This document shows positions 1 to 54,947 of a stretch of 54,947 bases of DNA, piece after piece. This stretch comes from Thermodesulfobacteriota bacterium. Lineage in GTDB: Bacteria; Desulfobacterota; Anaeroferrophillalia; Anaeroferrophillales; Tharpellaceae. The stretch lies in NCBI GenBank assembly GCA_024763535.1, contig JANTFH010000012.1:1-54947 (forward strand). The letters run 5' to 3'. Position 1 is the stretch's first letter. Every line of letters starts with the position of its first letter. The notes under the pieces were generated by a model. That model saw only the letters and a program-made list of their open reading frames with translations. It did not search any database and was not told the DNA's origin. Both the position numbers and the translations under genes were made by a program.

Positions 1-2
1 AT

Positions 3-506
3 ATGGCTGGCAATCAACTGGGTGGACCGGTTTCTAAAACCCTTAATCCGCATGGTCGTTATCAGGTAGATGTAGGATCTGAATTCGGTCAACGCGGAAG
101 TGTTGAATATATGATTTTTACGGCGCCTGTATATGGGTTAAAAGGGTATTCAAAATTTTCACATGATGGTTATGGAATCAGAGCCTCGATTATGGCTTCC
201 GCCCCTCAAAAATCAGGCCTTTTTACAAAAATTGATCATGAAGGATGGACCGGAATTGCGTTTGTCAATACCTCTTCTAATGTGGCCCATGTCACGTTGA
301 CAGCTTACAACGATGCGGGTGAGACGATAGCGGTTGTCGTGAAGGATTTAAAAGCAGGTGAAAAGGTAGTAAAGACTGCCGAACAGATTTTTGCTCCCCA
401 ATCAATCAGTAGAGCCTCTTATGTAAGTTTCTCCTCCGATCAGGGGGTGGCCGGTTTCTTTCTCAACGGGTATGGAGATAAGCTAGACGGTTCCAAGGCT
501 TTGTAG
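3..506 (+). CDS. C-terminal part of a secreted beta-rich protein (5' end outside window)
   Basis: The reading frame is open to the window edge, so the ATG at position 3 is probably internal and the gene starts upstream. The visible 167 residues contain no signal peptide. They hold a beta-rich module around GWTGIAFVNTSS, followed by LTAYNDAGE and FSSDQGVAGFFLNG near the end. From memory, similar modules recur in large secreted proteins of Desulfobacterota, but I cannot name a family or a function. The next gene starts 77 bases downstream on the same strand and is also predicted to be secreted, so the two may share a surface role. That link is inference. Confidence 0.6.
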   Translation: MAGNQLGGPVSKTLNPHGRYQVDVGSEFGQRGSVEYMIFTAPVYGLKGYSKFSHDGYGIRASIMASAPQKSGLFTKIDHEGWTGIAFVNTSSNVAHVTLTAYNDAGETIAVVVKDLKAGEKVVKTAEQIFAPQSISRASYVSFSSDQGVAGFFLNGYGDKLDGSKAL

Positions 507-583
507 CACACTCAAACCATTCGCTGAGGGTGGCAGAGATAGAAAACAGAGTGAAATTGAATTTTGACAGGAGGGACATCCGG

Positions 584-3500
584 ATGAAAAATATACGCAA
601 CCACGCTCTAACCTGTCTGACCGCAACATTCCTGATTATCATGTTTGCCTCGCAGGCGTGGACAGCAACCCTTGAAAATGGCATACCTTTTAATACCTCT
701 GTTAACAGTATGAGTTATGCGAACATTGGCATTGCGGTACCGGATGGCGCCATGGAAATGACAATTTCTATCACCGGTGGCAGTGGCGATCTGGATCTCT
801 ATCTAAAATACGGAAGCCCGGTCTCAGGAGGCACCGTTGCCGAACTCGACGCTGATGCGGATACCCGTTCAGACGGTCCCGGCGCAGATGAAACGATAGC
901 AATAACCCCAACCTCAACCCCTGCTCTGCGGGCCGGAACATGGTACGTAGCCACCTTAAATCTCAATGATGAAAGAACCTCGTTTACGATCACCGCAACT
1001 ATAAGCACCAGCTCAGCGAGCTTTTCATATTCAATCAGAAACCCCGATGATAGTTCAGCCGCTAGATATATTAAAAATAAAACAAATATCTCAATTCGTA
1101 CTGAAGGTGACTTTACATATTTTTGTCCCTCATATGGAGGGACGACTTTGGAATCATCGTCGCCTGGAGTAATTGTTTATCATTTTTCTTTTGCTGAACC
1201 AATAACCGAAGCTACCCTGTTTATCAGCGCCACCACATTCCACTGGGATTTCAGTCAGGGACACAGTTTTGTTTATGTTGCAACCGACGAAAATAGTTGG
1301 ATAAAACTTGCTGAGGCCACACCCCCAGAATATGGTAGCTGGAGATCAGGTGACTTTTCAGGATCTTTACCTCCGACGTTCATAGGGAAAAAGAATATCT
1401 ATATTAAAGTGGAACTTTACTCGTATGGGAAATCTGCTGCTAAAGGTGGTTTCTATTGCAATACTGCACAGCATTTACGATATGATAAAACGAGAAATAA
1501 TTTAACCTTTAAGCTTGATGTTAAGACCGCAACCCTGCCAGTTGAAGATTTTCTACCTCTCCCGACCGACAAACTGAACTACCCCGCCTACCCTGCCACA
1601 GTTTCAGCCCAAACTGGCATAAATCCGGCAACCTGCAAACCCATTGGTGTTGGCGATATTGCCGATGGGGGTGAAAATGTCGGCGTAGAAATCAACCTTG
1701 AAAATCCTTCCGGCCCCTACGATGCTTACTTGGCTCTTCATGCCCCTACCATTGCCCCGAATGAGTTTTTCCTGTTGGGTCAGGATGGAGTTTTCCACCC
1801 CTTTTCGCAAAACGGCATGGTTAAATGGAAACAATCAGCCACCGGCAAGATTGATGAGAAACCTTTCGGTGAGTTCTCCGCCTCTTCTTTGCCCGGAGGT
1901 ACTTACAATTTCAACTTCATGTTGACTCCGGCCGGATCTCTTGATGCATACTACCTGTGGCAAACCTCTTTTAATGTTCCGGAAACCTCAGTAGACGTCC
2001 CTGACGGCAGTGCTGGTTTTTTCAATGGCACTCTCGTGGTTCCCAATGCGACAATAATTTACCAAGGGAAAGCCTATGAAGGGTCAGCCCCTCTAGCTGA
2101 AAATGACATTGTAGGAATAATGAAAGACGGCCAGCCCTACCTCTATCATCCAGCCATGGGCGTAGCAGAGTTATCTGATTACAACTCTCGCCGAGCTGTC
2201 GGCTATTTTATGATGGGGGTGTCGGCCAGTGAGGTTGCAGCTATGCGGGCGAAAAGAACCCAAACTATAGGAACAAGAAAGAATTTGGAGTCTCCACGAT
2301 CGGCATCACCAACTGTGGCCAAGGTGGTAGGGGTCGGGCAAACAATTTCATTAAGTACGGGCATTGACATTGAGCTTTTGAACAACGATGGGGCAATAAG
2401 GGCAATCAACAAAGTAAGGCGTTTTGCCGTTGTAAAGACCGGTACATCCTACGAAGAGAGATACTACCTGGTCCCCAGATCCCAACTGATTCCAACTGAG
2501 ATACTGGATCCAATTTTTGGTGGTTACAATCTATATAAAACCGGTTCGTTCTACAATAGTGAACGCAACGACATAAAGACGAAAGAAAAAATTGAAACTT
2601 TCGGTGCTTTCATCCGCTTAGCCCCTATATTCAAGGAAAATGGTTTGAATGAAAACCAGCTGGAAGCCATGAATAAAGACAGGCAACTCACTGACCTGGT
2701 CAACACAATTGATCTCAATTACTGTATATTGGAAGGCTTAAGAAGTTTTGTTGGATTGTTCCCATTTGAGTGCGTGGATGCTATTAGCTCGGGCCTCTTG
2801 AAATATACCCAGAGTCTGTTGGTATTTTGCCTTACTGGGGATTCAACCGGAGGACAACTTGAAAATGACACATACAAAACTATTGTCAGTAATTTATTAG
2901 GTTGTGCTTTGACCGGTGAAACTATTGGTCTTTCTGAAACAATCTTCTTATTTTTTGACACACTCACTATAGCTAATTGGATAGTAGAGGATTTACTCAT
3001 TGAGAACATGATTCCAGAAAATTGGGGCGCCTATGACTTGGCTACCGTTGGGTCCGGCATGATAGCCTACAGGGAACTAAGCAGAGAGAACATGAGTGGC
3101 AAGCTGGTTATGCATAACCAGCTGAACGGTGAGTCTTGGGATATCAAAACAGCCGGAAAGGAAACAACTGATGAAGTTCCGGAAATTGCCGGTATAACCG
3201 ATAACGGAACTGTCGTCCTTTTTTACAGTAGCCAAGCTTTTTCAGACAAAGAGTATAAAACACTTCTTGCCGTGCCGGACTGGGGAAGGGGCGTCCCCAT
3301 CGACCTGGAAAAGGTATCCCATCCGCAAGTAGAGGTCTACGCGCATAATATTAGAGGGGTCGATGTCAGTGGTGACGGCCGCGTAATTTTTAATGGAGAA
3401 TGGTATAATGAAGAGAGCTGGGATTGGGATCATGCTATTTGCAGTATATCCATGGACGCCGGGTTTCTGTCCCAGCATATATCCGAAGATGACAGCAACC

Positions 3501-4141
3501 GCTATCGCGAGCCTTTGAGTATCTCGCAAGATGGCCAGAAGCTTGTCTTTGCGGGAGGTTGCAGTTTACATTCAATACACCCTTCCGGAGCGAATGGTAA
3601 ACTTTTGACTTCAATATGTGCCCCTGCATATCCCGAGATTGAATATGTTAACATAAGTGACTCGGGAAACTTGGCATTATTTTCATATCGTACTGAATTT
3701 GGAGATGACACCACTACAGTCTTATACTCAATATCTACACATTCCGGCACTTCTCCGGTAAATCTCACGGCAAAAACCGGTATTACAACCATATTTGAGA
3801 TGGCTGTTGCCAGTCCGAATGGAGAGTGGATTGCGACCGTAGGCATTGACCCCTCACGACCGTCTGACTCTGATCTGTGCTTTCGGATATTGCTCATTAG
3901 TGCCGATGGCACATATCATCGGTGGATTGATACTGGCAGTATATTTCCTTTACATGCTAGTAATACTAAAATAATTTGCTTCACCCGAGACAGTAAGAGT
4001 ATTATCTTTGCTGGCAGAGATAGTAATGCAACATTGCAATATTCTGACATCTTTGCCGTGAACATCGACGAAAGCTACCCCGATCTTAGTAATATCACCA
4101 ATACTCCTGAAATAAGCGAAATGGACCCAGTGATGAGATAG
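584..4141 (+). CDS. Large secreted protein with pre-peptidase C-terminal (PPC) domain and TolB-like propeller repeats
   Basis: The start was set at the ATG at 584, not at an in-frame codon at 530, because AGGAGGG lies just upstream and a good signal peptide follows (MKNIRNHALTCL... to about residue 27). The product is about 1185 residues. Residues ~28-135 fit a PPC domain (SGDLDLYLKYGSP; GTWYVATLNL). The middle part has no family I recognise. The last ~330 residues contain at least five propeller-like blades with the phrases SQDGQKLVFAG, SPNGEWIATVG and TRDSKSIIFAG. PPC domains usually accompany secreted enzymes or adhesins, but no protease catalytic motif was seen. It is probably extracellular or on the cell surface; function is unknown. 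Confidence 0.75.
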   Translation: MKNIRNHALTCLTATFLIIMFASQAWTATLENGIPFNTSVNSMSYANIGIAVPDGAMEMTISITGGSGDLDLYLKYGSPVSGGTVAELDADADTRSDGPGADETIAITPTSTPALRAGTWYVATLNLNDERTSFTITATISTSSASFSYSIRNPDDSSAARYIKNKTNISIRTEGDFTYFCPSYGGTTLESSSPGVIVYHFSFAEPITEATLFISATTFHWDFSQGHSFVYVATDENSWIKLAEATPPEYGSWRSGDFSGSLPPTFIGKKNIYIKVELYSYGKSAAKGGFYCNTAQHLRYDKTRNNLTFKLDVKTATLPVEDFLPLPTDKLNYPAYPATVSAQTGINPATCKPIGVGDIADGGENVGVEINLENPSGPYDAYLALHAPTIAPNEFFLLGQDGVFHPFSQNGMVKWKQSATGKIDEKPFGEFSASSLPGGTYNFNFMLTPAGSLDAYYLWQTSFNVPETSVDVPDGSAGFFNGTLVVPNATIIYQGKAYEGSAPLAENDIVGIMKDGQPYLYHPAMGVAELSDYNSRRAVGYFMMGVSASEVAAMRAKRTQTIGTRKNLESPRSASPTVAKVVGVGQTISLSTGIDIELLNNDGAIRAINKVRRFAVVKTGTSYEERYYLVPRSQLIPTEILDPIFGGYNLYKTGSFYNSERNDIKTKEKIETFGAFIRLAPIFKENGLNENQLEAMNKDRQLTDLVNTIDLNYCILEGLRSFVGLFPFECVDAISSGLLKYTQSLLVFCLTGDSTGGQLENDTYKTIVSNLLGCALTGETIGLSETIFLFFDTLTIANWIVEDLLIENMIPENWGAYDLATVGSGMIAYRELSRENMSGKLVMHNQLNGESWDIKTAGKETTDEVPEIAGITDNGTVVLFYSSQAFSDKEYKTLLAVPDWGRGVPIDLEKVSHPQVEVYAHNIRGVDVSGDGRVIFNGEWYNEESWDWDHAICSISMDAGFLSQHISEDDSNRYREPLSISQDGQKLVFAGGCSLHSIHPSGANGKLLTSICAPAYPEIEYVNISDSGNLALFSYRTEFGDDTTTVLYSISTHSGTSPVNLTAKTGITTIFEMAVASPNGEWIATVGIDPSRPSDSDLCFRILLISADGTYHRWIDTGSIFPLHASNTKIICFTRDSKSIIFAGRDSNATLQYSDIFAVNIDESYPDLSNITNTPEISEMDPVMR

Positions 4142-4210
4142 TATCTGGGTCACATAATATAAGGAGTTATAAACGAAAAATCATAATTTTATTGCAATTT
4201 CCTGTATGAT

Positions 4211-4232
4211 CTTGGCACTTAACTTGGCACTT
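4211..4232. repeat. Direct repeat of CTTGGCACTT (two copies, 2-nt spacer)
   Basis: CTTGGCACTT occurs at 4211-4220 and again at 4223-4232, about 60 bases beyond the 3' end of the tRNA-Lys gene. Short direct repeats beside a tRNA 3' end can be remnants of an attachment site. No integrase gene lies in the window, so this reading is only a possibility. Confidence 0.4.
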
Positions 4233-4245
4233 TCACCCAAAACGC

Positions 4246-4282
4246 AAAAAAGGCTTAGCTAACAAATGTCAGCTAAGCCTTT
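4246..4282 (-). terminator. Rho-independent terminator of tRNA-Lys
   Basis: Read on the minus strand, a 12-bp perfect stem (AAAGGCTTAGCT with AGCTAAGCCTTT) with a 10-nt loop is followed by a short T run. It starts about 10 nt downstream of the tRNA 3' end. Confidence 0.8.
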
Positions 4283-4290
4283 GATTTTAT

Positions 4291-4366
<76 letters not shown>

Positions 4367-4409
4367 GTCTTTTTGGGGCATAAATGGGGCAACCCAAAAA
4401 GGAAGTGCA

Positions 4410-4438
4410 TTTTTAGTCGAGATGAGTTTTCTTGTCAA
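4410..4438 (-). promoter_or_regulatory. Sigma-70 promoter of tRNA-Lys
   Basis: On the minus strand a perfect -35 box TTGACA (4433-4438) is followed by a 17-bp spacer and TAAAAA (4410-4415). The predicted start lies about 35-40 nt before the mature tRNA 5' end. Confidence 0.65.
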
Positions 4439-4462
4439 TCTCTTTTTGCCGAAATAGGTTTG

Positions 4463-4500
4463 AAAAAACAGCCGCAGAACGGAAATCCGGCCTGCGGCTG
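4463..4500 (-). terminator. Rho-independent terminator after glnA
   Basis: On the minus strand a stem CAGCCGCAG/CTGCGGCTG, with a small inner CGGA/TCCG helix, is followed by TTTTTT. It lies 25 nt past the glnA stop codon and closes the nitrogen operon. Confidence 0.9.
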
Positions 4501-4524
4501 CAATTCTAAACACTATGTCAAAAA

Positions 4525-5850
4525 TTAGTAGATTGAAAGATACTCTTCGAGTTCCCAGTCGGTAACCGCAATCCGGTATTTATCCCATTCGGCCCGTTTA
4601 TAGGAAACATATTTTTCATAAATATGGTCGCCAAGGGTAGCGCGGGCAATCGGGTTGGCTTCCATTGCATCGACAGCTTCCTCGAGCGATGCCGGCATAC
4701 TGTCGATGCCGGCGGCATCTTTTTCAGCCGGGGTCATATCGAAGATATTGACATTAACCGGTGCCGGGGTCTCAAGATTATTCTTAATCCCGTCCAGGCC
4801 GCAGTTCAGCATCATAGCGAAAGCCAGATAGGGATTACAGGTCGGATCAGGGCAACGAACCTCAACCCGGGTTCCGAGGCCGCGGGAGGCCGGAATCCGC
4901 ATCAGAGCACTACGGTTGCTGGCTGACCAGGCAACATAGACCGGAGCTTCATAACCGGGTACCAGGCGTTTGTAGGAGTTAACCAACGGATTGGTAACCG
5001 CGGCAAAGGCCCGGGCATTTTTGTTGATTCCAGCGATATACTGATAGGCGGTTTTGCTCAAACCCAACTCACCATCGGCATCATAGAAAACATTATTGCC
5101 TTCGAGATCAAACAGCGACTGGTTGGTATGCATTCCGGAGCCATTGATACCGAAAACCGGTTTCGGCATAAAGGTCGCGTGCAGGCCGTAAGATTTGGCT
5201 ATCGTTTTAACAACCCATTTGAAGGTGATAGTGTTGTCGGCCGCCGTAACTGCATCCGCATATTTGAAATTGATTTCATGCTGGCCTTCTGCCACTTCAT
5301 GATGGGAAGCTTCAATCTCAAAACCCATTTTTTCCAGGGTATCAATAATTTCGCGACGGCACTCAATCCCGTCATCTTCGGCGTCGACACTGAAATAACC
5401 GGCATTGTCATGGGTTACTGTGGTCGGGCCGTATTCATCCATTTCAAAGAGAAAGAACTCACACTCGGTCCCGACATTCATGGTAAAACCCTGATCGGCG
5501 GCCTCAGCCATTACCCGTTTCAGGTTAACCCGGGGACAACCGGCAAAAGGAGTTTCGTCGTGTTTATAGACATCACAAATAATTCTGGCGGTCGAAACCC
5601 CGTCTTTGTTCCGCCAGGGCATAACACAGAAGGTGTCATAATCGGGGATCAGATACATATCAGATTCCTGAATCCGGGCAAAACCGTCAATCGATGAACC
5701 ATCGAACATCATTTTCCCATCTAAAGCTTTGTCAAGCTGGCTCAACGGGATGGCGATGTTCTTCATGATACCGAAGATATCGACAAACTGCAGGCGGAAA
5801 AAACGAACATTTTTCTCTTTAACAATTTCAACAATCTCTTCTCTAGTCAT
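4525..5850 (-). CDS. glnA: Glutamine synthetase, type I-alpha (short form)
   Basis: Glutamine synthetase makes glutamine from glutamate, ammonia and ATP in the cytoplasm. The 441 residues match the short GSI-alpha class (about 440-445) and not the ~470-residue adenylylated GSI-beta class. Landmarks are DGSSIDGFARIQESDMY (49-66), the ATP/ammonia motif KPVFGINGSGMH (230-241), and NRSALMRIP followed by RVEVRCPDP near 312-335. At the position of the adenylylated tyrosine (Tyr397 in enteric GS, NLYDLP) the sequence reads NIFDM with Phe370, so GlnE-type adenylylation is not expected. Arg59 in GFARIQESD matches the arginine linked to glutamine feedback inhibition in Bacillus GS. AAGGAG precedes the ATG. 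It is the last gene of the amtB-glnK-amtB-glnB-glnA unit and is followed by a terminator. Confidence 0.97.
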   Translation of the reverse strand: MTREEIVEIVKEKNVRFFRLQFVDIFGIMKNIAIPLSQLDKALDGKMMFDGSSIDGFARIQESDMYLIPDYDTFCVMPWRNKDGVSTARIICDVYKHDETPFAGCPRVNLKRVMAEAADQGFTMNVGTECEFFLFEMDEYGPTTVTHDNAGYFSVDAEDDGIECRREIIDTLEKMGFEIEASHHEVAEGQHEINFKYADAVTAADNTITFKWVVKTIAKSYGLHATFMPKPVFGINGSGMHTNQSLFDLEGNNVFYDADGELGLSKTAYQYIAGINKNARAFAAVTNPLVNSYKRLVPGYEAPVYVAWSASNRSALMRIPASRGLGTRVEVRCPDPTCNPYLAFAMMLNCGLDGIKNNLETPAPVNVNIFDMTPAEKDAAGIDSMPASLEEAVDAMEANPIARATLGDHIYEKYVSYKRAEWDKYRIAVTDWELEEYLSIY

Positions 5851-5979
5851 TTTTTTGCTCCTTACTTTGTTAGTTTATTGTGCGTTATTATATAAATTAA
5901 AGCTTGATCCCTGATTATTTATCCCCGGCTATTAACCACAGACCGACAAAATAATCAAGGAAAAGCATCACCGCAACAC

Positions 5980-6321
5980 TCAACCAATCGCATCGGCCCC
6001 GGTCTCGCCGGTACGAATCCGGATGCATTGTTCCAGGGGATGGACAAAAATCTTGCCGTCACCAATGGTTCCACTCCGTGAGGCCTTGATAATTGCATCC
6101 ACGGTTTCCTGAACAAACCCGTCATTTACCGCTATCCGCATACACACCTTGGGCAGCAGGTTGACCTCAAAGGTACGTCCGCGGTAGGATTCGGTATAAC
6201 CCATCTGCTGACCACAGCCCTTGACCCGGAAAACGGTCATCTTACTGACCCCAATCTCCCTCAACTCCTGTTTTACCAGCTGTAATTTATCCGGCTGGAT
6301 AATTGCTTCGATCATCTTCAT
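5980..6321 (-). CDS. glnB: PII signal-transduction protein (GlnB type), Tyr51 replaced by Phe
   Basis: PII proteins are small trimers that sense 2-oxoglutarate and ATP/ADP and control ammonium channels and nitrogen enzymes. The 113 residues align along their length with enteric GlnB, with no gap up to the T-loop. Conserved parts are IIQPDKL (7-13), Gln39, LPKV with Lys58, and the nucleotide-binding TIGDGKIFV. The T-loop reads YRGRTF, so residue 51, the tyrosine uridylylated by GlnD in E. coli, is phenylalanine. Uridylylation at that site is impossible. The gene lies 31 nt after amtB on the same strand and 129 nt before glnA, so channel and synthetase are both plausible partners. GGAGAG precedes the ATG. 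Confidence 0.93.
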
Positions 6322-6352
6322 CTACTTATCTCTCCTTCCATTATTCCCGTCG

Positions 6353-7579
6353 TTATAAAGCCTCTTCCGGGCGTGATTCAACATGATGGATAACCAGATC
6401 CGGCCCCAGCATCTCCTCCTGCGGGGTCAGACGAATACCGACCGTCATTTTGAGTACTCCATAAATTAAAGCGCTGACGGTAAAAGCATAGATAATTGCG
6501 GAACCGGTACCGACCAGCTGCGAAACGAAAGAGACACCACCACGCCCCCCCAGGGTCTGCAGACCAAAAATTCCGGCGGCAATGCCGCCCCATGAACCGC
6601 AGAGCCCATGCAGCGGCCAAACTCCCAGAACATCATCAATCTTCAGACGTTCCGTTACCCATTGATAACCGAACACAAAAATCGCCCCGGCAATGCCGCC
6701 GACGACCAGAGCCCCGATCGGGTGATAAAGATCACTGCCGGCACAGACCGCTACCAGACCGGCCAGGGCCCCATTATGGGTAAAACCGGCGTCATTGTGG
6801 GAACACAGCATTCCGGTAATAATTCCGCCAACCATTGCCATCAGCGAATTGATCGCCACCAATGAGGAGATTGCATTCAGACTGCCGGCACTCATAACAT
6901 TAAAGCCGAACCAGCCGACACAGAGGATCCAGCTCCCTAACGCCAGAAAGGGAATACTGCTGACCTTGATCGGCGCACTATCCCCGTAATAAGTGTAACG
7001 TTTCATCCGCGGCCCCAGCAGTAATACTGCCGGCAGGGCGAACCATCCACCAAGTGAATGCACGACAACCGATCCCGCATAATCATGAAAAGGCAGCCCG
7101 GCCCAGCCCGAAAGCCAGGAATTTTCACCAAAAACCGGCAGCTGCCCCCAGGTCATAGCCTCAAACAGCGGGTAGGCCAAACCGACTAAAATTGCCCCGG
7201 CCAGGGTATTGGTCCAGAATTTCGATCTCTCCGCGACCCCGCCCGAAATAATCGCCGGGATACAGGCCGCAAACCCTAAGAGCAGAAAAAAACGCACCAT
7301 CGTCACCTGGCCGCTGGCAGCCAGAACATCAGCTTCATGCCAGAAGGTAAAACTTTGAATACCATAAGCAATCGGAAAACCGATAACAAAGTAGACCACC
7401 GTTGAAATTGCCCATTCAAACATGATCTTGTTCAGGGCATTAACCTGACTCTGATGCCGCACTGATCCGACCTCAAGAAAGGCAAATCCGGCATGCATTG
7501 AAAAAATCATGACCGCCCCGAGCATCAGAAAAAGCACATCGGCACTCTGACAAAGGGCCTGATAACTTGCGCTGTCCAT
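6353..7579 (-). CDS. amt: Ammonium transporter (Amt family), copy nearest glnB
   Basis: A 408-residue polytopic inner-membrane channel for ammonium. It has the Amt signature near the N-terminus (AGFAFLEVGSVRHQSQVNAL, about residues 30-49). The two pore histidines are in SVVVHSLGGW and GVWPLHGLCGSWGG. Unlike the second Amt in this cluster it has no cleavable signal peptide and begins MDSASYQALC. The C-terminal tail (LTPQEEMLGPDLVIHH) is where a PII protein is expected to dock. A strong GGAGGAGGAGG ribosome site precedes the ATG. It lies between two PII genes, an arrangement that allows both to be tuned to the same or different channels. Confidence 0.95.
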   Translation of the reverse strand: MDSASYQALCQSADVLFLMLGAVMIFSMHAGFAFLEVGSVRHQSQVNALNKIMFEWAISTVVYFVIGFPIAYGIQSFTFWHEADVLAASGQVTMVRFFLLLGFAACIPAIISGGVAERSKFWTNTLAGAILVGLAYPLFEAMTWGQLPVFGENSWLSGWAGLPFHDYAGSVVVHSLGGWFALPAVLLLGPRMKRYTYYGDSAPIKVSSIPFLALGSWILCVGWFGFNVMSAGSLNAISSLVAINSLMAMVGGIITGMLCSHNDAGFTHNGALAGLVAVCAGSDLYHPIGALVVGGIAGAIFVFGYQWVTERLKIDDVLGVWPLHGLCGSWGGIAAGIFGLQTLGGRGGVSFVSQLVGTGSAIIYAFTVSALIYGVLKMTVGIRLTPQEEMLGPDLVIHHVESRPEEAL

Positions 7580-7662
7580 CTAAATCCTCCTCCTCCTGTC
7601 CAACAATTTAAAAGTTAAAAATTATGGCTTAATAAAAAATTTGTTTACCAATAAACGCCTGC

Positions 7663-7695
7663 GGCCCGAGACCGGAACTTGTCCGGCCTCGGGCC
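7663..7695 (-). terminator. Strong hairpin between glnK and amt (attenuator or weak terminator)
   Basis: On the minus strand a 13-bp stem (GGCCCGAG/CTCGGGCC, a G-U pair, CCGG/CCGG) carries a 7-nt loop. No T run follows directly on this strand. It more likely stabilises mRNA ends or partly terminates between glnK and amt than acts as a full terminator. Confidence 0.55.
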
Positions 7696-7722
7696 TTTAT
7701 AAATCATAAAAAATGTAATCTC

Positions 7723-8079
7723 CTAAATCGCCGCGCCGCCGCTCTCTTCGGTGCGAATACGGATGCAGCGCTTTAATTCGGTAACAAAAATCTTGCCGTC
7801 ACCAATCCGGCCGGCACTATGTTTAGCCGATTTCAATATCGCTTCAATAGCAATATCGACAAATTCATCATTGCAGGCGATGTCCATCCTGACTTTAGGA
7901 ATCAGGTTCGGGATCACCTTTTGCCCGCGATAGAGCCGTTCGCTGGAATGTTGCTGCTCCTGGTGCTGACCGTGACCGGTAACCCGGCTCGTGGTAATTC
8001 GCGAGATGCCGGCAGCTACCAGAGCTTCTCTGACATCATCAAGCTTATCCGGCTGAATAATTGCTGTTACAAGCTGCAT
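7723..8079 (-). CDS. glnK: PII signal-transduction protein (GlnK type) with four-residue T-loop insertion and no Tyr51
   Basis: The second PII of the cluster has 118 residues and lies 19 nt downstream of an amtB gene, the usual place of glnK. IIQPDKLDDVREAL, LIPKV and RIGDGKIFV are intact and the C-terminus ends GGAAI as in enteric PII. The T-loop is four residues longer than in E. coli GlnB and reads QHQEQQHSSERLYRGQKV. Where E. coli has the uridylylated Tyr51, this protein has Val55. It should not be a GlnD substrate at that position. Its likely job is to gate the adjacent channel in response to 2-oxoglutarate and adenylate nucleotides. The long polar T-loop may set a different partner specificity from the other PII; that is inference. 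Confidence 0.93.
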   Translation of the reverse strand: MQLVTAIIQPDKLDDVREALVAAGISRITTSRVTGHGQHQEQQHSSERLYRGQKVIPNLIPKVRMDIACNDEFVDIAIEAILKSAKHSAGRIGDGKIFVTELKRCIRIRTEESGGAAI

Positions 8080-8098
8080 ATCTATACCCTCTTAAATA

Positions 8099-9460
8099 TT
8101 AATTAAGATTTGTAAGTCCATAACCATGCTCACCGTGCAGAGCGTGATCCATACCCGATTTCTCATCGATTTCAGAGAGTCGGAAGCCCACGGTTTTATC
8201 GACCAGAACTACCAGGATACCACTAACCACCACCGTGTAAACAATCGTCGCCCCCACCGCTTTGCACTGCACCAGAAACTGCTGCATCACACTCCAACTG
8301 CCGCCGACATTTGCGGCCGCCTCATGCATCCAGCTGCCGCGGATAAAGAAAACCAGAATCAGCGCTCCGAGAATCCCGGCAACCCCATGAATGCCGAAAG
8401 CATCAAGGCTGTCATCGTAGCCAAGTTTTTCCTTAAGAAAGAGACCGAAATAGCAGACAACAGAGGCGGCCATTCCCATAAAAATCGCACCAGCCGGCTT
8501 AACTACTCCGGCTGCCGGAGTAATCACAACCAGACCCGCCAAAATGCCGCTGACAATCCCCAGGGTGGTCGCTTTGCCCAGATGAATGGCTTCAATAATC
8601 AACCAGGCCGTAGCTCCCGCCGCCGCCGCAACCTGGGTTACTGTCAGGGCCCGGGCCGTATCAAGGCCGCTGGATACGGCACTGCCGGCATTAAAACCGA
8701 ACCAACCGACCCACAATAATCCGGCCCCCATCAAGGTCATAACTAGATTATTCGGATGCATTGCCGTCTTGGGATAACCCCGACGGGCACCAAGATACAA
8801 AGCAGCTACCAGGCCGCTGATTCCGGCTGAAATATGTACAACTGTACCCCCGGCGAAATCAATTGCGCCACTGGCCCCAAGATTAAAAATCCAGCCGTCT
8901 TCGGCCCAGACCCAGTGACAAAGCGGGGCATAAACCACAGCCATCCAGAGGACAATGTAAAGACAGTAGCCCCGAAAACTGACCCGTTCAGCAAAGGCCC
9001 CGGCAATCAGGGCCGGGGTAATAATCGCAAATTTCCCCTGAAACATTGCAAATACATATTCCGGAACATGAGCATCGAGAATTACATTATCAATCCCTTT
9101 CAGCATAAAATAGTCCGGATTCCAGCCGCACCAGCCGCCCAGAACATTTTTACCGAAAGCCATCGAGTAACCAAACACCACCCACAAGACCCCGATAATC
9201 CCCATCGCCGCAAAACTGTGCATCATGGTCCCCAAAACATTCTTGGTCCGAACCAGACCGCCGTAAAACATCGCCAGTCCCGGCACCATCAACAACACTA
9301 AAGCGGTTGAGGTCAACATCCAGGCGGTGGTACCGCTATCAACTGCAGGCTGGGTTTCAGCGGCCCAGAGGGTGGCAGCCGGCAGCAGCAGGATTGCCAC
9401 ACTGAGCGCAATGACCCTGCAACCAGAACTTCTTCCCCAACTCTCTTTTCTATTTCCCAT
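8099..9460 (-). CDS. amtB: Ammonium transporter AmtB with signal peptide
   Basis: A 453-residue AmtB-type ammonium channel. The N-terminus carries a signal peptide (ALSVAILLLPAATLWAA, cleavage about residue 34), as in E. coli AmtB. It is followed by MVPGLAMFYGGLVR typical of the first membrane segment. The twin pore histidines are in GGTVVHISAG and FGIHGVAGILG. The C-terminal tail ends DHALHGEHGYGLTNLN, rich in His and Gly, and is the usual docking site of GlnK, which is encoded immediately downstream. It is the first gene of the nitrogen operon and has a good -24/-12 sigma-54 promoter about 50 bases upstream, so expression is expected to rise under nitrogen limitation. Confidence 0.96.
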   Translation of the reverse strand: MGNRKESWGRSSGCRVIALSVAILLLPAATLWAAETQPAVDSGTTAWMLTSTALVLLMVPGLAMFYGGLVRTKNVLGTMMHSFAAMGIIGVLWVVFGYSMAFGKNVLGGWCGWNPDYFMLKGIDNVILDAHVPEYVFAMFQGKFAIITPALIAGAFAERVSFRGYCLYIVLWMAVVYAPLCHWVWAEDGWIFNLGASGAIDFAGGTVVHISAGISGLVAALYLGARRGYPKTAMHPNNLVMTLMGAGLLWVGWFGFNAGSAVSSGLDTARALTVTQVAAAAGATAWLIIEAIHLGKATTLGIVSGILAGLVVITPAAGVVKPAGAIFMGMAASVVCYFGLFLKEKLGYDDSLDAFGIHGVAGILGALILVFFIRGSWMHEAAANVGGSWSVMQQFLVQCKAVGATIVYTVVVSGILVVLVDKTVGFRLSEIDEKSGMDHALHGEHGYGLTNLN

Positions 9461-9510
9461 AATTATCCCCGTTAATTTTCATAATTTTCAAACTCAATTG
9501 CTGAGCCTGT

Positions 9511-9526
9511 TGCAGAGCCTGTGCCA
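9511..9526 (-). promoter_or_regulatory. Sigma-54 (-24/-12) promoter for the amtB operon
   Basis: The minus strand reads TGGCAC-AGGCT-CTGCA, which matches the sigma-54 consensus TGGCAC-N5-TTGCA at all but one position, with GG and GC correctly spaced. It lies 51 nt upstream of the amtB start, leaving a leader of about 40 nt. No clear TGT-N10-ACA site for NifA was found between here and 9877; the closest, near 9740, ends in ACC. Confidence 0.82.
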
Positions 9527-9612
9527 ACCCGATTATTTTTCTCTGAAAATAGCGTCATGTAAAGCCCCGATTAGGTTTCCAGACGGTTCAACAGTGTCAT
9601 CAGCTAGTTTTT

Positions 9613-9648
9613 AAAATAAAAAAACGACACAATAATGTATCGTTTTTT
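9613..9648 (-). terminator. Rho-independent terminator of the dfsP-activator unit
   Basis: On the minus strand a stem AAAAAACGA/TCGTTTTTT continues through a G-U pair to an inner ACA/TGT helix with a 4-nt loop, and a T-rich tail follows. It separates the activator transcript from the sigma-54 promoter of amtB. Confidence 0.75.
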
Positions 9649-9877
9649 GCGGAATAGATATTCAACAGTAATCAGACAGGTGAGATCAAATCCAGATAAA
9701 TTCAAAAAATTTCAACAACTTACATATTATGAAACATTTTTGTTGCAACCACTACCAACCAACCCTACATTTTTGTATCAACCCAAAATAAAGTTGAAGA
9801 AATATAAATGTTAAAATTTAGACAAAAACTAATCAGAGCCTCCTCGATAGAGCCAAAAATTAAGCCCCGGATAGTCC

Positions 9878-11404
9878 TCAAACTTTGACGCCGCGATATT
9901 TTCTGTAATCAATATCATGATTTGCTACTTTATACTGAATCACGCGTTTAGTTGTACCCAGCAGTCTTGCCGCTCTTGTCTGGTTGCCCCGGGTTTTTTT
10001 CAGCGCCTCAACAATAAGGGTGGTCTCGTAGGCTTTAACCATCGCCTGAAAACTGGCACCGGCCTCGGCTCCGGAATCATTCTCATCCCCAGCTGCGGCC
10101 AACTGCAGTGAGGGCGGCAGTTGATAACCATGGATAATGCCATCGGTGGCCAGAACCATGGCCCGCTCCAGGGCATTCTGCAATTCCCGAACATTACCGG
10201 GCCAGTGATAGGAGATCAGCATATCAATTGCCGAAGAGTCAATCCGGGAGATCTTACAACCCATCTCTTCACCCCGTTTCTGAACAAAGAAATCGGCCAA
10301 AAGTATAATATCGGCTCCGCGTTCGCGCAACGGCGGCAGATGAATCGGAAAAACGCTCAAGCGATAAAACAGATCCGAACGGAAGCGACCGGCGGCGACC
10401 TCTTTCTCAAGATCGCGGTTAGTGGCAATCACCACCCGGGCGTCGCTTTTGATGGTTTTACCACCGCCGACCCGTTCGAACTCACGCTCCTCTAAAACCC
10501 GGAGCAGTTTAACCTGTGAAGCGAGCGGCAACTCCCCGATCTCATCAAGAAAAATTGTGCCACCGTGGGCTAACTCAAACTTGCCAATCCGTTTCTCGAT
10601 AGCTCCGGTAAAAGCCCCTTTCTGATGACCGAAAATCTCACTCTCAACCAGATTCTCAGGAATTGCGCCACAATCGAGCCGCACCATCGGCTTATCACGG
10701 CGTGGACTCCGATAGTGAATCTCGCTGGCCACCAGTCCTTTGCCGGTGCCGGTTTCACCGGTAATTAAAACCGTCGTCAGAGTCTGAGCCACCTGATCAA
10801 TCTGCTCAGCGACTCGACGCATGGAATTGGCATTACCGACCACCGTACCCATGGGACCGTGCCGGCCAATGGCCTCTTTCAAGCGGGCATTCTCCTCCTG
10901 CACCCGGCGCCCATGCACCCGCGGCGCCAGAAGATTGGCCACCACTTCGAGGAATTCAAGTTCGCCGCCCAGATCAGCTCCTTTGGCCGCCCGGTCAACG
11001 GAGAGCGCCCCCACTACCTGACCGGCAAATTTTATCGGCACACAGAGAAAAGCCAGGGTCGAACGATCGATTTTACTGCGGGCTCCGGAGCGGTCCAGAA
11101 AGAGCGACTCCTGATCGATTCGGGGAATCGCGATCGGCCGCCCGCTGGCGACGACACGCCCGGTTATACCTTCACCGAGACGATAGACGACCGGCTCCGA
11201 GGTATCCGGAATTCCATAAGTAATATCAACATGAATCTGTTCGAGATCACGGCGATAGAGTGAGATCATACCCCGTTTCATCCCGGTCAGCCGCGCCAGA
11301 CAGACCAAAATTGCCTTCATGGTCTCCTGAAACTCACCCTCACCGGCTAAAAGCTGGGCGATCCGGGCCAGAACCGTAAAATATACCGACTGGTTGTCAA
11401 TCAT
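9878..11404 (-). CDS. NifA-like sigma-54-dependent transcriptional activator (GAF-AAA-Fis HTH)
   Basis: An enhancer-binding protein of 508 residues with the NifA architecture. It has a GAF sensor (~residues 5-165), an AAA+ domain (~185-420) and a Fis-type helix-turn-helix at the end ([20 protein letters not shown]). Walker A GETGTGKG is at 216-223, the sigma-54 contact loop GAFTGA at 263-268, and Walker [13 protein letters not shown] near 281-292. The linker before the HTH has no cysteines, so the oxygen-sensing Cys motif of rhizobial NifA is absent. The start was placed at the ATG at 11404, five codons inside the longest frame, because GAGGAG lies just upstream; this site overlaps the stop of the preceding DUF166 gene, implying translational coupling. 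Probable target is the sigma-54 promoter before amtB. It could be NifA, AnfA or another nitrogen activator. Confidence 0.88.
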
Positions 11405-11408
11405 AAGA

Positions 11409-12074
11409 CTACTCCTCATTTACCGCCGCATCCCGCAAAGCCCGCTCTAAAGCCTTGAAATGCATGTCCGCGGCCAGATGAATCGGACTTTTACCCCAGA
11501 GCGGGTCCCATCCGGCCGGATCAGCGCTGCACTGAAACTGAACATCCAGACCATATCGGACGGCAGCTTCAGAAGCTTCCATACCCTTCAGTTTTTCCAG
11601 AGCCCGCCAGGTCGCCCCACAGGGAGCCCCACGCAACACAGCAATCGACTTTATCCGGCCCGCTTCGACTTCAACCTTTAACTCCGGCGTGCCGTAACGC
11701 TCTCCATACTCTCCCAGCCAGACCAGCCGGGGCAGAGAGCATCATATAGGAGGGGTGGCCAGCTGCTCCGCAACCGGATATTTTTTGGCCGAAGCGACAA
11801 AAGGTATCCCGGCCTCCCGGCAGCGTTTTAAGAGTTCGGCCGCGAGATCGGGATGGCGCAGAAAACCGAGCACCAGGTCAGCCTCAAGTTCGGTCGGCAA
11901 ATAGTTTTCGGGCTCGTCAATCATCGCCGGCAGTGGCTCATCGATCGAAAAGACTTCCAAGGCAAAACATCCCGGCGCATAATGCTCAATACCGGCAATC
12001 TTCTTCTCACCGCTGCCGAGCTCCTGAAACACCAAGATCCGCTGAACCGGATCACCTCCACATCCATTTTCCAT
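11409..12074 (-). CDS. dfsP: DUF166-family protein with in-frame UGA, probable selenoprotein (DfsP-like)
   Basis: Two pieces in the same frame are separated only by a TGA at 11742-11744. Reading through gives one protein of 221 residues with selenocysteine at 111. The first part ends VAEQLATPPI. The second begins CSLPRLVW and continues with VLRGAPCGATW and GKSPIHLAADMHFKALE, typical of DUF166. The UGA codon stands directly before a conserved-looking Cys, giving a Sec-Cys pair. A hairpin with a GGUC apical loop begins 2 nt after the UGA. The start at 12074 has GGGAG about 11 nt upstream; a longer frame to 12146 lacks a ribosome site. From memory, NCBI names a family 'DUF166 family (seleno)protein DfsP'. 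Biochemical function is unknown. The stop codon overlaps the ribosome site of the NifA-like activator. The alternative is a pseudogene with one nonsense mutation. Confidence 0.8.
11709..11741 (-). promoter_or_regulatory. Bacterial SECIS-like hairpin after the UGA codon
   Basis: Directly after the UGA the minus strand forms an outer stem CTCTC/GAGAG plus an inner GCC/GGC helix. The apical part contains CTGGTCTG. The GGU starts 17 nt after the UGA, close to the roughly 18 nt of E. coli fdhF, whose loop also reads GGUCUG. This is the element SelB would bind to direct selenocysteine insertion. Confidence 0.72.
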
Positions 12075-12136
12075 GACAATTACAGCTCCCGTCATTAAAG
12101 ATATACAAATAGAAAAATAGTAGATTTTGATGCGCT

Positions 12137-12165
12137 TTTGTATCACGCTTGTGAAATGATGGCAA
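12137..12165 (-). promoter_or_regulatory. Possible sigma-70 promoter for the dfsP-activator unit
   Basis: On the minus strand TTGCCA (12160-12165) and TACAAA (12137-12142) are separated by 17 bp. The leader to the dfsP start would be about 55 nt. The region is divergent with the FAH hydrolase gene and holds a perfect palindrome TTACCGGTAA at 12178-12187, which could be an operator. Confidence 0.5.
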
Positions 12166-12232
12166 AAGATTATTGACTTACCGGTAAAAACAGGGCAAGA
12201 AAGATGATCGTTAGCACCGCAGGAGGAAAATT

Positions 12233-13051
12233 ATGAAACTGGCGCAATTTTTTCAGGAGCAAAAGCTTCGACTGGGTATCGTACAAGGGAAAGAACTGTT
12301 TCCCCTCAATTTCAACGGTGATTTTCACTCCTGGCTCAAAGCCGGTCGACCACTGGCAGGAGCAGTTTCGAGCCTGCCCCTGGAGAGTGTCAAACTGGCC
12401 GCCCCTGTCAACCGGCCCGGCAAGATCATTGCGATCGGCTTAAATTATGCCGACCACGCCGCTGAAGGCCGGGTTGAAAAGCCTGAAGAGCCTCTTATTT
12501 TTGCCAAATTTCCCAACTCTGTTACCGGCCCCAATGCTAAAATCATCTGGTCTGAAACAATCACCCAAAAAGTTGATTTCGAGGCCGAACTGGCCGTGAT
12601 CATCGGTGAAAAAACCGTAAACTGCAAACCCGAAGAAGCTTTAAGTAAGATCTTCGGCTACACCTGCGGCAACGATGTCAGTGCCCGTGATCTGCAGTTC
12701 GGCGACAAACAGTGGGTACGCGGCAAATCTCTCGATACTTTTTGCCCGATCGGTCCCTGGGTTGTTACCAGTGATGAGCTTAAAGATCCCCAACAACTGG
12801 CGATAAGCTCCCGCCTTAACGGACACCTCATGCAGAACAGCAATACCGCCGACATGATCTTTCCCGTAACTGAACTGGTAAGTTATTTAAGCCGCCACTT
12901 CACGCTTGATGCCGGAGACCTGATCATGACCGGCACCCCGAGCGGTGTTGGAGTTTTTCGTAACCCTCCGATTTTCATGCACGTCGATGATCTGATCGAA
13001 ATCGAGATCGAAGGTATCGGGATTCTCAAAAACCGCTGCCAGAGTTTGTAA
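12233..13051 (+). CDS. Fumarylacetoacetate hydrolase (FAH) family protein
   Basis: A cytoplasmic metal-dependent enzyme of 272 residues. Members of this family cleave or decarboxylate 2-oxo acids such as acylpyruvates or oxaloacetate. The core motifs are PGKIIAIGLNYADHA (~62-76), the metal-binding DFEAEL with Glu117 and Glu119, GNDVSARD with Asp148, and the C-terminal GDLIMTGTPSGVG. Length fits the FAHD1/bacterial group. GGAGGA precedes the ATG at good distance. It is divergent from the dfsP-activator unit and followed 42 bases later by two exported thiol proteins. The exact substrate cannot be told from sequence. Confidence 0.88.
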   Translation: MKLAQFFQEQKLRLGIVQGKELFPLNFNGDFHSWLKAGRPLAGAVSSLPLESVKLAAPVNRPGKIIAIGLNYADHAAEGRVEKPEEPLIFAKFPNSVTGPNAKIIWSETITQKVDFEAELAVIIGEKTVNCKPEEALSKIFGYTCGNDVSARDLQFGDKQWVRGKSLDTFCPIGPWVVTSDELKDPQQLAISSRLNGHLMQNSNTADMIFPVTELVSYLSRHFTLDAGDLIMTGTPSGVGVFRNPPIFMHVDDLIEIEIEGIGILKNRCQSL

Positions 13052-13093
13052 TAAAACGGGGAAAACTGTGTTCCAAAAGAGGATTTAACAATT

Positions 13094-13708
13094 ATGAATA
13101 AGCGCTGCTTTCCCGGGCTTTCCATGGCCGCAGCCGCACTCGTCTTTTTTCTATTTTCAGGCGGGTGCAGCGGCAACCGCCCGGCGCCGGCCACTCCTGT
13201 TAAAGCACCAGTTCCGGCGGTCGGCAAACAGCTTCCGGCCATGCTCTTAAGCGCCCCGGGAAGAGCCTCGATTCGCGCCTACCTGGGTTTACCGGAGACG
13301 GCGAAACGCACTATCAGCCCGGGGGATATCGACAGTGAAATTCTCCTGATCGAGATTTTCAGCATGTACTGCCCCTATTGCCAACACGAGGCCCCATCCG
13401 TCAACCAGTTATACGATCTAATTCAGAGCGACAAAAAAATAGCCGCCAGAATCAAGATAATCGGCATCGGCATCGGCAACTCAGCCTATGAAGTTGGTAT
13501 CTTTCAGGAGAAATACAAGGTTAAGTTCCCGCTCTTTGCTGACGATAACTATGTCATCTACAAAGATATCGGCCAGGTGCGAACGCCTTTTTTTATTGCA
13601 ATCCATAACCGTGGCGCCCGGAAAAACCTGATATTTTATGCTAAACGAGGGGGTTTCGGCGATAGTGAGGATTTCTTGCAAGCCCTTTTAGACCTGGCTG
13701 AGCGCTAG
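13094..13708 (+). CDS. Thioredoxin-like lipoprotein with CPYC motif
   Basis: The 204-residue product starts with a lipoprotein signal (VFFLFSGGC, lipidated Cys25). A short Pro/Ala-rich linker leads to a TlpA/redoxin-type fold. The redox motif CPYC is at 93-96 in IEIFSMYCPYCQHEAPSV. Near residues 159-162 is GQVRTPFF, which probably supplies the fold's usual cis-proline as TPFF. It probably acts in the periplasm, anchored to a membrane, as a thiol reductant or oxidant. It is followed 31 bases later by an exported peroxiredoxin-like protein; the two would make a natural reductant/peroxidase pair, but that is inference. Confidence 0.82.
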   Translation: MNKRCFPGLSMAAAALVFFLFSGGCSGNRPAPATPVKAPVPAVGKQLPAMLLSAPGRASIRAYLGLPETAKRTISPGDIDSEILLIEIFSMYCPYCQHEAPSVNQLYDLIQSDKKIAARIKIIGIGIGNSAYEVGIFQEKYKVKFPLFADDNYVIYKDIGQVRTPFFIAIHNRGARKNLIFYAKRGGFGDSEDFLQALLDLAER

Positions 13709-13739
13709 AAAAAAGTAATTCTGAGGAGGAAGAGTAAAT

Positions 13740-14345
13740 ATGGGGAAAAAGCTGAATTTTATTATCGTAATTCTAACAGGTCTAATGCTGTTTAATTCAA
13801 CGCTGTTTGCAGCTTCCGGAGGTTTTCGGGAGATGATCTACGATCCCGGCACTCTGCCCCCGACCGACAGCCACATCAAGGTAAAAGTCGGAGAACCGGC
13901 TCCCGACTTTACCCTGCATGCGGTCTCCGGCAAGGTTATAAGTCTCAAGGATTATCGTGGCAAAAAGGTAGTTGTGTTATCATTTATCCCCGCCGCCTGG
14001 ACCCCGGTCTGCTCCGACCAGTGGCCGGGCTACAATATCGTTGACAGTCTTTTTAAACGGTATAACGCAACCATTTTGGGGATCTCGGTTGATAACATCC
14101 CCACCCTCTATTCGTGGACCGGCCAGATGGGAAAACTCTGGTTCGAGGTTCTCTCCGATTTCTGGCCCCACGGCCGGGTGGCTGAAACTTACGGCATTCT
14201 GCGTTCAAGTGGAACCAGTGAAAGATGCCTTATAGTTATTGATAAAAAAGGTATCATTCGCTATATCGACGTCCACGACATCAACAAAAGACCGCCACTG
14301 GAGGATCTGATCCGGGAACTTAAAAAGGTCGGCGAAAAGGAGTAG
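13740..14345 (+). CDS. Exported peroxiredoxin (AhpC/TSA family)
   Basis: The 201-residue protein begins with a signal peptide (FIIVILTGLMLFNSTLFAA, cleavage about residue 25). The peroxiredoxin fold follows: VGEPAPDFTLHAVSGKVISL, then FIPAAWTPVC with peroxidatic Cys91 in the PxxxTxxC motif. A second cysteine (SSGTSERC) near residue 160 could be the resolving residue. It should reduce peroxides in the periplasm, possibly recharged by the CPYC lipoprotein encoded just upstream. Many anaerobes have selenocysteine at the peroxidatic position of related proteins; here the codon is an ordinary Cys codon. A good AGGAGGAAG ribosome site is present. Confidence 0.88.
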   Translation: MGKKLNFIIVILTGLMLFNSTLFAASGGFREMIYDPGTLPPTDSHIKVKVGEPAPDFTLHAVSGKVISLKDYRGKKVVVLSFIPAAWTPVCSDQWPGYNIVDSLFKRYNATILGISVDNIPTLYSWTGQMGKLWFEVLSDFWPHGRVAETYGILRSSGTSERCLIVIDKKGIIRYIDVHDINKRPPLEDLIRELKKVGEKE

Positions 14346-14360
14346 ACCGCAGCTTTAAAA

Positions 14361-14753
14361 CTAACGGTAGCGGACTATGTTGATCTGACCGGAAGCCATC
14401 CACTGGTCGAATTTACGCCGCAAAAAAATCTTGAACTGCCGTCGGGTTACCGGCCAGAGTAGCAGGATGCCTATGCTATCGGTCAGAAAACCGGGGGTCA
14501 GCAGAACCATACCGGCGACAAATATCAGGGCCGCATCAATCATCTCTTCCGCCGGAGTCTCGCCCCGGGCCAGACTCTGCCGAATCCTGAACATGGTTTC
14601 CGTCCCCTGCCAGCGGGCCAGCCCGGCCCCGACCACCCCGGTTATAATAACCACCAGAAAGGTGTTAAAGACACCGATAGCGCCGCCCAGACGAATAAAA
14701 AGAAAGATCTCTATGGCCGGAACCAGGGTAAACGCGAGAAAAAGTTTTAACAT
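14361..14753 (-). CDS. fxsA: FxsA family membrane protein
   Basis: A 130-residue membrane protein of the FxsA family. E. coli FxsA is known for suppressing F-plasmid exclusion of phage T7; its normal role is unclear. Landmarks are LVPAIEIFLFIRLGGAIG, a glycine-rich turn GVVGAGLARWQG, and the family hallmark LLTPGFLTDSIGILLLWP near residues 83-100, followed by a basic tail. It converges with the peroxiredoxin gene with only 15 bases between the stop codons. AGGAC lies upstream of the ATG. Confidence 0.9.
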   Translation of the reverse strand: MLKLFLAFTLVPAIEIFLFIRLGGAIGVFNTFLVVIITGVVGAGLARWQGTETMFRIRQSLARGETPAEEMIDAALIFVAGMVLLTPGFLTDSIGILLLWPVTRRQFKIFLRRKFDQWMASGQINIVRYR

Positions 14754-14825
14754 TTTTTGTCCTGTCGCTTAAATTGTGTCACAGGTAAAGAATCTCCAAT
14801 GCTACCATAAAGCATTAGAGCTAAT

Positions 14826-14967
14826 GAGTGTCTCGAAAAATTATAATTTTTGTTCAAGAACAAGGCAGGCGAAGATTTTAACCGCAGGGATACATTGAGT
14901 ATTTTGCGGATTAAGATTTACGCCTAACGCCATTATTGTGCAAAAAGACAATTTTTAGAGGTACCTT
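14826..14967 (+). repeat. Miniature dispersed element, copy A
   Basis: About 142 bases closely match a second copy at 39541-39702 on the same strand. Shared blocks include GTCTCGAAAAATT, GGCGAAGATTTTAACC, ATACATTGAGTATTTTG, GCCTAACGC and CAATTTTTAGAGGTACC. The two ends form imperfect inverted repeats. Copy A lacks about 18 bases that copy B has after the left end. It carries no ORF, as expected of a MITE-like element. Confidence 0.75.
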
Positions 14968-15096
14968 AATATAGTGCCTACCCTCAGGTAAAATGTCAAG
15001 GGATGAAGAGCATAAAACTTTCTCTCTGAGGCTACAGCCAAAGTCCCTCACGACCTTTTTCAATACTATTGAAAAAAATTAACTTTCACAAAAAAC

Positions 15097-15125
15097 TTGA
15101 TTTTTGGAAAACAAACTAATATAAT
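15097..15125 (+). promoter_or_regulatory. Sigma-70 promoter of the nifU operon
   Basis: TTGATT (15097-15102), a 17-bp spacer and a perfect TATAAT (15120-15125) lie about 68 bases before the nifU start. The absence of a -24/-12 site suggests the operon is expressed constitutively or under a non-NifA regulator. Confidence 0.7.
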
Positions 15126-15192
15126 CAAGTTTAGACTTTAATTTCCAGAAAGCTTAACCCGGGCAACCATATAATTTCAGGAGTAGAATCTA

Positions 15193-16023
15193 ATGTGGGA
15201 ATACACTGACAAGGTAAAAAAACATTTCTTAAATCCCAGCAACGTCGGGGAGATCGAAAATCCGGACGGCATCGGCGATGTCGGTTCACTCTCCTGCGGT
15301 GATGCACTGCGATTGACCTTCAAACTCGATGAAAATGAAAAAATCATCGATGCCAAGGTCAAGACCTTCGGCTGCGCCAGCGCCATCGCTTCGGGCTCGG
15401 CTTTGACCGAGATGATGATCGGCAAGACCGTAGCCGAGGCGGAAAAGATCTCGAACCAGCAGATTGCCGACTATCTCGGCGGCCTGCCGAAGGAAAAAAT
15501 GCACTGCTCGGTTATGGGCCATGAAGCACTGGAAAAAGCGATCGCCTGCTATCGCGGCACCACGATTGAAGAAAAGGAGGGTGAGGTAATCTGTGAATGT
15601 TTCGGGGTTACCGATATTGAAATCACCAGGGCAATTCAGGAAAACAACCTCAAAACCATTGAAGAGGTAACCAACTTCACCAAGGCCGGCGGCGGCTGTG
15701 AACGCTGCCATGGCGATATCGCCAAGATTCTGCTCAAAGTACAGAATCAGCCCCAGCCCGACGAAGAGCAAAAACCGCAGCTCTCCAATATCCAGAAGAT
15801 GCGCCTGATCGAGGAGACGATTGAGCGGGAAATCCGGCCTTCACTCCAGCTTGACGGAGGTGATATAGAGCTGATAGATATCGTCGGCAACCGGGTTATC
15901 GTTGCCACCCGTGGAGCCTGCTCAGCCTGCAAGTCGGCTCCGATTACCCTGAAGAATCTGGTTGAAGCTAAACTCCGTGAATTTGTATCTCCGGATCTGG
16001 TGGTTGAGGAGGTTTCCAAATGA
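15193..16023 (+). CDS. nifU: NifU, Fe-S cluster assembly scaffold
   Basis: A full three-domain NifU of 276 residues, on which Fe-S clusters are built in the cytoplasm. The IscU-like N-terminal domain has cluster ligands Cys35, Cys61 and Cys105. The central BFD-like [2Fe-2S] domain has Cys134, Cys136, Cys169 and Cys172 (ICECFGVTD; GGCERCHG). The C-terminal Nfu domain has CSAC at 243-246. TTCAGGAG precedes the ATG. It overlaps nifS by 4 bases (ATGA), as expected of partner proteins. In many anaerobes NifU/NifS is the general Fe-S system, so its presence does not by itself prove nitrogen fixation; no nitrogenase genes are in the window. Confidence 0.96.
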   Translation: MWEYTDKVKKHFLNPSNVGEIENPDGIGDVGSLSCGDALRLTFKLDENEKIIDAKVKTFGCASAIASGSALTEMMIGKTVAEAEKISNQQIADYLGGLPKEKMHCSVMGHEALEKAIACYRGTTIEEKEGEVICECFGVTDIEITRAIQENNLKTIEEVTNFTKAGGGCERCHGDIAKILLKVQNQPQPDEEQKPQLSNIQKMRLIEETIEREIRPSLQLDGGDIELIDIVGNRVIVATRGACSACKSAPITLKNLVEAKLREFVSPDLVVEEVSK

Positions 16024-17171
16024 AACCGGTCTATGTTGACAATAACGCCACCACCAAAGTCGCGCCTGAAGTTTTTGCGGCCATGGAACCTTTCTTCTGC
16101 GAAATGTATGGTAACCCCTCGAGTATGCATTCCATCGGCGGCATGGTCGGGCCGAAGCTCAAAGAGGCTCGAATTCAGGTTGCCAAACTGATCGGGGCGC
16201 AGGCGGATGAGATTATCTTCACCAGTTGCGGCACCGAATCCGACAGCACCGCCGTCCATGCCGCCTTGACTGCGGATCCGGCCAAACGCCATATCGTCAC
16301 CAGCCGGGTCGAACATCCGGCCATCGGCTCACTGGCGGGCTCGTTGGGCAAACAGGGCTACCGGGTTACCGAAATTCCGGTTGACGGCGACGGCTGTCTC
16401 GATATGAAACTCCTCGAGGAGAGCCTGACGCCGGATACGGCCTTATGTTCTATCATGTGGGCCAACAATGAAACCGGGGTTATCTTCCCGGTTGAGAAAA
16501 TTGCCGCCATGTGCCGCCGGCACGGCATCACCTTCCACACCGACGCGGTTCAGGCCGTCGGCAAACTGCCGATCAACCTGGCCTTAAGTCAAATAGACAT
16601 GCTCTCCTTGTCGGGCCATAAACTCCACGCCCCGAAAGGGGTCGGCGCCCTTTATGTTCGTAAAGGGACCAAATTTTCGCCGTTTCTGATTGGCGGCCAC
16701 CAGGAAAAAGGCCGCCGGGCCGGGACGGAAAACGTACCCGGAATCATCGCCTTGGGTAAAGCCTGTGAACTGGCCGAAGCACACCTGGAAAAAGAGAACA
16801 CCTTTGTCCGGGCCCTGCGTGACCGGCTCGAGAATGAGTTGATCCGCCTGATTCCCGAGGCCAAGGTCAACGGCACCATTAAAGCCCGAACCCCGAATAC
16901 CAGCAACATCAGCTTCGCCAATATTGAAGGTGAGAGCATTCTTTTAATGCTCAACGAATTCGGCATCTGCGCCTCTTCCGGTTCGGCCTGCACCTCCGGC
17001 TCACTGGAGCCCTCACATGTTATGCGGGCGATGGGTGTACCCTTCACCATGGCCCACGGCTCCATCCGCTTCAGCTTAAGTATCTACAACAGCGAAGATG
17101 ATATTGACAGAATCATCAAAGAGCTGCCGCCGATAGTCAAACGACTGAGGGAGTTATCACCCTTTACTTAA
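16020..17171 (+). CDS. nifS: NifS-type cysteine desulfurase
   Basis: A PLP enzyme of 383 residues that takes sulfur from cysteine as a persulfide and passes it to NifU. YVDNNATTKVAPEV opens the fold. The PLP lysine is Lys200 in SLSGHKLHAPKG. The catalytic cysteine is Cys323 in SSGSACTSG, on the short loop typical of class I NifS/IscS enzymes. The start overlaps the nifU stop. Downstream on the same strand follow a small membrane protein, a lipoprotein and serine acetyltransferase, so the operon joins sulfur mobilisation to cysteine synthesis. Confidence 0.96.
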   Translation: MKPVYVDNNATTKVAPEVFAAMEPFFCEMYGNPSSMHSIGGMVGPKLKEARIQVAKLIGAQADEIIFTSCGTESDSTAVHAALTADPAKRHIVTSRVEHPAIGSLAGSLGKQGYRVTEIPVDGDGCLDMKLLEESLTPDTALCSIMWANNETGVIFPVEKIAAMCRRHGITFHTDAVQAVGKLPINLALSQIDMLSLSGHKLHAPKGVGALYVRKGTKFSPFLIGGHQEKGRRAGTENVPGIIALGKACELAEAHLEKENTFVRALRDRLENELIRLIPEAKVNGTIKARTPNTSNISFANIEGESILLMLNEFGICASSGSACTSGSLEPSHVMRAMGVPFTMAHGSIRFSLSIYNSEDDIDRIIKELPPIVKRLRELSPFT

Positions 17172-17183
17172 AGGGTATCACAA

Positions 17184-17561
17184 ATGAAACTGCTGGCATA
17201 CCTGCTCCTGACTGCCGCTGTGATAATAGTTACGGGTATCGGCATCACCCATATGGAATCACAGCTTTCAATTTCGGCAGCAGGTTTTATCGGTGTGGCT
17301 GTCAGTCCGTATATCGGCCTGACACTGTGCTTGAAACGGGCCCGGCGTAAAAGCTCAATCGCCACCGGCACCATCGTGGGTGCGATCGTTGCCGGTTTCG
17401 GCATATGGACCTTTATTGATGCCATGCTCGTTAACCCTGAAGCACAAAGCGGCCTGGTTTTTATAGTGGTTCCTTTATGGCAATGGGCACTTATATTGAG
17501 TTCCGGCCTGTTGTACTTTTTGTTAAACTTAAGAAAAAATGTTTGCAGGAGAGTAAAATGA
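17184..17561 (+). CDS. Small integral membrane protein of unknown function
   Basis: The 125-residue product has four hydrophobic segments, at about 3-22, 31-50, 60-82 and 92-114, and a basic C-terminus (LRKNVCRRVK). No family was recognised. It starts 12 bases after nifS and its stop overlaps the ATG of the next gene (ATGA), so it is clearly part of the nifUS-cysE transcript. A role linked to cysteine or sulfide movement is conceivable, but nothing in the sequence shows it. Confidence 0.72.
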   Translation: MKLLAYLLLTAAVIIVTGIGITHMESQLSISAAGFIGVAVSPYIGLTLCLKRARRKSSIATGTIVGAIVAGFGIWTFIDAMLVNPEAQSGLVFIVVPLWQWALILSSGLLYFLLNLRKNVCRRVK

Positions 17562-17968
17562 AAACCGTACACCTGTTACTTTTGGCCCTGACCTGCTCCC
17601 TTATCTTCATCCTCGCCGGCTGTGTTTCCCAGAGAGACACCATGATCCAGCAGGGCTATCCACGATCTTATGCCGATGGCTTTGAGGATGGTTGCCACAG
17701 CGGCAAGAAAGCCGGGGGCAGTATGTTTGATCAGTTCAAAAAAGATGTCCGGCGTTTTCAGACTGATAAACAGTATGCACAAGGCTGGTCCGACGGTTTC
17801 CGTCAATGTGAAACCGAGCAGGAGGCTCTCGACCGCCAGATCCGCATGAATACCGAACAGCAGCGTCTGATCGAGGAAAGAGAACATAACAAACGGGAAG
17901 AGAAGCGCCACCTGGAGAAAGAGGTACTAAAAGGGGTAGACACCCGTGGACTGGAAAATTTGAAATAG
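17558..17968 (+). CDS. Lipoprotein with charged coiled-coil tail, unknown function
   Basis: The start was placed at 17558 because CAGGAGAG lies just upstream and the product then begins with a lipoprotein signal (LLLALTCSLIFILAGC). The mature part of about 115 residues has repeated phrases DGFEDGCHSGKK and QGWSDGFRQCE. It ends in a long Glu/Arg/Lys-rich stretch likely to form a coiled coil. The paired G-[FW]-x-DG-C/R-x-C motif resembles small outer-membrane-associated lipoproteins of Desulfobacterota, but no function is known. It overlaps the preceding membrane-protein gene and precedes cysE. Confidence 0.75.
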   Translation: MKTVHLLLLALTCSLIFILAGCVSQRDTMIQQGYPRSYADGFEDGCHSGKKAGGSMFDQFKKDVRRFQTDKQYAQGWSDGFRQCETEQEALDRQIRMNTEQQRLIEEREHNKREEKRHLEKEVLKGVDTRGLENLK

Positions 17969-18003
17969 TTACAACCGGCAAACTTAATCCGGGAGAGTAA
18001 ATT

Positions 18004-18975
18004 ATGGCTGAAGAAGAGATTTTCGATCAATGCCAGAATCCGGCAATCCGTCTCGACCGACGCCGGGAAGATTTGCACAAGGTTGTCAATCAGCTGACCA
18101 AAACCTGTCTCAGCGGCGACTGTTTTGAACATCTGGCACCGCAGCCGATCCCGCTGCGGGACAATACGATTGCCATCATCAAACAGGCCCGCAAACTCAT
18201 CTTCCCCGGCTATTTTACCCAGACCCGAATCGATCCGGTAAACCTCAAATACTACCTCGGGCAGGAGTTGTCCGAACTCCATGAGATGCTTGGCAATCAG
18301 ATAATCCTCGCCATCCGTCACGACTGCCTCAGATACCACGACAGTTGCGTCAACTGTGAAGAACGCGGCCTTGACGCGGCCTCCGATTTCGTCAAACAGC
18401 TCCCGAAATTAAGACAAATTCTGGCTACCGATGTCAACGCGGCGATTGAAGGTGATCCGGCGGCAAAAAGTGTCGATCAGGTAATCTTCAGCTATCCCGG
18501 CCTCTTCGCTATATCGATCTACCGCATGGCTCACCAACTGCACCACCTGAAGGTTCCCCTGCTGCCCCGGATGATGACCGAATATGCCCATAATCTGACC
18601 GGTATCGACATCAATCCCGGCGCCCATATCGCTGAGAGCTTTTTTATCGACCACGGCACCGGTATTGTTATCGGCGAAACCACCCGAATCGGCAAACGGG
18701 TCCGCATCTACCAGGGGGTTACTCTGGGGGCCCTCTCCCTGCCCCGGGACGCCGGAGAAAGCCTGCGCAATACCCGTCGCCATCCAACCATAGAAGATGA
18801 AGTTATTATCTACGCCGGGGCCACAATTCTCGGCGGCAAGACCATCATCGGCGCCCGCTCGGTAATCGGCGGTAATGTCTGGCTCACTTCATCAGTTCCT
18901 CCCGACACTAAAGTCCTGCAGAAAACCCAGCAGCCGATCTACTGTGAAGGCGGCATCTGCCCCACTCAAGAGTGA
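18004..18975 (+). CDS. cysE: Serine O-acetyltransferase
   Basis: Makes O-acetylserine, the precursor of cysteine, in the cytoplasm. The 323-residue protein has a long N-terminal helical part and a C-terminal left-handed beta-helix. Motifs include the hexapeptide repeats INPGAHIAESFFIDHGTGIVIGE (split here for length: INPGAHIAESF, FIDHGTGIVIGE), with the active-site histidine in DHGTG, then YQGVTLGALSLPRD and RHPTIEDEVIIYAGATILGG. The long EpsC/plant-like form fits the CysE variants often found with nif genes. In this operon it would refill the cysteine consumed by NifS. The C-terminus (YCEGGICPTQE) has two cysteines not usual in E. coli CysE. Confidence 0.92.
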   Translation: MAEEEIFDQCQNPAIRLDRRREDLHKVVNQLTKTCLSGDCFEHLAPQPIPLRDNTIAIIKQARKLIFPGYFTQTRIDPVNLKYYLGQELSELHEMLGNQIILAIRHDCLRYHDSCVNCEERGLDAASDFVKQLPKLRQILATDVNAAIEGDPAAKSVDQVIFSYPGLFAISIYRMAHQLHHLKVPLLPRMMTEYAHNLTGIDINPGAHIAESFFIDHGTGIVIGETTRIGKRVRIYQGVTLGALSLPRDAGESLRNTRRHPTIEDEVIIYAGATILGGKTIIGARSVIGGNVWLTSSVPPDTKVLQKTQQPIYCEGGICPTQE

Positions 18976-19235
18976 TGACATTCTCCAATATGCCCGACGA
19001 TATAAAATCAGACCTGAAAAAAGCGGTGACCCTGCACCAACGGGCGGTTTCCGATTACGCGAAATGCCTGGAATTCAACCGGATCATGGCCGATCTTCTC
19101 GACCGGCTTGAAACCTGTGACGGTCACAAACTGGCCGGTAAGGTTATGGGTATTTTGATCGACTGCAACCCCAAAGAGGGCAGCCATTGCGATCAGGCTT
19201 CACAGATAGAAAATCGCATGAAAAAACTGTTCTGA
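18972..19235 (+). CDS. Small cysteine-containing protein at the end of the nifUS-cysE operon
   Basis: The 87-residue frame begins with GTG at 18972 or, equally well, ATG at 18975; both overlap the cysE stop, which supports real translation by coupling. It has no signal peptide and is helical, with Cys residues in YAKCLEFNR, LETCDGHK, LIDCNPKEGSHCDQ. The spacing is suggestive of a redox or metal-binding helical hairpin, but no family was recognised. Its place after cysE suggests a part in sulfur or Fe-S metabolism, by context only. Confidence 0.65.
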   Translation: MMTFSNMPDDIKSDLKKAVTLHQRAVSDYAKCLEFNRIMADLLDRLETCDGHKLAGKVMGILIDCNPKEGSHCDQASQIENRMKKLF

Positions 19236-19468
19236 AAACAGTAGATATTCGACTTAATTCCTGTATAACTTCAGCAAACAGAGTGAACCCCGCTTAGTTT
19301 CCCATTACCGGGGACGGCATTGAATTTAAGTCCCCACATCGAAACGGTTTGAAACGGCAACCTAATATTCACTGAAAACAACCCGTAAATTACTAAAATT
19401 ATTGCTTTTAAGATGCAAACAGGGTATCGATAAAAAACTTTTTCTCAGATAATTTTTCCCGGGTATTA

Positions 19469-20875
19469 ATGACTATGTGCTCTCCTTTTTTAACCTCCTT
19501 AAAAACCGGCGGATTCATCCTCACATTACTACTGTTCTCCTGGCACACGCTTATAACCCGGCCCGTACCGGCCCGGGCCGCAGAGCAGTATTCACTTAAA
19601 GAGTGTCTACAGATGTCACTCAAAAGTCACCCGCAATTGCGGGTACAGCATTTTCGCACCATCCAGGCCCGGGAATTGAGTAAGGTCGCAAAAACTGAAT
19701 TTCTGCCTAAACTTGATGCCGGTTATTCATACATGTACCGGGATAAAATCAACTCCTACGACATCTTAGACAAAAGTTTTCCCGCCAATACCCACGATGT
19801 CTACAATCTTGATCTAATCATTACCCAGCCCATTTTTACCGGTTTCAGTATCATCGAAAACTACCGCTTAGCCCAGATCGGCATCAAACAGGCTCAGACC
19901 GAAGAGCGGCTGGCCCGGCTTGAAGTCATCTACGAAACCGTATCCGCCTACTTCAATTATCTGAAACAGACTCGCTTTGCCGAAACTGCATCCCGCACGG
20001 TCGAGCGGCTCAAATCCCAGGCCCGGGACTCACAGCTTTTCTATGACAATGAACTGATCCCCTTAAATGAATTGCTCTACTCCAAGGTTAAACTGAGTCA
20101 GGCCAGACAGCAGCAGCGCCAGGTTGAAAACCAGCTTAAACTGGCCCGGGCGCGACTGGCCACCATCATCCAGATTGATCGGGATGCCGAATTTACAGTT
20201 AACGATGAAGCTGTCAAAAAAATGGTTGATTTCTCTCTTGCCCAGGCAACCGCCACGGCCCTGGGCAAAAGACCGGAACTGAGACTCGCAAATTACGCAA
20301 TCGACTCGGCCGGCCATCGGGTAAAACTGGCTCAGAGCGACTACTATCCGACCTTTTCTCTGACGGCCCAACACCACCGGATGGGCGATGAATTCATGGT
20401 TAACGGTGACGGAATCACCTCAACCCCGTACAATACCACACTTATGATCGGCGCCACCTGGAGACTCTGGGAGTGGAACCGGAGCGGCCATCAGGTTGCC
20501 CGGGCCCGGGCCGCGGTTGAAGAGGCCCGGCAAAGATTAAAGGATGCCGCTGATGAGATCTCTCTGGAAGTAAAAAATAACTTCGAAAACGCCCTCACCT
20601 CATACCAGAATATCGCCACCGCTAAAGATGAGGTTGAACTCGGAAAAGAGAACTACCGGGTAACCAAACTAAGATTTCAGAACCAGCTCAGTACCGCCAC
20701 CGAGGTGCTCGATTCGCAGGCGGCCCTGACTCAATCCGAAGCCAGCTATTACAACGCTCTCTATGAGTACAATATCCAACTGGCGGCTCTGGCCCGGGCC
20801 AGCGGCGTCGAAGACTGGCATGAAATTAACCCGGCGGCCCGGGGTCGTAAACCTTCAAAAAATATTAATAAATGA
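19469..20875 (+). CDS. TolC-family outer-membrane efflux protein
   Basis: The 468-residue product has a signal peptide ending ARA-AEQYSL near residue 38. The outer-membrane factor fold follows: SLKECLQMSLKSHPQLRV at the start of the first repeat, long amphipathic helices, and the second-repeat phrase LRFQNQLSTATEVLDSQ near residue 400. It should form the trimeric exit channel for the RND pump encoded next. The ribosome site is weak (CCCGGG about 8 bases upstream), so ATG 19475 is an alternative start. A second TolC-like domain occurs in the fusion protein at 25428, so the cluster has two candidate exit ducts. Confidence 0.9.
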   Translation: MTMCSPFLTSLKTGGFILTLLLFSWHTLITRPVPARAAEQYSLKECLQMSLKSHPQLRVQHFRTIQARELSKVAKTEFLPKLDAGYSYMYRDKINSYDILDKSFPANTHDVYNLDLIITQPIFTGFSIIENYRLAQIGIKQAQTEERLARLEVIYETVSAYFNYLKQTRFAETASRTVERLKSQARDSQLFYDNELIPLNELLYSKVKLSQARQQQRQVENQLKLARARLATIIQIDRDAEFTVNDEAVKKMVDFSLAQATATALGKRPELRLANYAIDSAGHRVKLAQSDYYPTFSLTAQHHRMGDEFMVNGDGITSTPYNTTLMIGATWRLWEWNRSGHQVARARAAVEEARQRLKDAADEISLEVKNNFENALTSYQNIATAKDEVELGKENYRVTKLRFQNQLSTATEVLDSQAALTQSEASYYNALYEYNIQLAALARASGVEDWHEINPAARGRKPSKNINK

Positions 20876-21082
20876 TAAAAAAAACCCTTTTAATTTACTT
20901 GAGAATAATCTATATTAGACCTATAAGTATTCAACAATTCCGTTATGAAGAATCTAATGCGGGAATGATCCCGCAACCCAAGTCGGGCATTTCGGGCCGA
21001 AAAGGCCCTATCGGGCGGCGTTGTTTATCCCCTCATTACCCACATAAACGCATAAAGCTTTAACCTTTTCGGAGAACGAAAT
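20876..21082 (+). promoter_or_regulatory. Promoter and hairpin-rich leader before the RND adaptor gene
   Basis: TTGAGA (20899-20904), a 17-bp spacer and TATAAG (20922-20927) form a likely sigma-70 promoter. The leader contains two small hairpins, GCGGGA/TCCCGC (20959-20974) and GGGCC/GGCCC (20994-21008). Part of the leader (AATGCGGGAAT ... CCGCAACC) recurs at 54700-54722. A 63-codon frame spans it but looks like chance. Confidence 0.6.
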
Positions 21083-22201
21083 ATGAACAGTACCGAGTTA
21101 ACCACCGGCAAGCCGGGAAAACACCTGATCATCATTATCACGATCATCTTTCTCAGTGCCGCGCTGCTACTGCTTCCCGGTTGTAAAAAAGAGAAAAAAA
21201 AGGAGGTTAAAGAGATTGTAAAACCGGTCAAGACGATGATAGTCAAATCGAGCTTGCAACCGGAAACCATCACCCTGCCCGGCCGGGTTCGAGCCGCTAA
21301 ACGTTCAGAACTTTCGTTCAAGGTTTCCGGCCCACTCTACCGACTGCCGATCGAAGAGGGCCAGGTCGTCAAGAAAGGAGATCTTATCGCTCAGATTCTG
21401 CCGCGTGATTTTCAGGTCGCCCTGGATGCCGCTAAAGCCCGGGAGGTTGAAGCCGAAAATCAGTACAACCGCTACAAGGAACTCTATGTCCGCAGACAGG
21501 TAGCCAAGGCTGAATTTGATCGCTACAAAGCGGCTCGCGATATCGCCCGGGCAGAACTCGAGGATGCCGAAAATGCTAGAGAGGACAGTTTCCTGCGGGC
21601 TCCATACGATGGAGTTATCGCCAAGAGATATGTCCAGAATTTTGAGAAGGTTCAGGCCAAGCAACCGATTGCCCTGCTCCAGTCGATAGAAGAACTCGAG
21701 ATTTTAGTCGATGTTCCGGAACTGACGATGGCCACCCTGCGCCGCAACAGTTCCCCTGAAGTCAATGTTGCATTCGACGCCATACCGGGAATGAGCTTCC
21801 CCGTAAAAATCAAGGAATATTCGACTCTGGCGGATCTCGCCACCGGCACTTATCAGATAGTTTTTTCCCTGACACAACCGAAAGAGGCAACCATCCTGCC
21901 CGGAATGACGGCCCAGATTTCCGGCTCTATCATCGACCATTCCGGTACTCCTGAAGTTATCAAGATTCCGGCCATTGCGGTTATGAATGGAGCCGACAGA
22001 ACTAATTACGTATGGCAGTTTAATCCTGAAACCAAAACCGTCCATAGAATCAAGGTTGAAATCGGCAGTATTGAAGGCAGTAATGATATCATCGTAAAAA
22101 AAGGTTTAAAAGGCGGTGAAATTCTGGTGATTGCCGGCCTGACCAAGCTCAGCGAGGGCCAGCATGTCCGACTTTGGGAAAAACAGCGAGAGGTAAAATA
22201 G
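21083..22201 (+). CDS. RND efflux periplasmic adaptor (membrane-fusion protein), lipoprotein
   Basis: The 372-residue adaptor links the inner-membrane pump to the outer-membrane channel. It has a lipoprotein signal (ALLLLPGC, Cys34) followed by a lysine-rich stretch. Then come ETITLPGRVRAAKRSELSF, the lipoyl half-motif LPIEEGQVVKKGDLIAQI, a helical hairpin (~120-180), the second half-motif FLRAPYDGVIAKRYVQNFEKV, a beta-barrel part and the C-terminal GLKGGEILVIAGLTKLSEGQ. It is preceded by a promoter of its own and followed after 3 bases by the pump gene. Confidence 0.94.
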   Translation: MNSTELTTGKPGKHLIIIITIIFLSAALLLLPGCKKEKKKEVKEIVKPVKTMIVKSSLQPETITLPGRVRAAKRSELSFKVSGPLYRLPIEEGQVVKKGDLIAQILPRDFQVALDAAKAREVEAENQYNRYKELYVRRQVAKAEFDRYKAARDIARAELEDAENAREDSFLRAPYDGVIAKRYVQNFEKVQAKQPIALLQSIEELEILVDVPELTMATLRRNSSPEVNVAFDAIPGMSFPVKIKEYSTLADLATGTYQIVFSLTQPKEATILPGMTAQISGSIIDHSGTPEVIKIPAIAVMNGADRTNYVWQFNPETKTVHRIKVEIGSIEGSNDIIVKKGLKGGEILVIAGLTKLSEGQHVRLWEKQREVK

Positions 22202-22204
22202 AGG

Positions 22205-25200
22205 ATGAATATAGCTGAGTTTTCCATAAAAAAATCGGTTATCACCTGGACTCTGACCTTTCTGCTCCTGGTTTTGGGGTATTTTGCCTATGAAGGCCTG
22301 CCCCGCCTCGAAGACCCCGAATTCGCCATCAAGGACGCAGTCATCATTACCCTCTATCCCGGAGCTTCACCAGAAGAGGTGCAGGAGGAGGTTACCGAAA
22401 AAATTGAAAAAGCGATACAGAATCTGGGCCAGCTCAAAAGAGTGGAATCGTACTCTTCCCGGGGAATGTCAAGGGTTAAGGTCAAAATCAAGGATCAATA
22501 TGACAAATCCGCACTCCCCGGGGTCTGGGATGAGATGCGGCGCAAGGTTCTTGATGTCACCCCCGAACTGCCGCCCGGCACCAGCACCCCTCAGGTAGTT
22601 GATGATTTCGGTGATGTCTACGGCATCTACTATGCTCTGGTCGGCCCCGGCTTTACCTATGCCGAGATGAAAGATGTCGCCGAAATGCTTAAGCGTGAAC
22701 TTCTGGTGGTTAAAGATGTAAAGAAGGTCAGCTTCTCCGGCGAACAGAGTGAAGCAATATACGTCGAGATGTCGCGCAACAAAATGGCGGAACTGGGAAT
22801 CACCAGACATGATATTTTCAAAGCCCTGGCCGCAAAAAACCTGCCTGTAACCTCCGGAAGTATCAAAATCGGGCCAGAATACATGGCCATCAACCCGACC
22901 GGTGATTTCAAGTCGGAAAAAGATTTTGAGACCCTTTTTATTGCTTCAAGAAATGGTAAACTGATCTATCTTCGGGATGTCGCCACGGTTAAACGCGGTT
23001 ATATCGACCCGCCATCAGACATGCTCCGTTTCAACGGTGAAAGAGCAATCGGCATCGGCGTCTCCACGATTCAGGGGGGCAACGCTGTAACCATGGGCAA
23101 TGCGGTTATTGACCGGGTTGCCGAACTGCAGGGAGAAATCCCGGTCGGCATGGAGTTGAAAGAGGTCTCCATGCAGTCAAAAACCGTAACCGAATCAGTT
23201 AACTCTTTTGTCATAAATCTGCTGGAATCAGTCCTTATCGTTATCGTCGTCCTACTTATTTTTATGGGCTTACGTTCGGGTCTGATTATAGGTTTTATCC
23301 TGGCATTAACAATTGCGGCAACCTTTGTGGTTATGGGTTACTACCAGATTACCCTGGAGCGGATTTCGCTCGGAGCCCTGATTATCGCCTTGGGGATGCT
23401 CGTCGATAACGCCATCGTCGTGGTTGACGGCATGAAAGTCAGGATGGAACAGGGCATGGACGGCCTTGAAGCCGCGAAAAAAGTAGTCGGGCAGAACGCC
23501 GTACCACTGCTTGGCGCCACCGCCGTGGCCGTCATGGCTTTTGCCTCGATCGGCGGCATGGATAACAATACCGGCGAGTATTGCCGCTCACTCTACTACG
23601 TCATTCTGATCTCACTCTCACTCTCCTGGCTGACCGCGGTAACCACCACTCCGCTGGTCACCAGCAAATTTGTACTCCCGGCAAAAAAAACGAAGGACAA
23701 AAACAAAGACAAACCACAGAAAGATCCCTACGGCAATAAATTCTATCGCATTTATCGGGGGTTTCTGAGTCTGGCCATAAAGATGCACTGGCTGACAATC
23801 GCTTTGGTCGTCGCTATGTTCGCTTTGAGCCTTTACGGTTTCGGCTTCATCCCGAGCCAGTTTTTTCCACCTTCAACCCGACCTCAGTTCATGGTCGAGT
23901 GCCAGTTTCGCGAAGGGATCCACATCCTGGAGACGGAAAAGCAGACCGAGCAGATGGAAAACTACCTGCTGAAGCTTAACGGGGTCACGGAAGTCACCTC
24001 CGCGGTCGGAGCCGGTCATCTCCGTTTTATTCTGACTTACGGAGTTCCGGTTGATGCCGGCAACCAATATATCTGCCTGTTGGTTTCAGTTGATGATTAC
24101 AAGGCTATCGACCACCTGGTACCGCAGATCCAGAGCCACCTGGAAACGCAATTTCCCGACGCTACCGTCAACGTCAAAAAGTTCACTTTAGGACCGGGTG
24201 AAGGCGGTAAAATACAGTTGCGAATCAACGGCTCGGATCCTGATGAGTTACGGCGGCTGGCCGAAAAGGCTGAGGCGATTATGAGAGCCGACCCCGCCTC
24301 CCAGGCGGTACGAACCGAGTGGGGCGCCAAGGTCAAGATCCCGACCCCGATAGTCGCCGAAGACCGGGCCCGGACCTTAGGTATCGATCGACCGATGATC
24401 GCCCGGGCGATTGAGTCCAATTTTTCCGGTACCCAGACCGGCATCTACCGCGAAGGCATTGACCTGATCCCGATTATCGCCCGGGCTCCGGCGGATGAGC
24501 GCAAGACGATGAATGACCTTGAGAGCCTGCAGATCTTCAGCCCCAGTGCCAACCGTGAAGTACCGATCATGCAGGTAATTAACGGGATTGAAACCAAATG
24601 GGAAGATGCCCGGCTTTCACGCTGGCATCGGCGCCAGTTCATTAAACTCCACTGCGATGCCAAAGAAGGACTCCCATCGGAACTGCTTGGCCGGATCAAA
24701 CCCAAGATTGAACAGGCCCTGGGGGTTGACGTTGAGACCTATCTCGGTCACCCTCTGGATAAGGACAAGAAATACACGGCGACCACCATTCCGGTCAGTT
24801 ATGATGATATCATCCCCTTAAAAAACCGACCCGGTTATTTTATCGCCTGGGGCGGGGAACAGGAGGACTCCTCCGATTCCATCAAACAGCTGGCCGCCAG
24901 CATTCCGATCTATTTCGGCCTGATGGTGCTGATGGTCATTTTTCTCTTCAACGCCTTCAGACAACCTCTGGTCATCTGGCTGACCGTACCGCTCTCCCTG
25001 ATCGGGGTCACTGCCGGTCTCCTGCTCTTCAAGCAGCCGTTCGGCTTTATGGCGCTTTTAGGTTTGATGAGTCTTTCCGGTATGCTGATTAAAAACGCGA
25101 TTGTGTTAATTGATCAAATTGATACTAATCTCAGGGATAATATGCCGGCAATGGATGCCGTAGTTGAAGCCGGAGTCTCGAGGATGCAGCCGGTCATGAT

Positions 25201-25381
25201 GGCGGCCTTGACGACAATGATGGGCATGATTCCCCTTTTTCAGGATGCTTTCTTTATCGCTATGGCTGTGACCATTGTCTTCGGCCTGGGTTTCGCCTCG
25301 CTTCTGACTCTGGTTTTTGTACCGGTACTGTATGCAACCATTTTCAAGATCAAGAGCAACCAGACCGCTAAGGTCAATTAA
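22205..25381 (+). CDS. RND-family efflux pump permease (AcrB/MexB-like)
   Basis: A proton-driven inner-membrane pump of 1058 residues, the usual RND length. The N-terminal segment NIAEFSIKKSVITWTLTFLLLVLGYFAYEGLPRLEDPE is typical (first membrane helix ~10-30). The proton-relay motif in TM4 reads LGMLVDNAIVVVDGM, with Asp-Asn in place of the Asp-Asp of AcrB, as in many other RND subfamilies. The second half repeats the fold, with LGLMSLSGMLIKNAIVLIDQ. Spacing of 3 bases to the adaptor shows co-translation. The substrate cannot be told; the attached substrate-binding/TolC fusion gene suggests a specialised exporter. Confidence 0.94.
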   Translation: MNIAEFSIKKSVITWTLTFLLLVLGYFAYEGLPRLEDPEFAIKDAVIITLYPGASPEEVQEEVTEKIEKAIQNLGQLKRVESYSSRGMSRVKVKIKDQYDKSALPGVWDEMRRKVLDVTPELPPGTSTPQVVDDFGDVYGIYYALVGPGFTYAEMKDVAEMLKRELLVVKDVKKVSFSGEQSEAIYVEMSRNKMAELGITRHDIFKALAAKNLPVTSGSIKIGPEYMAINPTGDFKSEKDFETLFIASRNGKLIYLRDVATVKRGYIDPPSDMLRFNGERAIGIGVSTIQGGNAVTMGNAVIDRVAELQGEIPVGMELKEVSMQSKTVTESVNSFVINLLESVLIVIVVLLIFMGLRSGLIIGFILALTIAATFVVMGYYQITLERISLGALIIALGMLVDNAIVVVDGMKVRMEQGMDGLEAAKKVVGQNAVPLLGATAVAVMAFASIGGMDNNTGEYCRSLYYVILISLSLSWLTAVTTTPLVTSKFVLPAKKTKDKNKDKPQKDPYGNKFYRIYRGFLSLAIKMHWLTIALVVAMFALSLYGFGFIPSQFFPPSTRPQFMVECQFREGIHILETEKQTEQMENYLLKLNGVTEVTSAVGAGHLRFILTYGVPVDAGNQYICLLVSVDDYKAIDHLVPQIQSHLETQFPDATVNVKKFTLGPGEGGKIQLRINGSDPDELRRLAEKAEAIMRADPASQAVRTEWGAKVKIPTPIVAEDRARTLGIDRPMIARAIESNFSGTQTGIYREGIDLIPIIARAPADERKTMNDLESLQIFSPSANREVPIMQVINGIETKWEDARLSRWHRRQFIKLHCDAKEGLPSELLGRIKPKIEQALGVDVETYLGHPLDKDKKYTATTIPVSYDDIIPLKNRPGYFIAWGGEQEDSSDSIKQLAASIPIYFGLMVLMVIFLFNAFRQPLVIWLTVPLSLIGVTAGLLLFKQPFGFMALLGLMSLSGMLIKNAIVLIDQIDTNLRDNMPAMDAVVEAGVSRMQPVMMAALTTMMGMIPLFQDAFFIAMAVTIVFGLGFASLLTLVFVPVLYATIFKIKSNQTAKVN

Positions 25382-25427
25382 CGCGGAGATTATCCGTCAG
25401 CCAGAACTCTCAGCAAGGAACCCGGCT

Positions 25428-27797
25428 ATGCGTAGAATATTATTAATTCTGACCAGTTTCATTTTACTGATTACATTAAGCGGCCCGGCGGCTTTCGCCG
25501 AGAATCCGCCACAACGAACAATTGCCATTCTAACCGACGGCCCCTGGCTCAGTAATCCGCAGGCGATAAAGCTATTTAAAAACGAGATAATACGTAATGC
25601 AAAGGGTTATTTCAACCCGATATTTCCGGATCACCTGATGATTACCGGGGATAATAGTGCGGCCGATATCCAGCAGCGATTTGCGCAATTACTTAACTCT
25701 CCCGAAGTTGACCTGATTCTGACTCTGGGAAGCATCGGCTCGGCCATCGCAGTCAAAACCAGGAACTTACGCAAACCGGTAATTGCCCCCTTCATCTTCA
25801 ATGCGGCCAACTTTAAGGTTCCAATCAAAGATAACAGTAGCGGGATTTACAACCTCACCTACACCGACCTTAAGGTTCCAGTCGATCGGGCGATTCTCAC
25901 CTTTCAGAAGATCACCCCGATCACGGATATAGCTATTCTGATTGATGAGCGAGACCTTAAAGGCATCCCTTTAATTGAAAAATTCGCCCGCAATCTGGCC
26001 AATGAACACTCTCTAAAAGTCAGGCTAGTGGCGGCCCGAACTTCCGGAGATGAAGCCGCAGCCATAATTCCTGAAGAGTGTGATGCGGTACTGGTCGGGC
26101 CGCTCTGGCGCCTGACACCGATCGAATTTTCCCGTTTAACCAAAGCCTTGATTGACCGAAAACTGCCGAGCTTCTCCTTATGGGATCGCAACGATGTGGT
26201 AAACGGCATTATGGCCAGTGACATGTCGGGAAATACCCTGGAACAGCTCGCCCGCCGTACCGCGGTTACCGTCCAGGAGATTTTAAGCGGCGAAGACGCT
26301 TCCCGTCTGCCGGTGGCCTTCCACCACCAGGGCCGCACCTGTATAAATATGGCGACCGCCCGGGCGATTGAAGTTTATCCAAGTCTGGCGATGATGACCG
26401 GAGCCGACCTTCTCAATGAAAAGAAAGAGAATATTGAACGACGGCTGACAATCAAACAGGCCGTCGATGAAGCCCTGCAATCCAACCTCGATCTGATTTC
26501 CAGCCAGCTCAAAGTGGAAGAGGGCCGGCATAGTGTTGATCAGGCCCGGGCCGCTCTGCTGCCGCAAATCGGGCTGGAAACCGGAGCCTATTCAATTGAT
26601 AGTGACCGGGCCCGGGCGGCCGGGGGAATGACCCCGCAACATGCCTGGATCGGAAGTGCCAAAGGAGTGCAGCAGATCTACTCCGAGAACAGCTGGGCTC
26701 AGTTCACGGCGGAAGAATACCGTCAAAACGGCCGGGATATGGAGTTTGCAAAGATCCGACTCGACATTATAGAGGAGGCCGCCATCGCTTACCTTAATGT
26801 TCTGCGGGCCCTGAATGTCGAACAGATCTATAAAAATAATATCAAACTCACCCAGGAGAATCTTGACCGGGCCCGTATCCGGGTAAACACTGGTATTGCC
26901 GGACCGGATGAACTCTATCGCTGGCAAACCCAGTTTGCCAAAGACCAGCAGGCGGTTCTCTATTGGGAGTCGCAAACTTTTGACAGTAAAGAGACCCTGA
27001 ACCGAATCCTAAACCGCCCTCTGGATGAACCCTTCAAACTCTCGGAAACCGGGCTTGACGACCCCCTGATAATTGCCGGAGACCAGATTTTTTTCAATCT
27101 CATCCAGAATCCACACTATTTCAAAACTTTCCGCTCTCTGATAGTTGAAAAAGCACTTGAAATAAGACCTGAACTTAAGGTCTATGATGCAGCGATTGCA
27201 GCCCAGAAACGCCTCCACACAGCTTCTAAACGGAGTTTCTGGCTGCCCGATTTTACGATAGAGGGCGGAGTTGACCAGATCTTTGCCGACGGCGGTAATG
27301 GCGAGCGCAGCGAAAACCCCGCCGACCGTACCGACTGGAGTATCGGAGTCTACGCCCGTTTCCCGCTTTTTTCTGGGGGTAGAAAGATGGCAACATTAAA
27401 GCGTACCAGCGCCGCCGTCACCCGCCTGCACTCCGAAAAGAGTTCCGCCGCCAACTATGTCCGGCAGGAAGTCTTATATGCCATCAACAATACCCGGGCC
27501 TCCTATCCCTCTATCACCCTGTCGCAAGAGGCGGCGGCAGCGGCCCGGCGCAACCTGAAACTGATTACCAACTCTTACATGGAAGGCATCAAATCGATCA
27601 TCGACTTAATTGATGCACAAGCCCAGTTTTTGACCACTCGGCAAACCGCAACCAATGCCGTTTATGACTTCCTGATCGACATGATGAAACTTGAACGGGC
27701 AATGGGTAAGTTTATAACCTTTCTGCCCGAAGATGAAAAACAGCAGTGGGATAATGGAATAAGGGAAATCCTCAAAGCAACACGTGAAATAAAATAG
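25428..27797 (+). CDS. Fusion of ABC-type substrate-binding domain with TolC-family outer-membrane protein
   Basis: The start at 25428 was chosen for the AAGGAA ribosome site and the signal peptide that follows (LLILTSFILLITLSGPAAFA). The 789 residues split into two parts. Residues ~28-330 look like a periplasmic binding protein of the ABC_sub_bind/TrpX type (RTIAILTDGPW; LILTLGSIGSAIAVK; PVIAPFIFNAAN; AILIDERDLKGIPLIEKFA). Residues ~345-780 are a TolC-type domain (LTIKQAVDEALQSNLDLI; ENLDRARIRVNTG; SYMEGIKSIIDLIDAQAQFL). No membrane helix separates them. It is the last pump gene of the cluster, 46 bases after the RND permease. A tethered sensor domain on an exit duct is unusual; a binding role for the N-terminal part is inference. 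Confidence 0.85.
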   Translation: MRRILLILTSFILLITLSGPAAFAENPPQRTIAILTDGPWLSNPQAIKLFKNEIIRNAKGYFNPIFPDHLMITGDNSAADIQQRFAQLLNSPEVDLILTLGSIGSAIAVKTRNLRKPVIAPFIFNAANFKVPIKDNSSGIYNLTYTDLKVPVDRAILTFQKITPITDIAILIDERDLKGIPLIEKFARNLANEHSLKVRLVAARTSGDEAAAIIPEECDAVLVGPLWRLTPIEFSRLTKALIDRKLPSFSLWDRNDVVNGIMASDMSGNTLEQLARRTAVTVQEILSGEDASRLPVAFHHQGRTCINMATARAIEVYPSLAMMTGADLLNEKKENIERRLTIKQAVDEALQSNLDLISSQLKVEEGRHSVDQARAALLPQIGLETGAYSIDSDRARAAGGMTPQHAWIGSAKGVQQIYSENSWAQFTAEEYRQNGRDMEFAKIRLDIIEEAAIAYLNVLRALNVEQIYKNNIKLTQENLDRARIRVNTGIAGPDELYRWQTQFAKDQQAVLYWESQTFDSKETLNRILNRPLDEPFKLSETGLDDPLIIAGDQIFFNLIQNPHYFKTFRSLIVEKALEIRPELKVYDAAIAAQKRLHTASKRSFWLPDFTIEGGVDQIFADGGNGERSENPADRTDWSIGVYARFPLFSGGRKMATLKRTSAAVTRLHSEKSSAANYVRQEVLYAINNTRASYPSITLSQEAAAAARRNLKLITNSYMEGIKSIIDLIDAQAQFLTTRQTATNAVYDFLIDMMKLERAMGKFITFLPEDEKQQWDNGIREILKATREIK

Positions 27798-27879
27798 TTT
27801 TAACATTTTCTCTATACTTAGAGAGTAATAATATGGTAAATAAACAATCAAAAAAGTTGACTTTAAAAGGAGCTGCGAC

Positions 27880-28353
27880 ATGAAAAACAATCACAAAATC
27901 ACCATCCTGACAACAGTTTCCCTGGTAGCCGCCGTTCTGATGCTGACCGGCTGTGTCCAGAGCCATTCGGGCCAGGTTTACAGTCAGGGGCAGGCTCAAA
28001 GATCTATGCATGTCTACTACGGCACGATCATCGAACTGCGCGAGGTAACCATTGAAGGTTCCAACTCCGGAGCCGGAGCAGTTCTGGGCGGGGTCGCCGG
28101 CGGGGTCGCCGGCAGTACCATCGGCAACGGTCGGGGCCGAACCCTGGCAACCGTCGGCGGGGCCCTGGCAGGATTAGCCGCCGGTTCGGCTGTCGAAAAG
28201 GAGGCAGGTACCAAAAAGGCCGTTGAATTCACGGTTGAACTCGATGACGGTAGAGTCATGGCCATTGTCCAGGAAGATAGTGCCTACTACCGCATCGGTG
28301 ATCGGGTTCGCCTGTTACAGGGGAATGACGGAAGCTGGCGGGTAAGACAGTAA
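27880..28353 (+). CDS. Glycine-zipper outer-membrane lipoprotein (SlyB / 17-kDa antigen type)
   Basis: The 157-residue product has a lipoprotein signal (LVAAVLMLTGC, Cys25). Next come the phrase YYGTIIELREVTIEG and a glycine-zipper segment (SGAGAVLGGVAGGVAGSTIG and TVGGALAGLAAGSAVEK) expected to insert in the outer membrane. The C-terminal part (FTVELDDGRVMAIVQ ... GDRVRLL) is the small beta domain common to SlyB-like proteins. It probably helps outer-membrane integrity. AAGGAGCTG precedes the ATG. Confidence 0.9.
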   Translation: MKNNHKITILTTVSLVAAVLMLTGCVQSHSGQVYSQGQAQRSMHVYYGTIIELREVTIEGSNSGAGAVLGGVAGGVAGSTIGNGRGRTLATVGGALAGLAAGSAVEKEAGTKKAVEFTVELDDGRVMAIVQEDSAYYRIGDRVRLLQGNDGSWRVRQ

Positions 28354-28383
28354 TTTAACAGAAATATATTAAAGGAAATTTAG

Positions 28384-29424
28384 ATGGCTCGAATGATATT
28401 TTTCCCCCTGCTGCTTTTCTCCCTGGTGTTTGTTTCTCTGCCGTCTGGAGCGGAGGTTATCAACCTGACAAATGGTGACAAACTATCGGGTGAGATCAAA
28501 AGTGAAAACCAACACAGCATAACCCTGCACCATAGCGTCCTCGGGGACATCATAATTCCCAAAAAACAGATTGCAGTACTCCCGGGGAAAGACAACGTCA
28601 CGGAAGACAGTGGTCCAGACGAAACTGAAACCGCCGCGAAAAAGACGGCATCCGAACCAAAGACAGAAGTTGAAAAAACCGTAACCGCAACAACTCTGGT
28701 CAACCAACCCGTAAAGAAGTCTACACGCTTGCCCGGGGTCTTTGGTACCGGTTTTCTCGAAGGCTGGAAACATCACCTGGCTTTCGGTGTCAAGGGAGAA
28801 GCCGGCAACGATGTCAGCATGGATCTAAGTGCCGCCTACAACACCTCATTTGAAAGCAAGACGCATCGTTTCAACATTGAGTCAGCCTATTATTACGAAA
28901 CTGATGAGTATGAAAAGGATACTAATAAAGGGCATATAAATATTGTCCGCGACTGGCTCATGCCCGACTCCGACTGGTTTGTCTATGGCTACGGCCGTTA
29001 TGAATACGACGACTTCAAATCATGGGAGCACCGAGTCTCCATCTCGGCCGGTCCAGGATACGATTTTTACAATGAGAAAGATCTAAAATTAAACGGTCGT
29101 ATAGGTCTGGGCTTCAGTAAAAGCTGGGGTGATGAAAACGATTTCGATATCGAAGGTCAGTTAGGAATGAATTGGTTGTGGAGACCGGCCTCTTTGAAAA
29201 ATCAGGTTATTTCAAGCCAAATTATCATCTACCCGGTTCTCAATGATCTCGGTGAATACCGAACCTGGATGGAAGGTAAATGGCATTTTGATATAGATCT
29301 CTATCGGGGTTTGGGATTTGAAGTCGGGTTCGAATATGAATATGACAGCGACAATAAAAACAATCTTGATGGCGAAACAAGTTACGACCTGCTCTATTTC
29401 GGCCGCATTGGCCTAGACTTTTAA
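28384..29424 (+). CDS. DUF481-family outer-membrane beta-barrel protein
   Basis: The 346-residue protein has a signal peptide (LLLFSLVFVSLPSGA). A small beta domain follows (LTNGDKLSGEIKSENQHSITLHHSVLGDIIIPKKQI), then a low-complexity Thr/Lys/Glu linker (~75-110). The C-terminal ~230 residues form an amphipathic beta-barrel of the DUF481/YdiY type, with many alternating aromatic residues and a terminal phenylalanine (FGRIGLDF) as needed for BAM recognition. AAAGGAAA lies upstream of the ATG. It opens a run of same-strand genes that includes two retropepsin-like lipoproteins and the ATP-grasp/7TM pair. Confidence 0.85.
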   Translation: MARMIFFPLLLFSLVFVSLPSGAEVINLTNGDKLSGEIKSENQHSITLHHSVLGDIIIPKKQIAVLPGKDNVTEDSGPDETETAAKKTASEPKTEVEKTVTATTLVNQPVKKSTRLPGVFGTGFLEGWKHHLAFGVKGEAGNDVSMDLSAAYNTSFESKTHRFNIESAYYYETDEYEKDTNKGHINIVRDWLMPDSDWFVYGYGRYEYDDFKSWEHRVSISAGPGYDFYNEKDLKLNGRIGLGFSKSWGDENDFDIEGQLGMNWLWRPASLKNQVISSQIIIYPVLNDLGEYRTWMEGKWHFDIDLYRGLGFEVGFEYEYDSDNKNNLDGETSYDLLYFGRIGLDF

Positions 29425-29455
29425 TTGAACAACAAAATTTCAGGGTATTAAAATC

Positions 29456-29986
29456 ATGAAAAACAGGTTTACAACCAGGTTGCGCGTTACACTCTGTCTT
29501 TTTTTCGGGCTCTCAGGTTTAATTTTTTCAGGCTGCGCTACCACTTCACCGACTCCGGACAAGATGACGGTCGGCGCGACGGAAATTATCCATGTGGTCG
29601 AAGCTGACCTCGATTTTTTAACCCGGATTGATACCGGGGCCCGGACGACTTCGATTCACGCCTTAGATATCAAGATTGAAAACCCGGCGGTGAAAAAAAA
29701 GGATAATATCGGCAAAAAGATATCGCTTACCTTGATTAACGGTAAAGGAGAAAGAAAACGTCTGCAGACAACTATTGTTGATGCCTTGCAGGTTCGCAAT
29801 GCCCAGGGAGTCGAAACCCGCTACATGATCCCTCTGACCCTGCGCTGGCGGGGGATTGACAAGACCATAAAAGTCAATCTTCGTGACCGCAGTGCCATGA
29901 CCTATAAACTGCTCATCGGCCGCGACTGGCTGAGTAAAGATTTTATCGTCGATGTCGATATCAATAAAAACCTGAAAAAGAGATAA
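29456..29986 (+). CDS. Retropepsin-like aspartic protease lipoprotein (RimB / PF05618 family), first copy
   Basis: A 176-residue lipoprotein (GLIFSGC, Cys27) carrying one retropepsin-like domain, older databases 'ATP-dependent zinc protease'. The catalytic motif is DTGA at 59-62 in RIDTGARTTSIHA. The second family motif is LLIGRDWL near residue 155, before the C-terminal DVDI. Such proteins need to dimerise to make an active aspartic protease. The next gene encodes a second copy, so a heterodimer is possible. It belongs to the conserved neighbourhood with the inactive transglutaminase/7TM protein and the ATP-grasp ligase-like protein. Confidence 0.87.
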   Translation: MKNRFTTRLRVTLCLFFGLSGLIFSGCATTSPTPDKMTVGATEIIHVVEADLDFLTRIDTGARTTSIHALDIKIENPAVKKKDNIGKKISLTLINGKGERKRLQTTIVDALQVRNAQGVETRYMIPLTLRWRGIDKTIKVNLRDRSAMTYKLLIGRDWLSKDFIVDVDINKNLKKR

Positions 29987-29997
29987 AGGATCGTCTC

Positions 29998-30660
29998 ATG
30001 AAAAACACTAGCTGCCTCCTACTTTTGACTTTTGCACTTCTCTTCCTGGCATCCTGTGCCGGCCAGAGCCAACTTACCACCCCGACTGAAAAGATTGCCG
30101 AACCGGTGAAAGTTGAAAAACCGAAACCGCTACCCGAAATAAAACCAGCCCCAGTTCCCAAACCGGAACCAGCCCCTGCGATAAAACCGACTCCCCCACC
30201 TAAACCCACGGGCAAGATCAAAAGCGGCAGTGAAAAACTTACCATCTTCGGCGAAGCCGAATATATCACAATAAAACCTGACAATATTCGTCTCAAAGCC
30301 CGGATCGACACCGGAGCCACCACCTCGTCAATTCACGCTGCCCAAATCAAGCTGTTTGAACGGGACGGGAAAAAGTGGGTCAAATTCAACCTGGTTCGCA
30401 GCAACGGTCAGAAAGTTCCAATGAAGAGACGTGTAATCCGTACGATCGAGGTCAAACGCCATGGCACTGATCAACAGAGCCGACCGGTAGTAAATCTTGA
30501 CATAGCCATGGGAAGTATAAAAAAGAGAACCCAGTTCTCACTTACCGATCGCAGTCAGTTCAAATTTCCCGTCCTGATCGGGCGTTCACTCTTGAAAAAT
30601 ACGGCCATCGTCGATGTCAACCGCAGCTATGTACTCTCACCTTTAAGTGAAAGGAAATAA
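29998..30660 (+). CDS. Retropepsin-like aspartic protease lipoprotein, second copy with Pro/Lys linker
   Basis: A 220-residue lipoprotein (LLFLASC, Cys20). Residues ~30-75 form a Pro-Lys-Glu-rich linker that could span part of the periplasm or reach through peptidoglycan. The retropepsin-like domain follows, with DTGA at 104-107 in RIDTGATTSSIHA and LIGRSLL near the end. It differs from the first copy mainly by the long linker. The gene starts 11 bases after the first copy and ends 2 bases before the transglutaminase/7TM gene, so these are co-translated. The substrate is unknown; context suggests a peptide or peptide-tagged product of the ATP-grasp protein. Confidence 0.87.
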   Translation: MKNTSCLLLLTFALLFLASCAGQSQLTTPTEKIAEPVKVEKPKPLPEIKPAPVPKPEPAPAIKPTPPPKPTGKIKSGSEKLTIFGEAEYITIKPDNIRLKARIDTGATTSSIHAAQIKLFERDGKKWVKFNLVRSNGQKVPMKRRVIRTIEVKRHGTDQQSRPVVNLDIAMGSIKKRTQFSLTDRSQFKFPVLIGRSLLKNTAIVDVNRSYVLSPLSERK

Positions 30661-30662
30661 CC

Positions 30663-32216
30663 ATGCGCAATAAATTTGAACTCACGATACTTATAACGGT
30701 TCTGATGGTTTTAGGGATCGGCATCACCCTTTACAAGATTAATGTTTTAGGCTTCTCATTCAGCCCCGACAAAACTGAGACCGTCTGGACCGTCGAGAGC
30801 CGCATAAACTTTATTGCTGACGGCGGCCCGATCAAGCTCTCGATGAATCTACCGGACAACAGCAACGGCCTGATCGTCACCGAGAGTCTGCGGCAGGCAA
30901 CCGGCTATAAATTATCGCGCGAAGTTTCTGAAGATGGGGCTAAACGAATTGTCTGGAGTCGCGAAGACGCACCCAAAGGTAGACAGCACATCTATTATCG
31001 GGCCAATATCTTCCGCCGCAAAAGTGCTCAGAAATCCATGAAGAATAAAGCTCCGGCCTCTCTCCCGAAAATTTCTCAACCATTTACCGGCACCTATCTT
31101 GAGGCCGCAGAAGAACTGATAAAAAAGGCCCAAAATACGGAGCAGGGTAAGATCAAAAACGGAATCAACCTGCTTAACGAATTGAATTCCCCGGAACAAA
31201 ACCAGTCAGCGGCCCTGCTGCTGGAGATGCCGCGTGAGGCCGGCGGCCGCCTGGGTCTAGCCAGTGATTTACTGACCCAGGCCAAAATCCATAACCGTAT
31301 AGTTAAGGGTCTGGTACTCTCCCGGGACAACCGCAACAAAAAACTCTCGAGCTACATTGAAATCTTTGACGGTAAAAAATGGCAGCTCATCAATCCCAAA
31401 ACCGCCGAAGTTGAAAACCCGGATGCTTTTCTCCTCTGGCAGCAGAACAATGAGTCGCTTTTGGAGATTGAGGGCGGCAGCAAAGCGAAAGTCCGCTTTT
31501 CCTCACTGGCAACCAAAATTCTTGCCAATCAGGCCGCCATCAAGGGGGGCCAGCACAAACATTCATGGCTGGTTGATTTTTCAATCTACAGTCTGCCGCT
31601 GTCGAGTCAGAACGCTTTCAAGATTCTCCTGTTGATACCTTTTGGCGCCCTGATTGTAGTTATTCTCCGCAACCTGGTCGGCATTCAGACCTCCGGAACC
31701 TTTATGCCGATTCTGATTGCGCTCTCATTCCTCCAGACGACACTGGTCGTCGGTTTAATCCTGTTTTTAACCGTGGTCTGTGTCGGTTTAGTCCTTAGGG
31801 CTCTGCTGAGTCACTTAAACCTGCTCCTGGTGCCGCGAATATCAGCGATTTTAGTCTTTGTTATCACTATTTACCTGGCAATCTCGGTCATCGGTTTCAA
31901 AATGGGCAGTGAAGTCGGGCTCAACGTTACCTTCTTCCCGATGATTATCATCTCCTGGTCGATTGAAAGAATGTGTGTCCTCTGGGAAGAAGAGGGCGGC
32001 AAGGACGTTCTCATCCAGGGCAGCGGCAGTCTCTTTGCCGCCAGTGTTATCTATATCCTGATGAAAAACAACTTCATCGGCAATATGACCTACGCCTTCC
32101 CGGAACTGTTACTGGTGCTACTTGCCATCATTCTGATGATCGGAACTTACTCCGGCTATCGCCTGAGTGAGTTGCGGCGCTTCGAACCGATGGGCCGGGA
32201 AGAGGAGAAAAACTAA
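30663..32216 (+). CDS. Inactive transglutaminase-like protein fused to seven transmembrane helices
   Basis: The 517-residue protein has an N-terminal anchor helix (LTILITVLMVLGIGITLY). A large periplasmic region of the inactive transglutaminase type follows (~40-310), then a C-terminal 7TM domain (~315-505) with NLVGIQTSGTFMPILIALSF and PMIIISWSIERMCVLWEEEG. The domain pair matches the families Transglut_i_TM and 7TM_transglut. The stop codon overlaps the next start by one base (TAATG). It is always found with the ATP-grasp ligase-like and retropepsin-like genes seen here, a neighbourhood described by comparative genomics as a likely peptide-modification system of unknown product. Confidence 0.9.
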   Translation: MRNKFELTILITVLMVLGIGITLYKINVLGFSFSPDKTETVWTVESRINFIADGGPIKLSMNLPDNSNGLIVTESLRQATGYKLSREVSEDGAKRIVWSREDAPKGRQHIYYRANIFRRKSAQKSMKNKAPASLPKISQPFTGTYLEAAEELIKKAQNTEQGKIKNGINLLNELNSPEQNQSAALLLEMPREAGGRLGLASDLLTQAKIHNRIVKGLVLSRDNRNKKLSSYIEIFDGKKWQLINPKTAEVENPDAFLLWQQNNESLLEIEGGSKAKVRFSSLATKILANQAAIKGGQHKHSWLVDFSIYSLPLSSQNAFKILLLIPFGALIVVILRNLVGIQTSGTFMPILIALSFLQTTLVVGLILFLTVVCVGLVLRALLSHLNLLLVPRISAILVFVITIYLAISVIGFKMGSEVGLNVTFFPMIIISWSIERMCVLWEEEGGKDVLIQGSGSLFAASVIYILMKNNFIGNMTYAFPELLLVLLAIILMIGTYSGYRLSELRRFEPMGREEEKN

Positions 32217-33163
32217 TGTTGTTAACCACTCCGGGCCGTCTGCGGCAACGCGGAATAGTCGGCATGAATATGCGTAACGTGGTCTATATCGGCCAGAACA
32301 ACAAACGTAAATTCTACCCCCGGGTCGACGACAAACTCCAGACTAAAGTTCTGGCGGAAAAAGCCGGCATTGCGGTGCCGCGACTGATCGGCGTCGCCCG
32401 CCTCCAGAGCCATACCAAAAAACTTAAGGAGTTTCTGGCCCAGGAAAATGCCTTTGTCATCAAGCCCGCCAAAGGCAGTGGCGGTAAAGGCATACTGGTC
32501 ATAACCGACCGTGACGGCGAAAACTACCTTAAACCAAGCGGCAGCATAGTCACCGATCAGGGTATTCGCCGCCATGTATCCGATATATTAAGCGGCCTTT
32601 TCAGTCTCGGCGGCAAGCCTGATGTTGCCATGATCGAAGAACTGGTCAATTTCTCATCAGTTTTTGACGGTTTCAGTTTTGAAGGTGTACCCGATGTCAG
32701 GGTTATTGTCTACAAAGGCTATCCGGTCATGGCGATGACCCGGCTTTCAACCAAAGAGTCGGACGGTAAAGCCAATCTGCATCAGGGCGCTGTCGGAGTC
32801 GGCATTGACATCAGCAAAGGCCACGCTTTGAATGCGGTTCAACACGGCAAGCCACTGGAAGTTCACCCCGATACCGGACGCAACCTTAAGGAACTGAAGG
32901 TTCCTGACTGGCCGATATTCCTTGAACTTGCAGCCAAAGCTTATGAGATGACCGAGTTGGGCTATCTCGGCGCCGATATTGTTCTTGACAAGGAGAAAGG
33001 CCCCTTAATTTTAGAGCTGAATGCCCGCCCCGGCCTGGCGATTCAGGTCGCCAACAATCACGGCCTGGTTACCCGGGTCGATAAGGTCGAAGAAGACCTT
33101 AAAAAATTTAACCGAACCCCGACCGAACGAGTCGCTTTTTCCCAGCAGTATTTCGCCGTCTAA
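32216..33163 (+). CDS. Alpha-L-glutamate ligase-like ATP-grasp protein (RimK-related)
   Basis: A cytoplasmic ATP-grasp enzyme of 315 residues, related to RimK (family TIGR02291 by memory). Such enzymes join amino acids or peptides through acyl-phosphates. Motifs are GMNMRNVVYIGQNN near the start, the ATP-binding FVIKPAKGSGGKGILVI (~80-96), MIEELVNFSSVFDGF, and the metal-binding LILELNARPGLAIQVAN (~264-280). It is directly coupled to the 7TM protein. Its amide-forming product is a candidate for export through, or display by, that membrane protein and for trimming by the two retropepsin-like lipoproteins; this chain is inference. Confidence 0.9.
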   Translation: MLLTTPGRLRQRGIVGMNMRNVVYIGQNNKRKFYPRVDDKLQTKVLAEKAGIAVPRLIGVARLQSHTKKLKEFLAQENAFVIKPAKGSGGKGILVITDRDGENYLKPSGSIVTDQGIRRHVSDILSGLFSLGGKPDVAMIEELVNFSSVFDGFSFEGVPDVRVIVYKGYPVMAMTRLSTKESDGKANLHQGAVGVGIDISKGHALNAVQHGKPLEVHPDTGRNLKELKVPDWPIFLELAAKAYEMTELGYLGADIVLDKEKGPLILELNARPGLAIQVANNHGLVTRVDKVEEDLKKFNRTPTERVAFSQQYFAV

Positions 33164-33257
33164 ACAGCGAAATGCCGCCGCTTCCCGAACTTGAATCTGG
33201 ATCCGCGACACCAGACTACAGAGTTGAACTTTACTAAAAAATCAGGAAATTTTTAAT

Positions 33258-35630
33258 ATGCGTAACTTGCTACTCAGTTCTATCCTTACTCTTCTTCTTA
33301 TACTTATTCTCGGAGCCTGCGGGGCCAAGGCCCCGTTGCCGGTGGCCTTTACACCGCCGACCCATAGAATCAACTACCTGAAAGAGGTAAAACCGCTGCT
33401 CGACAAACGCTGCGTCATCTGCCACTCCTGTTATAACTCACCCTGCCAACTTAAATTCAGCTCCTACGACGGTCTCGACCGGGGCGCGACCAAAAAGAAG
33501 GTCTATGATGCCACCCGGCTGACAACGATGGATCCGACCCGGCTCTTTATTGATGCCCAGAGTACTGAAGAGTGGCGCGAAAAAGGCTTTTTTTCGGTTA
33601 CCGACAATGATGCCGGGCCGGGATTAAACAACTCGATTATGCTGCAACTGCTCTCCCACAAGATGGAGCACCCAAAAAGTGTCGGCGACTACTTTCCCGA
33701 AGCTGATGATCTGACCTGCTCCGCTACCCGGATTGAACTCGGCGGCTACCTCGAAAAACATCCCAACCGGGGCATGCCATTCGGCTTCCCGCCGCTGACT
33801 AAAGATGAATTCAACCTGATCGCAGGCTGGCTCTCTCAAGGCGCTAAGGGACCGTCACTTAAGGAACAGGCACAGCTAATCAGCCCTTCGGCAACGGACA
33901 AAGCGGAGATCGTTAAATGGGAGAATTTTTTCAATCAGGATGATGCCAAACACGCAATGACCGCCCGTTATCTCTACGAGCATCTCTTTTTGGCCCATAT
34001 CCGCTTCAGTGACAACGAGTATTATGAACTGGTACGCTCAACCACAGGTCCCGGTGAACCGGTTGAACTGATCAATACCGTCCGTCCCTATGACGACCCG
34101 GAAACCGAACACTTTTATTATCGTTTCCGTAAAATATACTCAACTATCGTTCATAAAACCCATATGGTCTTTGAACTCAACGATACAGTCTTAAAACGTT
34201 TTCAGGAGATTTTCATCCAACCGGAATGGCTGCAGGAGCCCCACCGGGTCGGCTACAACGAACAACTGTCAGCTAATCCTTTCCGCGCCTTCGAACAGAT
34301 ACCGCCCCGTTCCCGTTACCAATTTCTCCTTGACAACAGCCACTATATCATCATGACCTTCATCCGCGGCCCGGTCTGCAAAGGCCAGATCGCCTTAAAC
34401 GTTATCAACGACCACTTCTGGGTCATGTTCCTGGACCCCGACTATGATCTCAGTGTCAAATTTCCCGGTTTTCTCAAACTCCAGGAAAACAATCTCAGCA
34501 TGCCGATTGAAAAGGGAAGCAAGTTTAAGTTGGCCGACATAATCAAAGACCGGAACCACTACCGTAAAAGGGTTGTCGACTATTATCACGCCCACCAGGA
34601 CTTTTATATGGCCAACTACTACAAAGGTCTGGGTTATGATGCTATCTGGCGCGGCAACCGGGCTGAAGATGCGCCGCTGCTCACCGTCTACCGCCATTTC
34701 GACAGTGGTTCGGTACATCGCGGCGCCCTGGGCAATCTGCCACGAACGCTCTGGGTTATAGACTACCCTCTCTTTGAACGGATCTATTATGCGCTGGTTG
34801 CCGGTTTTGATGTTTTCGGCACAGTCGGGCATCAGTTAATGATCCGCCGCTACATGGACAATTTAAGGATGGAAGGCGAAAGCGCCATGCTTAATTTTCT
34901 CCCGGCGAATGAACGCCGGAATATCATGCAGGAGTGGAATATCGGCATCAAACTTGACAAACTTAACTACCATGACTCTAAGATGCCGGCCCGTATTAAA
35001 TTTACCTCAGCCGATCATCAGCGTGAATTCATAGAGACTATGATCAGGGATCATTTCAACCCGCGATGCGGCATCCACCTCGATCCGATAAACTACATGT
35101 CAGCTGATGAGACCTACCCTCTACTGCCGCAGGAGTACAAAACCAAAAATGATTTTCTCCAGGGTCTCCGGGCCTCGGTTCGACCCGGAACTCCGATTGT
35201 CAAAGCTTTGACGGACAGCAACGACAACCTCGCCTATCTTCGGGTCAAAGTCAATGAGGCTGATGACAAGGATGATTTCGTCCTCTCAATTGTGGTCAAC
35301 CGCTGGCATGATAATGTCGCCGAGATGTTCTTTGAGAAAAGTAACCTGAATCACGAGCTCGATAATATCGATTTCCTCCCCGGCTTCGTTGGTTCCTACC
35401 CCAACTATCTACTTGAGGTAAACTTGAGTGATCTGCCGGAATTCTTAGAGTTGATAAACAAATTCGACATCGAAAAAGGCAGTTTGGAAAAACTGAAAAA
35501 ATTCGGCATAAACCGCGGTAAGGAAGATTTCTGGGAACACTTCGACTGGTTCCAGAAACGCTACCTTAAAGATGAACCGATTCAAGGAGGACTGTTCGAC
35601 CTGAACCGTTACTATTACCATGCCGATTAA
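33258..35630 (+). CDS. cti: Fatty acid cis/trans isomerase (CTI), haem lipoprotein
   Basis: Cti converts cis to trans unsaturated fatty acids in membrane lipids, a quick answer to solvents and other membrane stress. The 790 residues match the family length. The N-terminus is a lipoprotein signal (LILILGAC, Cys21). A single c-type haem motif CVICH lies at 52-56 inside KRCVICHSCYNSPCQLKFSSYD, which is characteristic of Cti. It is therefore periplasmic. It follows the ATP-grasp/7TM genes after 94 bases, and the whole block from 27.9 to 35.6 kb concerns the cell envelope. Confidence 0.93.
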   Translation: MRNLLLSSILTLLLILILGACGAKAPLPVAFTPPTHRINYLKEVKPLLDKRCVICHSCYNSPCQLKFSSYDGLDRGATKKKVYDATRLTTMDPTRLFIDAQSTEEWREKGFFSVTDNDAGPGLNNSIMLQLLSHKMEHPKSVGDYFPEADDLTCSATRIELGGYLEKHPNRGMPFGFPPLTKDEFNLIAGWLSQGAKGPSLKEQAQLISPSATDKAEIVKWENFFNQDDAKHAMTARYLYEHLFLAHIRFSDNEYYELVRSTTGPGEPVELINTVRPYDDPETEHFYYRFRKIYSTIVHKTHMVFELNDTVLKRFQEIFIQPEWLQEPHRVGYNEQLSANPFRAFEQIPPRSRYQFLLDNSHYIIMTFIRGPVCKGQIALNVINDHFWVMFLDPDYDLSVKFPGFLKLQENNLSMPIEKGSKFKLADIIKDRNHYRKRVVDYYHAHQDFYMANYYKGLGYDAIWRGNRAEDAPLLTVYRHFDSGSVHRGALGNLPRTLWVIDYPLFERIYYALVAGFDVFGTVGHQLMIRRYMDNLRMEGESAMLNFLPANERRNIMQEWNIGIKLDKLNYHDSKMPARIKFTSADHQREFIETMIRDHFNPRCGIHLDPINYMSADETYPLLPQEYKTKNDFLQGLRASVRPGTPIVKALTDSNDNLAYLRVKVNEADDKDDFVLSIVVNRWHDNVAEMFFEKSNLNHELDNIDFLPGFVGSYPNYLLEVNLSDLPEFLELINKFDIEKGSLEKLKKFGINRGKEDFWEHFDWFQKRYLKDEPIQGGLFDLNRYYYHAD

Positions 35631-35668
35631 GTAAAAATCGGTCCAAGATGATTTCGTGGTCTCTTAAG

Positions 35669-36820
35669 TCAATAAATTATCGATTTACTTGGAACCAGGT
35701 CATGCAGGAACTGTTCACAAGGAAGGCAGAGGATATTTTTGATTTTTGACCGTTCATTTCCTCGGTAAAGAAGAAGGGTTTGTGCTTCTGGATAATCTTC
35801 TTGAAAGGTAATTAAACCTTTGAGCATTTTATTGTTAATTTTGGCGGAGTTTTTAACCTCTATGGCCCAAAAGGTGTCTTGACCGTAGAGTATAAAATCA
35901 ACCTCAACCCCCGATTTTGTGCGCCAGTAATAGAGTTTACAAGGTTTATCACCGTATGCGATCCAGGCTCTCAGATGTTGGGCGATGAGACCTTCCAGAC
36001 CAGCTCCATCAATTTCTTGAGGGCTATCTAAAGGACCTGTCGGTCGTAATGAGCAAAAAACGCCACTATCAAAATAATAGAATTTAGGGTGGGAAATTAG
36101 ATGACGTTTGGCCCGCCGAGAAAAAACCGGCACGCGGAAAGAGAGGAGCAGGTCATCAAGAACCGCAAGATAATTATCAACGGTTTTTCGTTTTACCTGG
36201 CATTCTCTTGCAATTTCAGAAACATTTATGGTGCTACCGTGAGAAAAGCTTGCAGCTTCCAAAAAGCGGCTAAAAGCCCCGATATTTCGAACGACCCCTT
36301 CCATCTGGACTTCCTCTTGCAGGTAGAGAGCCACATATGAAGCAAGAGTTTCTTGCGGGCTCATGGCCTTGGTAATCAACGGAACCAGTCCGATTTGTAA
36401 ACTATCAGCCAGAGAGAATGCTTCTCCGAGTTCAGCCGCCATAAAAGGATGCATTGTTTTCACAATGGCGCGGCCAGCCAAAAGATCAACACCTGTCCTT
36501 TTCAGTTTTCGGGCACTGGAACCGGTCAGGATAAACTGAATTCCAGTCCCTTTCTCAAGAAGTTCGTGCACCACATCAAGAAGCTCAGGAACTTTTTGGA
36601 CTTCATCAATTATGATGGTTTTCCCGTCTGCACCATTTGTTATTTCTCGTAATCGTTCGGGCCTGGCTGAATATAGACGAAACAGTTCCGGTGCAAGAAG
36701 ATCAATCACCACAGATTCCGGGTAGTGGTGCTTTAGCCAAGTAGATTTTCCCGTCCCTCTGGGACCGAAAAGAAAAAAACTTTGTTTAGGTGCCTTAAAA
36801 AAACGACTTACTGTTTCCAT
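35669..36820 (-). CDS. AAA_14/DUF4143 ATPase
   Basis: A 383-residue protein of the common AAA-DUF4143 type. Walker A is GPRGTGKS (19-26) and Walker B is TIIIDEVQKVPEL (~68-80), followed by the sensor phrase FILTGSSARKL. A winged-helix part (ARECQVKRKTVDNYLAVLDD) and the nuclease-like DUF4143 end (KLYYWRTKSGVEVDFIL ... IEVKNSAKI) follow. The GVEVDF...EVKNS pattern matches the restriction-endonuclease-like fold. These genes are mobile and of unknown role, often next to toxin-antitoxin genes as here. GGAGG precedes the ATG. It converges with cti. Confidence 0.9.
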   Translation of the reverse strand: METVSRFFKAPKQSFFLFGPRGTGKSTWLKHHYPESVVIDLLAPELFRLYSARPERLREITNGADGKTIIIDEVQKVPELLDVVHELLEKGTGIQFILTGSSARKLKRTGVDLLAGRAIVKTMHPFMAAELGEAFSLADSLQIGLVPLITKAMSPQETLASYVALYLQEEVQMEGVVRNIGAFSRFLEAASFSHGSTINVSEIARECQVKRKTVDNYLAVLDDLLLSFRVPVFSRRAKRHLISHPKFYYFDSGVFCSLRPTGPLDSPQEIDGAGLEGLIAQHLRAWIAYGDKPCKLYYWRTKSGVEVDFILYGQDTFWAIEVKNSAKINNKMLKGLITFQEDYPEAQTLLLYRGNERSKIKNILCLPCEQFLHDLVPSKSIIY

Positions 36821-36847
36821 TTCCGCCTCCTTTTTTGTATCTACAAC

Positions 36848-36991
36848 TCAAAATATCATACCGTTGAAGCATATGCAAGGAGATTTTAGTGCAAGAACCG
36901 GGCAGGCTTCCATGCAGGAGCCACAAGCCGTACACTCTTCGGGAGATTTTATTTGTCTGATGTTGCAATAAATAAGCTCAATTATTGACAA
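36848..36991 (-). pseudogene. Remnant of a 4Fe-4S ferredoxin-type gene
   Basis: A minus-strand frame of 47 codons encodes SPEECTACGSCMEACPVLAL, a perfect CxxCxxCxxxCP cluster-binding motif. It has no ATG and no ribosome site; a TTG at the upstream edge is the only start. It overlaps the promoter of the plus-strand antitoxin gene. It is best read as the last piece of a ferredoxin-like gene cut off when the ATPase and toxin-antitoxin genes arrived. A small functional ferredoxin is unlikely because only one cluster motif remains. Confidence 0.5.
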
Positions 36992-37013
36992 CCAGACCAG
37001 ACCAGACTATACT
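36985..37013 (+). promoter_or_regulatory. Promoter of the Phd/VapC-type pair, with triplicated GACCA in the spacer
   Basis: A perfect -35 TTGACA (36985-36990), 17-bp spacer and TATACT (37008-37013). The spacer is almost wholly made of three GACCA direct repeats. Antitoxins of this type repress their own promoter, so the repeats are a candidate operator. Confidence 0.7.
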
Positions 37014-37044
37014 ATTTATAGCGCACTGAAAAATGGAGGCTATA

Positions 37045-37305
37045 ATGCAAATCACCAATATTTCTGAAGCCAAAGCGAGTTTATCTCATTTGATCAAAAC
37101 AATTCAGGAAACAAATGAACCAATCATTATCGGTAAAGCTGGTGAACCGGTCGCAATTCTCTCTGCCTATAAAAAGGAGACATCGCCACGACAATTAGGC
37201 GGCAGTTGGGAAGGGAAGGTAAAGATATCCAAGGGTTTTGACAATCTGGATAAAGAGATTTCCGATAGTTTCTATAATTCTCCTCTTTTCCCGGAGAAAA
37301 CATGA
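37045..37305 (+). CDS. Antitoxin, Phd/YefM family
   Basis: Start set at the ATG at 37045, which has GGAGG seven bases upstream; a frame from 37033 adds four codons. The 86-residue product begins MQITNISEAKASLSHLI and contains PIIIGKAGEPVAILSAY, the DNA-binding part of Phd/YefM antitoxins. The C-terminal ~35 residues are the expected toxin-binding tail. It overlaps the toxin gene by 4 bases and follows a strong promoter with repeats suited to autoregulation. Confidence 0.9.
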   Translation: MQITNISEAKASLSHLIKTIQETNEPIIIGKAGEPVAILSAYKKETSPRQLGGSWEGKVKISKGFDNLDKEISDSFYNSPLFPEKT

Positions 37306-37679
37306 ATATCCTTCTTGATACTCATGTTTTAATTTGGTCTTTAGAGAATAATCCCACGTTGTCTGATGCCGCAAGGAACAGCATCACCACGGCCGGGAAT
37401 ATGGTTTTTGTAAGCTCGGTCTCACTTTGGGAAATCAATATCAAAAAAAGTCTGGGTAAACTTGACGTCCCGGACAATCTCCAGGAAGAGATCAGACTGC
37501 ATAGATTTACACCCTTAAATATAAATTTTGCTCATGCAGAACTCGCCGGAAAGCTGCCGGACATTCACAATGACCCTTTTGATCGAATGCTGATTGCTCA
37601 GGCAATCATAGAAAAGCTTAAACTCGTAACCCGTGATCGGTTAATCGCCGGGTATGATGTAGATTTGATTCAGGCATAG
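37302..37679 (+). CDS. vapC: Toxin, PIN-domain RNase (VapC family)
   Basis: A 125-residue PIN domain. The acidic residues of the active site are in MNILLDTHVLIW (Asp6), SSVSLWEINIKK (Glu near 44) and NDPFDRMLIAQA (Asp near 91-94), with a final acidic residue near VTRDRLI. PIN toxins cut RNA. Pairing of a PIN toxin with a Phd-type antitoxin is common. ATGA overlap with the antitoxin secures coupling. Confidence 0.92.
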   Translation: MNILLDTHVLIWSLENNPTLSDAARNSITTAGNMVFVSSVSLWEINIKKSLGKLDVPDNLQEEIRLHRFTPLNINFAHAELAGKLPDIHNDPFDRMLIAQAIIEKLKLVTRDRLIAGYDVDLIQA

Positions 37680-37766
37680 AAAAAATCACCGATAAAAGCC
37701 CACCGTCTGTCTCAAGCTGGAGCTCGGTACACTATAAAAACTCTCCATTCCCCTTGGCCTGACAGT

Positions 37767-38204
37767 TTATTTGCTTTTTCTAAGAAAAATCACCTTAAAT
37801 GTCTGATTCATCGGCGCCTGATGGTAGAAACCCACCAGAGCATCTTTTTCGGCATAATAGTAGAGCTTATAGGTTGATCCTTCATAGCCCTTATCCTGAA
37901 ATTTGATATCGAGTCTGATAAGCTTCTCCTGAGTTGAGATTCCCGCTTGCGCAATATAAATTGGCCTGGGGTTGAAATACTCCACCACGGCCCGGCCATC
38001 AGCCTGAACCTGGCTGACTTTGATCAGATAACCACCGTCTGTCCGCTGCCACTCCCCGGCAATAATACCATAATCAATTTTCACCGGAGCCGGCTCGGCA
38101 CCGGCCAATGAAGAATTTGCATTGACTACGCCGGCCACCGCCCAGAAAGCTATTAACGTAAATGTTAAAACCAACAGATTTAGCGAAGATTTTCTTTTTC
38201 GCAT
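37767..38204 (-). CDS. Small secreted protein of unknown function
   Basis: The 145-residue product has a signal peptide (NLLVLTFTLIAFWAVAGVVNA). The mature part is beta-rich with GEWQRTDGGYLIKVSQVQADGRAVVEYFNP and ends FKVIFLRKSK. It looks like a single small barrel domain that may bind a ligand, but I do not recognise the family with certainty. CGGAGGG precedes the ATG. It lies 90 bases after an exported HAD protein on the same strand, separated by a 9-bp hairpin. Confidence 0.75.
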   Translation of the reverse strand: MRKRKSSLNLLVLTFTLIAFWAVAGVVNANSSLAGAEPAPVKIDYGIIAGEWQRTDGGYLIKVSQVQADGRAVVEYFNPRPIYIAQAGISTQEKLIRLDIKFQDKGYEGSTYKLYYYAEKDALVGFYHQAPMNQTFKVIFLRKSK

Positions 38205-38257
38205 ATTATTCCCTCCGGGTTATTGTTCACCCTTGATACTTATCAGTTTTGCTTTTA

Positions 38258-38285
38258 GTTCACCGTTCGATGTTGGACGGTGAAC
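38258..38285 (-). terminator. Inverted repeat between the HAD gene and the next gene
   Basis: GTTCACCGT and ACGGTGAAC form a 9-bp perfect stem with a 10-nt loop. No clear T run follows, so full termination is uncertain. The loop resembles the GTTGGAC repeats near 51.7 kb. Confidence 0.4.
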
Positions 38286-38294
38286 TTTGAATGT

Positions 38295-39320
38295 TCAATA
38301 AGGATAAACAACTTTCCAATCTTTTTTCATATCGACAACCGTCCAGCCTTTGGTTTGAGCTTCTATCAGAGCCTTATCAAGACGGCCGACATGACCTTTC
38401 TTATCGTAGGCAAATTCCCGTTCTGCATCGGTGTGGTGGACAATCAAACCCAAACGTTTGCCTTTACCGGCAGTCGTCCACTGCAACATCTGCAGATCCC
38501 CGTCGGAGTTACCGAAAGCGGCAATCGGCCGGCGCCCGATATGTAAATTAATAGCAACCGGCTTACCTTCTTTATCATCGATAAAATTCATTTCCGGCAA
38601 GCTAATTATAACGGGTTTACCGTCACGCAACTTAAATTTAGTTTTGAGACTGCTGCCGACTACCTGCTCCGGCGGGATACCATAGACAGCTTCAACCCAG
38701 GGCCGCATAAACTCAATGCCACCGCCGGAGACAATAAAAGTTTTGAAACCATTTCCCCGCAGATAAACAAGAACTTCCAGCATCGGCTTAAAAATCAGCT
38801 CGGTATAGGGCCTGTTCAGAGTGGGATGCTTGGCCGTTTTCAACCATCTTTTGACGATGTCAGTAAATTCGCTGGTCGTCATCCCGGAATGAGTTGCCAT
38901 AACCAGTTCGAGCAGGCCCTTTTCCCCGGACTTTGCCAGAGTCGATAGATCTCTTTCCAGAGCGGCCTTGAAAGGTTGGGTGGTTTTCCATTCAGGATGT
39001 TCCGGAGCCATCTCTTTTAAGCGATCCAAAACGAAAAACAGTTGAAAATATACTGGTTTTTCTGACCATAAGGTACCGTCATTATCAAAAACGGCAATTC
39101 TCTCCGCCGGAGCAACATAATCTGGCCCTTGAGGGTTGGTGACGGCCGCAACAAAATCAATAATTGCCTGTTTTGCCGGAACATTGTTCCAAGATGGTAG
39201 GGGGTTATTTTTAGCGGCCGAAGCTACGGCCGGGTTGAGCTGAGAGAAAACAATAAAAAGAAACGCAATAAAAGCGACCCTAAAAGATAAAAAAACCGTT
39301 TTTTTCGACAATCTACACAT
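38295..39320 (-). CDS. Exported HAD-superfamily phosphatase
   Basis: The 341-residue protein has a hydrophobic signal (VAFIAFLFIVFSQLNPAVASA). A HAD phosphatase fold follows. Motif I is FDNDGTLW (Asp79, Asp81), motif II FIVSGGG, and motif IV AFGNSDGD. The cap region lies between motifs I and II, and the pattern resembles phosphoserine-phosphatase-like C1 caps. It should hydrolyse phosphate esters in the periplasm. AAGGAGATAA gives a good ribosome site. A small secreted protein follows on the same strand. Confidence 0.87.
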   Translation of the reverse strand: MCRLSKKTVFLSFRVAFIAFLFIVFSQLNPAVASAAKNNPLPSWNNVPAKQAIIDFVAAVTNPQGPDYVAPAERIAVFDNDGTLWSEKPVYFQLFFVLDRLKEMAPEHPEWKTTQPFKAALERDLSTLAKSGEKGLLELVMATHSGMTTSEFTDIVKRWLKTAKHPTLNRPYTELIFKPMLEVLVYLRGNGFKTFIVSGGGIEFMRPWVEAVYGIPPEQVVGSSLKTKFKLRDGKPVIISLPEMNFIDDKEGKPVAINLHIGRRPIAAFGNSDGDLQMLQWTTAGKGKRLGLIVHHTDAEREFAYDKKGHVGRLDKALIEAQTKGWTVVDMKKDWKVVYPY

Positions 39321-39699
39321 AAATTATCTCCTTAATCTTAGTTGTCATTCGATTAAATTTCGGGGGCATAACCCGATTCTACGAAGTAAATTGGGATTGT
39401 GTCTCCGAAATTTACGTAATTTACACCCGTAATTTACGGGCTAGCTGAATAATTTCGAACTATGTTACTAACGCGGTAATAAATCCTTCACTGCAAGCCC
39501 GCACCCGAGAGTAAAAGCTGCATTTTCTTAAAAGTAGCTTAAGGATGTCTCGAAAAATTAGAATTTTTACCAAAGGGCACAAGTGTTCAAGAGCAAGGCC
39601 GGCGAAGATTTTAACCACAGGAATACATTGAGTATTTTGAGGATTAAAATTTGAGCCTAACGCAGCTATTGAGCAAAAAGGCAATTTTTAGAGGTACCC
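39321..39699. other. 379-base intergenic region with hairpin and miniature element
   Basis: No gene is visible. It holds a small hairpin (CCCGTAA/TTACGGG, near 39427-39441), some AT-rich sequence and the second copy of the dispersed miniature element (39541-39702), which runs up to the stop codon of the FadL-type gene. It may hold the promoter of the HAD gene, but none was clear. Confidence 0.6.
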
Positions 39700-39702
39700 T
39701 TA
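39541..39702 (+). repeat. Miniature dispersed element, copy B
   Basis: About 162 bases, matching copy A at 14826-14967. The left end (AAGGATGTCTCGAAAAATT) and the inverse of the right end (AAGGGTACCTCTAAAAATT) agree at 15 of 19 positions and both are preceded by TT, giving TTAA at each tip. The right tip overlaps the TAA stop codon of the FadL-type gene. No ORF is inside. Compared with copy A it has about 18 extra bases after the left end. Confidence 0.78.
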
Positions 39703-40950
39703 AAATTTCCAGGCCATATTAAGGGTGAACACATTGACATTATAGGGGCTGAATTTTCCGGCGAGATCACCCGCCAGAGTCCCGGATTTTTCTAATTTCC
39801 CATCTTGAAGGTCAAGATATTCATAGGCAATGCCGACAGTCAGATCTTTACTCCAATCATATTGCAAACCACAGGCGTAGCGATACTGGCTGTCAACAGC
39901 AAGGCCGGGCGAGTTATTGGTTTTATCATCAACCGGTGACGTATCATAGGCAAAACCGCAAGAGAGAAGCCAGGCATCGGCAAGCCGGTACTGGGCACCG
40001 ATTGCGTAGTGCCAGGTATCATCGTAATCCAAATCAACTGTGAGAGAAGTACTTTTTTTATCTTTAATTGTAAACTCCTGCTTACCGAACGCACTTTGAT
40101 CCTGCCAGCCGAGGTTGGCAGTCAGGGCAAGTCTGGTAGTAAGCTGCTGGTAAACACTGAACATTACCGTCTGGGGAGCGGTCATATCAACATCAACTTT
40201 TTTACCCGCCAGACGATCTAGCGGCGGCAAAATACCTTTGGAGTTGGCCGCATCATCAAACTCAAGTTTGATCTCTGATCGGTAGGTCAAACCCAAACGG
40301 GTTCCCGAAAACGGTTCGTAAAGGATGCCCAAATTGTAACCATAAGCAACATCATCATCATCGAGTTTCAACTGACCATCCGGCCGGCCGCCAAGATTGT
40401 TTACGGCGATCTCCTGGTAAAGTTTACCGTAAACAATGTCTACACCGGCCCCAATTGAAAATTTATCATTAATGCGGTAAGCGATTGCGGGATTAACTGC
40501 AAAAGTTACAAGCTCCGCCTCCTGGCTATAGTAGCGGCCGGCCCAGTCATTATCATAATCTAAGCCCAGTCCGAAATAGGACGCCGCACCAATACCAAAA
40601 CTGATATCGGGAGAAAATTTGTGGACATAGCTTAAGCTACCAACCGGGGTAAAACTTCCGGCCTCTCCCCCATCGCCGCCATCATTTGTGGTTGAGGAGA
40701 TATCAAACTCGGCATTTACATCCAACCCGGCGAAACCTACCAACAGTTCAGAACGCTCGAGCCGGATCATCCCGGCCGGGTTAGAACCGACAGTTGAAGC
40801 ATCACTCGCCAGGGCGGCCCGCCCGGCGGCGGCCATGCCGCTGTCCGGAGTCCCCATTTCATAAAGCCAGAGACCGGCGGCCGCAGCCGCACTGGAAAAC
40901 AGCAACAAAGCTGTGACAACCATAATCATTTTTACCAAAAAAGTTCTCAT
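39700..40950 (-). CDS. FadL/OmpP1-family outer-membrane transport protein
   Basis: A 416-residue beta-barrel protein for uptake of hydrophobic molecules. It has a signal peptide (VTALLLFSSAAAAAG). The FadL start is easy to see: GMAAAGRAALASDASTVGSNPAGMIRLER, i.e. the conserved NPAG turn. A barrel with a C-terminal phenylalanine follows (TLNMAWKF). It lies 11 bases after the octahaem cytochrome gene on the same strand, so it is probably co-transcribed with the bc-type complex. Its stop codon coincides with the end of miniature element B. Confidence 0.9.
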   Translation of the reverse strand: MRTFLVKMIMVVTALLLFSSAAAAAGLWLYEMGTPDSGMAAAGRAALASDASTVGSNPAGMIRLERSELLVGFAGLDVNAEFDISSTTNDGGDGGEAGSFTPVGSLSYVHKFSPDISFGIGAASYFGLGLDYDNDWAGRYYSQEAELVTFAVNPAIAYRINDKFSIGAGVDIVYGKLYQEIAVNNLGGRPDGQLKLDDDDVAYGYNLGILYEPFSGTRLGLTYRSEIKLEFDDAANSKGILPPLDRLAGKKVDVDMTAPQTVMFSVYQQLTTRLALTANLGWQDQSAFGKQEFTIKDKKSTSLTVDLDYDDTWHYAIGAQYRLADAWLLSCGFAYDTSPVDDKTNNSPGLAVDSQYRYACGLQYDWSKDLTVGIAYEYLDLQDGKLEKSGTLAGDLAGKFSPYNVNVFTLNMAWKF

Positions 40951-40961
40951 TTTTGATTTCC

Positions 40962-43253
40962 TTATCTCATTAAATGGTTAACATACTCGAGCATTTGTTG
41001 AGCAGCGGGATTACCAGGGTCGATGGCGGTTATTTTTTTAGCCAGTTCCGCCGCCAGGTCAAGTTTCTTCTCCATCAGATAGAGACGGGCTAAAACACTT
41101 AAATATTGAATATTTTCGGGGGCAACAGCAACTGCTTTTTGGAGATGGCTTTCAGCTTCCGGATAGAGCCGCATAAAGACCATAAGCATACCCAGGTTAT
41201 AATGAATCCGGGCATTATCAGGCAGACCGGCGGCGGCTGTTTTAAGCTGGGTCAGTGCTTCCGGATAGCGTTTCCTCTCTGAAAGAAGAAGACCTAATGA
41301 GTAGTGGATATCGTACAAGTTATCATCAAGGGCCAGAGCTTTACGCAGGATCTTCTCCGCCTGGTCAAATTTCTGCTGCTGACTATAAAGTACTGCCAGA
41401 TTGCGGTAGGCGGCATAAAGGTTTCGGTCAATCGCGATCGCTTTTTTAAAAGAGTTCTCAGCCATTGCCAAATCACCACGATAGATATTAAGGGCCCCGA
41501 GATTCATGCGACTGTCAGCAAAATCAGCTGAGTATTCAAGGTTTTTTCGAAATTCGGCCAGGGATTTGTCAAGTTGTTTCTGGAGTTTAGGATCAAGCTC
41601 ACGGCGCGGGATTACGGTCAGATTGCGAGCCGCTTCAATCCGCACCCATTTGACCGGGTCGGTTAACAGGGATTTAACCAGTTTTATTCTCTGGGCCGGA
41701 GGCAGTGGCGGCATAAAAGCGAGAGCTGTTTGCCGGATAAGCGCCGCTTCACTATCTAGTGACTGCTTGAATTGAGCGATTACTTCCGGCCCTTGATACT
41801 GCCCCAGAAGTTCCAGGGCCGTTGCCCGGACAACCAGAGGATAGAGTGGGTTTTTCACTAGTTTGAGGAGATCATTTCGCGCTGCAGGCAGGCGCTGACG
41901 ACCGGCATTAAGAACCTTGCCATAGTGATTTGGTTGTTTCTTACCATACCATTTAGTTGTAAAATCGATTGACCATTGGCGATTTTTATCAACATGACAA
42001 CGCAGACAGGCATCCGGTGTTTTCAGTTCCCGATTTAATTCGGGCCGCGGAATCCGCATTGAATGGTCGGGCCGGTAGTCGTTACCCATATAAATCCGGC
42101 CGGGCATATGACACTGCATACATAAAGTACCGGTGCCGACGGCGAAGAGAACTTTGCCATCCTTATCTTTAATCGGTTTACCGCTGGCATCACCTTTATA
42201 TTTGTGAAAATGGTGCTGGTAGCTGTCATAGATATCACCCTGGTGGCACTGCAGGCAGAGCTGATTATCTTTATAGTGAAGTTTTAAGGAGTGAATGTCG
42301 TGACAGTCGGAACAGCGAACCTCCCGGGCATACATCTTTGATTGAATAAATGAGTTGTAAACATAGACCTCATCCAGTATCTGGCCATCGGCATAATAGA
42401 GCCCGGTATCCAGTAGCCTCGGCAGTTGGGTATCGAGCAGATCTTTTTTGCCGTGGGCATAATCGCCGGCCAGTGAACGCCGGGAGTGGCAGAGAGCGCA
42501 AAGTTCAACCTGCTGCCGGGATGTCATTTTACCGGTATGCACCAGCAGCCCGTTATCCGAATTGAGCGGCTGCATAGTTTCCGCCCAAATAACATGGTTG
42601 GAACCGGGGCCGTGACAGGCTTCACAACTGACATTAATCTCCGAAAAGCTGTATTTATAGGTATCGGTTTTATAATCGTAACCTTTTTTATAGTTGGTCG
42701 AGTGGCAATCGGCGCACATACTGTTCCAGGTCTGGGCACTGTTGGTCCAATACTGCCAATCATCCGGACCAAGATCGGTATCCGGGTAGAGGTGAAACCA
42801 CTTTTTCTTTTCACTATCCCAGGCCAGGGGCAGGCATTGGAGCCGACCGCCGGGGAAAGGGACCAGATACTGCTGCAAAGGCGTCCAGCCAAACGTATGC
42901 GTGATCTCAAAATCGGCCATGAACCCATCCACGCCTTCGGTGTGAACGAAAAATTTGCCTTGCTTACGAAAGAAACGCGAGGTCACCCCTTTTCGGGTAA
43001 AGGTCGCGTTGTTGAAATCGCCGAGCACGGTTTTTTCAGTGGCAACCGCCATCGCCAGATCGTGATCTGATTTTTCGTAGGCACGATCCTCCCGAGCGTG
43101 ACACTTGGCACAGACTTTCCGGCCGACAAAAGCCGCGGCCGCTATTCCCGGACGTTTGATCGGCCACTCTTTAGCGTGCCAGAGATAGAGGGGCAGAATT
43201 AAAGCCAGGAGCAGCGTGGCGATTAATCCGGTGGTTTCCCAATTACGCATCAA
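40962..43253 (-). CDS. Octahaem c-type cytochrome with HEAT/TPR C-terminal half
   Basis: A 763-residue exported protein with one N-terminal membrane anchor (TGLIATLLLALILPLYLW). The first ~450 residues carry eight CXXCH haem motifs: CAKCH, CADCH, CEACH, CALCH, CSDCH, CLQCH, CMQCH and CLRCH. Many further histidines could be distal ligands. Residues ~470-560 look like HEAT-type helices and ~575-755 hold about four TPR units (YRNLAVLYSQQQKFDQAEK; HYNLGMLMVFMRLYPEAES). It probably takes electrons from the cytochrome b/Rieske pair and docks to a partner through the TPR part. It overlaps the Rieske gene by 4 bases. Confidence 0.93.
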   Translation of the reverse strand: MMRNWETTGLIATLLLALILPLYLWHAKEWPIKRPGIAAAAFVGRKVCAKCHAREDRAYEKSDHDLAMAVATEKTVLGDFNNATFTRKGVTSRFFRKQGKFFVHTEGVDGFMADFEITHTFGWTPLQQYLVPFPGGRLQCLPLAWDSEKKKWFHLYPDTDLGPDDWQYWTNSAQTWNSMCADCHSTNYKKGYDYKTDTYKYSFSEINVSCEACHGPGSNHVIWAETMQPLNSDNGLLVHTGKMTSRQQVELCALCHSRRSLAGDYAHGKKDLLDTQLPRLLDTGLYYADGQILDEVYVYNSFIQSKMYAREVRCSDCHDIHSLKLHYKDNQLCLQCHQGDIYDSYQHHFHKYKGDASGKPIKDKDGKVLFAVGTGTLCMQCHMPGRIYMGNDYRPDHSMRIPRPELNRELKTPDACLRCHVDKNRQWSIDFTTKWYGKKQPNHYGKVLNAGRQRLPAARNDLLKLVKNPLYPLVVRATALELLGQYQGPEVIAQFKQSLDSEAALIRQTALAFMPPLPPAQRIKLVKSLLTDPVKWVRIEAARNLTVIPRRELDPKLQKQLDKSLAEFRKNLEYSADFADSRMNLGALNIYRGDLAMAENSFKKAIAIDRNLYAAYRNLAVLYSQQQKFDQAEKILRKALALDDNLYDIHYSLGLLLSERKRYPEALTQLKTAAAGLPDNARIHYNLGMLMVFMRLYPEAESHLQKAVAVAPENIQYLSVLARLYLMEKKLDLAAELAKKITAIDPGNPAAQQMLEYVNHLMR

Positions 43254-43771
43254 CTAACCTTTTTAACCGCATACGTTAGTTGTTCCGGCTTAAACGATTG
43301 GCGCCGCCGCCGGGTCTTGATATCGATTTTGACCTGGCCATCTTTAATCATCAGGGGATGCTGATCGAGCGGCCGCGGGGCCGGAGTTTTCAAGACGGTG
43401 CCGTTTTCCGCAAAGATTGAAGAGTGGCAAGGGCAGGCAAATTTCTTCTGCTCCTCATTCCAGGCGACAGCACAGCCTAAATGGGTACACTTGCGCGAGA
43501 GAGCCAGAAAGCCGCCATCTGCAAGACGGCTCAGATAGAGTTCGCCGCGCCGAATCAGAGTAACCGAGCCCGGAGTGAAATCCGTAACCGGCCCGACATC
43601 AATGAAAAGCGGTTTCACGGCCTGCTTTTCCCCGGTTCCGGAGACCAGAAAAGCCAGCGCCCCGCCGAGAAACTGCAACAACGCCACCAACCCCAAACCG
43701 AGCCAGAGCCGACTTAAAAAAGTCCGACGGGTGGTTGTTTTATTCAGCGATTTTTTTTCTTCAGTAGACAT
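43250..43771 (-). CDS. Rieske [2Fe-2S] protein
   Basis: The 173-residue Rieske subunit has a twin-arginine-like N-terminus (TTTRRTFLSRLWLGLGLV) followed by a membrane segment. The cluster ligands lie in CTHLGC (95-100) and CPCHSSIF (113-120). It moves electrons from quinol at cytochrome b to the c-type cytochrome. Unusually the gene follows cytochrome b, while the common order is Rieske first. The C-terminal tail is basic (IKTRRRRQSFKPEQ). The octahaem cytochrome gene overlaps its end. Confidence 0.95.
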   Translation of the reverse strand: MSTEEKKSLNKTTTRRTFLSRLWLGLGLVALLQFLGGALAFLVSGTGEKQAVKPLFIDVGPVTDFTPGSVTLIRRGELYLSRLADGGFLALSRKCTHLGCAVAWNEEQKKFACPCHSSIFAENGTVLKTPAPRPLDQHPLMIKDGQVKIDIKTRRRRQSFKPEQLTYAVKKVS

Positions 43772-43794
43772 CTGTTCCTTTACTTTAAGTCAAA

Positions 43795-43891
43795 ATGGTC
43801 GAAGAGTCAAAATGGTCAAAAAGGATCTTCAACATTTTCAACCTTTTTGACTCCTTAGACCTCTTAGACCTCTTAGACCTCTTAGACCTCC
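43795..43891. repeat. Tandem 9-10-nt repeats and large dyad between cytochrome b and Rieske genes
   Basis: On the plus strand four CTCTTAGAC-like units (43853-43888) are preceded by oppositely oriented GTCAAAATG/GTCGAAGAG units. GGTCAAAAAGG (43814-43824) and its inverse CCTTTTTGACT (43841-43851) form a perfect dyad of 10 bp. The unit is the same as at 48.7, 49.1 and 51.8 kb. Confidence 0.7.
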
Positions 43892-44968
43892 CTAAAAAAT
43901 CCACTCCATCCCGGGACCGCGAAAGACAAGTCCGACAATTGTCAGCAGGGTAAGAGTCAAGCCTAAACCAATGAACAGCAGACGAACAAGCTTTGTCCCT
44001 TTAACATTGTCGGCCTTAACCATGGGGAAAAAGAGCAGAAAAGATATTGTTAATAGCGGCAGTACGAGAACGACAACTACCGGGTTAACATGAATCAAAA
44101 GCTCTTGCAAACCGATAAAATACCAGGGAGCCTTAACCGTTTTCGGGGTTAATCCGGGGTTAGCCAGCATCCCTAAAGGAGCATTGAAGAAGATTGCAGC
44201 ATATAAAAGTGCAGCGAGCACAACTGCGGCAGCCGCTTTTTCCCGGACAAAGAGATGGGGCCGAGCCGGCAGCCGGGTTAATTCGGTTGCCGCTGATTCA
44301 TGGCCATCATCTCCACATTCTCCCAGAAAAAGACCTCCCGCGCGGCGGATTTTCCAGAAATGCCAGAGCATCAGCAAGAGTAGTAACAGCGGCATCAATC
44401 CGGTGTGAAGAGTGTGAAATATATGCAGGGTAACCGGGCCGATGTCGCTGCCGCCACGAACAACCATCAACAAGGCGGGGCCGATGCCGGGCAGATATTC
44501 AAGAATTGAGGTCGCAATAGTAACGGCCCAGTAGGCACGTTGATCCCAGGGAAGGAGATAACCGCTGAAATTGGCCAGCAGAATTAGAGATAACAGCCCC
44601 AGGCCGATAATCCAGTTAAGATAGCGGGTTCCCCGGAATGCTGAGCTAAAAAAAACGCGCAGCATATGCAGGGAAACAATAACAATCAAGGCATGTCCGG
44701 TCCAGTGATGCAGATTGCGAAACAGGCGCCCAAAAAGGATATCGAAATGAATATGCTGAACTGAACCGTAGGCTGCAAGAGGAGTAGGTTCATAACTGAA
44801 GTTTAGCAGAATACCGGTAACCAGTTGCACTATAACCATCAAAGCCGCAGCCCCGCCCAACCCCCAGGTCAGGCGAAAACGCAACGCTGCCGCCGGCACC
44901 GTTCGCGGGCGGGCATGGAGAAAAATATTTCTCTTGGGCTTGGCAGAAATTTCAGCTTTTTTTGTCAT
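43892..44968 (-). CDS. Cytochrome b of a bc-type quinol oxidising complex
   Basis: A 358-residue integral membrane protein. The haem b ligands are expected in HHWTGHALIVIVSLHMLRVFF and HIFHTLHTGLMPLLLLLLMLWHFW, two His pairs on neighbouring helices. The quinol-site motif reads KAPWYFIG, the PWY form of the PEWY loop typical of b6/subunit IV and Gram-positive-like proteins. It is about eight helices long. It starts one base after the stop of the VapC-type toxin gene and has no strong ribosome site, so it may be translated by coupling to the toxin gene. With the Rieske protein and octahaem cytochrome it forms a modified bc complex, as in other Desulfobacterota. Confidence 0.93.
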   Translation of the reverse strand: MTKKAEISAKPKRNIFLHARPRTVPAAALRFRLTWGLGGAAALMVIVQLVTGILLNFSYEPTPLAAYGSVQHIHFDILFGRLFRNLHHWTGHALIVIVSLHMLRVFFSSAFRGTRYLNWIIGLGLLSLILLANFSGYLLPWDQRAYWAVTIATSILEYLPGIGPALLMVVRGGSDIGPVTLHIFHTLHTGLMPLLLLLLMLWHFWKIRRAGGLFLGECGDDGHESAATELTRLPARPHLFVREKAAAAVVLAALLYAAIFFNAPLGMLANPGLTPKTVKAPWYFIGLQELLIHVNPVVVVLVLPLLTISFLLFFPMVKADNVKGTKLVRLLFIGLGLTLTLLTIVGLVFRGPGMEWIF

Positions 44969-45370
44969 TTATGAGTCTGCGGTCTCAATCGAGTATTTTT
45001 TGGCAGCATTAATCAACTGCTTATCGAGGGTCAAAAGTTTACCGTTATTTCTTCTGGCTAATACCAGATAAAACATATCATAAACCGGATGGTTCAAAGT
45101 GCAGCTTAATTTGAATGCCTCACGATAAAGGTCGAGCTCATTAATAAAATCATCGGGTAAAGCCAGAGCCTGACTCAGAGATTTCTCGCATGAACTATAT
45201 GGAAAATCGGCTAATTTCTGATATTTCCAGACGGTATTGGTCACTTCTGAAATAAACAGAGTCGGGGCAATAACCCAGTCGGCTGCGAGGATATATTTCG
45301 CTAATTTAGCCCCTGATTTTCGCCCCATAACAATCTCTATTGCCGCACTGGCATCTAAAACGGCAATCAT
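44969..45370 (-). CDS. vapC: Toxin, PIN-domain RNase (VapC family), second pair
   Basis: A 133-residue PIN-domain protein beginning MIAVLDASAAIEIVM (Asp6), with further acidic residues in APTLFISEVTNTVWKY and HPVYDMFYLVLARRNNGKLLTLD. Length and order match VapC/FitB toxins. It overlaps the antitoxin gene by 4 bases and its stop codon is one base from the start of cytochrome b, leaving no space for a separate promoter. Confidence 0.9.
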   Translation of the reverse strand: MIAVLDASAAIEIVMGRKSGAKLAKYILAADWVIAPTLFISEVTNTVWKYQKLADFPYSSCEKSLSQALALPDDFINELDLYREAFKLSCTLNHPVYDMFYLVLARRNNGKLLTLDKQLINAAKKYSIETADS

Positions 45371-45615
45371 CTTCCTCGATCCTCCCGCAGTAATGCAACC
45401 GGATCAAGGTGCTCTGCCGACTGCTCAACCGGCAAGTTGCCGGCAACTTTCTGGAGCAGCTCCATTCGTCTATTTTTTTGGGATAATGGTACCTGTAGAC
45501 CTCTGGCTAAAGTAACAACTGCTTCCTGCGCGAGACTGCGATGCTCTCTTTTGGCTTTTTCCTGAAGTAACTGATAGATATTTTCCGGCAATTCACGAAC
45601 TTGTAAAGATGGCAT
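45367..45615 (-). CDS. Antitoxin, FitA-like ribbon-helix-helix protein
   Basis: The 82-residue protein begins MPSLQVRELPENIYQLLQEK and continues REHRSLAQEAVVTLARGL, the ribbon-helix-helix fold of FitA/VapB type antitoxins. The C-terminal 35 residues would wrap the toxin. AAGGAGAA precedes the ATG. It is the first gene of a transcript that seems to run into cytochrome b. Confidence 0.88.
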   Translation of the reverse strand: MPSLQVRELPENIYQLLQEKAKREHRSLAQEAVVTLARGLQVPLSQKNRRMELLQKVAGNLPVEQSAEHLDPVALLREDRGR

Positions 45616-45699
45616 TGAAATTCTCCTTATAGCTTAGACCCCTGTTTGATAGCTGCTCTTTAAACCATAATGCATTTTTCATCATTTTGCAAGCACGGT

Positions 45700-47043
45700 T
45701 CAGGGGTTTAGAGCCGGGAGGTTAGGCGACCGGCTCCGCGACTGACGCTGGTTCAAGTTTTTACGAGCCCGTTGGACGGCGATTGAGAGTTGCTTTCCCG
45801 ACCATTTGTGCTCTTGTTTCACCGTATATAGGTAAGTTTCAAGTGAATTTATCTCTTTTTCAAGTTCGGGATCTCCGGCCCGGGTGTAGAAATATTCCAG
45901 CGTAGAGGGATTTCCCCCGTTTTTACTTTGATCAAGCCAGGCAAGCAGAGCCTGCATGGTGGCTGTGGCATCCCGGGCGGCGGCCATCTTTTGAAATTTC
46001 ATAAAGAGCTCTTTTTCGTGATCTTCAGTTTTTGCGGTTTGAAACTTCTTTTTTGACCAAAAGAAGCGGAACAGGACGAAAACAAGAGTTGAAAAAAGGA
46101 GCAGAAGAGTTACCCATATCCAGGTAAAACCGGCAGATCCGGATGCTGGAGCAGGAGCCGGACCCTCCTTTTGCAAAAGGGGGTTGCTGGTGACCTTAAC
46201 TGTAACCTCTGGCAAAGAGACCTTTTGCAGGATTTCACTTTTGGGGTTCCACCACTTCACACTTAAGCCGGGAATCCTGAATTTCCCGACCTCCTCACAG
46301 ATGTAGGTGATGGTTTCGATACGGCGCCCGGTAAAGGCCCCGCGATTTCTCCGGTCTTCAACCTGTGGGGCTTTACGGTAAAAACCGAGGCCGCCAACTT
46401 TTTTCAAGGCTAAAGGCGGCAGAGCCATTCCCGGGAGATCCTGGGCTGTCAAAGTGATGGTGCGGGTCAAGGCGTCGCCGACCCGCACTGCGGCCGCTTG
46501 CGGCGAGCGCAAGTTGGGCTGCCAGAGATCTTTTATCTGCAAATTGGTTGAAGTAACAACCTTATCCCGGGCCGTAACTCCGGGGATTGCAAGTACTTTA
46601 AGATCTATGCTGGCGGTGGTAAAGCTCTGTTTGGCGATTTTATCTTGCTCTTTCTGAAAGCTGAAATCAACCGCAAAGGCGGGGATGGTGTGCGGGCCGG
46701 GTTGGAGTGGAAAAATTATAATTTCGTGACGTTTGAATATATAGGATTTACCATCAACCATTTCCGTACCGAGAAGAGGCCGGTCTTCATTTTCCATCAC
46801 CAGCACCCCGGAAACTTCGGGCAGGGCAAAACGGGTTGAACCGGAAAATGAGGTGGTGGTATAGAGGGTAATATAGAGGGTGAGGCTTTGTCCCGGCCAG
46901 ATTTTTTCAACCTTGCCAAGCTTTTGCCGGATAAAAGCAGGCCCCGATTCAGCCCGGAGGAGCCGCGTACCACTGAACATAAAGATAACGCTCAAGAGTG
47001 GAATCAGCAAAAATTTATTGAATGATCTCCGGCGCATTTTCAC
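45700..47043 (-). CDS. batD: BatD-like protein (oxygen-tolerance operon)
   Basis: A 447-residue exported membrane protein. It has a signal peptide (FLLIPLLSVIFMFSGTRLLRA). Two beta-rich domains follow in the BatD pattern (GQSLTLYITLYTTTSFSGS; VGDALTRTITLTAQDLPG; PGLSVKWWNPKSEILQKVSLPEV). One membrane helix (~312-334, WIWVTLLLLFSTLVFVLFRFFW) precedes a cytoplasmic helical tail. It is the last gene of the moxR-bat operon and overlaps batC by 4 bases. The Bat proteins were linked to aerotolerance in Bacteroides; exact function is unsettled. Confidence 0.88.
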   Translation of the reverse strand: MKMRRRSFNKFLLIPLLSVIFMFSGTRLLRAESGPAFIRQKLGKVEKIWPGQSLTLYITLYTTTSFSGSTRFALPEVSGVLVMENEDRPLLGTEMVDGKSYIFKRHEIIIFPLQPGPHTIPAFAVDFSFQKEQDKIAKQSFTTASIDLKVLAIPGVTARDKVVTSTNLQIKDLWQPNLRSPQAAAVRVGDALTRTITLTAQDLPGMALPPLALKKVGGLGFYRKAPQVEDRRNRGAFTGRRIETITYICEEVGKFRIPGLSVKWWNPKSEILQKVSLPEVTVKVTSNPLLQKEGPAPAPASGSAGFTWIWVTLLLLFSTLVFVLFRFFWSKKKFQTAKTEDHEKELFMKFQKMAAARDATATMQALLAWLDQSKNGGNPSTLEYFYTRAGDPELEKEINSLETYLYTVKQEHKWSGKQLSIAVQRARKNLNQRQSRSRSPNLPALNP

Positions 47044-47714
47044 TCTTTACCTTTACGCTCTTGCGGAGTTTCATCCGCTTTAGCAAAAGCCTTCTGGTAG
47101 GCAAACTTGGCGCGTAAAAAGTCAGCCGGTTTAGTCTCAACCCGGCGCAGCCACAGCGCCCGCATCTCCTGATCGGAAAACTGCTCGCCCCCGGCAATTT
47201 GTTCCTGTTGATCATCTGCCGCCGCCTGGGCCCGATTATCAAAAACAAATTCATCCGCCTCAAGCTTACCGCCGGTACCGCCGGCATCATCTTCCGGTGG
47301 TTTGATCTTATCTTTACGAATCCTGGCCAGAGCCAGGTTATCCCGGGCCGCCGACCATTCGGGCCGCTGTTTAAGGGCCGCCTTATAAGCTTCGATTGCC
47401 GCCTCATATTTGCCCGTCATAAGCAGGGCATTGGCCCGGTTGTAAAGAGCCTCTGCCGTACCCGACTGACCAAAGGCGGCTGCCGCCTCCTTGAAATCAC
47501 CATTGCGATAAAAAGCTGTTCCCCGCTGCATAGGATCATGAAAAACTTTTGCGGCTTTGCCAAATTCTTTCCTTGCCATCAGGATACGCCCGCGTTGATC
47601 TGCCGTAATAAAAAGATCATTCAACGACCAGTTAACTAAATTCATGGTATAGATAAACGCAGCTATGATCAGGAAAATAGTCCCCAGAACTAAGTATTTT
47701 TTGCTCTTAGTCAT
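47040..47714 (-). CDS. batC: BatC-like TPR protein
   Basis: Start set at the ATG at 47714, which overlaps the end of batB; a TTG three codons upstream is the only alternative. The 224-residue protein has an N-terminal membrane helix (KYLVLGTIFLIIAAFIYTM). Two to three TPR units follow (GRILMARKEFGKAAKVFHDP; AFYRNGDFKEAAAAFGQSG; NRANALLMTGKYEAAIEAYKAALKQRPEW). A charged, Gln-rich tail ends the protein. It should face the periplasm and join BatA/BatB/BatD into a complex. Confidence 0.87.
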   Translation of the reverse strand: MTKSKKYLVLGTIFLIIAAFIYTMNLVNWSLNDLFITADQRGRILMARKEFGKAAKVFHDPMQRGTAFYRNGDFKEAAAAFGQSGTAEALYNRANALLMTGKYEAAIEAYKAALKQRPEWSAARDNLALARIRKDKIKPPEDDAGGTGGKLEADEFVFDNRAQAAADDQQEQIAGGEQFSDQEMRALWLRRVETKPADFLRAKFAYQKAFAKADETPQERKGKE

Positions 47715-48675
47715 ATTCCACAATCCAGCCTTCTCTGAAGAAAAAGAGGCCTAAGAGAAGCAAAATCGGCAAAAACCAGTAGCCGGCATCCTGCCAGCGG
47801 TCACCCTGATTCTGTTCGGCGGCGACAAGGGTCGATTTTATGCGTTTTGCCAGTTTCTGCACGTCATTTTCATTCGGGGTGACTATAGTCAGGCTGGCGC
47901 CGACAGCAGTTGCAGCCTTTTTCATAGCCTCAATATTAAGTGCCGGCGCCGGAGGACTGCCCGCGGGAACAGTGACCCCCGGATCCGCAGCTATGGCATA
48001 GATAAGAACCGGTATTGCCGACTCTTTATGGAATTTACGTAACTCTTCAACCTGGTTTTCACTGATCTGGTCGGCAATCAGGAGAATTGATCCGGGGGTT
48101 TCAGCATTGTCAAGCAGGCCGGCACCAAGCTCTAAGGCCGCAGCCGCGGCATCACCCGGCTCCGGCATTATTTCCGGGGTCAGGGCCTGGCTGAAGATGT
48201 CGATAATTTTCGTATCGACAGTCAGTGGCATGGTTAAATGGGCACTGCCGCTATAGGCGATAAGTGCGGTTTTGGCCCCCAGCCTGAGTTGCAGCAGATC
48301 ATGGATTTTCTGCGTCGCCCGATCAAGGCGCGAAGGCTGAATATCCTGAGCCAACATGGTCGGGGTAACCTTTAAGGCAATCACCAGCCCGGCTCTGTCC
48401 TGAGTAAATGGCGAAGCCTCCCGTCTCCAGGTCGGCCCCGCCAGAGCAACTATGGCAATCAACCAGAAAGAAGCCAGAAGATAGAGCGGTGTGACTTTTT
48501 TCCGGCTCTTGCGACCGACCAGAAGATGCTCTAAAAGATGCTTCGCAATCAGAGCCTGCATGCTTCCGCGCGAATCCTGCCGCCGCCAGGCCATCCAGAG
48601 TAATCCGGCCGCCGGCAGTAAGAAAGCCAGAAACCAGGGGCGGAGGAAGTGGAAATTTTGAAAAAAATTTGGCAT
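47707..48675 (-). CDS. batB: BatB-like VWA-domain protein with degenerate MIDAS
   Basis: The start was placed at the ATG at 48675 because the product then begins with the family's membrane helix (FLRPWFLAFLLPAAGLLWMAW). An in-frame extension to 48756 runs through 9-nt repeats and is unlikely. No clear ribosome site is seen. The 322-residue VWA protein has helices near 15-30, 65-80 and 298-315. The metal site that should read DxSxS is KVTPT (102-106), so the metal-binding Asp is lost while the rest (MLAQDIQPSRLDRA) follows the family. The neighbouring BatA keeps an intact DLSGS. It may be a structural partner that no longer binds metal. Confidence 0.85.
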   Translation of the reverse strand: MPNFFQNFHFLRPWFLAFLLPAAGLLWMAWRRQDSRGSMQALIAKHLLEHLLVGRKSRKKVTPLYLLASFWLIAIVALAGPTWRREASPFTQDRAGLVIALKVTPTMLAQDIQPSRLDRATQKIHDLLQLRLGAKTALIAYSGSAHLTMPLTVDTKIIDIFSQALTPEIMPEPGDAAAAALELGAGLLDNAETPGSILLIADQISENQVEELRKFHKESAIPVLIYAIAADPGVTVPAGSPPAPALNIEAMKKAATAVGASLTIVTPNENDVQKLAKRIKSTLVAAEQNQGDRWQDAGYWFLPILLLLGLFFFREGWIVEYD

Positions 48676-48684
48676 ATTTTTTTG

Positions 48685-48728
48685 GGTCGAAAAGGTCAAA
48701 GAGGTCGAAAAGGTCAAAAGGGTTGGGT
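48685..48728. repeat. Degenerate 9-nt repeats before batB (inverted orientation)
   Basis: The plus strand reads GTCGAAAAG-GTCAAAGAG-GTCGAAAAG-GTCAAAAGG, four units in the opposite sense from those at 49.1 and 51.8 kb. Confidence 0.65.
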
Positions 48729-48758
48729 CCTTTTTCACTCTCGAGCTGTTATTCACTC

Positions 48759-49127
48759 TTATTTCTTTAGGTGACTCCTGAGAGAGAAGATTGCACTGGA
48801 AATCTTTTTGGCACGCACCCTCCGTTGCTCGGCTGTTGCATAGCCTATATATCCTAAATCTTCCGCTGTGTAATACATGCTTCTGGTTTCACCACAGGAA
48901 GCTTTTGCGAAATCAAGAAAACGGGCAAAATCAGCATCAGATTTACGCTCAAATCCCTCAGCAATATTATTCATAATAGAGAGGCCAGCTCTTTGGATTT
49001 GATCACAGAAGCCGAAATCTCGGCACCCATCACCCTGTTTAAAATCACTATATATTTCCTTCACATATTCACGGGCCTGTTGCCAAATCCACAAATCCTC
49101 GAAAAGCTGAACTCTATCCATCCCCAT
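48759..49127 (-). CDS. Four-helix-bundle protein (S23 / 23S rRNA intervening-sequence type)
   Basis: The 122-residue protein belongs to the four-helix-bundle S23 family: FEDLWIWQQAREYVKEIY, FCDQIQRAGLSIMNNIAEGFERKS, FARFLDFAKASCGETRSMYYTAEDLGYI. Relatives are encoded inside 23S rRNA intervening sequences of Leptospira and elsewhere, and as free genes of unknown function in many genomes. Here it sits between batA and batB in an otherwise conserved operon and is flanked on both sides by the 9-nt tandem repeats, which points to insertion as a unit. GGTGATGAT precedes the ATG; a start two codons later is possible. Confidence 0.9.
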   Translation of the reverse strand: MGMDRVQLFEDLWIWQQAREYVKEIYSDFKQGDGCRDFGFCDQIQRAGLSIMNNIAEGFERKSDADFARFLDFAKASCGETRSMYYTAEDLGYIGYATAEQRRVRAKKISSAIFSLRSHLKK

Positions 49128-49135
49128 ATCATCAC

Positions 49136-49181
49136 CCCTTAGACCCTTTAGACTCCTTCGACCCCTTAGACCCTTTTGACC
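49136..49181. repeat. Degenerate 9-10-nt tandem repeats between batA and the S23-type gene
   Basis: Five consecutive units on the plus strand: CCCCTTAGAC, CCTTTAGAC, TCCTTCGAC, CCCCTTAGAC, CCTTTTGAC. They fill the spacer between the stop of batA and the start of the S23-type gene. Confidence 0.7.
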
Positions 49182-50140
49182 TTTATTACCCTAAAAAAAT
49201 GCATCAACAAACTCAACAACACCGCCATTCCCAGAGGCCAATAGTAGAGATCAAGTTTTGGTCGATAACTTATGGTTTCGATTTCGTGGGTGCTCAAGGC
49301 ATCGATTTTTTCGTAGATCTTTTCCAGTTCCCGGCGATCACCGGCCCAGAAATAACGGCCGCCGGTGGTTTTAGCGACCTCTTTAAGGGTTTCTTCATCA
49401 AGCTTTTCTTCACCGACAGCCTGCGGATCACCAACGGCAACGCAGTAGATAACAATATGGTTGTCAGCCGCGATTCTGGAGGCGGCAATGGGATCAACTT
49501 TAGAGCTGGTGTCATTGCCGTCGGTAAGAATAATCAGCAGTTTATCTTTAACTTTACTTTCATTGAACATGTTGATGGCCAGGCCAATCGTATCACCCAG
49601 GGCGGTTTTGGGGCCGGCCATGCCGACCCGGGCTTCCTGGAGCAGTTCCCGGCAGAGTTTTAGATCCGGCGTAAAGGGCGCCTGAATAAACGGGGCTGAG
49701 CCAAACAGGAGTAAACCCACCTGATCACCCTGGCGGCGCTCTAAAAAACCGTGCAAAACTTCTTTAACCGCTGCCAGACGATCTATCTTGTTGCCGGTTT
49801 TAGACGTAAAATCCCGGGCCTGCATGGAGCCCGACAGATCAACAGCCAGGAGCAGATCACGGGAGGGGATCTCTTTTATAATCGGCGGTTCGATCCATTG
49901 CGGTCGGGCGCTGGCGGCAACCAGCAGGATCCAACAGCAGACAGTAATAATCTGGCGCAGAAGCGGCTGTTTGGGAATGGTCGAACCCGGCCCCGGGGTT
50001 TGCCCGGAGAGTTCAACCAACTCATCAAAAAACGGTGTCTGAATGGCCGGTCGCGTCTCCTGATAAGGCAAGCTAAATCTGCGCAGGAGCAGCGGTAGAG
50101 GCAGAACCAGAAAAACCCATATATAACTGAAGGAAAACAT
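49166..50140 (-). CDS. batA: BatA-like VWA-domain protein
   Basis: A 324-residue membrane protein with a VWA domain facing the periplasm. Helices lie at about 5-20, 62-78 and near the C-terminus (WPLGMAVLLSLLMHFF). The intact metal site DLSGSM is at 101-106, with further MIDAS parts TALGDT and LTDGNDTS. It is preceded after 5 bases by the DUF4381 gene. VWA proteins with MoxR ATPases form chaperone-like machines that assemble or activate other proteins. Confidence 0.92.
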   Translation of the reverse strand: MFSFSYIWVFLVLPLPLLLRRFSLPYQETRPAIQTPFFDELVELSGQTPGPGSTIPKQPLLRQIITVCCWILLVAASARPQWIEPPIIKEIPSRDLLLAVDLSGSMQARDFTSKTGNKIDRLAAVKEVLHGFLERRQGDQVGLLLFGSAPFIQAPFTPDLKLCRELLQEARVGMAGPKTALGDTIGLAINMFNESKVKDKLLIILTDGNDTSSKVDPIAASRIAADNHIVIYCVAVGDPQAVGEEKLDEETLKEVAKTTGGRYFWAGDRRELEKIYEKIDALSTHEIETISYRPKLDLYYWPLGMAVLLSLLMHFFRVIKVKRV

Positions 50141-50145
50141 TTGGC

Positions 50146-50649
50146 CTATCTTCTCACCCGCGAATGTTTTTTAATCCAGTGATTAATTGCTTTATACAGC
50201 TCTTTTACCTGCTCCTGAGATATTTCTGCCAGCCGCGTAAGTGGTTGGCAGGAGCAATCGTTCAAGATGCGGCCACCGCCTTTGGTAAAGCAATCACCAG
50301 AGCCGGTCTCATCAAGAAAAACAAGCCATTCATCCCCACTCAAGGATGCGACCCGGTGTCTGCCATAGGCGGCTATAGCGGTACGTTTAAGCAGTTGCGG
50401 CAGTCGGGAAAAGGCTTGATTATCGGGCTTACTCCCGGTTAATCTTTTTTCAAGTTGAGCTAACTCGAGCAGAGCTTCACGCCGGTAACGATTGCTTTGC
50501 CAGCGCTGGTAGATCAATGCCATAAACCAGGCCAGCAGCAGGGCAACCGTCAGGCCTAGCGCATACCATCCCGGTGCCGGCGGCAGCCAGGAAACCGGCG
50601 CCGGAGTAACGATATCATGAAGATTTTGCAGGCTTGCAGGATCTGTCAC
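50146..50649 (-). CDS. DUF4381-family membrane protein
   Basis: A 167-residue protein with one membrane helix (PGWYALGLTVALLLAWFMALIY, ~26-47) and a cytoplasmic helical domain (RREALLELAQLEKRL; LPQLLKRTAIAAYGRHRVASLSGDEWLVFLDE). This matches DUF4381, nearly always found between a DUF58 gene and batA, as here. It overlaps the DUF58 gene by 4 bases. Function is unknown beyond its link to the MoxR/VWA system. Confidence 0.88.
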   Translation of the reverse strand: MTDPASLQNLHDIVTPAPVSWLPPAPGWYALGLTVALLLAWFMALIYQRWQSNRYRREALLELAQLEKRLTGSKPDNQAFSRLPQLLKRTAIAAYGRHRVASLSGDEWLVFLDETGSGDCFTKGGGRILNDCSCQPLTRLAEISQEQVKELYKAINHWIKKHSRVRR

Positions 50650-51641
50650 CGCACTCCTCCAACTATCGCTTTGCCGGCCTGCGGCTGCCGGCCGGGCCGG
50701 GAGCCAAGCACATCTCTTATCTGTCCGGCAACGTTTTCAGCTGTGTGGATAGGCAGAATCGGAACCCCGAATTTCTCCAGTGCCTGGAAAAGATTCTGTA
50801 AACGGCCCTGAAGAAATTCAGGAAAACGTTCTTGCAGACGCCGATCATTTGAATCAAGCAGGATCTGCCGGTCGCCATCACTTATCACCAGCTGGCCTTT
50901 TTCCGGCAGTTTACCGGCCAGCGGATCGTAGACCGGCAGTATGATAACATCGTTGTGACGACAGAGTTGTTTAACCTGATAGAGGGTTTTATCATCGAGA
51001 CCGAAAAAATCACTGATAATGCAGACAAGGTAGTCATGACCGGCGAGATAGCGGGCTTTTTCCAGGGCCCGGTTGAGCATAGTTTTCTGCGCTGTAATCT
51101 CTCGGTCAACCCCGAGGGAGTGGTTTTGTTTGACAATCTCCCGCAGAATCTGAAGAACGGTCTTATGGCTGCGTTGGGGTTTAATCTCGCTGAGTTTTTG
51201 ATCGTTAAAAACAATAGCACCGACCCGGTCTCCGGTACTGACAACCCGCCAGGCGGCCAGCGCTGCGGCTTCAGCGGCAGTGACCGATTTCATATTGACC
51301 TTAGAGCCGAAAAACATCGAGACACGTTGATCAACCAGCAGCAGAACCGGCCGCTCCCGCTCTTCACTGTAAACCCTGACATAAGGTTGGCGGGTGCGTT
51401 TGGTGGCCTTCCAGTCCAGAGTTCGAATATCGTCTCCGGGCCGATACTGGCGCAACTCCTCAAAATCAAGCCCCCGACCGCGCAAACGGGAAGCGTGACG
51501 GCCCGAGAGCAGGCTGTGCACCGGCTGCCGCGGCAAAAAACTGAAACCTGACGCCTGATGCTGCAGGCGAATAAGCTCCTTAAGAGAAGCATAAACGCCG
51601 GCAGCAGGGCTCGGATCAGGGCTGGGAATGGTTTTCGGCAT
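50646..51641 (-). CDS. DUF58-domain protein
   Basis: A 331-residue cytoplasmic protein with the DUF58 signature RQYRPGDDIRTLDWKATKR (~63-81) and a VWA-like fold behind it. The metal site reads VDQRVSM, with Asp and the last Ser present. It probably links the MoxR ATPase to the membrane-bound Bat proteins. The C-terminus ends in a Gly/Gln/Arg tail. It overlaps the DUF4381 gene by 4 bases. The spacer to moxR is 202 bases and full of repeats. Confidence 0.9.
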   Translation of the reverse strand: MPKTIPSPDPSPAAGVYASLKELIRLQHQASGFSFLPRQPVHSLLSGRHASRLRGRGLDFEELRQYRPGDDIRTLDWKATKRTRQPYVRVYSEERERPVLLLVDQRVSMFFGSKVNMKSVTAAEAAALAAWRVVSTGDRVGAIVFNDQKLSEIKPQRSHKTVLQILREIVKQNHSLGVDREITAQKTMLNRALEKARYLAGHDYLVCIISDFFGLDDKTLYQVKQLCRHNDVIILPVYDPLAGKLPEKGQLVISDGDRQILLDSNDRRLQERFPEFLQGRLQNLFQALEKFGVPILPIHTAENVAGQIRDVLGSRPGRQPQAGKAIVGGVR

Positions 51642-51683
51642 AGTTTTGCTGGGTCGAAAAAAATCTGATGGTTAAGTAATTTT

Positions 51684-51843
51684 TGAACGTCCAACGTTGA
51701 ACATCGAATTATCAATCCTCAGCAGGGTTTCTTGTTGGACGTTGGAAGTTAAGCGTTGAGCGTTAAGAACTGAACGTCCAACATTCAACGTCCAACCCAA
51801 GCTCTCTATCACCCTTTCGACCTCTTCGACCCTTTCGACCCCC
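51684..51843. repeat. Repeat-filled spacer between moxR and the DUF58 gene
   Basis: AACGTCCAAC occurs at 51686-51695, 51773-51782 and 51787-51796, and its inverse GTTGGACGTT at 51734-51743, so a 10-bp stem with a 29-nt loop can form. Next to moxR lie three further 9-nt units of the CCTTTCGAC type (51812-51840). Confidence 0.7.
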
Positions 51844-52809
51844 CTAAGCAATTGCCACCAATCTTATGATTTCATCAATAACCTGATCGGCCGTAATATT
51901 ATCAGCGCTGGCTTCGTAGCTTAAGATGAGACGGTGGCGCAGGCAGTCGTGGACTACGGCCCGGACATCATCGGGGGTAACGTGATCCCGGTTATTGAAC
52001 CAGGCGTGGACCCGGGAACATTTGTCGAGCGCCAGACTGCCGCGCGGACTGGCGCCGACGGCCAGCCATTGCTTAAGCTTTTCGCCATATTTCCCCGGAT
52101 AGCGGGTGGCGCTGATTAAGGCGACGATATAACGTTCAATGTTTTCTGAGGAGTAAATTTCATTTATCTCATCACGGGCGTTAAAGACTACATCCTGAGA
52201 GAGCGGTTGGAAATCATTTTTTTCATTATCATTCAATTCACCTCTGACCAGACGAATAACCTCAAGTTCCTCTTCATCGTCGGGGTAGCCGATCCGAACA
52301 TGCATCAAGAAACGATCCATCTGGGCTTCGGGCAGAGGATAGGTGCCCTCCTGTTCAATCGGATTCTGGGTGGCAAGAACCATGAACAGCGGCTCCATTT
52401 TATGGGTCTTGCCGGCGACAGTTACCTGCCGCTCTTCCATCGCCTCAAGCAGAGCGGCCTGAACCTTGGCCGGAGCGCGATTGATTTCGTCGGCAAGAAT
52501 CAGATTGCTGAAAATGGGGCCGGGTTGAAATTCCAGCAGATCTTTACCCCCGACACTATGGTAGATCTCGGTGCCGGTGATATCGGAGGGTAGCAAATCC
52601 GGAGTAAACTGGATACGCGAGAGGCCGGCGGCCAGGTTTTTAGCCATACTCTTGACGGCCCGGGTTTTAGCCAGGCCCGGCAGTCCTTCCAGCAGCAGAT
52701 TACCGTTGGCAAGCAGGCCTATGATGAGTTTGTCGATCACCGGCTCCTGACCGATAATGGAGTGATGAATGCGATTTTTTAAGTCGGTTATTGCATTAAG
52801 TGTGGTCAC
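51844..52809 (-). CDS. moxR: MoxR-family AAA+ ATPase
   Basis: Start set at the GTG at 52809, which has GGGGGAG six bases upstream; the frame is open to 52869 but that ATG lacks a ribosome site. The 321-residue ATPase has Walker A EGLPGLAKT, Walker B LILADEINRAPAK and the MoxR phrase ATQNPIEQEGTYPLPEAQMDRF. MoxR proteins work with VWA proteins to assemble or activate protein complexes. It is the first gene of the moxR-bat operon; the promoter should lie in the 105 bases between the start and the sulfatase terminator. Confidence 0.94.
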   Translation of the reverse strand: MTTLNAITDLKNRIHHSIIGQEPVIDKLIIGLLANGNLLLEGLPGLAKTRAVKSMAKNLAAGLSRIQFTPDLLPSDITGTEIYHSVGGKDLLEFQPGPIFSNLILADEINRAPAKVQAALLEAMEERQVTVAGKTHKMEPLFMVLATQNPIEQEGTYPLPEAQMDRFLMHVRIGYPDDEEELEVIRLVRGELNDNEKNDFQPLSQDVVFNARDEINEIYSSENIERYIVALISATRYPGKYGEKLKQWLAVGASPRGSLALDKCSRVHAWFNNRDHVTPDDVRAVVHDCLRHRLILSYEASADNITADQVIDEIIRLVAIA

Positions 52810-52914
52810 GCTATCTCCCCCGTTCGCAGTTTCGCAGCATCTTTTTGCGGCTCTAATGATGGTTTGCAATGACCCATATTTCTGGAACTCTATTAATGAT
52901 GGAAGGTGATTACT

Positions 52915-52957
52915 AAAAAGCGCATCTGTTGATATTCTAATATCAACAGATGCGCTT
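52915..52957 (-). terminator. Very strong Rho-independent terminator after the sulfatase gene
   Basis: A perfect 19-bp inverted repeat (52918-52936 with 52939-52957) has only two unpaired bases at the tip. On the minus strand it is followed by TTT. It lies 17 bases past the sulfatase stop and insulates moxR from it. Confidence 0.9.
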
Positions 52958-52973
52958 CAAAAAAGATACTTAC

Positions 52974-54521
52974 TTAATTCGAGGTTGGTGTAGTGAGTTT
53001 CTCCATTGCCTTGTCCAGACTGAAGCTGGCCGGCTTCATCCGTGGCGGGAACTCCTTAAAGGTTTTCAGGAAGTTGCCGACATATTCCTGGGCCGGAACC
53101 ACGAGAAAGACATGATCCAGGAGCCAGTCGTAATAGGTGTTGGAGGTAATCTGGGCCCGCTCGTAGGGATCCCGGCGCAGGTTAAAAATCAGCGGAAGCC
53201 GCAGGGGGGTGAACGGGTTGGCCCACAGTTTCATGGTTCCCGTGGCCCGCTGTTCCATGAAAATCAATTTCCAGTCATCATAGCGCAGGGCGGTCAGATC
53301 GCCGTCATCGGAAAAATAGAAAATCTCGTGCCGGGGACCATGTTTCTCCTTGCCGGTGAGATAGGGCAGGAAGTTATAACCGTCCAGATGGACACGATAG
53401 TGGCGGCCGATGGCATCAACGCCGGTGGTCTTAAGTTCTTCCTTGATATTGGCATCTCCGGCCGCGGCCAGAAAGGTGGGCATCCAGTCCATGTGGTGCA
53501 TGATCTCGTTGGACCAGACCCCGGCTTTGATATGACCGGGCCAGCGCACCATGGCCGGCACGCGAAAGGCACCTTCCCAGTTGGTGTTCTTCTCGCTGCG
53601 GAAGGGGGTCATGGCCGCATCCGGCCAGGAGTTCATGTGGGGACCATTATCGGTGGAGTAGAAGAGTATAGTGTTGTCGGCGATCCCCAGATCGTCCAGA
53701 ACCTTCAGAAACTTGCCGATGTGCATATCATGCTCGACCATGCCGTCGGAATACTCGTTCTGGCCGGAGATACCGCGCAACTCCTTCTTGACATGGGTAC
53801 GGAAATGCATACGCGTACCGTTCCACCAGACAAAGAAGGGCTTACCGGCCTTCACCGCCCGCTCGATGAAGTCGATGGCCGCGGCCGATGTCTCGTCGTC
53901 CACGGTCTCCATCCGCTTCTTGGTCAACGGACCGGTATCTTCGATCTTGCCGTCGGCCAGTGAATGGATAACGCCTCGGGGGCCATATTTTTTGTGAAAT
54001 TCAGGACTCTTCGGGTAGTCCGGCAGTTCGGGCTCTTCCTCGGCATTGAGGTGGTAGAGATTGCCGAAGAATTCATCGAAACCGTGATTGGTGGGCAGAT
54101 GCTCGTCCAGGTCCCCGAAATGGTTCTTGCCGAACTGGCCGGTCATGTAGCCCCGGGCCTTCAAGAGGCCGGCAATGGTCGGATCCTTCTCATTGATTCC
54201 CTCTTTGGCGCCGGGCAAACCGACTTTGGAGAGCCCGCTGCGAAAGACTGACTGCCCCAACATGAAAGTGGAGCGCCCGGCCGTGCACGACTGTTCTCCG
54301 TAATAATCGGTAAAGGTCATGCCCTCATGGGATATGCGATCAATATTGGGGGTTTGGAAGCCCATTAATCCATGGGTGTAGGCGCTGATATCAGACTGGC
54401 CGATATCATCACCCCAGACCACCAGGATATTGGGTTTTTCCGCTGCGGCTACGGCCCCGGCGGCACCCATTATCAGGGCCAGAACCATAATCGTTGAAAT
54501 CAGCCATACTCTTTTCTGCAT
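52974..54521 (-). CDS. Exported sulfatase (arylsulfatase family)
   Basis: A 515-residue enzyme with a signal peptide (TIMVLALIMGAAGAVAAA, cleavage about 27). It hydrolyses sulfate esters in the periplasm. The metal-binding start is NILVVWGDDIG (Asp38-39). The catalytic residue is Cys79 in CTAGR, the C-x-A-x-R form that must be turned into formylglycine. Later motifs include GYMTGQFGKNHFGD and FYSTDNGPHMNSWPD. The full length and end (ITSNTYYDWLLDHVFLVVP) fit arylsulfatases found in Desulfobacterota and Planctomycetes. No formylglycine-generating enzyme lies in the window. TGGAGGG precedes the ATG. Confidence 0.95.
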   Translation of the reverse strand: MQKRVWLISTIMVLALIMGAAGAVAAAEKPNILVVWGDDIGQSDISAYTHGLMGFQTPNIDRISHEGMTFTDYYGEQSCTAGRSTFMLGQSVFRSGLSKVGLPGAKEGINEKDPTIAGLLKARGYMTGQFGKNHFGDLDEHLPTNHGFDEFFGNLYHLNAEEEPELPDYPKSPEFHKKYGPRGVIHSLADGKIEDTGPLTKKRMETVDDETSAAAIDFIERAVKAGKPFFVWWNGTRMHFRTHVKKELRGISGQNEYSDGMVEHDMHIGKFLKVLDDLGIADNTILFYSTDNGPHMNSWPDAAMTPFRSEKNTNWEGAFRVPAMVRWPGHIKAGVWSNEIMHHMDWMPTFLAAAGDANIKEELKTTGVDAIGRHYRVHLDGYNFLPYLTGKEKHGPRHEIFYFSDDGDLTALRYDDWKLIFMEQRATGTMKLWANPFTPLRLPLIFNLRRDPYERAQITSNTYYDWLLDHVFLVVPAQEYVGNFLKTFKEFPPRMKPASFSLDKAMEKLTTPTSN

Positions 54522-54866
54522 AATAATTCCCTCCAGGCTTTCGGGTTAAACTACCTTATTTTAATCTTATTACAATAATTACTACATATTACTTCGAATG
54601 TCAAAAAAATAATATGTTTTCCATCACCCCCTCTAATTCTTCACTCAAGGTCAAAAAGTACTGGCAAAAAACTGGCCCGGGAAAAGACAAATTACAACCA
54701 ATGCGGGAATTAGTTCCGCAACCAAAAGGGGCTTTTCTGCCCGCAAATAAGCGCTCTTATCAGAGCTTTGCATAAGTTTCTTCATCAGACCTTTGCCTGC
54801 CAGCAAAGAACCCGTGAAGCACTTAACATTTTCTTGTTAAAAAACAAGAAAACAACCTGTAAGGCG
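54522..54866. other. 345-base intergenic region with several small hairpins
   Basis: No gene is visible. AT-rich sequence (54541-54620), probably with the sulfatase promoter, is followed by GCGGGAA/TTCCGC (54703-54719), GCTCT/AGAGC (54752-54766), CTTTGC/GCAAAG and TTTTCTTGTT/AACAAGAAAA (54829-54852). The last lies just beyond the stop of the final gene and may end its transcript. The stretch at 54700-54722 resembles 20955-20978. Confidence 0.55.
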
Positions 54867-54947
54867 CTAACGTAACCTTTTCGCCTCAGCCCACATCTCG
54901 GCAAAAGCCTTGACTGTTTTCTCATCCATGACCCGCCATAAGGCGAC
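54867..54947 (-). CDS. C-terminal end of an unidentified minus-strand gene
   Basis: The last 26 codons before a TAG stop read ALWRVMDEKTVKAFAEMW then AEAKRLR. The frame is open to the window edge and the amphipathic, charged composition is protein-like. Too little is visible to name it. Confidence 0.5.
   Translation of the reverse strand, partial: VALWRVMDEKTVKAFAEMWAEAKRLR

Follow-up and report, generated by a model that had tools for sequence, protein, structure and literature searches.

Standard gene calling cuts one locus in two at a TGA in the stretch of DNA analysed here (54,947 nucleotides of contig JANTFH010000012.1 from a Thermodesulfobacteriota bacterium; hereafter, the window). 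This raises the question of whether the gene is broken or whether the UGA is read as selenocysteine (Sec) and, in the latter case, what the encoded protein might do. An earlier note, made from the letters of the window, had favored recoding and had foreseen that automated annotation would divide the gene, as it indeed does; the note gave neither the strand of the gene nor a function. The host genome (2.6 Mb in 126 contigs, 94.65% complete) is placed near Candidatus Tharpella of the Desulfobacterota, with Candidatus Tharpella aukensis among its nearest named relatives.

One reading frame with a single interruption

The gene, dfsP, encodes a single protein of 221 residues with Sec as residue 111 (Table 1). 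Between its ATG at 12074 and the TAG at 11409-11411, the frame has TGA 11742-11744 as its sole interruption, in agreement with the view of the earlier note that two apparent neighbors are separated by this codon only. The context of the UGA, ATPPI-U-C-SLPR, corresponds to the Sec-Cys pair that had been placed after LATPPI, and the start of the gene is the same in most Tharpella orthologues. The joined product matches the NCBIfam model NF041372, "DUF166 family (seleno)protein", from end to end (306.1 bits, model positions 1-203 of 203), well above its curated cut-off of 200 bits, and it also matches DUF166 of Pfam. The match to NF041372 extends over both sides of the UGA, and the family name given in the earlier note, DfsP, proved to be the correct one. 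In the window gene TGA is followed by TGC (11744-11739), which is the arrangement of Sec or Cys before an invariant Cys that belongs to this family. DfsP is a listed prokaryotic selenoprotein family, the first report of which is cited as Zhang and Gladyshev 2007; the two papers that list it give no motif for the family (PMC9312934, PMC13188914).

A scan of the window for other UGA-recoded genes yielded no convincing case; the top-scoring candidate, at 53961, is an ordinary stop codon with the ATG of the next gene directly after it. The locus had no match among plasmid records.

Table 1. Features of the dfsP locus, in window coordinates
Feature	Position	Strand	Basis
dfsP coding sequence	11409-12074	minus	NF041372, 306 bits (residues 11-214); PF02593, 160 bits; shared start
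In-frame UGA, selenocysteine 111 (very probable)	11742-11744	minus	80 relatives: 64 TGA, 16 TGC/TGT, 0 other
Cys112 codon	11739-11741	minus	Invariant in 89/89 and 15/15 DUF166 sequences examined
N-terminal alpha/beta half, residues 1-95	11790-12074	minus	AlphaFold2 mean pLDDT 91; strand-helix alternation
C-terminal half, residues 96-221, predicted IscU-like fold; carries U111, C112, C152, C182, H199 and H205	11412-11789	minus	pLDDT 89.7; Foldseek matches to IscU/ISCU/SufU; invariant columns
Bacterial SECIS upper stem-loop, 7 bp	11713-11731	minus	-18 kcal/mol; shifted-register pairs in 12/12 Tharpellaceae; covariation in 52 other UGA relatives
Apical loop GGUCU	11720-11724	minus	17 nt after UGA; GG at first two loop positions in 64/64 UGA relatives
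NifA-like sigma-54 regulator, downstream of dfsP	9878-11419	minus	Pfam Sigma54_activat and GAF; TIGR01817, 471.5 bits

Conservation of the UGA codon and of the segment that follows it

The comparison covers 80 relatives from named genomes, all found in one scan of GTDB species genomes. Their codon at residue 111 is TGA in 64, TGC in 14 and TGT in two, so that each of the 80 has either Sec or Cys at this position. An error of sequencing or assembly might be imagined to have made a TGA from the Cys codon TGC or TGT, an idea that gains some appeal from Cys being the alternative residue in the relatives. However, genomes that were assembled independently, some from the same genus and some from other families, share the TGA at this codon, which is therefore not a sequencing error; this settles the doubt about resequencing that the earlier note had left standing, and the chance that the TGA is an artefact is practically negligible.

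When the window gene is compared with nine Tharpella orthologues, the differences after the UGA fall on codon positions 1, 2 and 3 in the numbers 105, 68 and 411, and 345 of the codon changes are synonymous versus 122 that are non-synonymous. The segment after the UGA is evidently under selection as protein. The host genome also contains the complete set of genes for selenocysteine insertion: selA (TIGR00474, 588.9 bits), selB (TIGR00475, 411 bits), selD (TIGR00476, 371 bits) and selC, the latter encoding a tRNA-Sec with anticodon TCA. It should be noted that the selD gene itself (L019, G000:C15:46111-47046) has one in-frame TGA, and SelD of this host is probably a selenoprotein too.

The SECIS hairpin and its apparently displaced stem in Tharpellaceae

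The hairpin that follows the UGA (z = -2.67) was equalled by 5 of 200 shuffled sequences; taken alone, the signal in the window is modest, whereas across the relatives it is strong. All limits of the published model of bacterial SECIS elements (loop of 3-9 nt, stem of 4-16 bp, G at loop positions 1 and 2, a distance of 16-37 nt to the UGA, energy of -7.5 kcal/mol or lower) are respected, with a loop of 5 nt, a stem of 7 bp, GG, a distance of 17 nt and -18 kcal/mol. A search of Rfam, at gathering thresholds and at E-values up to 10, returned no SECIS family at this hairpin. Outside Tharpellaceae there are 52 UGA relatives, and in these 93.2% of the cells of the stem are paired, versus at most 64% for slid versions; the covariation score is 0.315 versus 0.175 after shuffling, a value that none of 500 shuffles reached, and three pairs change on both sides. 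The 16 Cys relatives have GG in the loop in only about half of the cases and pair at 4.25 of the seven positions on average, and most of them have lost the hairpin. Three of the 16 retain at least six pairs, in keeping with a descent of some Cys forms from Sec forms.

In all 12 Tharpellaceae genes, the common register of the stem is broken at two of the seven pairs. When the register is slid by one base, these genes pair at 6.92 of seven positions on average, the distance between loop and UGA being unchanged, and the window gene agrees with this arrangement. We infer from the pairing that the stem has slid by one base in Tharpellaceae under a fixed GGUCU loop, a new detail that amounts to a natural test of what SelB recognises.

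Taken together, the UGA/Cys pattern, the covariation of the SECIS, the third-position changes and the Sec machinery indicate that the window gene is a further member of the already catalogued selenoprotein family DfsP and not a broken gene, and we hold it highly probable that its UGA111 is recoded via the standard SelB/SECIS route. If the UGA were a true stop, the locus would be a pseudogene in decay or a pair of small genes that overlap, and standard gene calling does split it here. This reading, which we consider very unlikely, is at odds with the presence of the same UGA in 64 of the 80 relatives, with downstream changes that lie mainly at third positions, with a SECIS that covaries and is mostly degraded in the Cys relatives, and with the full Sec machinery in the genome; these same observations bear out the earlier claim of a true recoded gene. 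During translation, tRNA-Sec(UCA) would decode UGA111 as selenocysteine, with SelB on the hairpin 17 nt downstream as its guide. The result restores a gene that is divided by standard ORF calling, and it confirms a catalogued family in a poorly known lineage.

Predicted structure and conserved residues

The AlphaFold2 model of full-length DfsP has a mean pLDDT of 91, and residues 96-221 were also modelled alone, from an alignment of 50 sequences. When this C-terminal model was compared by Foldseek with the PDB (350,542 chains), 21 of the 22 top matches were IscU, ISCU2 or SufU, the best being 5wkp_H (probability 0.98, TM 0.51, 2.9 A over 94 columns). None of the matches is individually significant (none at E < 0.001, best E 0.16), and they are not independent because the PDB has many IscU entries; even so, the agreement on a single family is hard to explain by accident, and an IscU fold is predicted for the C-terminal half of DfsP. 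With the whole protein as query, Foldseek gave only scattered alpha/beta matches, ISCU appearing at rank 35.

At the level of sequence, a search for solved structures gave no match to DfsP, and Pfam NifU_N did not match any of 50 family members at E <= 1. The direct HHalign comparison of DfsP with NifU_N was not significant, and the wider DUF166 profile brought a modest gain only; the probabilities ranged from 1.5 to 8% over these comparisons. NifU_N outscored all 91 decoy profiles, which are a small set from one group of organisms, and its alignment is colinear and puts C152 of DUF166 on a cluster Cys of IscU. TSCPD was considered as the nearest fold and set aside; it gave weak single matches only (E 0.0076 and 0.014), and HHalign gave no match to a TSCPD profile from Desulfobacterota. 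The loci G031:C97:6197-6454 and G040:C5:119265-119522 are picked up with both TSCPD and NifU_N, a hint at a fold common to both domains.

U/C111, C112, C152 and C182 are invariant in DfsP. DfsP and the 15 other DUF166 proteins examined all have C112, C152, a Cys at position 182 or adjacent to it, and H199; in these 15, residue 111 is Phe (11 proteins) or Leu (four). Sec111 therefore adjoins the Cys core of the family and replaces no member of it.

Genomic neighborhood of dfsP and of other DUF166 genes

A second ATG of the NifA-like sigma-54 regulator, at 11404, lies 4 nt past the dfsP stop, and the two genes are likely to be co-transcribed; the score of the regulator against TIGR01817 is below the cut-off of 528.85 bits. 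In most Tharpellaceae loci (L051-L062), such a regulator follows dfsP either directly or past a UDPGP-family gene. Also near dfsP in the window are nifU, nifS and two ammonium transporters.

Across all dfsP loci, no neighbor is conserved throughout. CODH/ACS genes (cdhC/cdhE within 8 kb) are near dfsP in three of the 80 loci, all of them similar and of Desulfobulbales type. Formate dehydrogenase is a neighbor in nine loci, 5-formyl-THF cyclo-ligase in six, and rubrerythrin genes stand beside dfsP in ten Desulfobulbales-type loci. Several further arrangements were seen. In Desulfobulbales-type loci, the ORF caller splits the formate dehydrogenase alpha gene near dfsP at about its Sec codon (L119:5782-7413, L108:2711-3763), and in eight loci of this type a protein of 127-152 residues with no Pfam or NCBIfam match is encoded 27-207 nt upstream of dfsP (for instance, L119:7516-7974). 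A LUD-domain gene ends 1-178 nt before dfsP at L094:7246-7998 and at 13 other loci, mostly from relatives of Desulfobacula and Desulfamplus, with both the Cys and the Sec form of dfsP.

The DUF166 genes with the Cys core, in contrast, occupy three recurrent settings in Desulfobacterota. In five genomes of one genus, the gene is flanked by cdhA and the CODH epsilon gene and stands before cdhC and cdhE; in a sixth (G028), the contig ends at the DUF166 gene and the same CODH/ACS genes follow. In four genomes of one family, it is found beside a MinD-like ATPase gene, and in one of these (G083) the same cluster includes cdhC, cdhD and cdhE. In five genomes of a third family, it has SufC/SufB-like genes on one side and an FMN reductase gene on the other, and G030 shows this setting with part of the DUF166 gene. 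The order at L194:5881-9546 is SufC-like, SufB/SmsB-like, DUF166 and FMN reductase, and such an order is possibly that of a minimal operon of SUF-like type that includes DUF166. COG1810 is represented in Methanococcus maripaludis by MMP0976, and the CO_dh gene there is MMP0984 (PMC1852104). In a sample of 297 genomes from the phylum, 60 of the 65 with DUF166 have CdhC as well, versus 143 of the 232 without (Fisher p = 7e-7, uncorrected for kinship); counted by family, the proportions are 11 of 12 and 25 of 38, a weak difference.

A possible role in metal-cluster assembly

No role for DfsP or DUF166 was found in the literature searched. The predicted IscU-like fold, together with the positions in CODH/ACS or SUF-like operons, suggests a role in metal-cluster assembly. 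DUF166 proteins would make or load metal-sulfur clusters, with CODH/ACS as the most plausible recipient, and in DfsP Sec111, beside Cys112 in the predicted IscU-like half along with C152, C182, H199 and H205, may serve as an added, softer and more reactive ligand or carrier. We tentatively propose, as a possible reading, that in cluster assembly DfsP binds or handles persulfide, selenide or a metal-sulfur cluster, that this activity is linked to CODH/ACS biogenesis in DUF166 at large, and that Sec111 is the added ligand or carrier. The more specific version, in which DUF166 proteins are two-domain assembly factors of IscU fold for CODH/ACS or some other Ni/Fe-S enzyme, and in which DfsP, as a selenium-bearing IscU-like scaffold, gained Sec as a ligand or carrier beside an ancestral Cys, is more doubtful. 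Counting against a cluster role are the weak Foldseek E-value, the low HHalign probabilities, the rarity of dfsP near CODH/ACS, and the weak difference in CdhC when counted by family.

The chief alternative is that the Sec-Cys pair has an ordinary redox role; DfsP would then be a thiol/selenol oxidoreductase, the Sec111-Cys112 selenylsulfide would cycle as a substrate is reduced, and the fold would be unrelated to cluster assembly. Redox enzymes make up the majority of known prokaryotic selenoproteins (PMC9312934), Sec in DfsP swaps with Cys only and adjoins an invariant Cys, and the rubrerythrin genes mentioned above would fit such a role. However, Cys112 is invariant also in the DUF166 proteins with Phe or Leu at residue 111, and the core function of DUF166 therefore needs no 111-112 pair; in addition, DfsP has no CxxC-type motif, and there is no thioredoxin-like fold among its best structural matches. 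We regard the redox role as possible, though somewhat doubtful. The larger value of the locus lies in this matter of function, for which the predicted fold and the operon positions give a concrete and testable proposal of cluster assembly.

Comparison with known systems

The literature searched, which excluded most subscription papers, has no mention of the slide of the SECIS stem, the predicted IscU-like fold or the operon contexts of DUF166. Within its own family, as defined by NF041372, the window gene is a full-length match with U/C-C at the equivalent place, and it differs from the 52 UGA relatives outside Tharpellaceae in a SECIS stem that is one base off. As for the hairpin itself, the earlier note had put its GGU 17 nt from the UGA, close to the value of E. 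coli fdhF; the distance is exactly 17 nt, versus 18 nt between UGA and GGU in the fdhF record, and the GGUCU loop is the same in both, whereas stem sequence and register are unlike. With the Cys-core form of DUF166 (PF02593/COG1810), which is found in methanogens and bacteria, DfsP has in common the domain layout and the conserved Cys and His residues, but not the Phe or Leu at residue 111, and dfsP usually lies outside the CODH/ACS or SUF-like operons that house the Cys-core genes of Desulfobacterota. The likeness to the IscU/NifU N-terminal scaffold consists of the predicted fold of the C-terminal half and the alignment of C152 with an IscU cluster Cys; on the other hand, NifU_N of Pfam does not detect DfsP and the TM score is about 0.5, the first Cys of IscU has no Cys at the aligned place in DfsP, and DfsP has an extra N-terminal domain as well as an insertion before the last helix.
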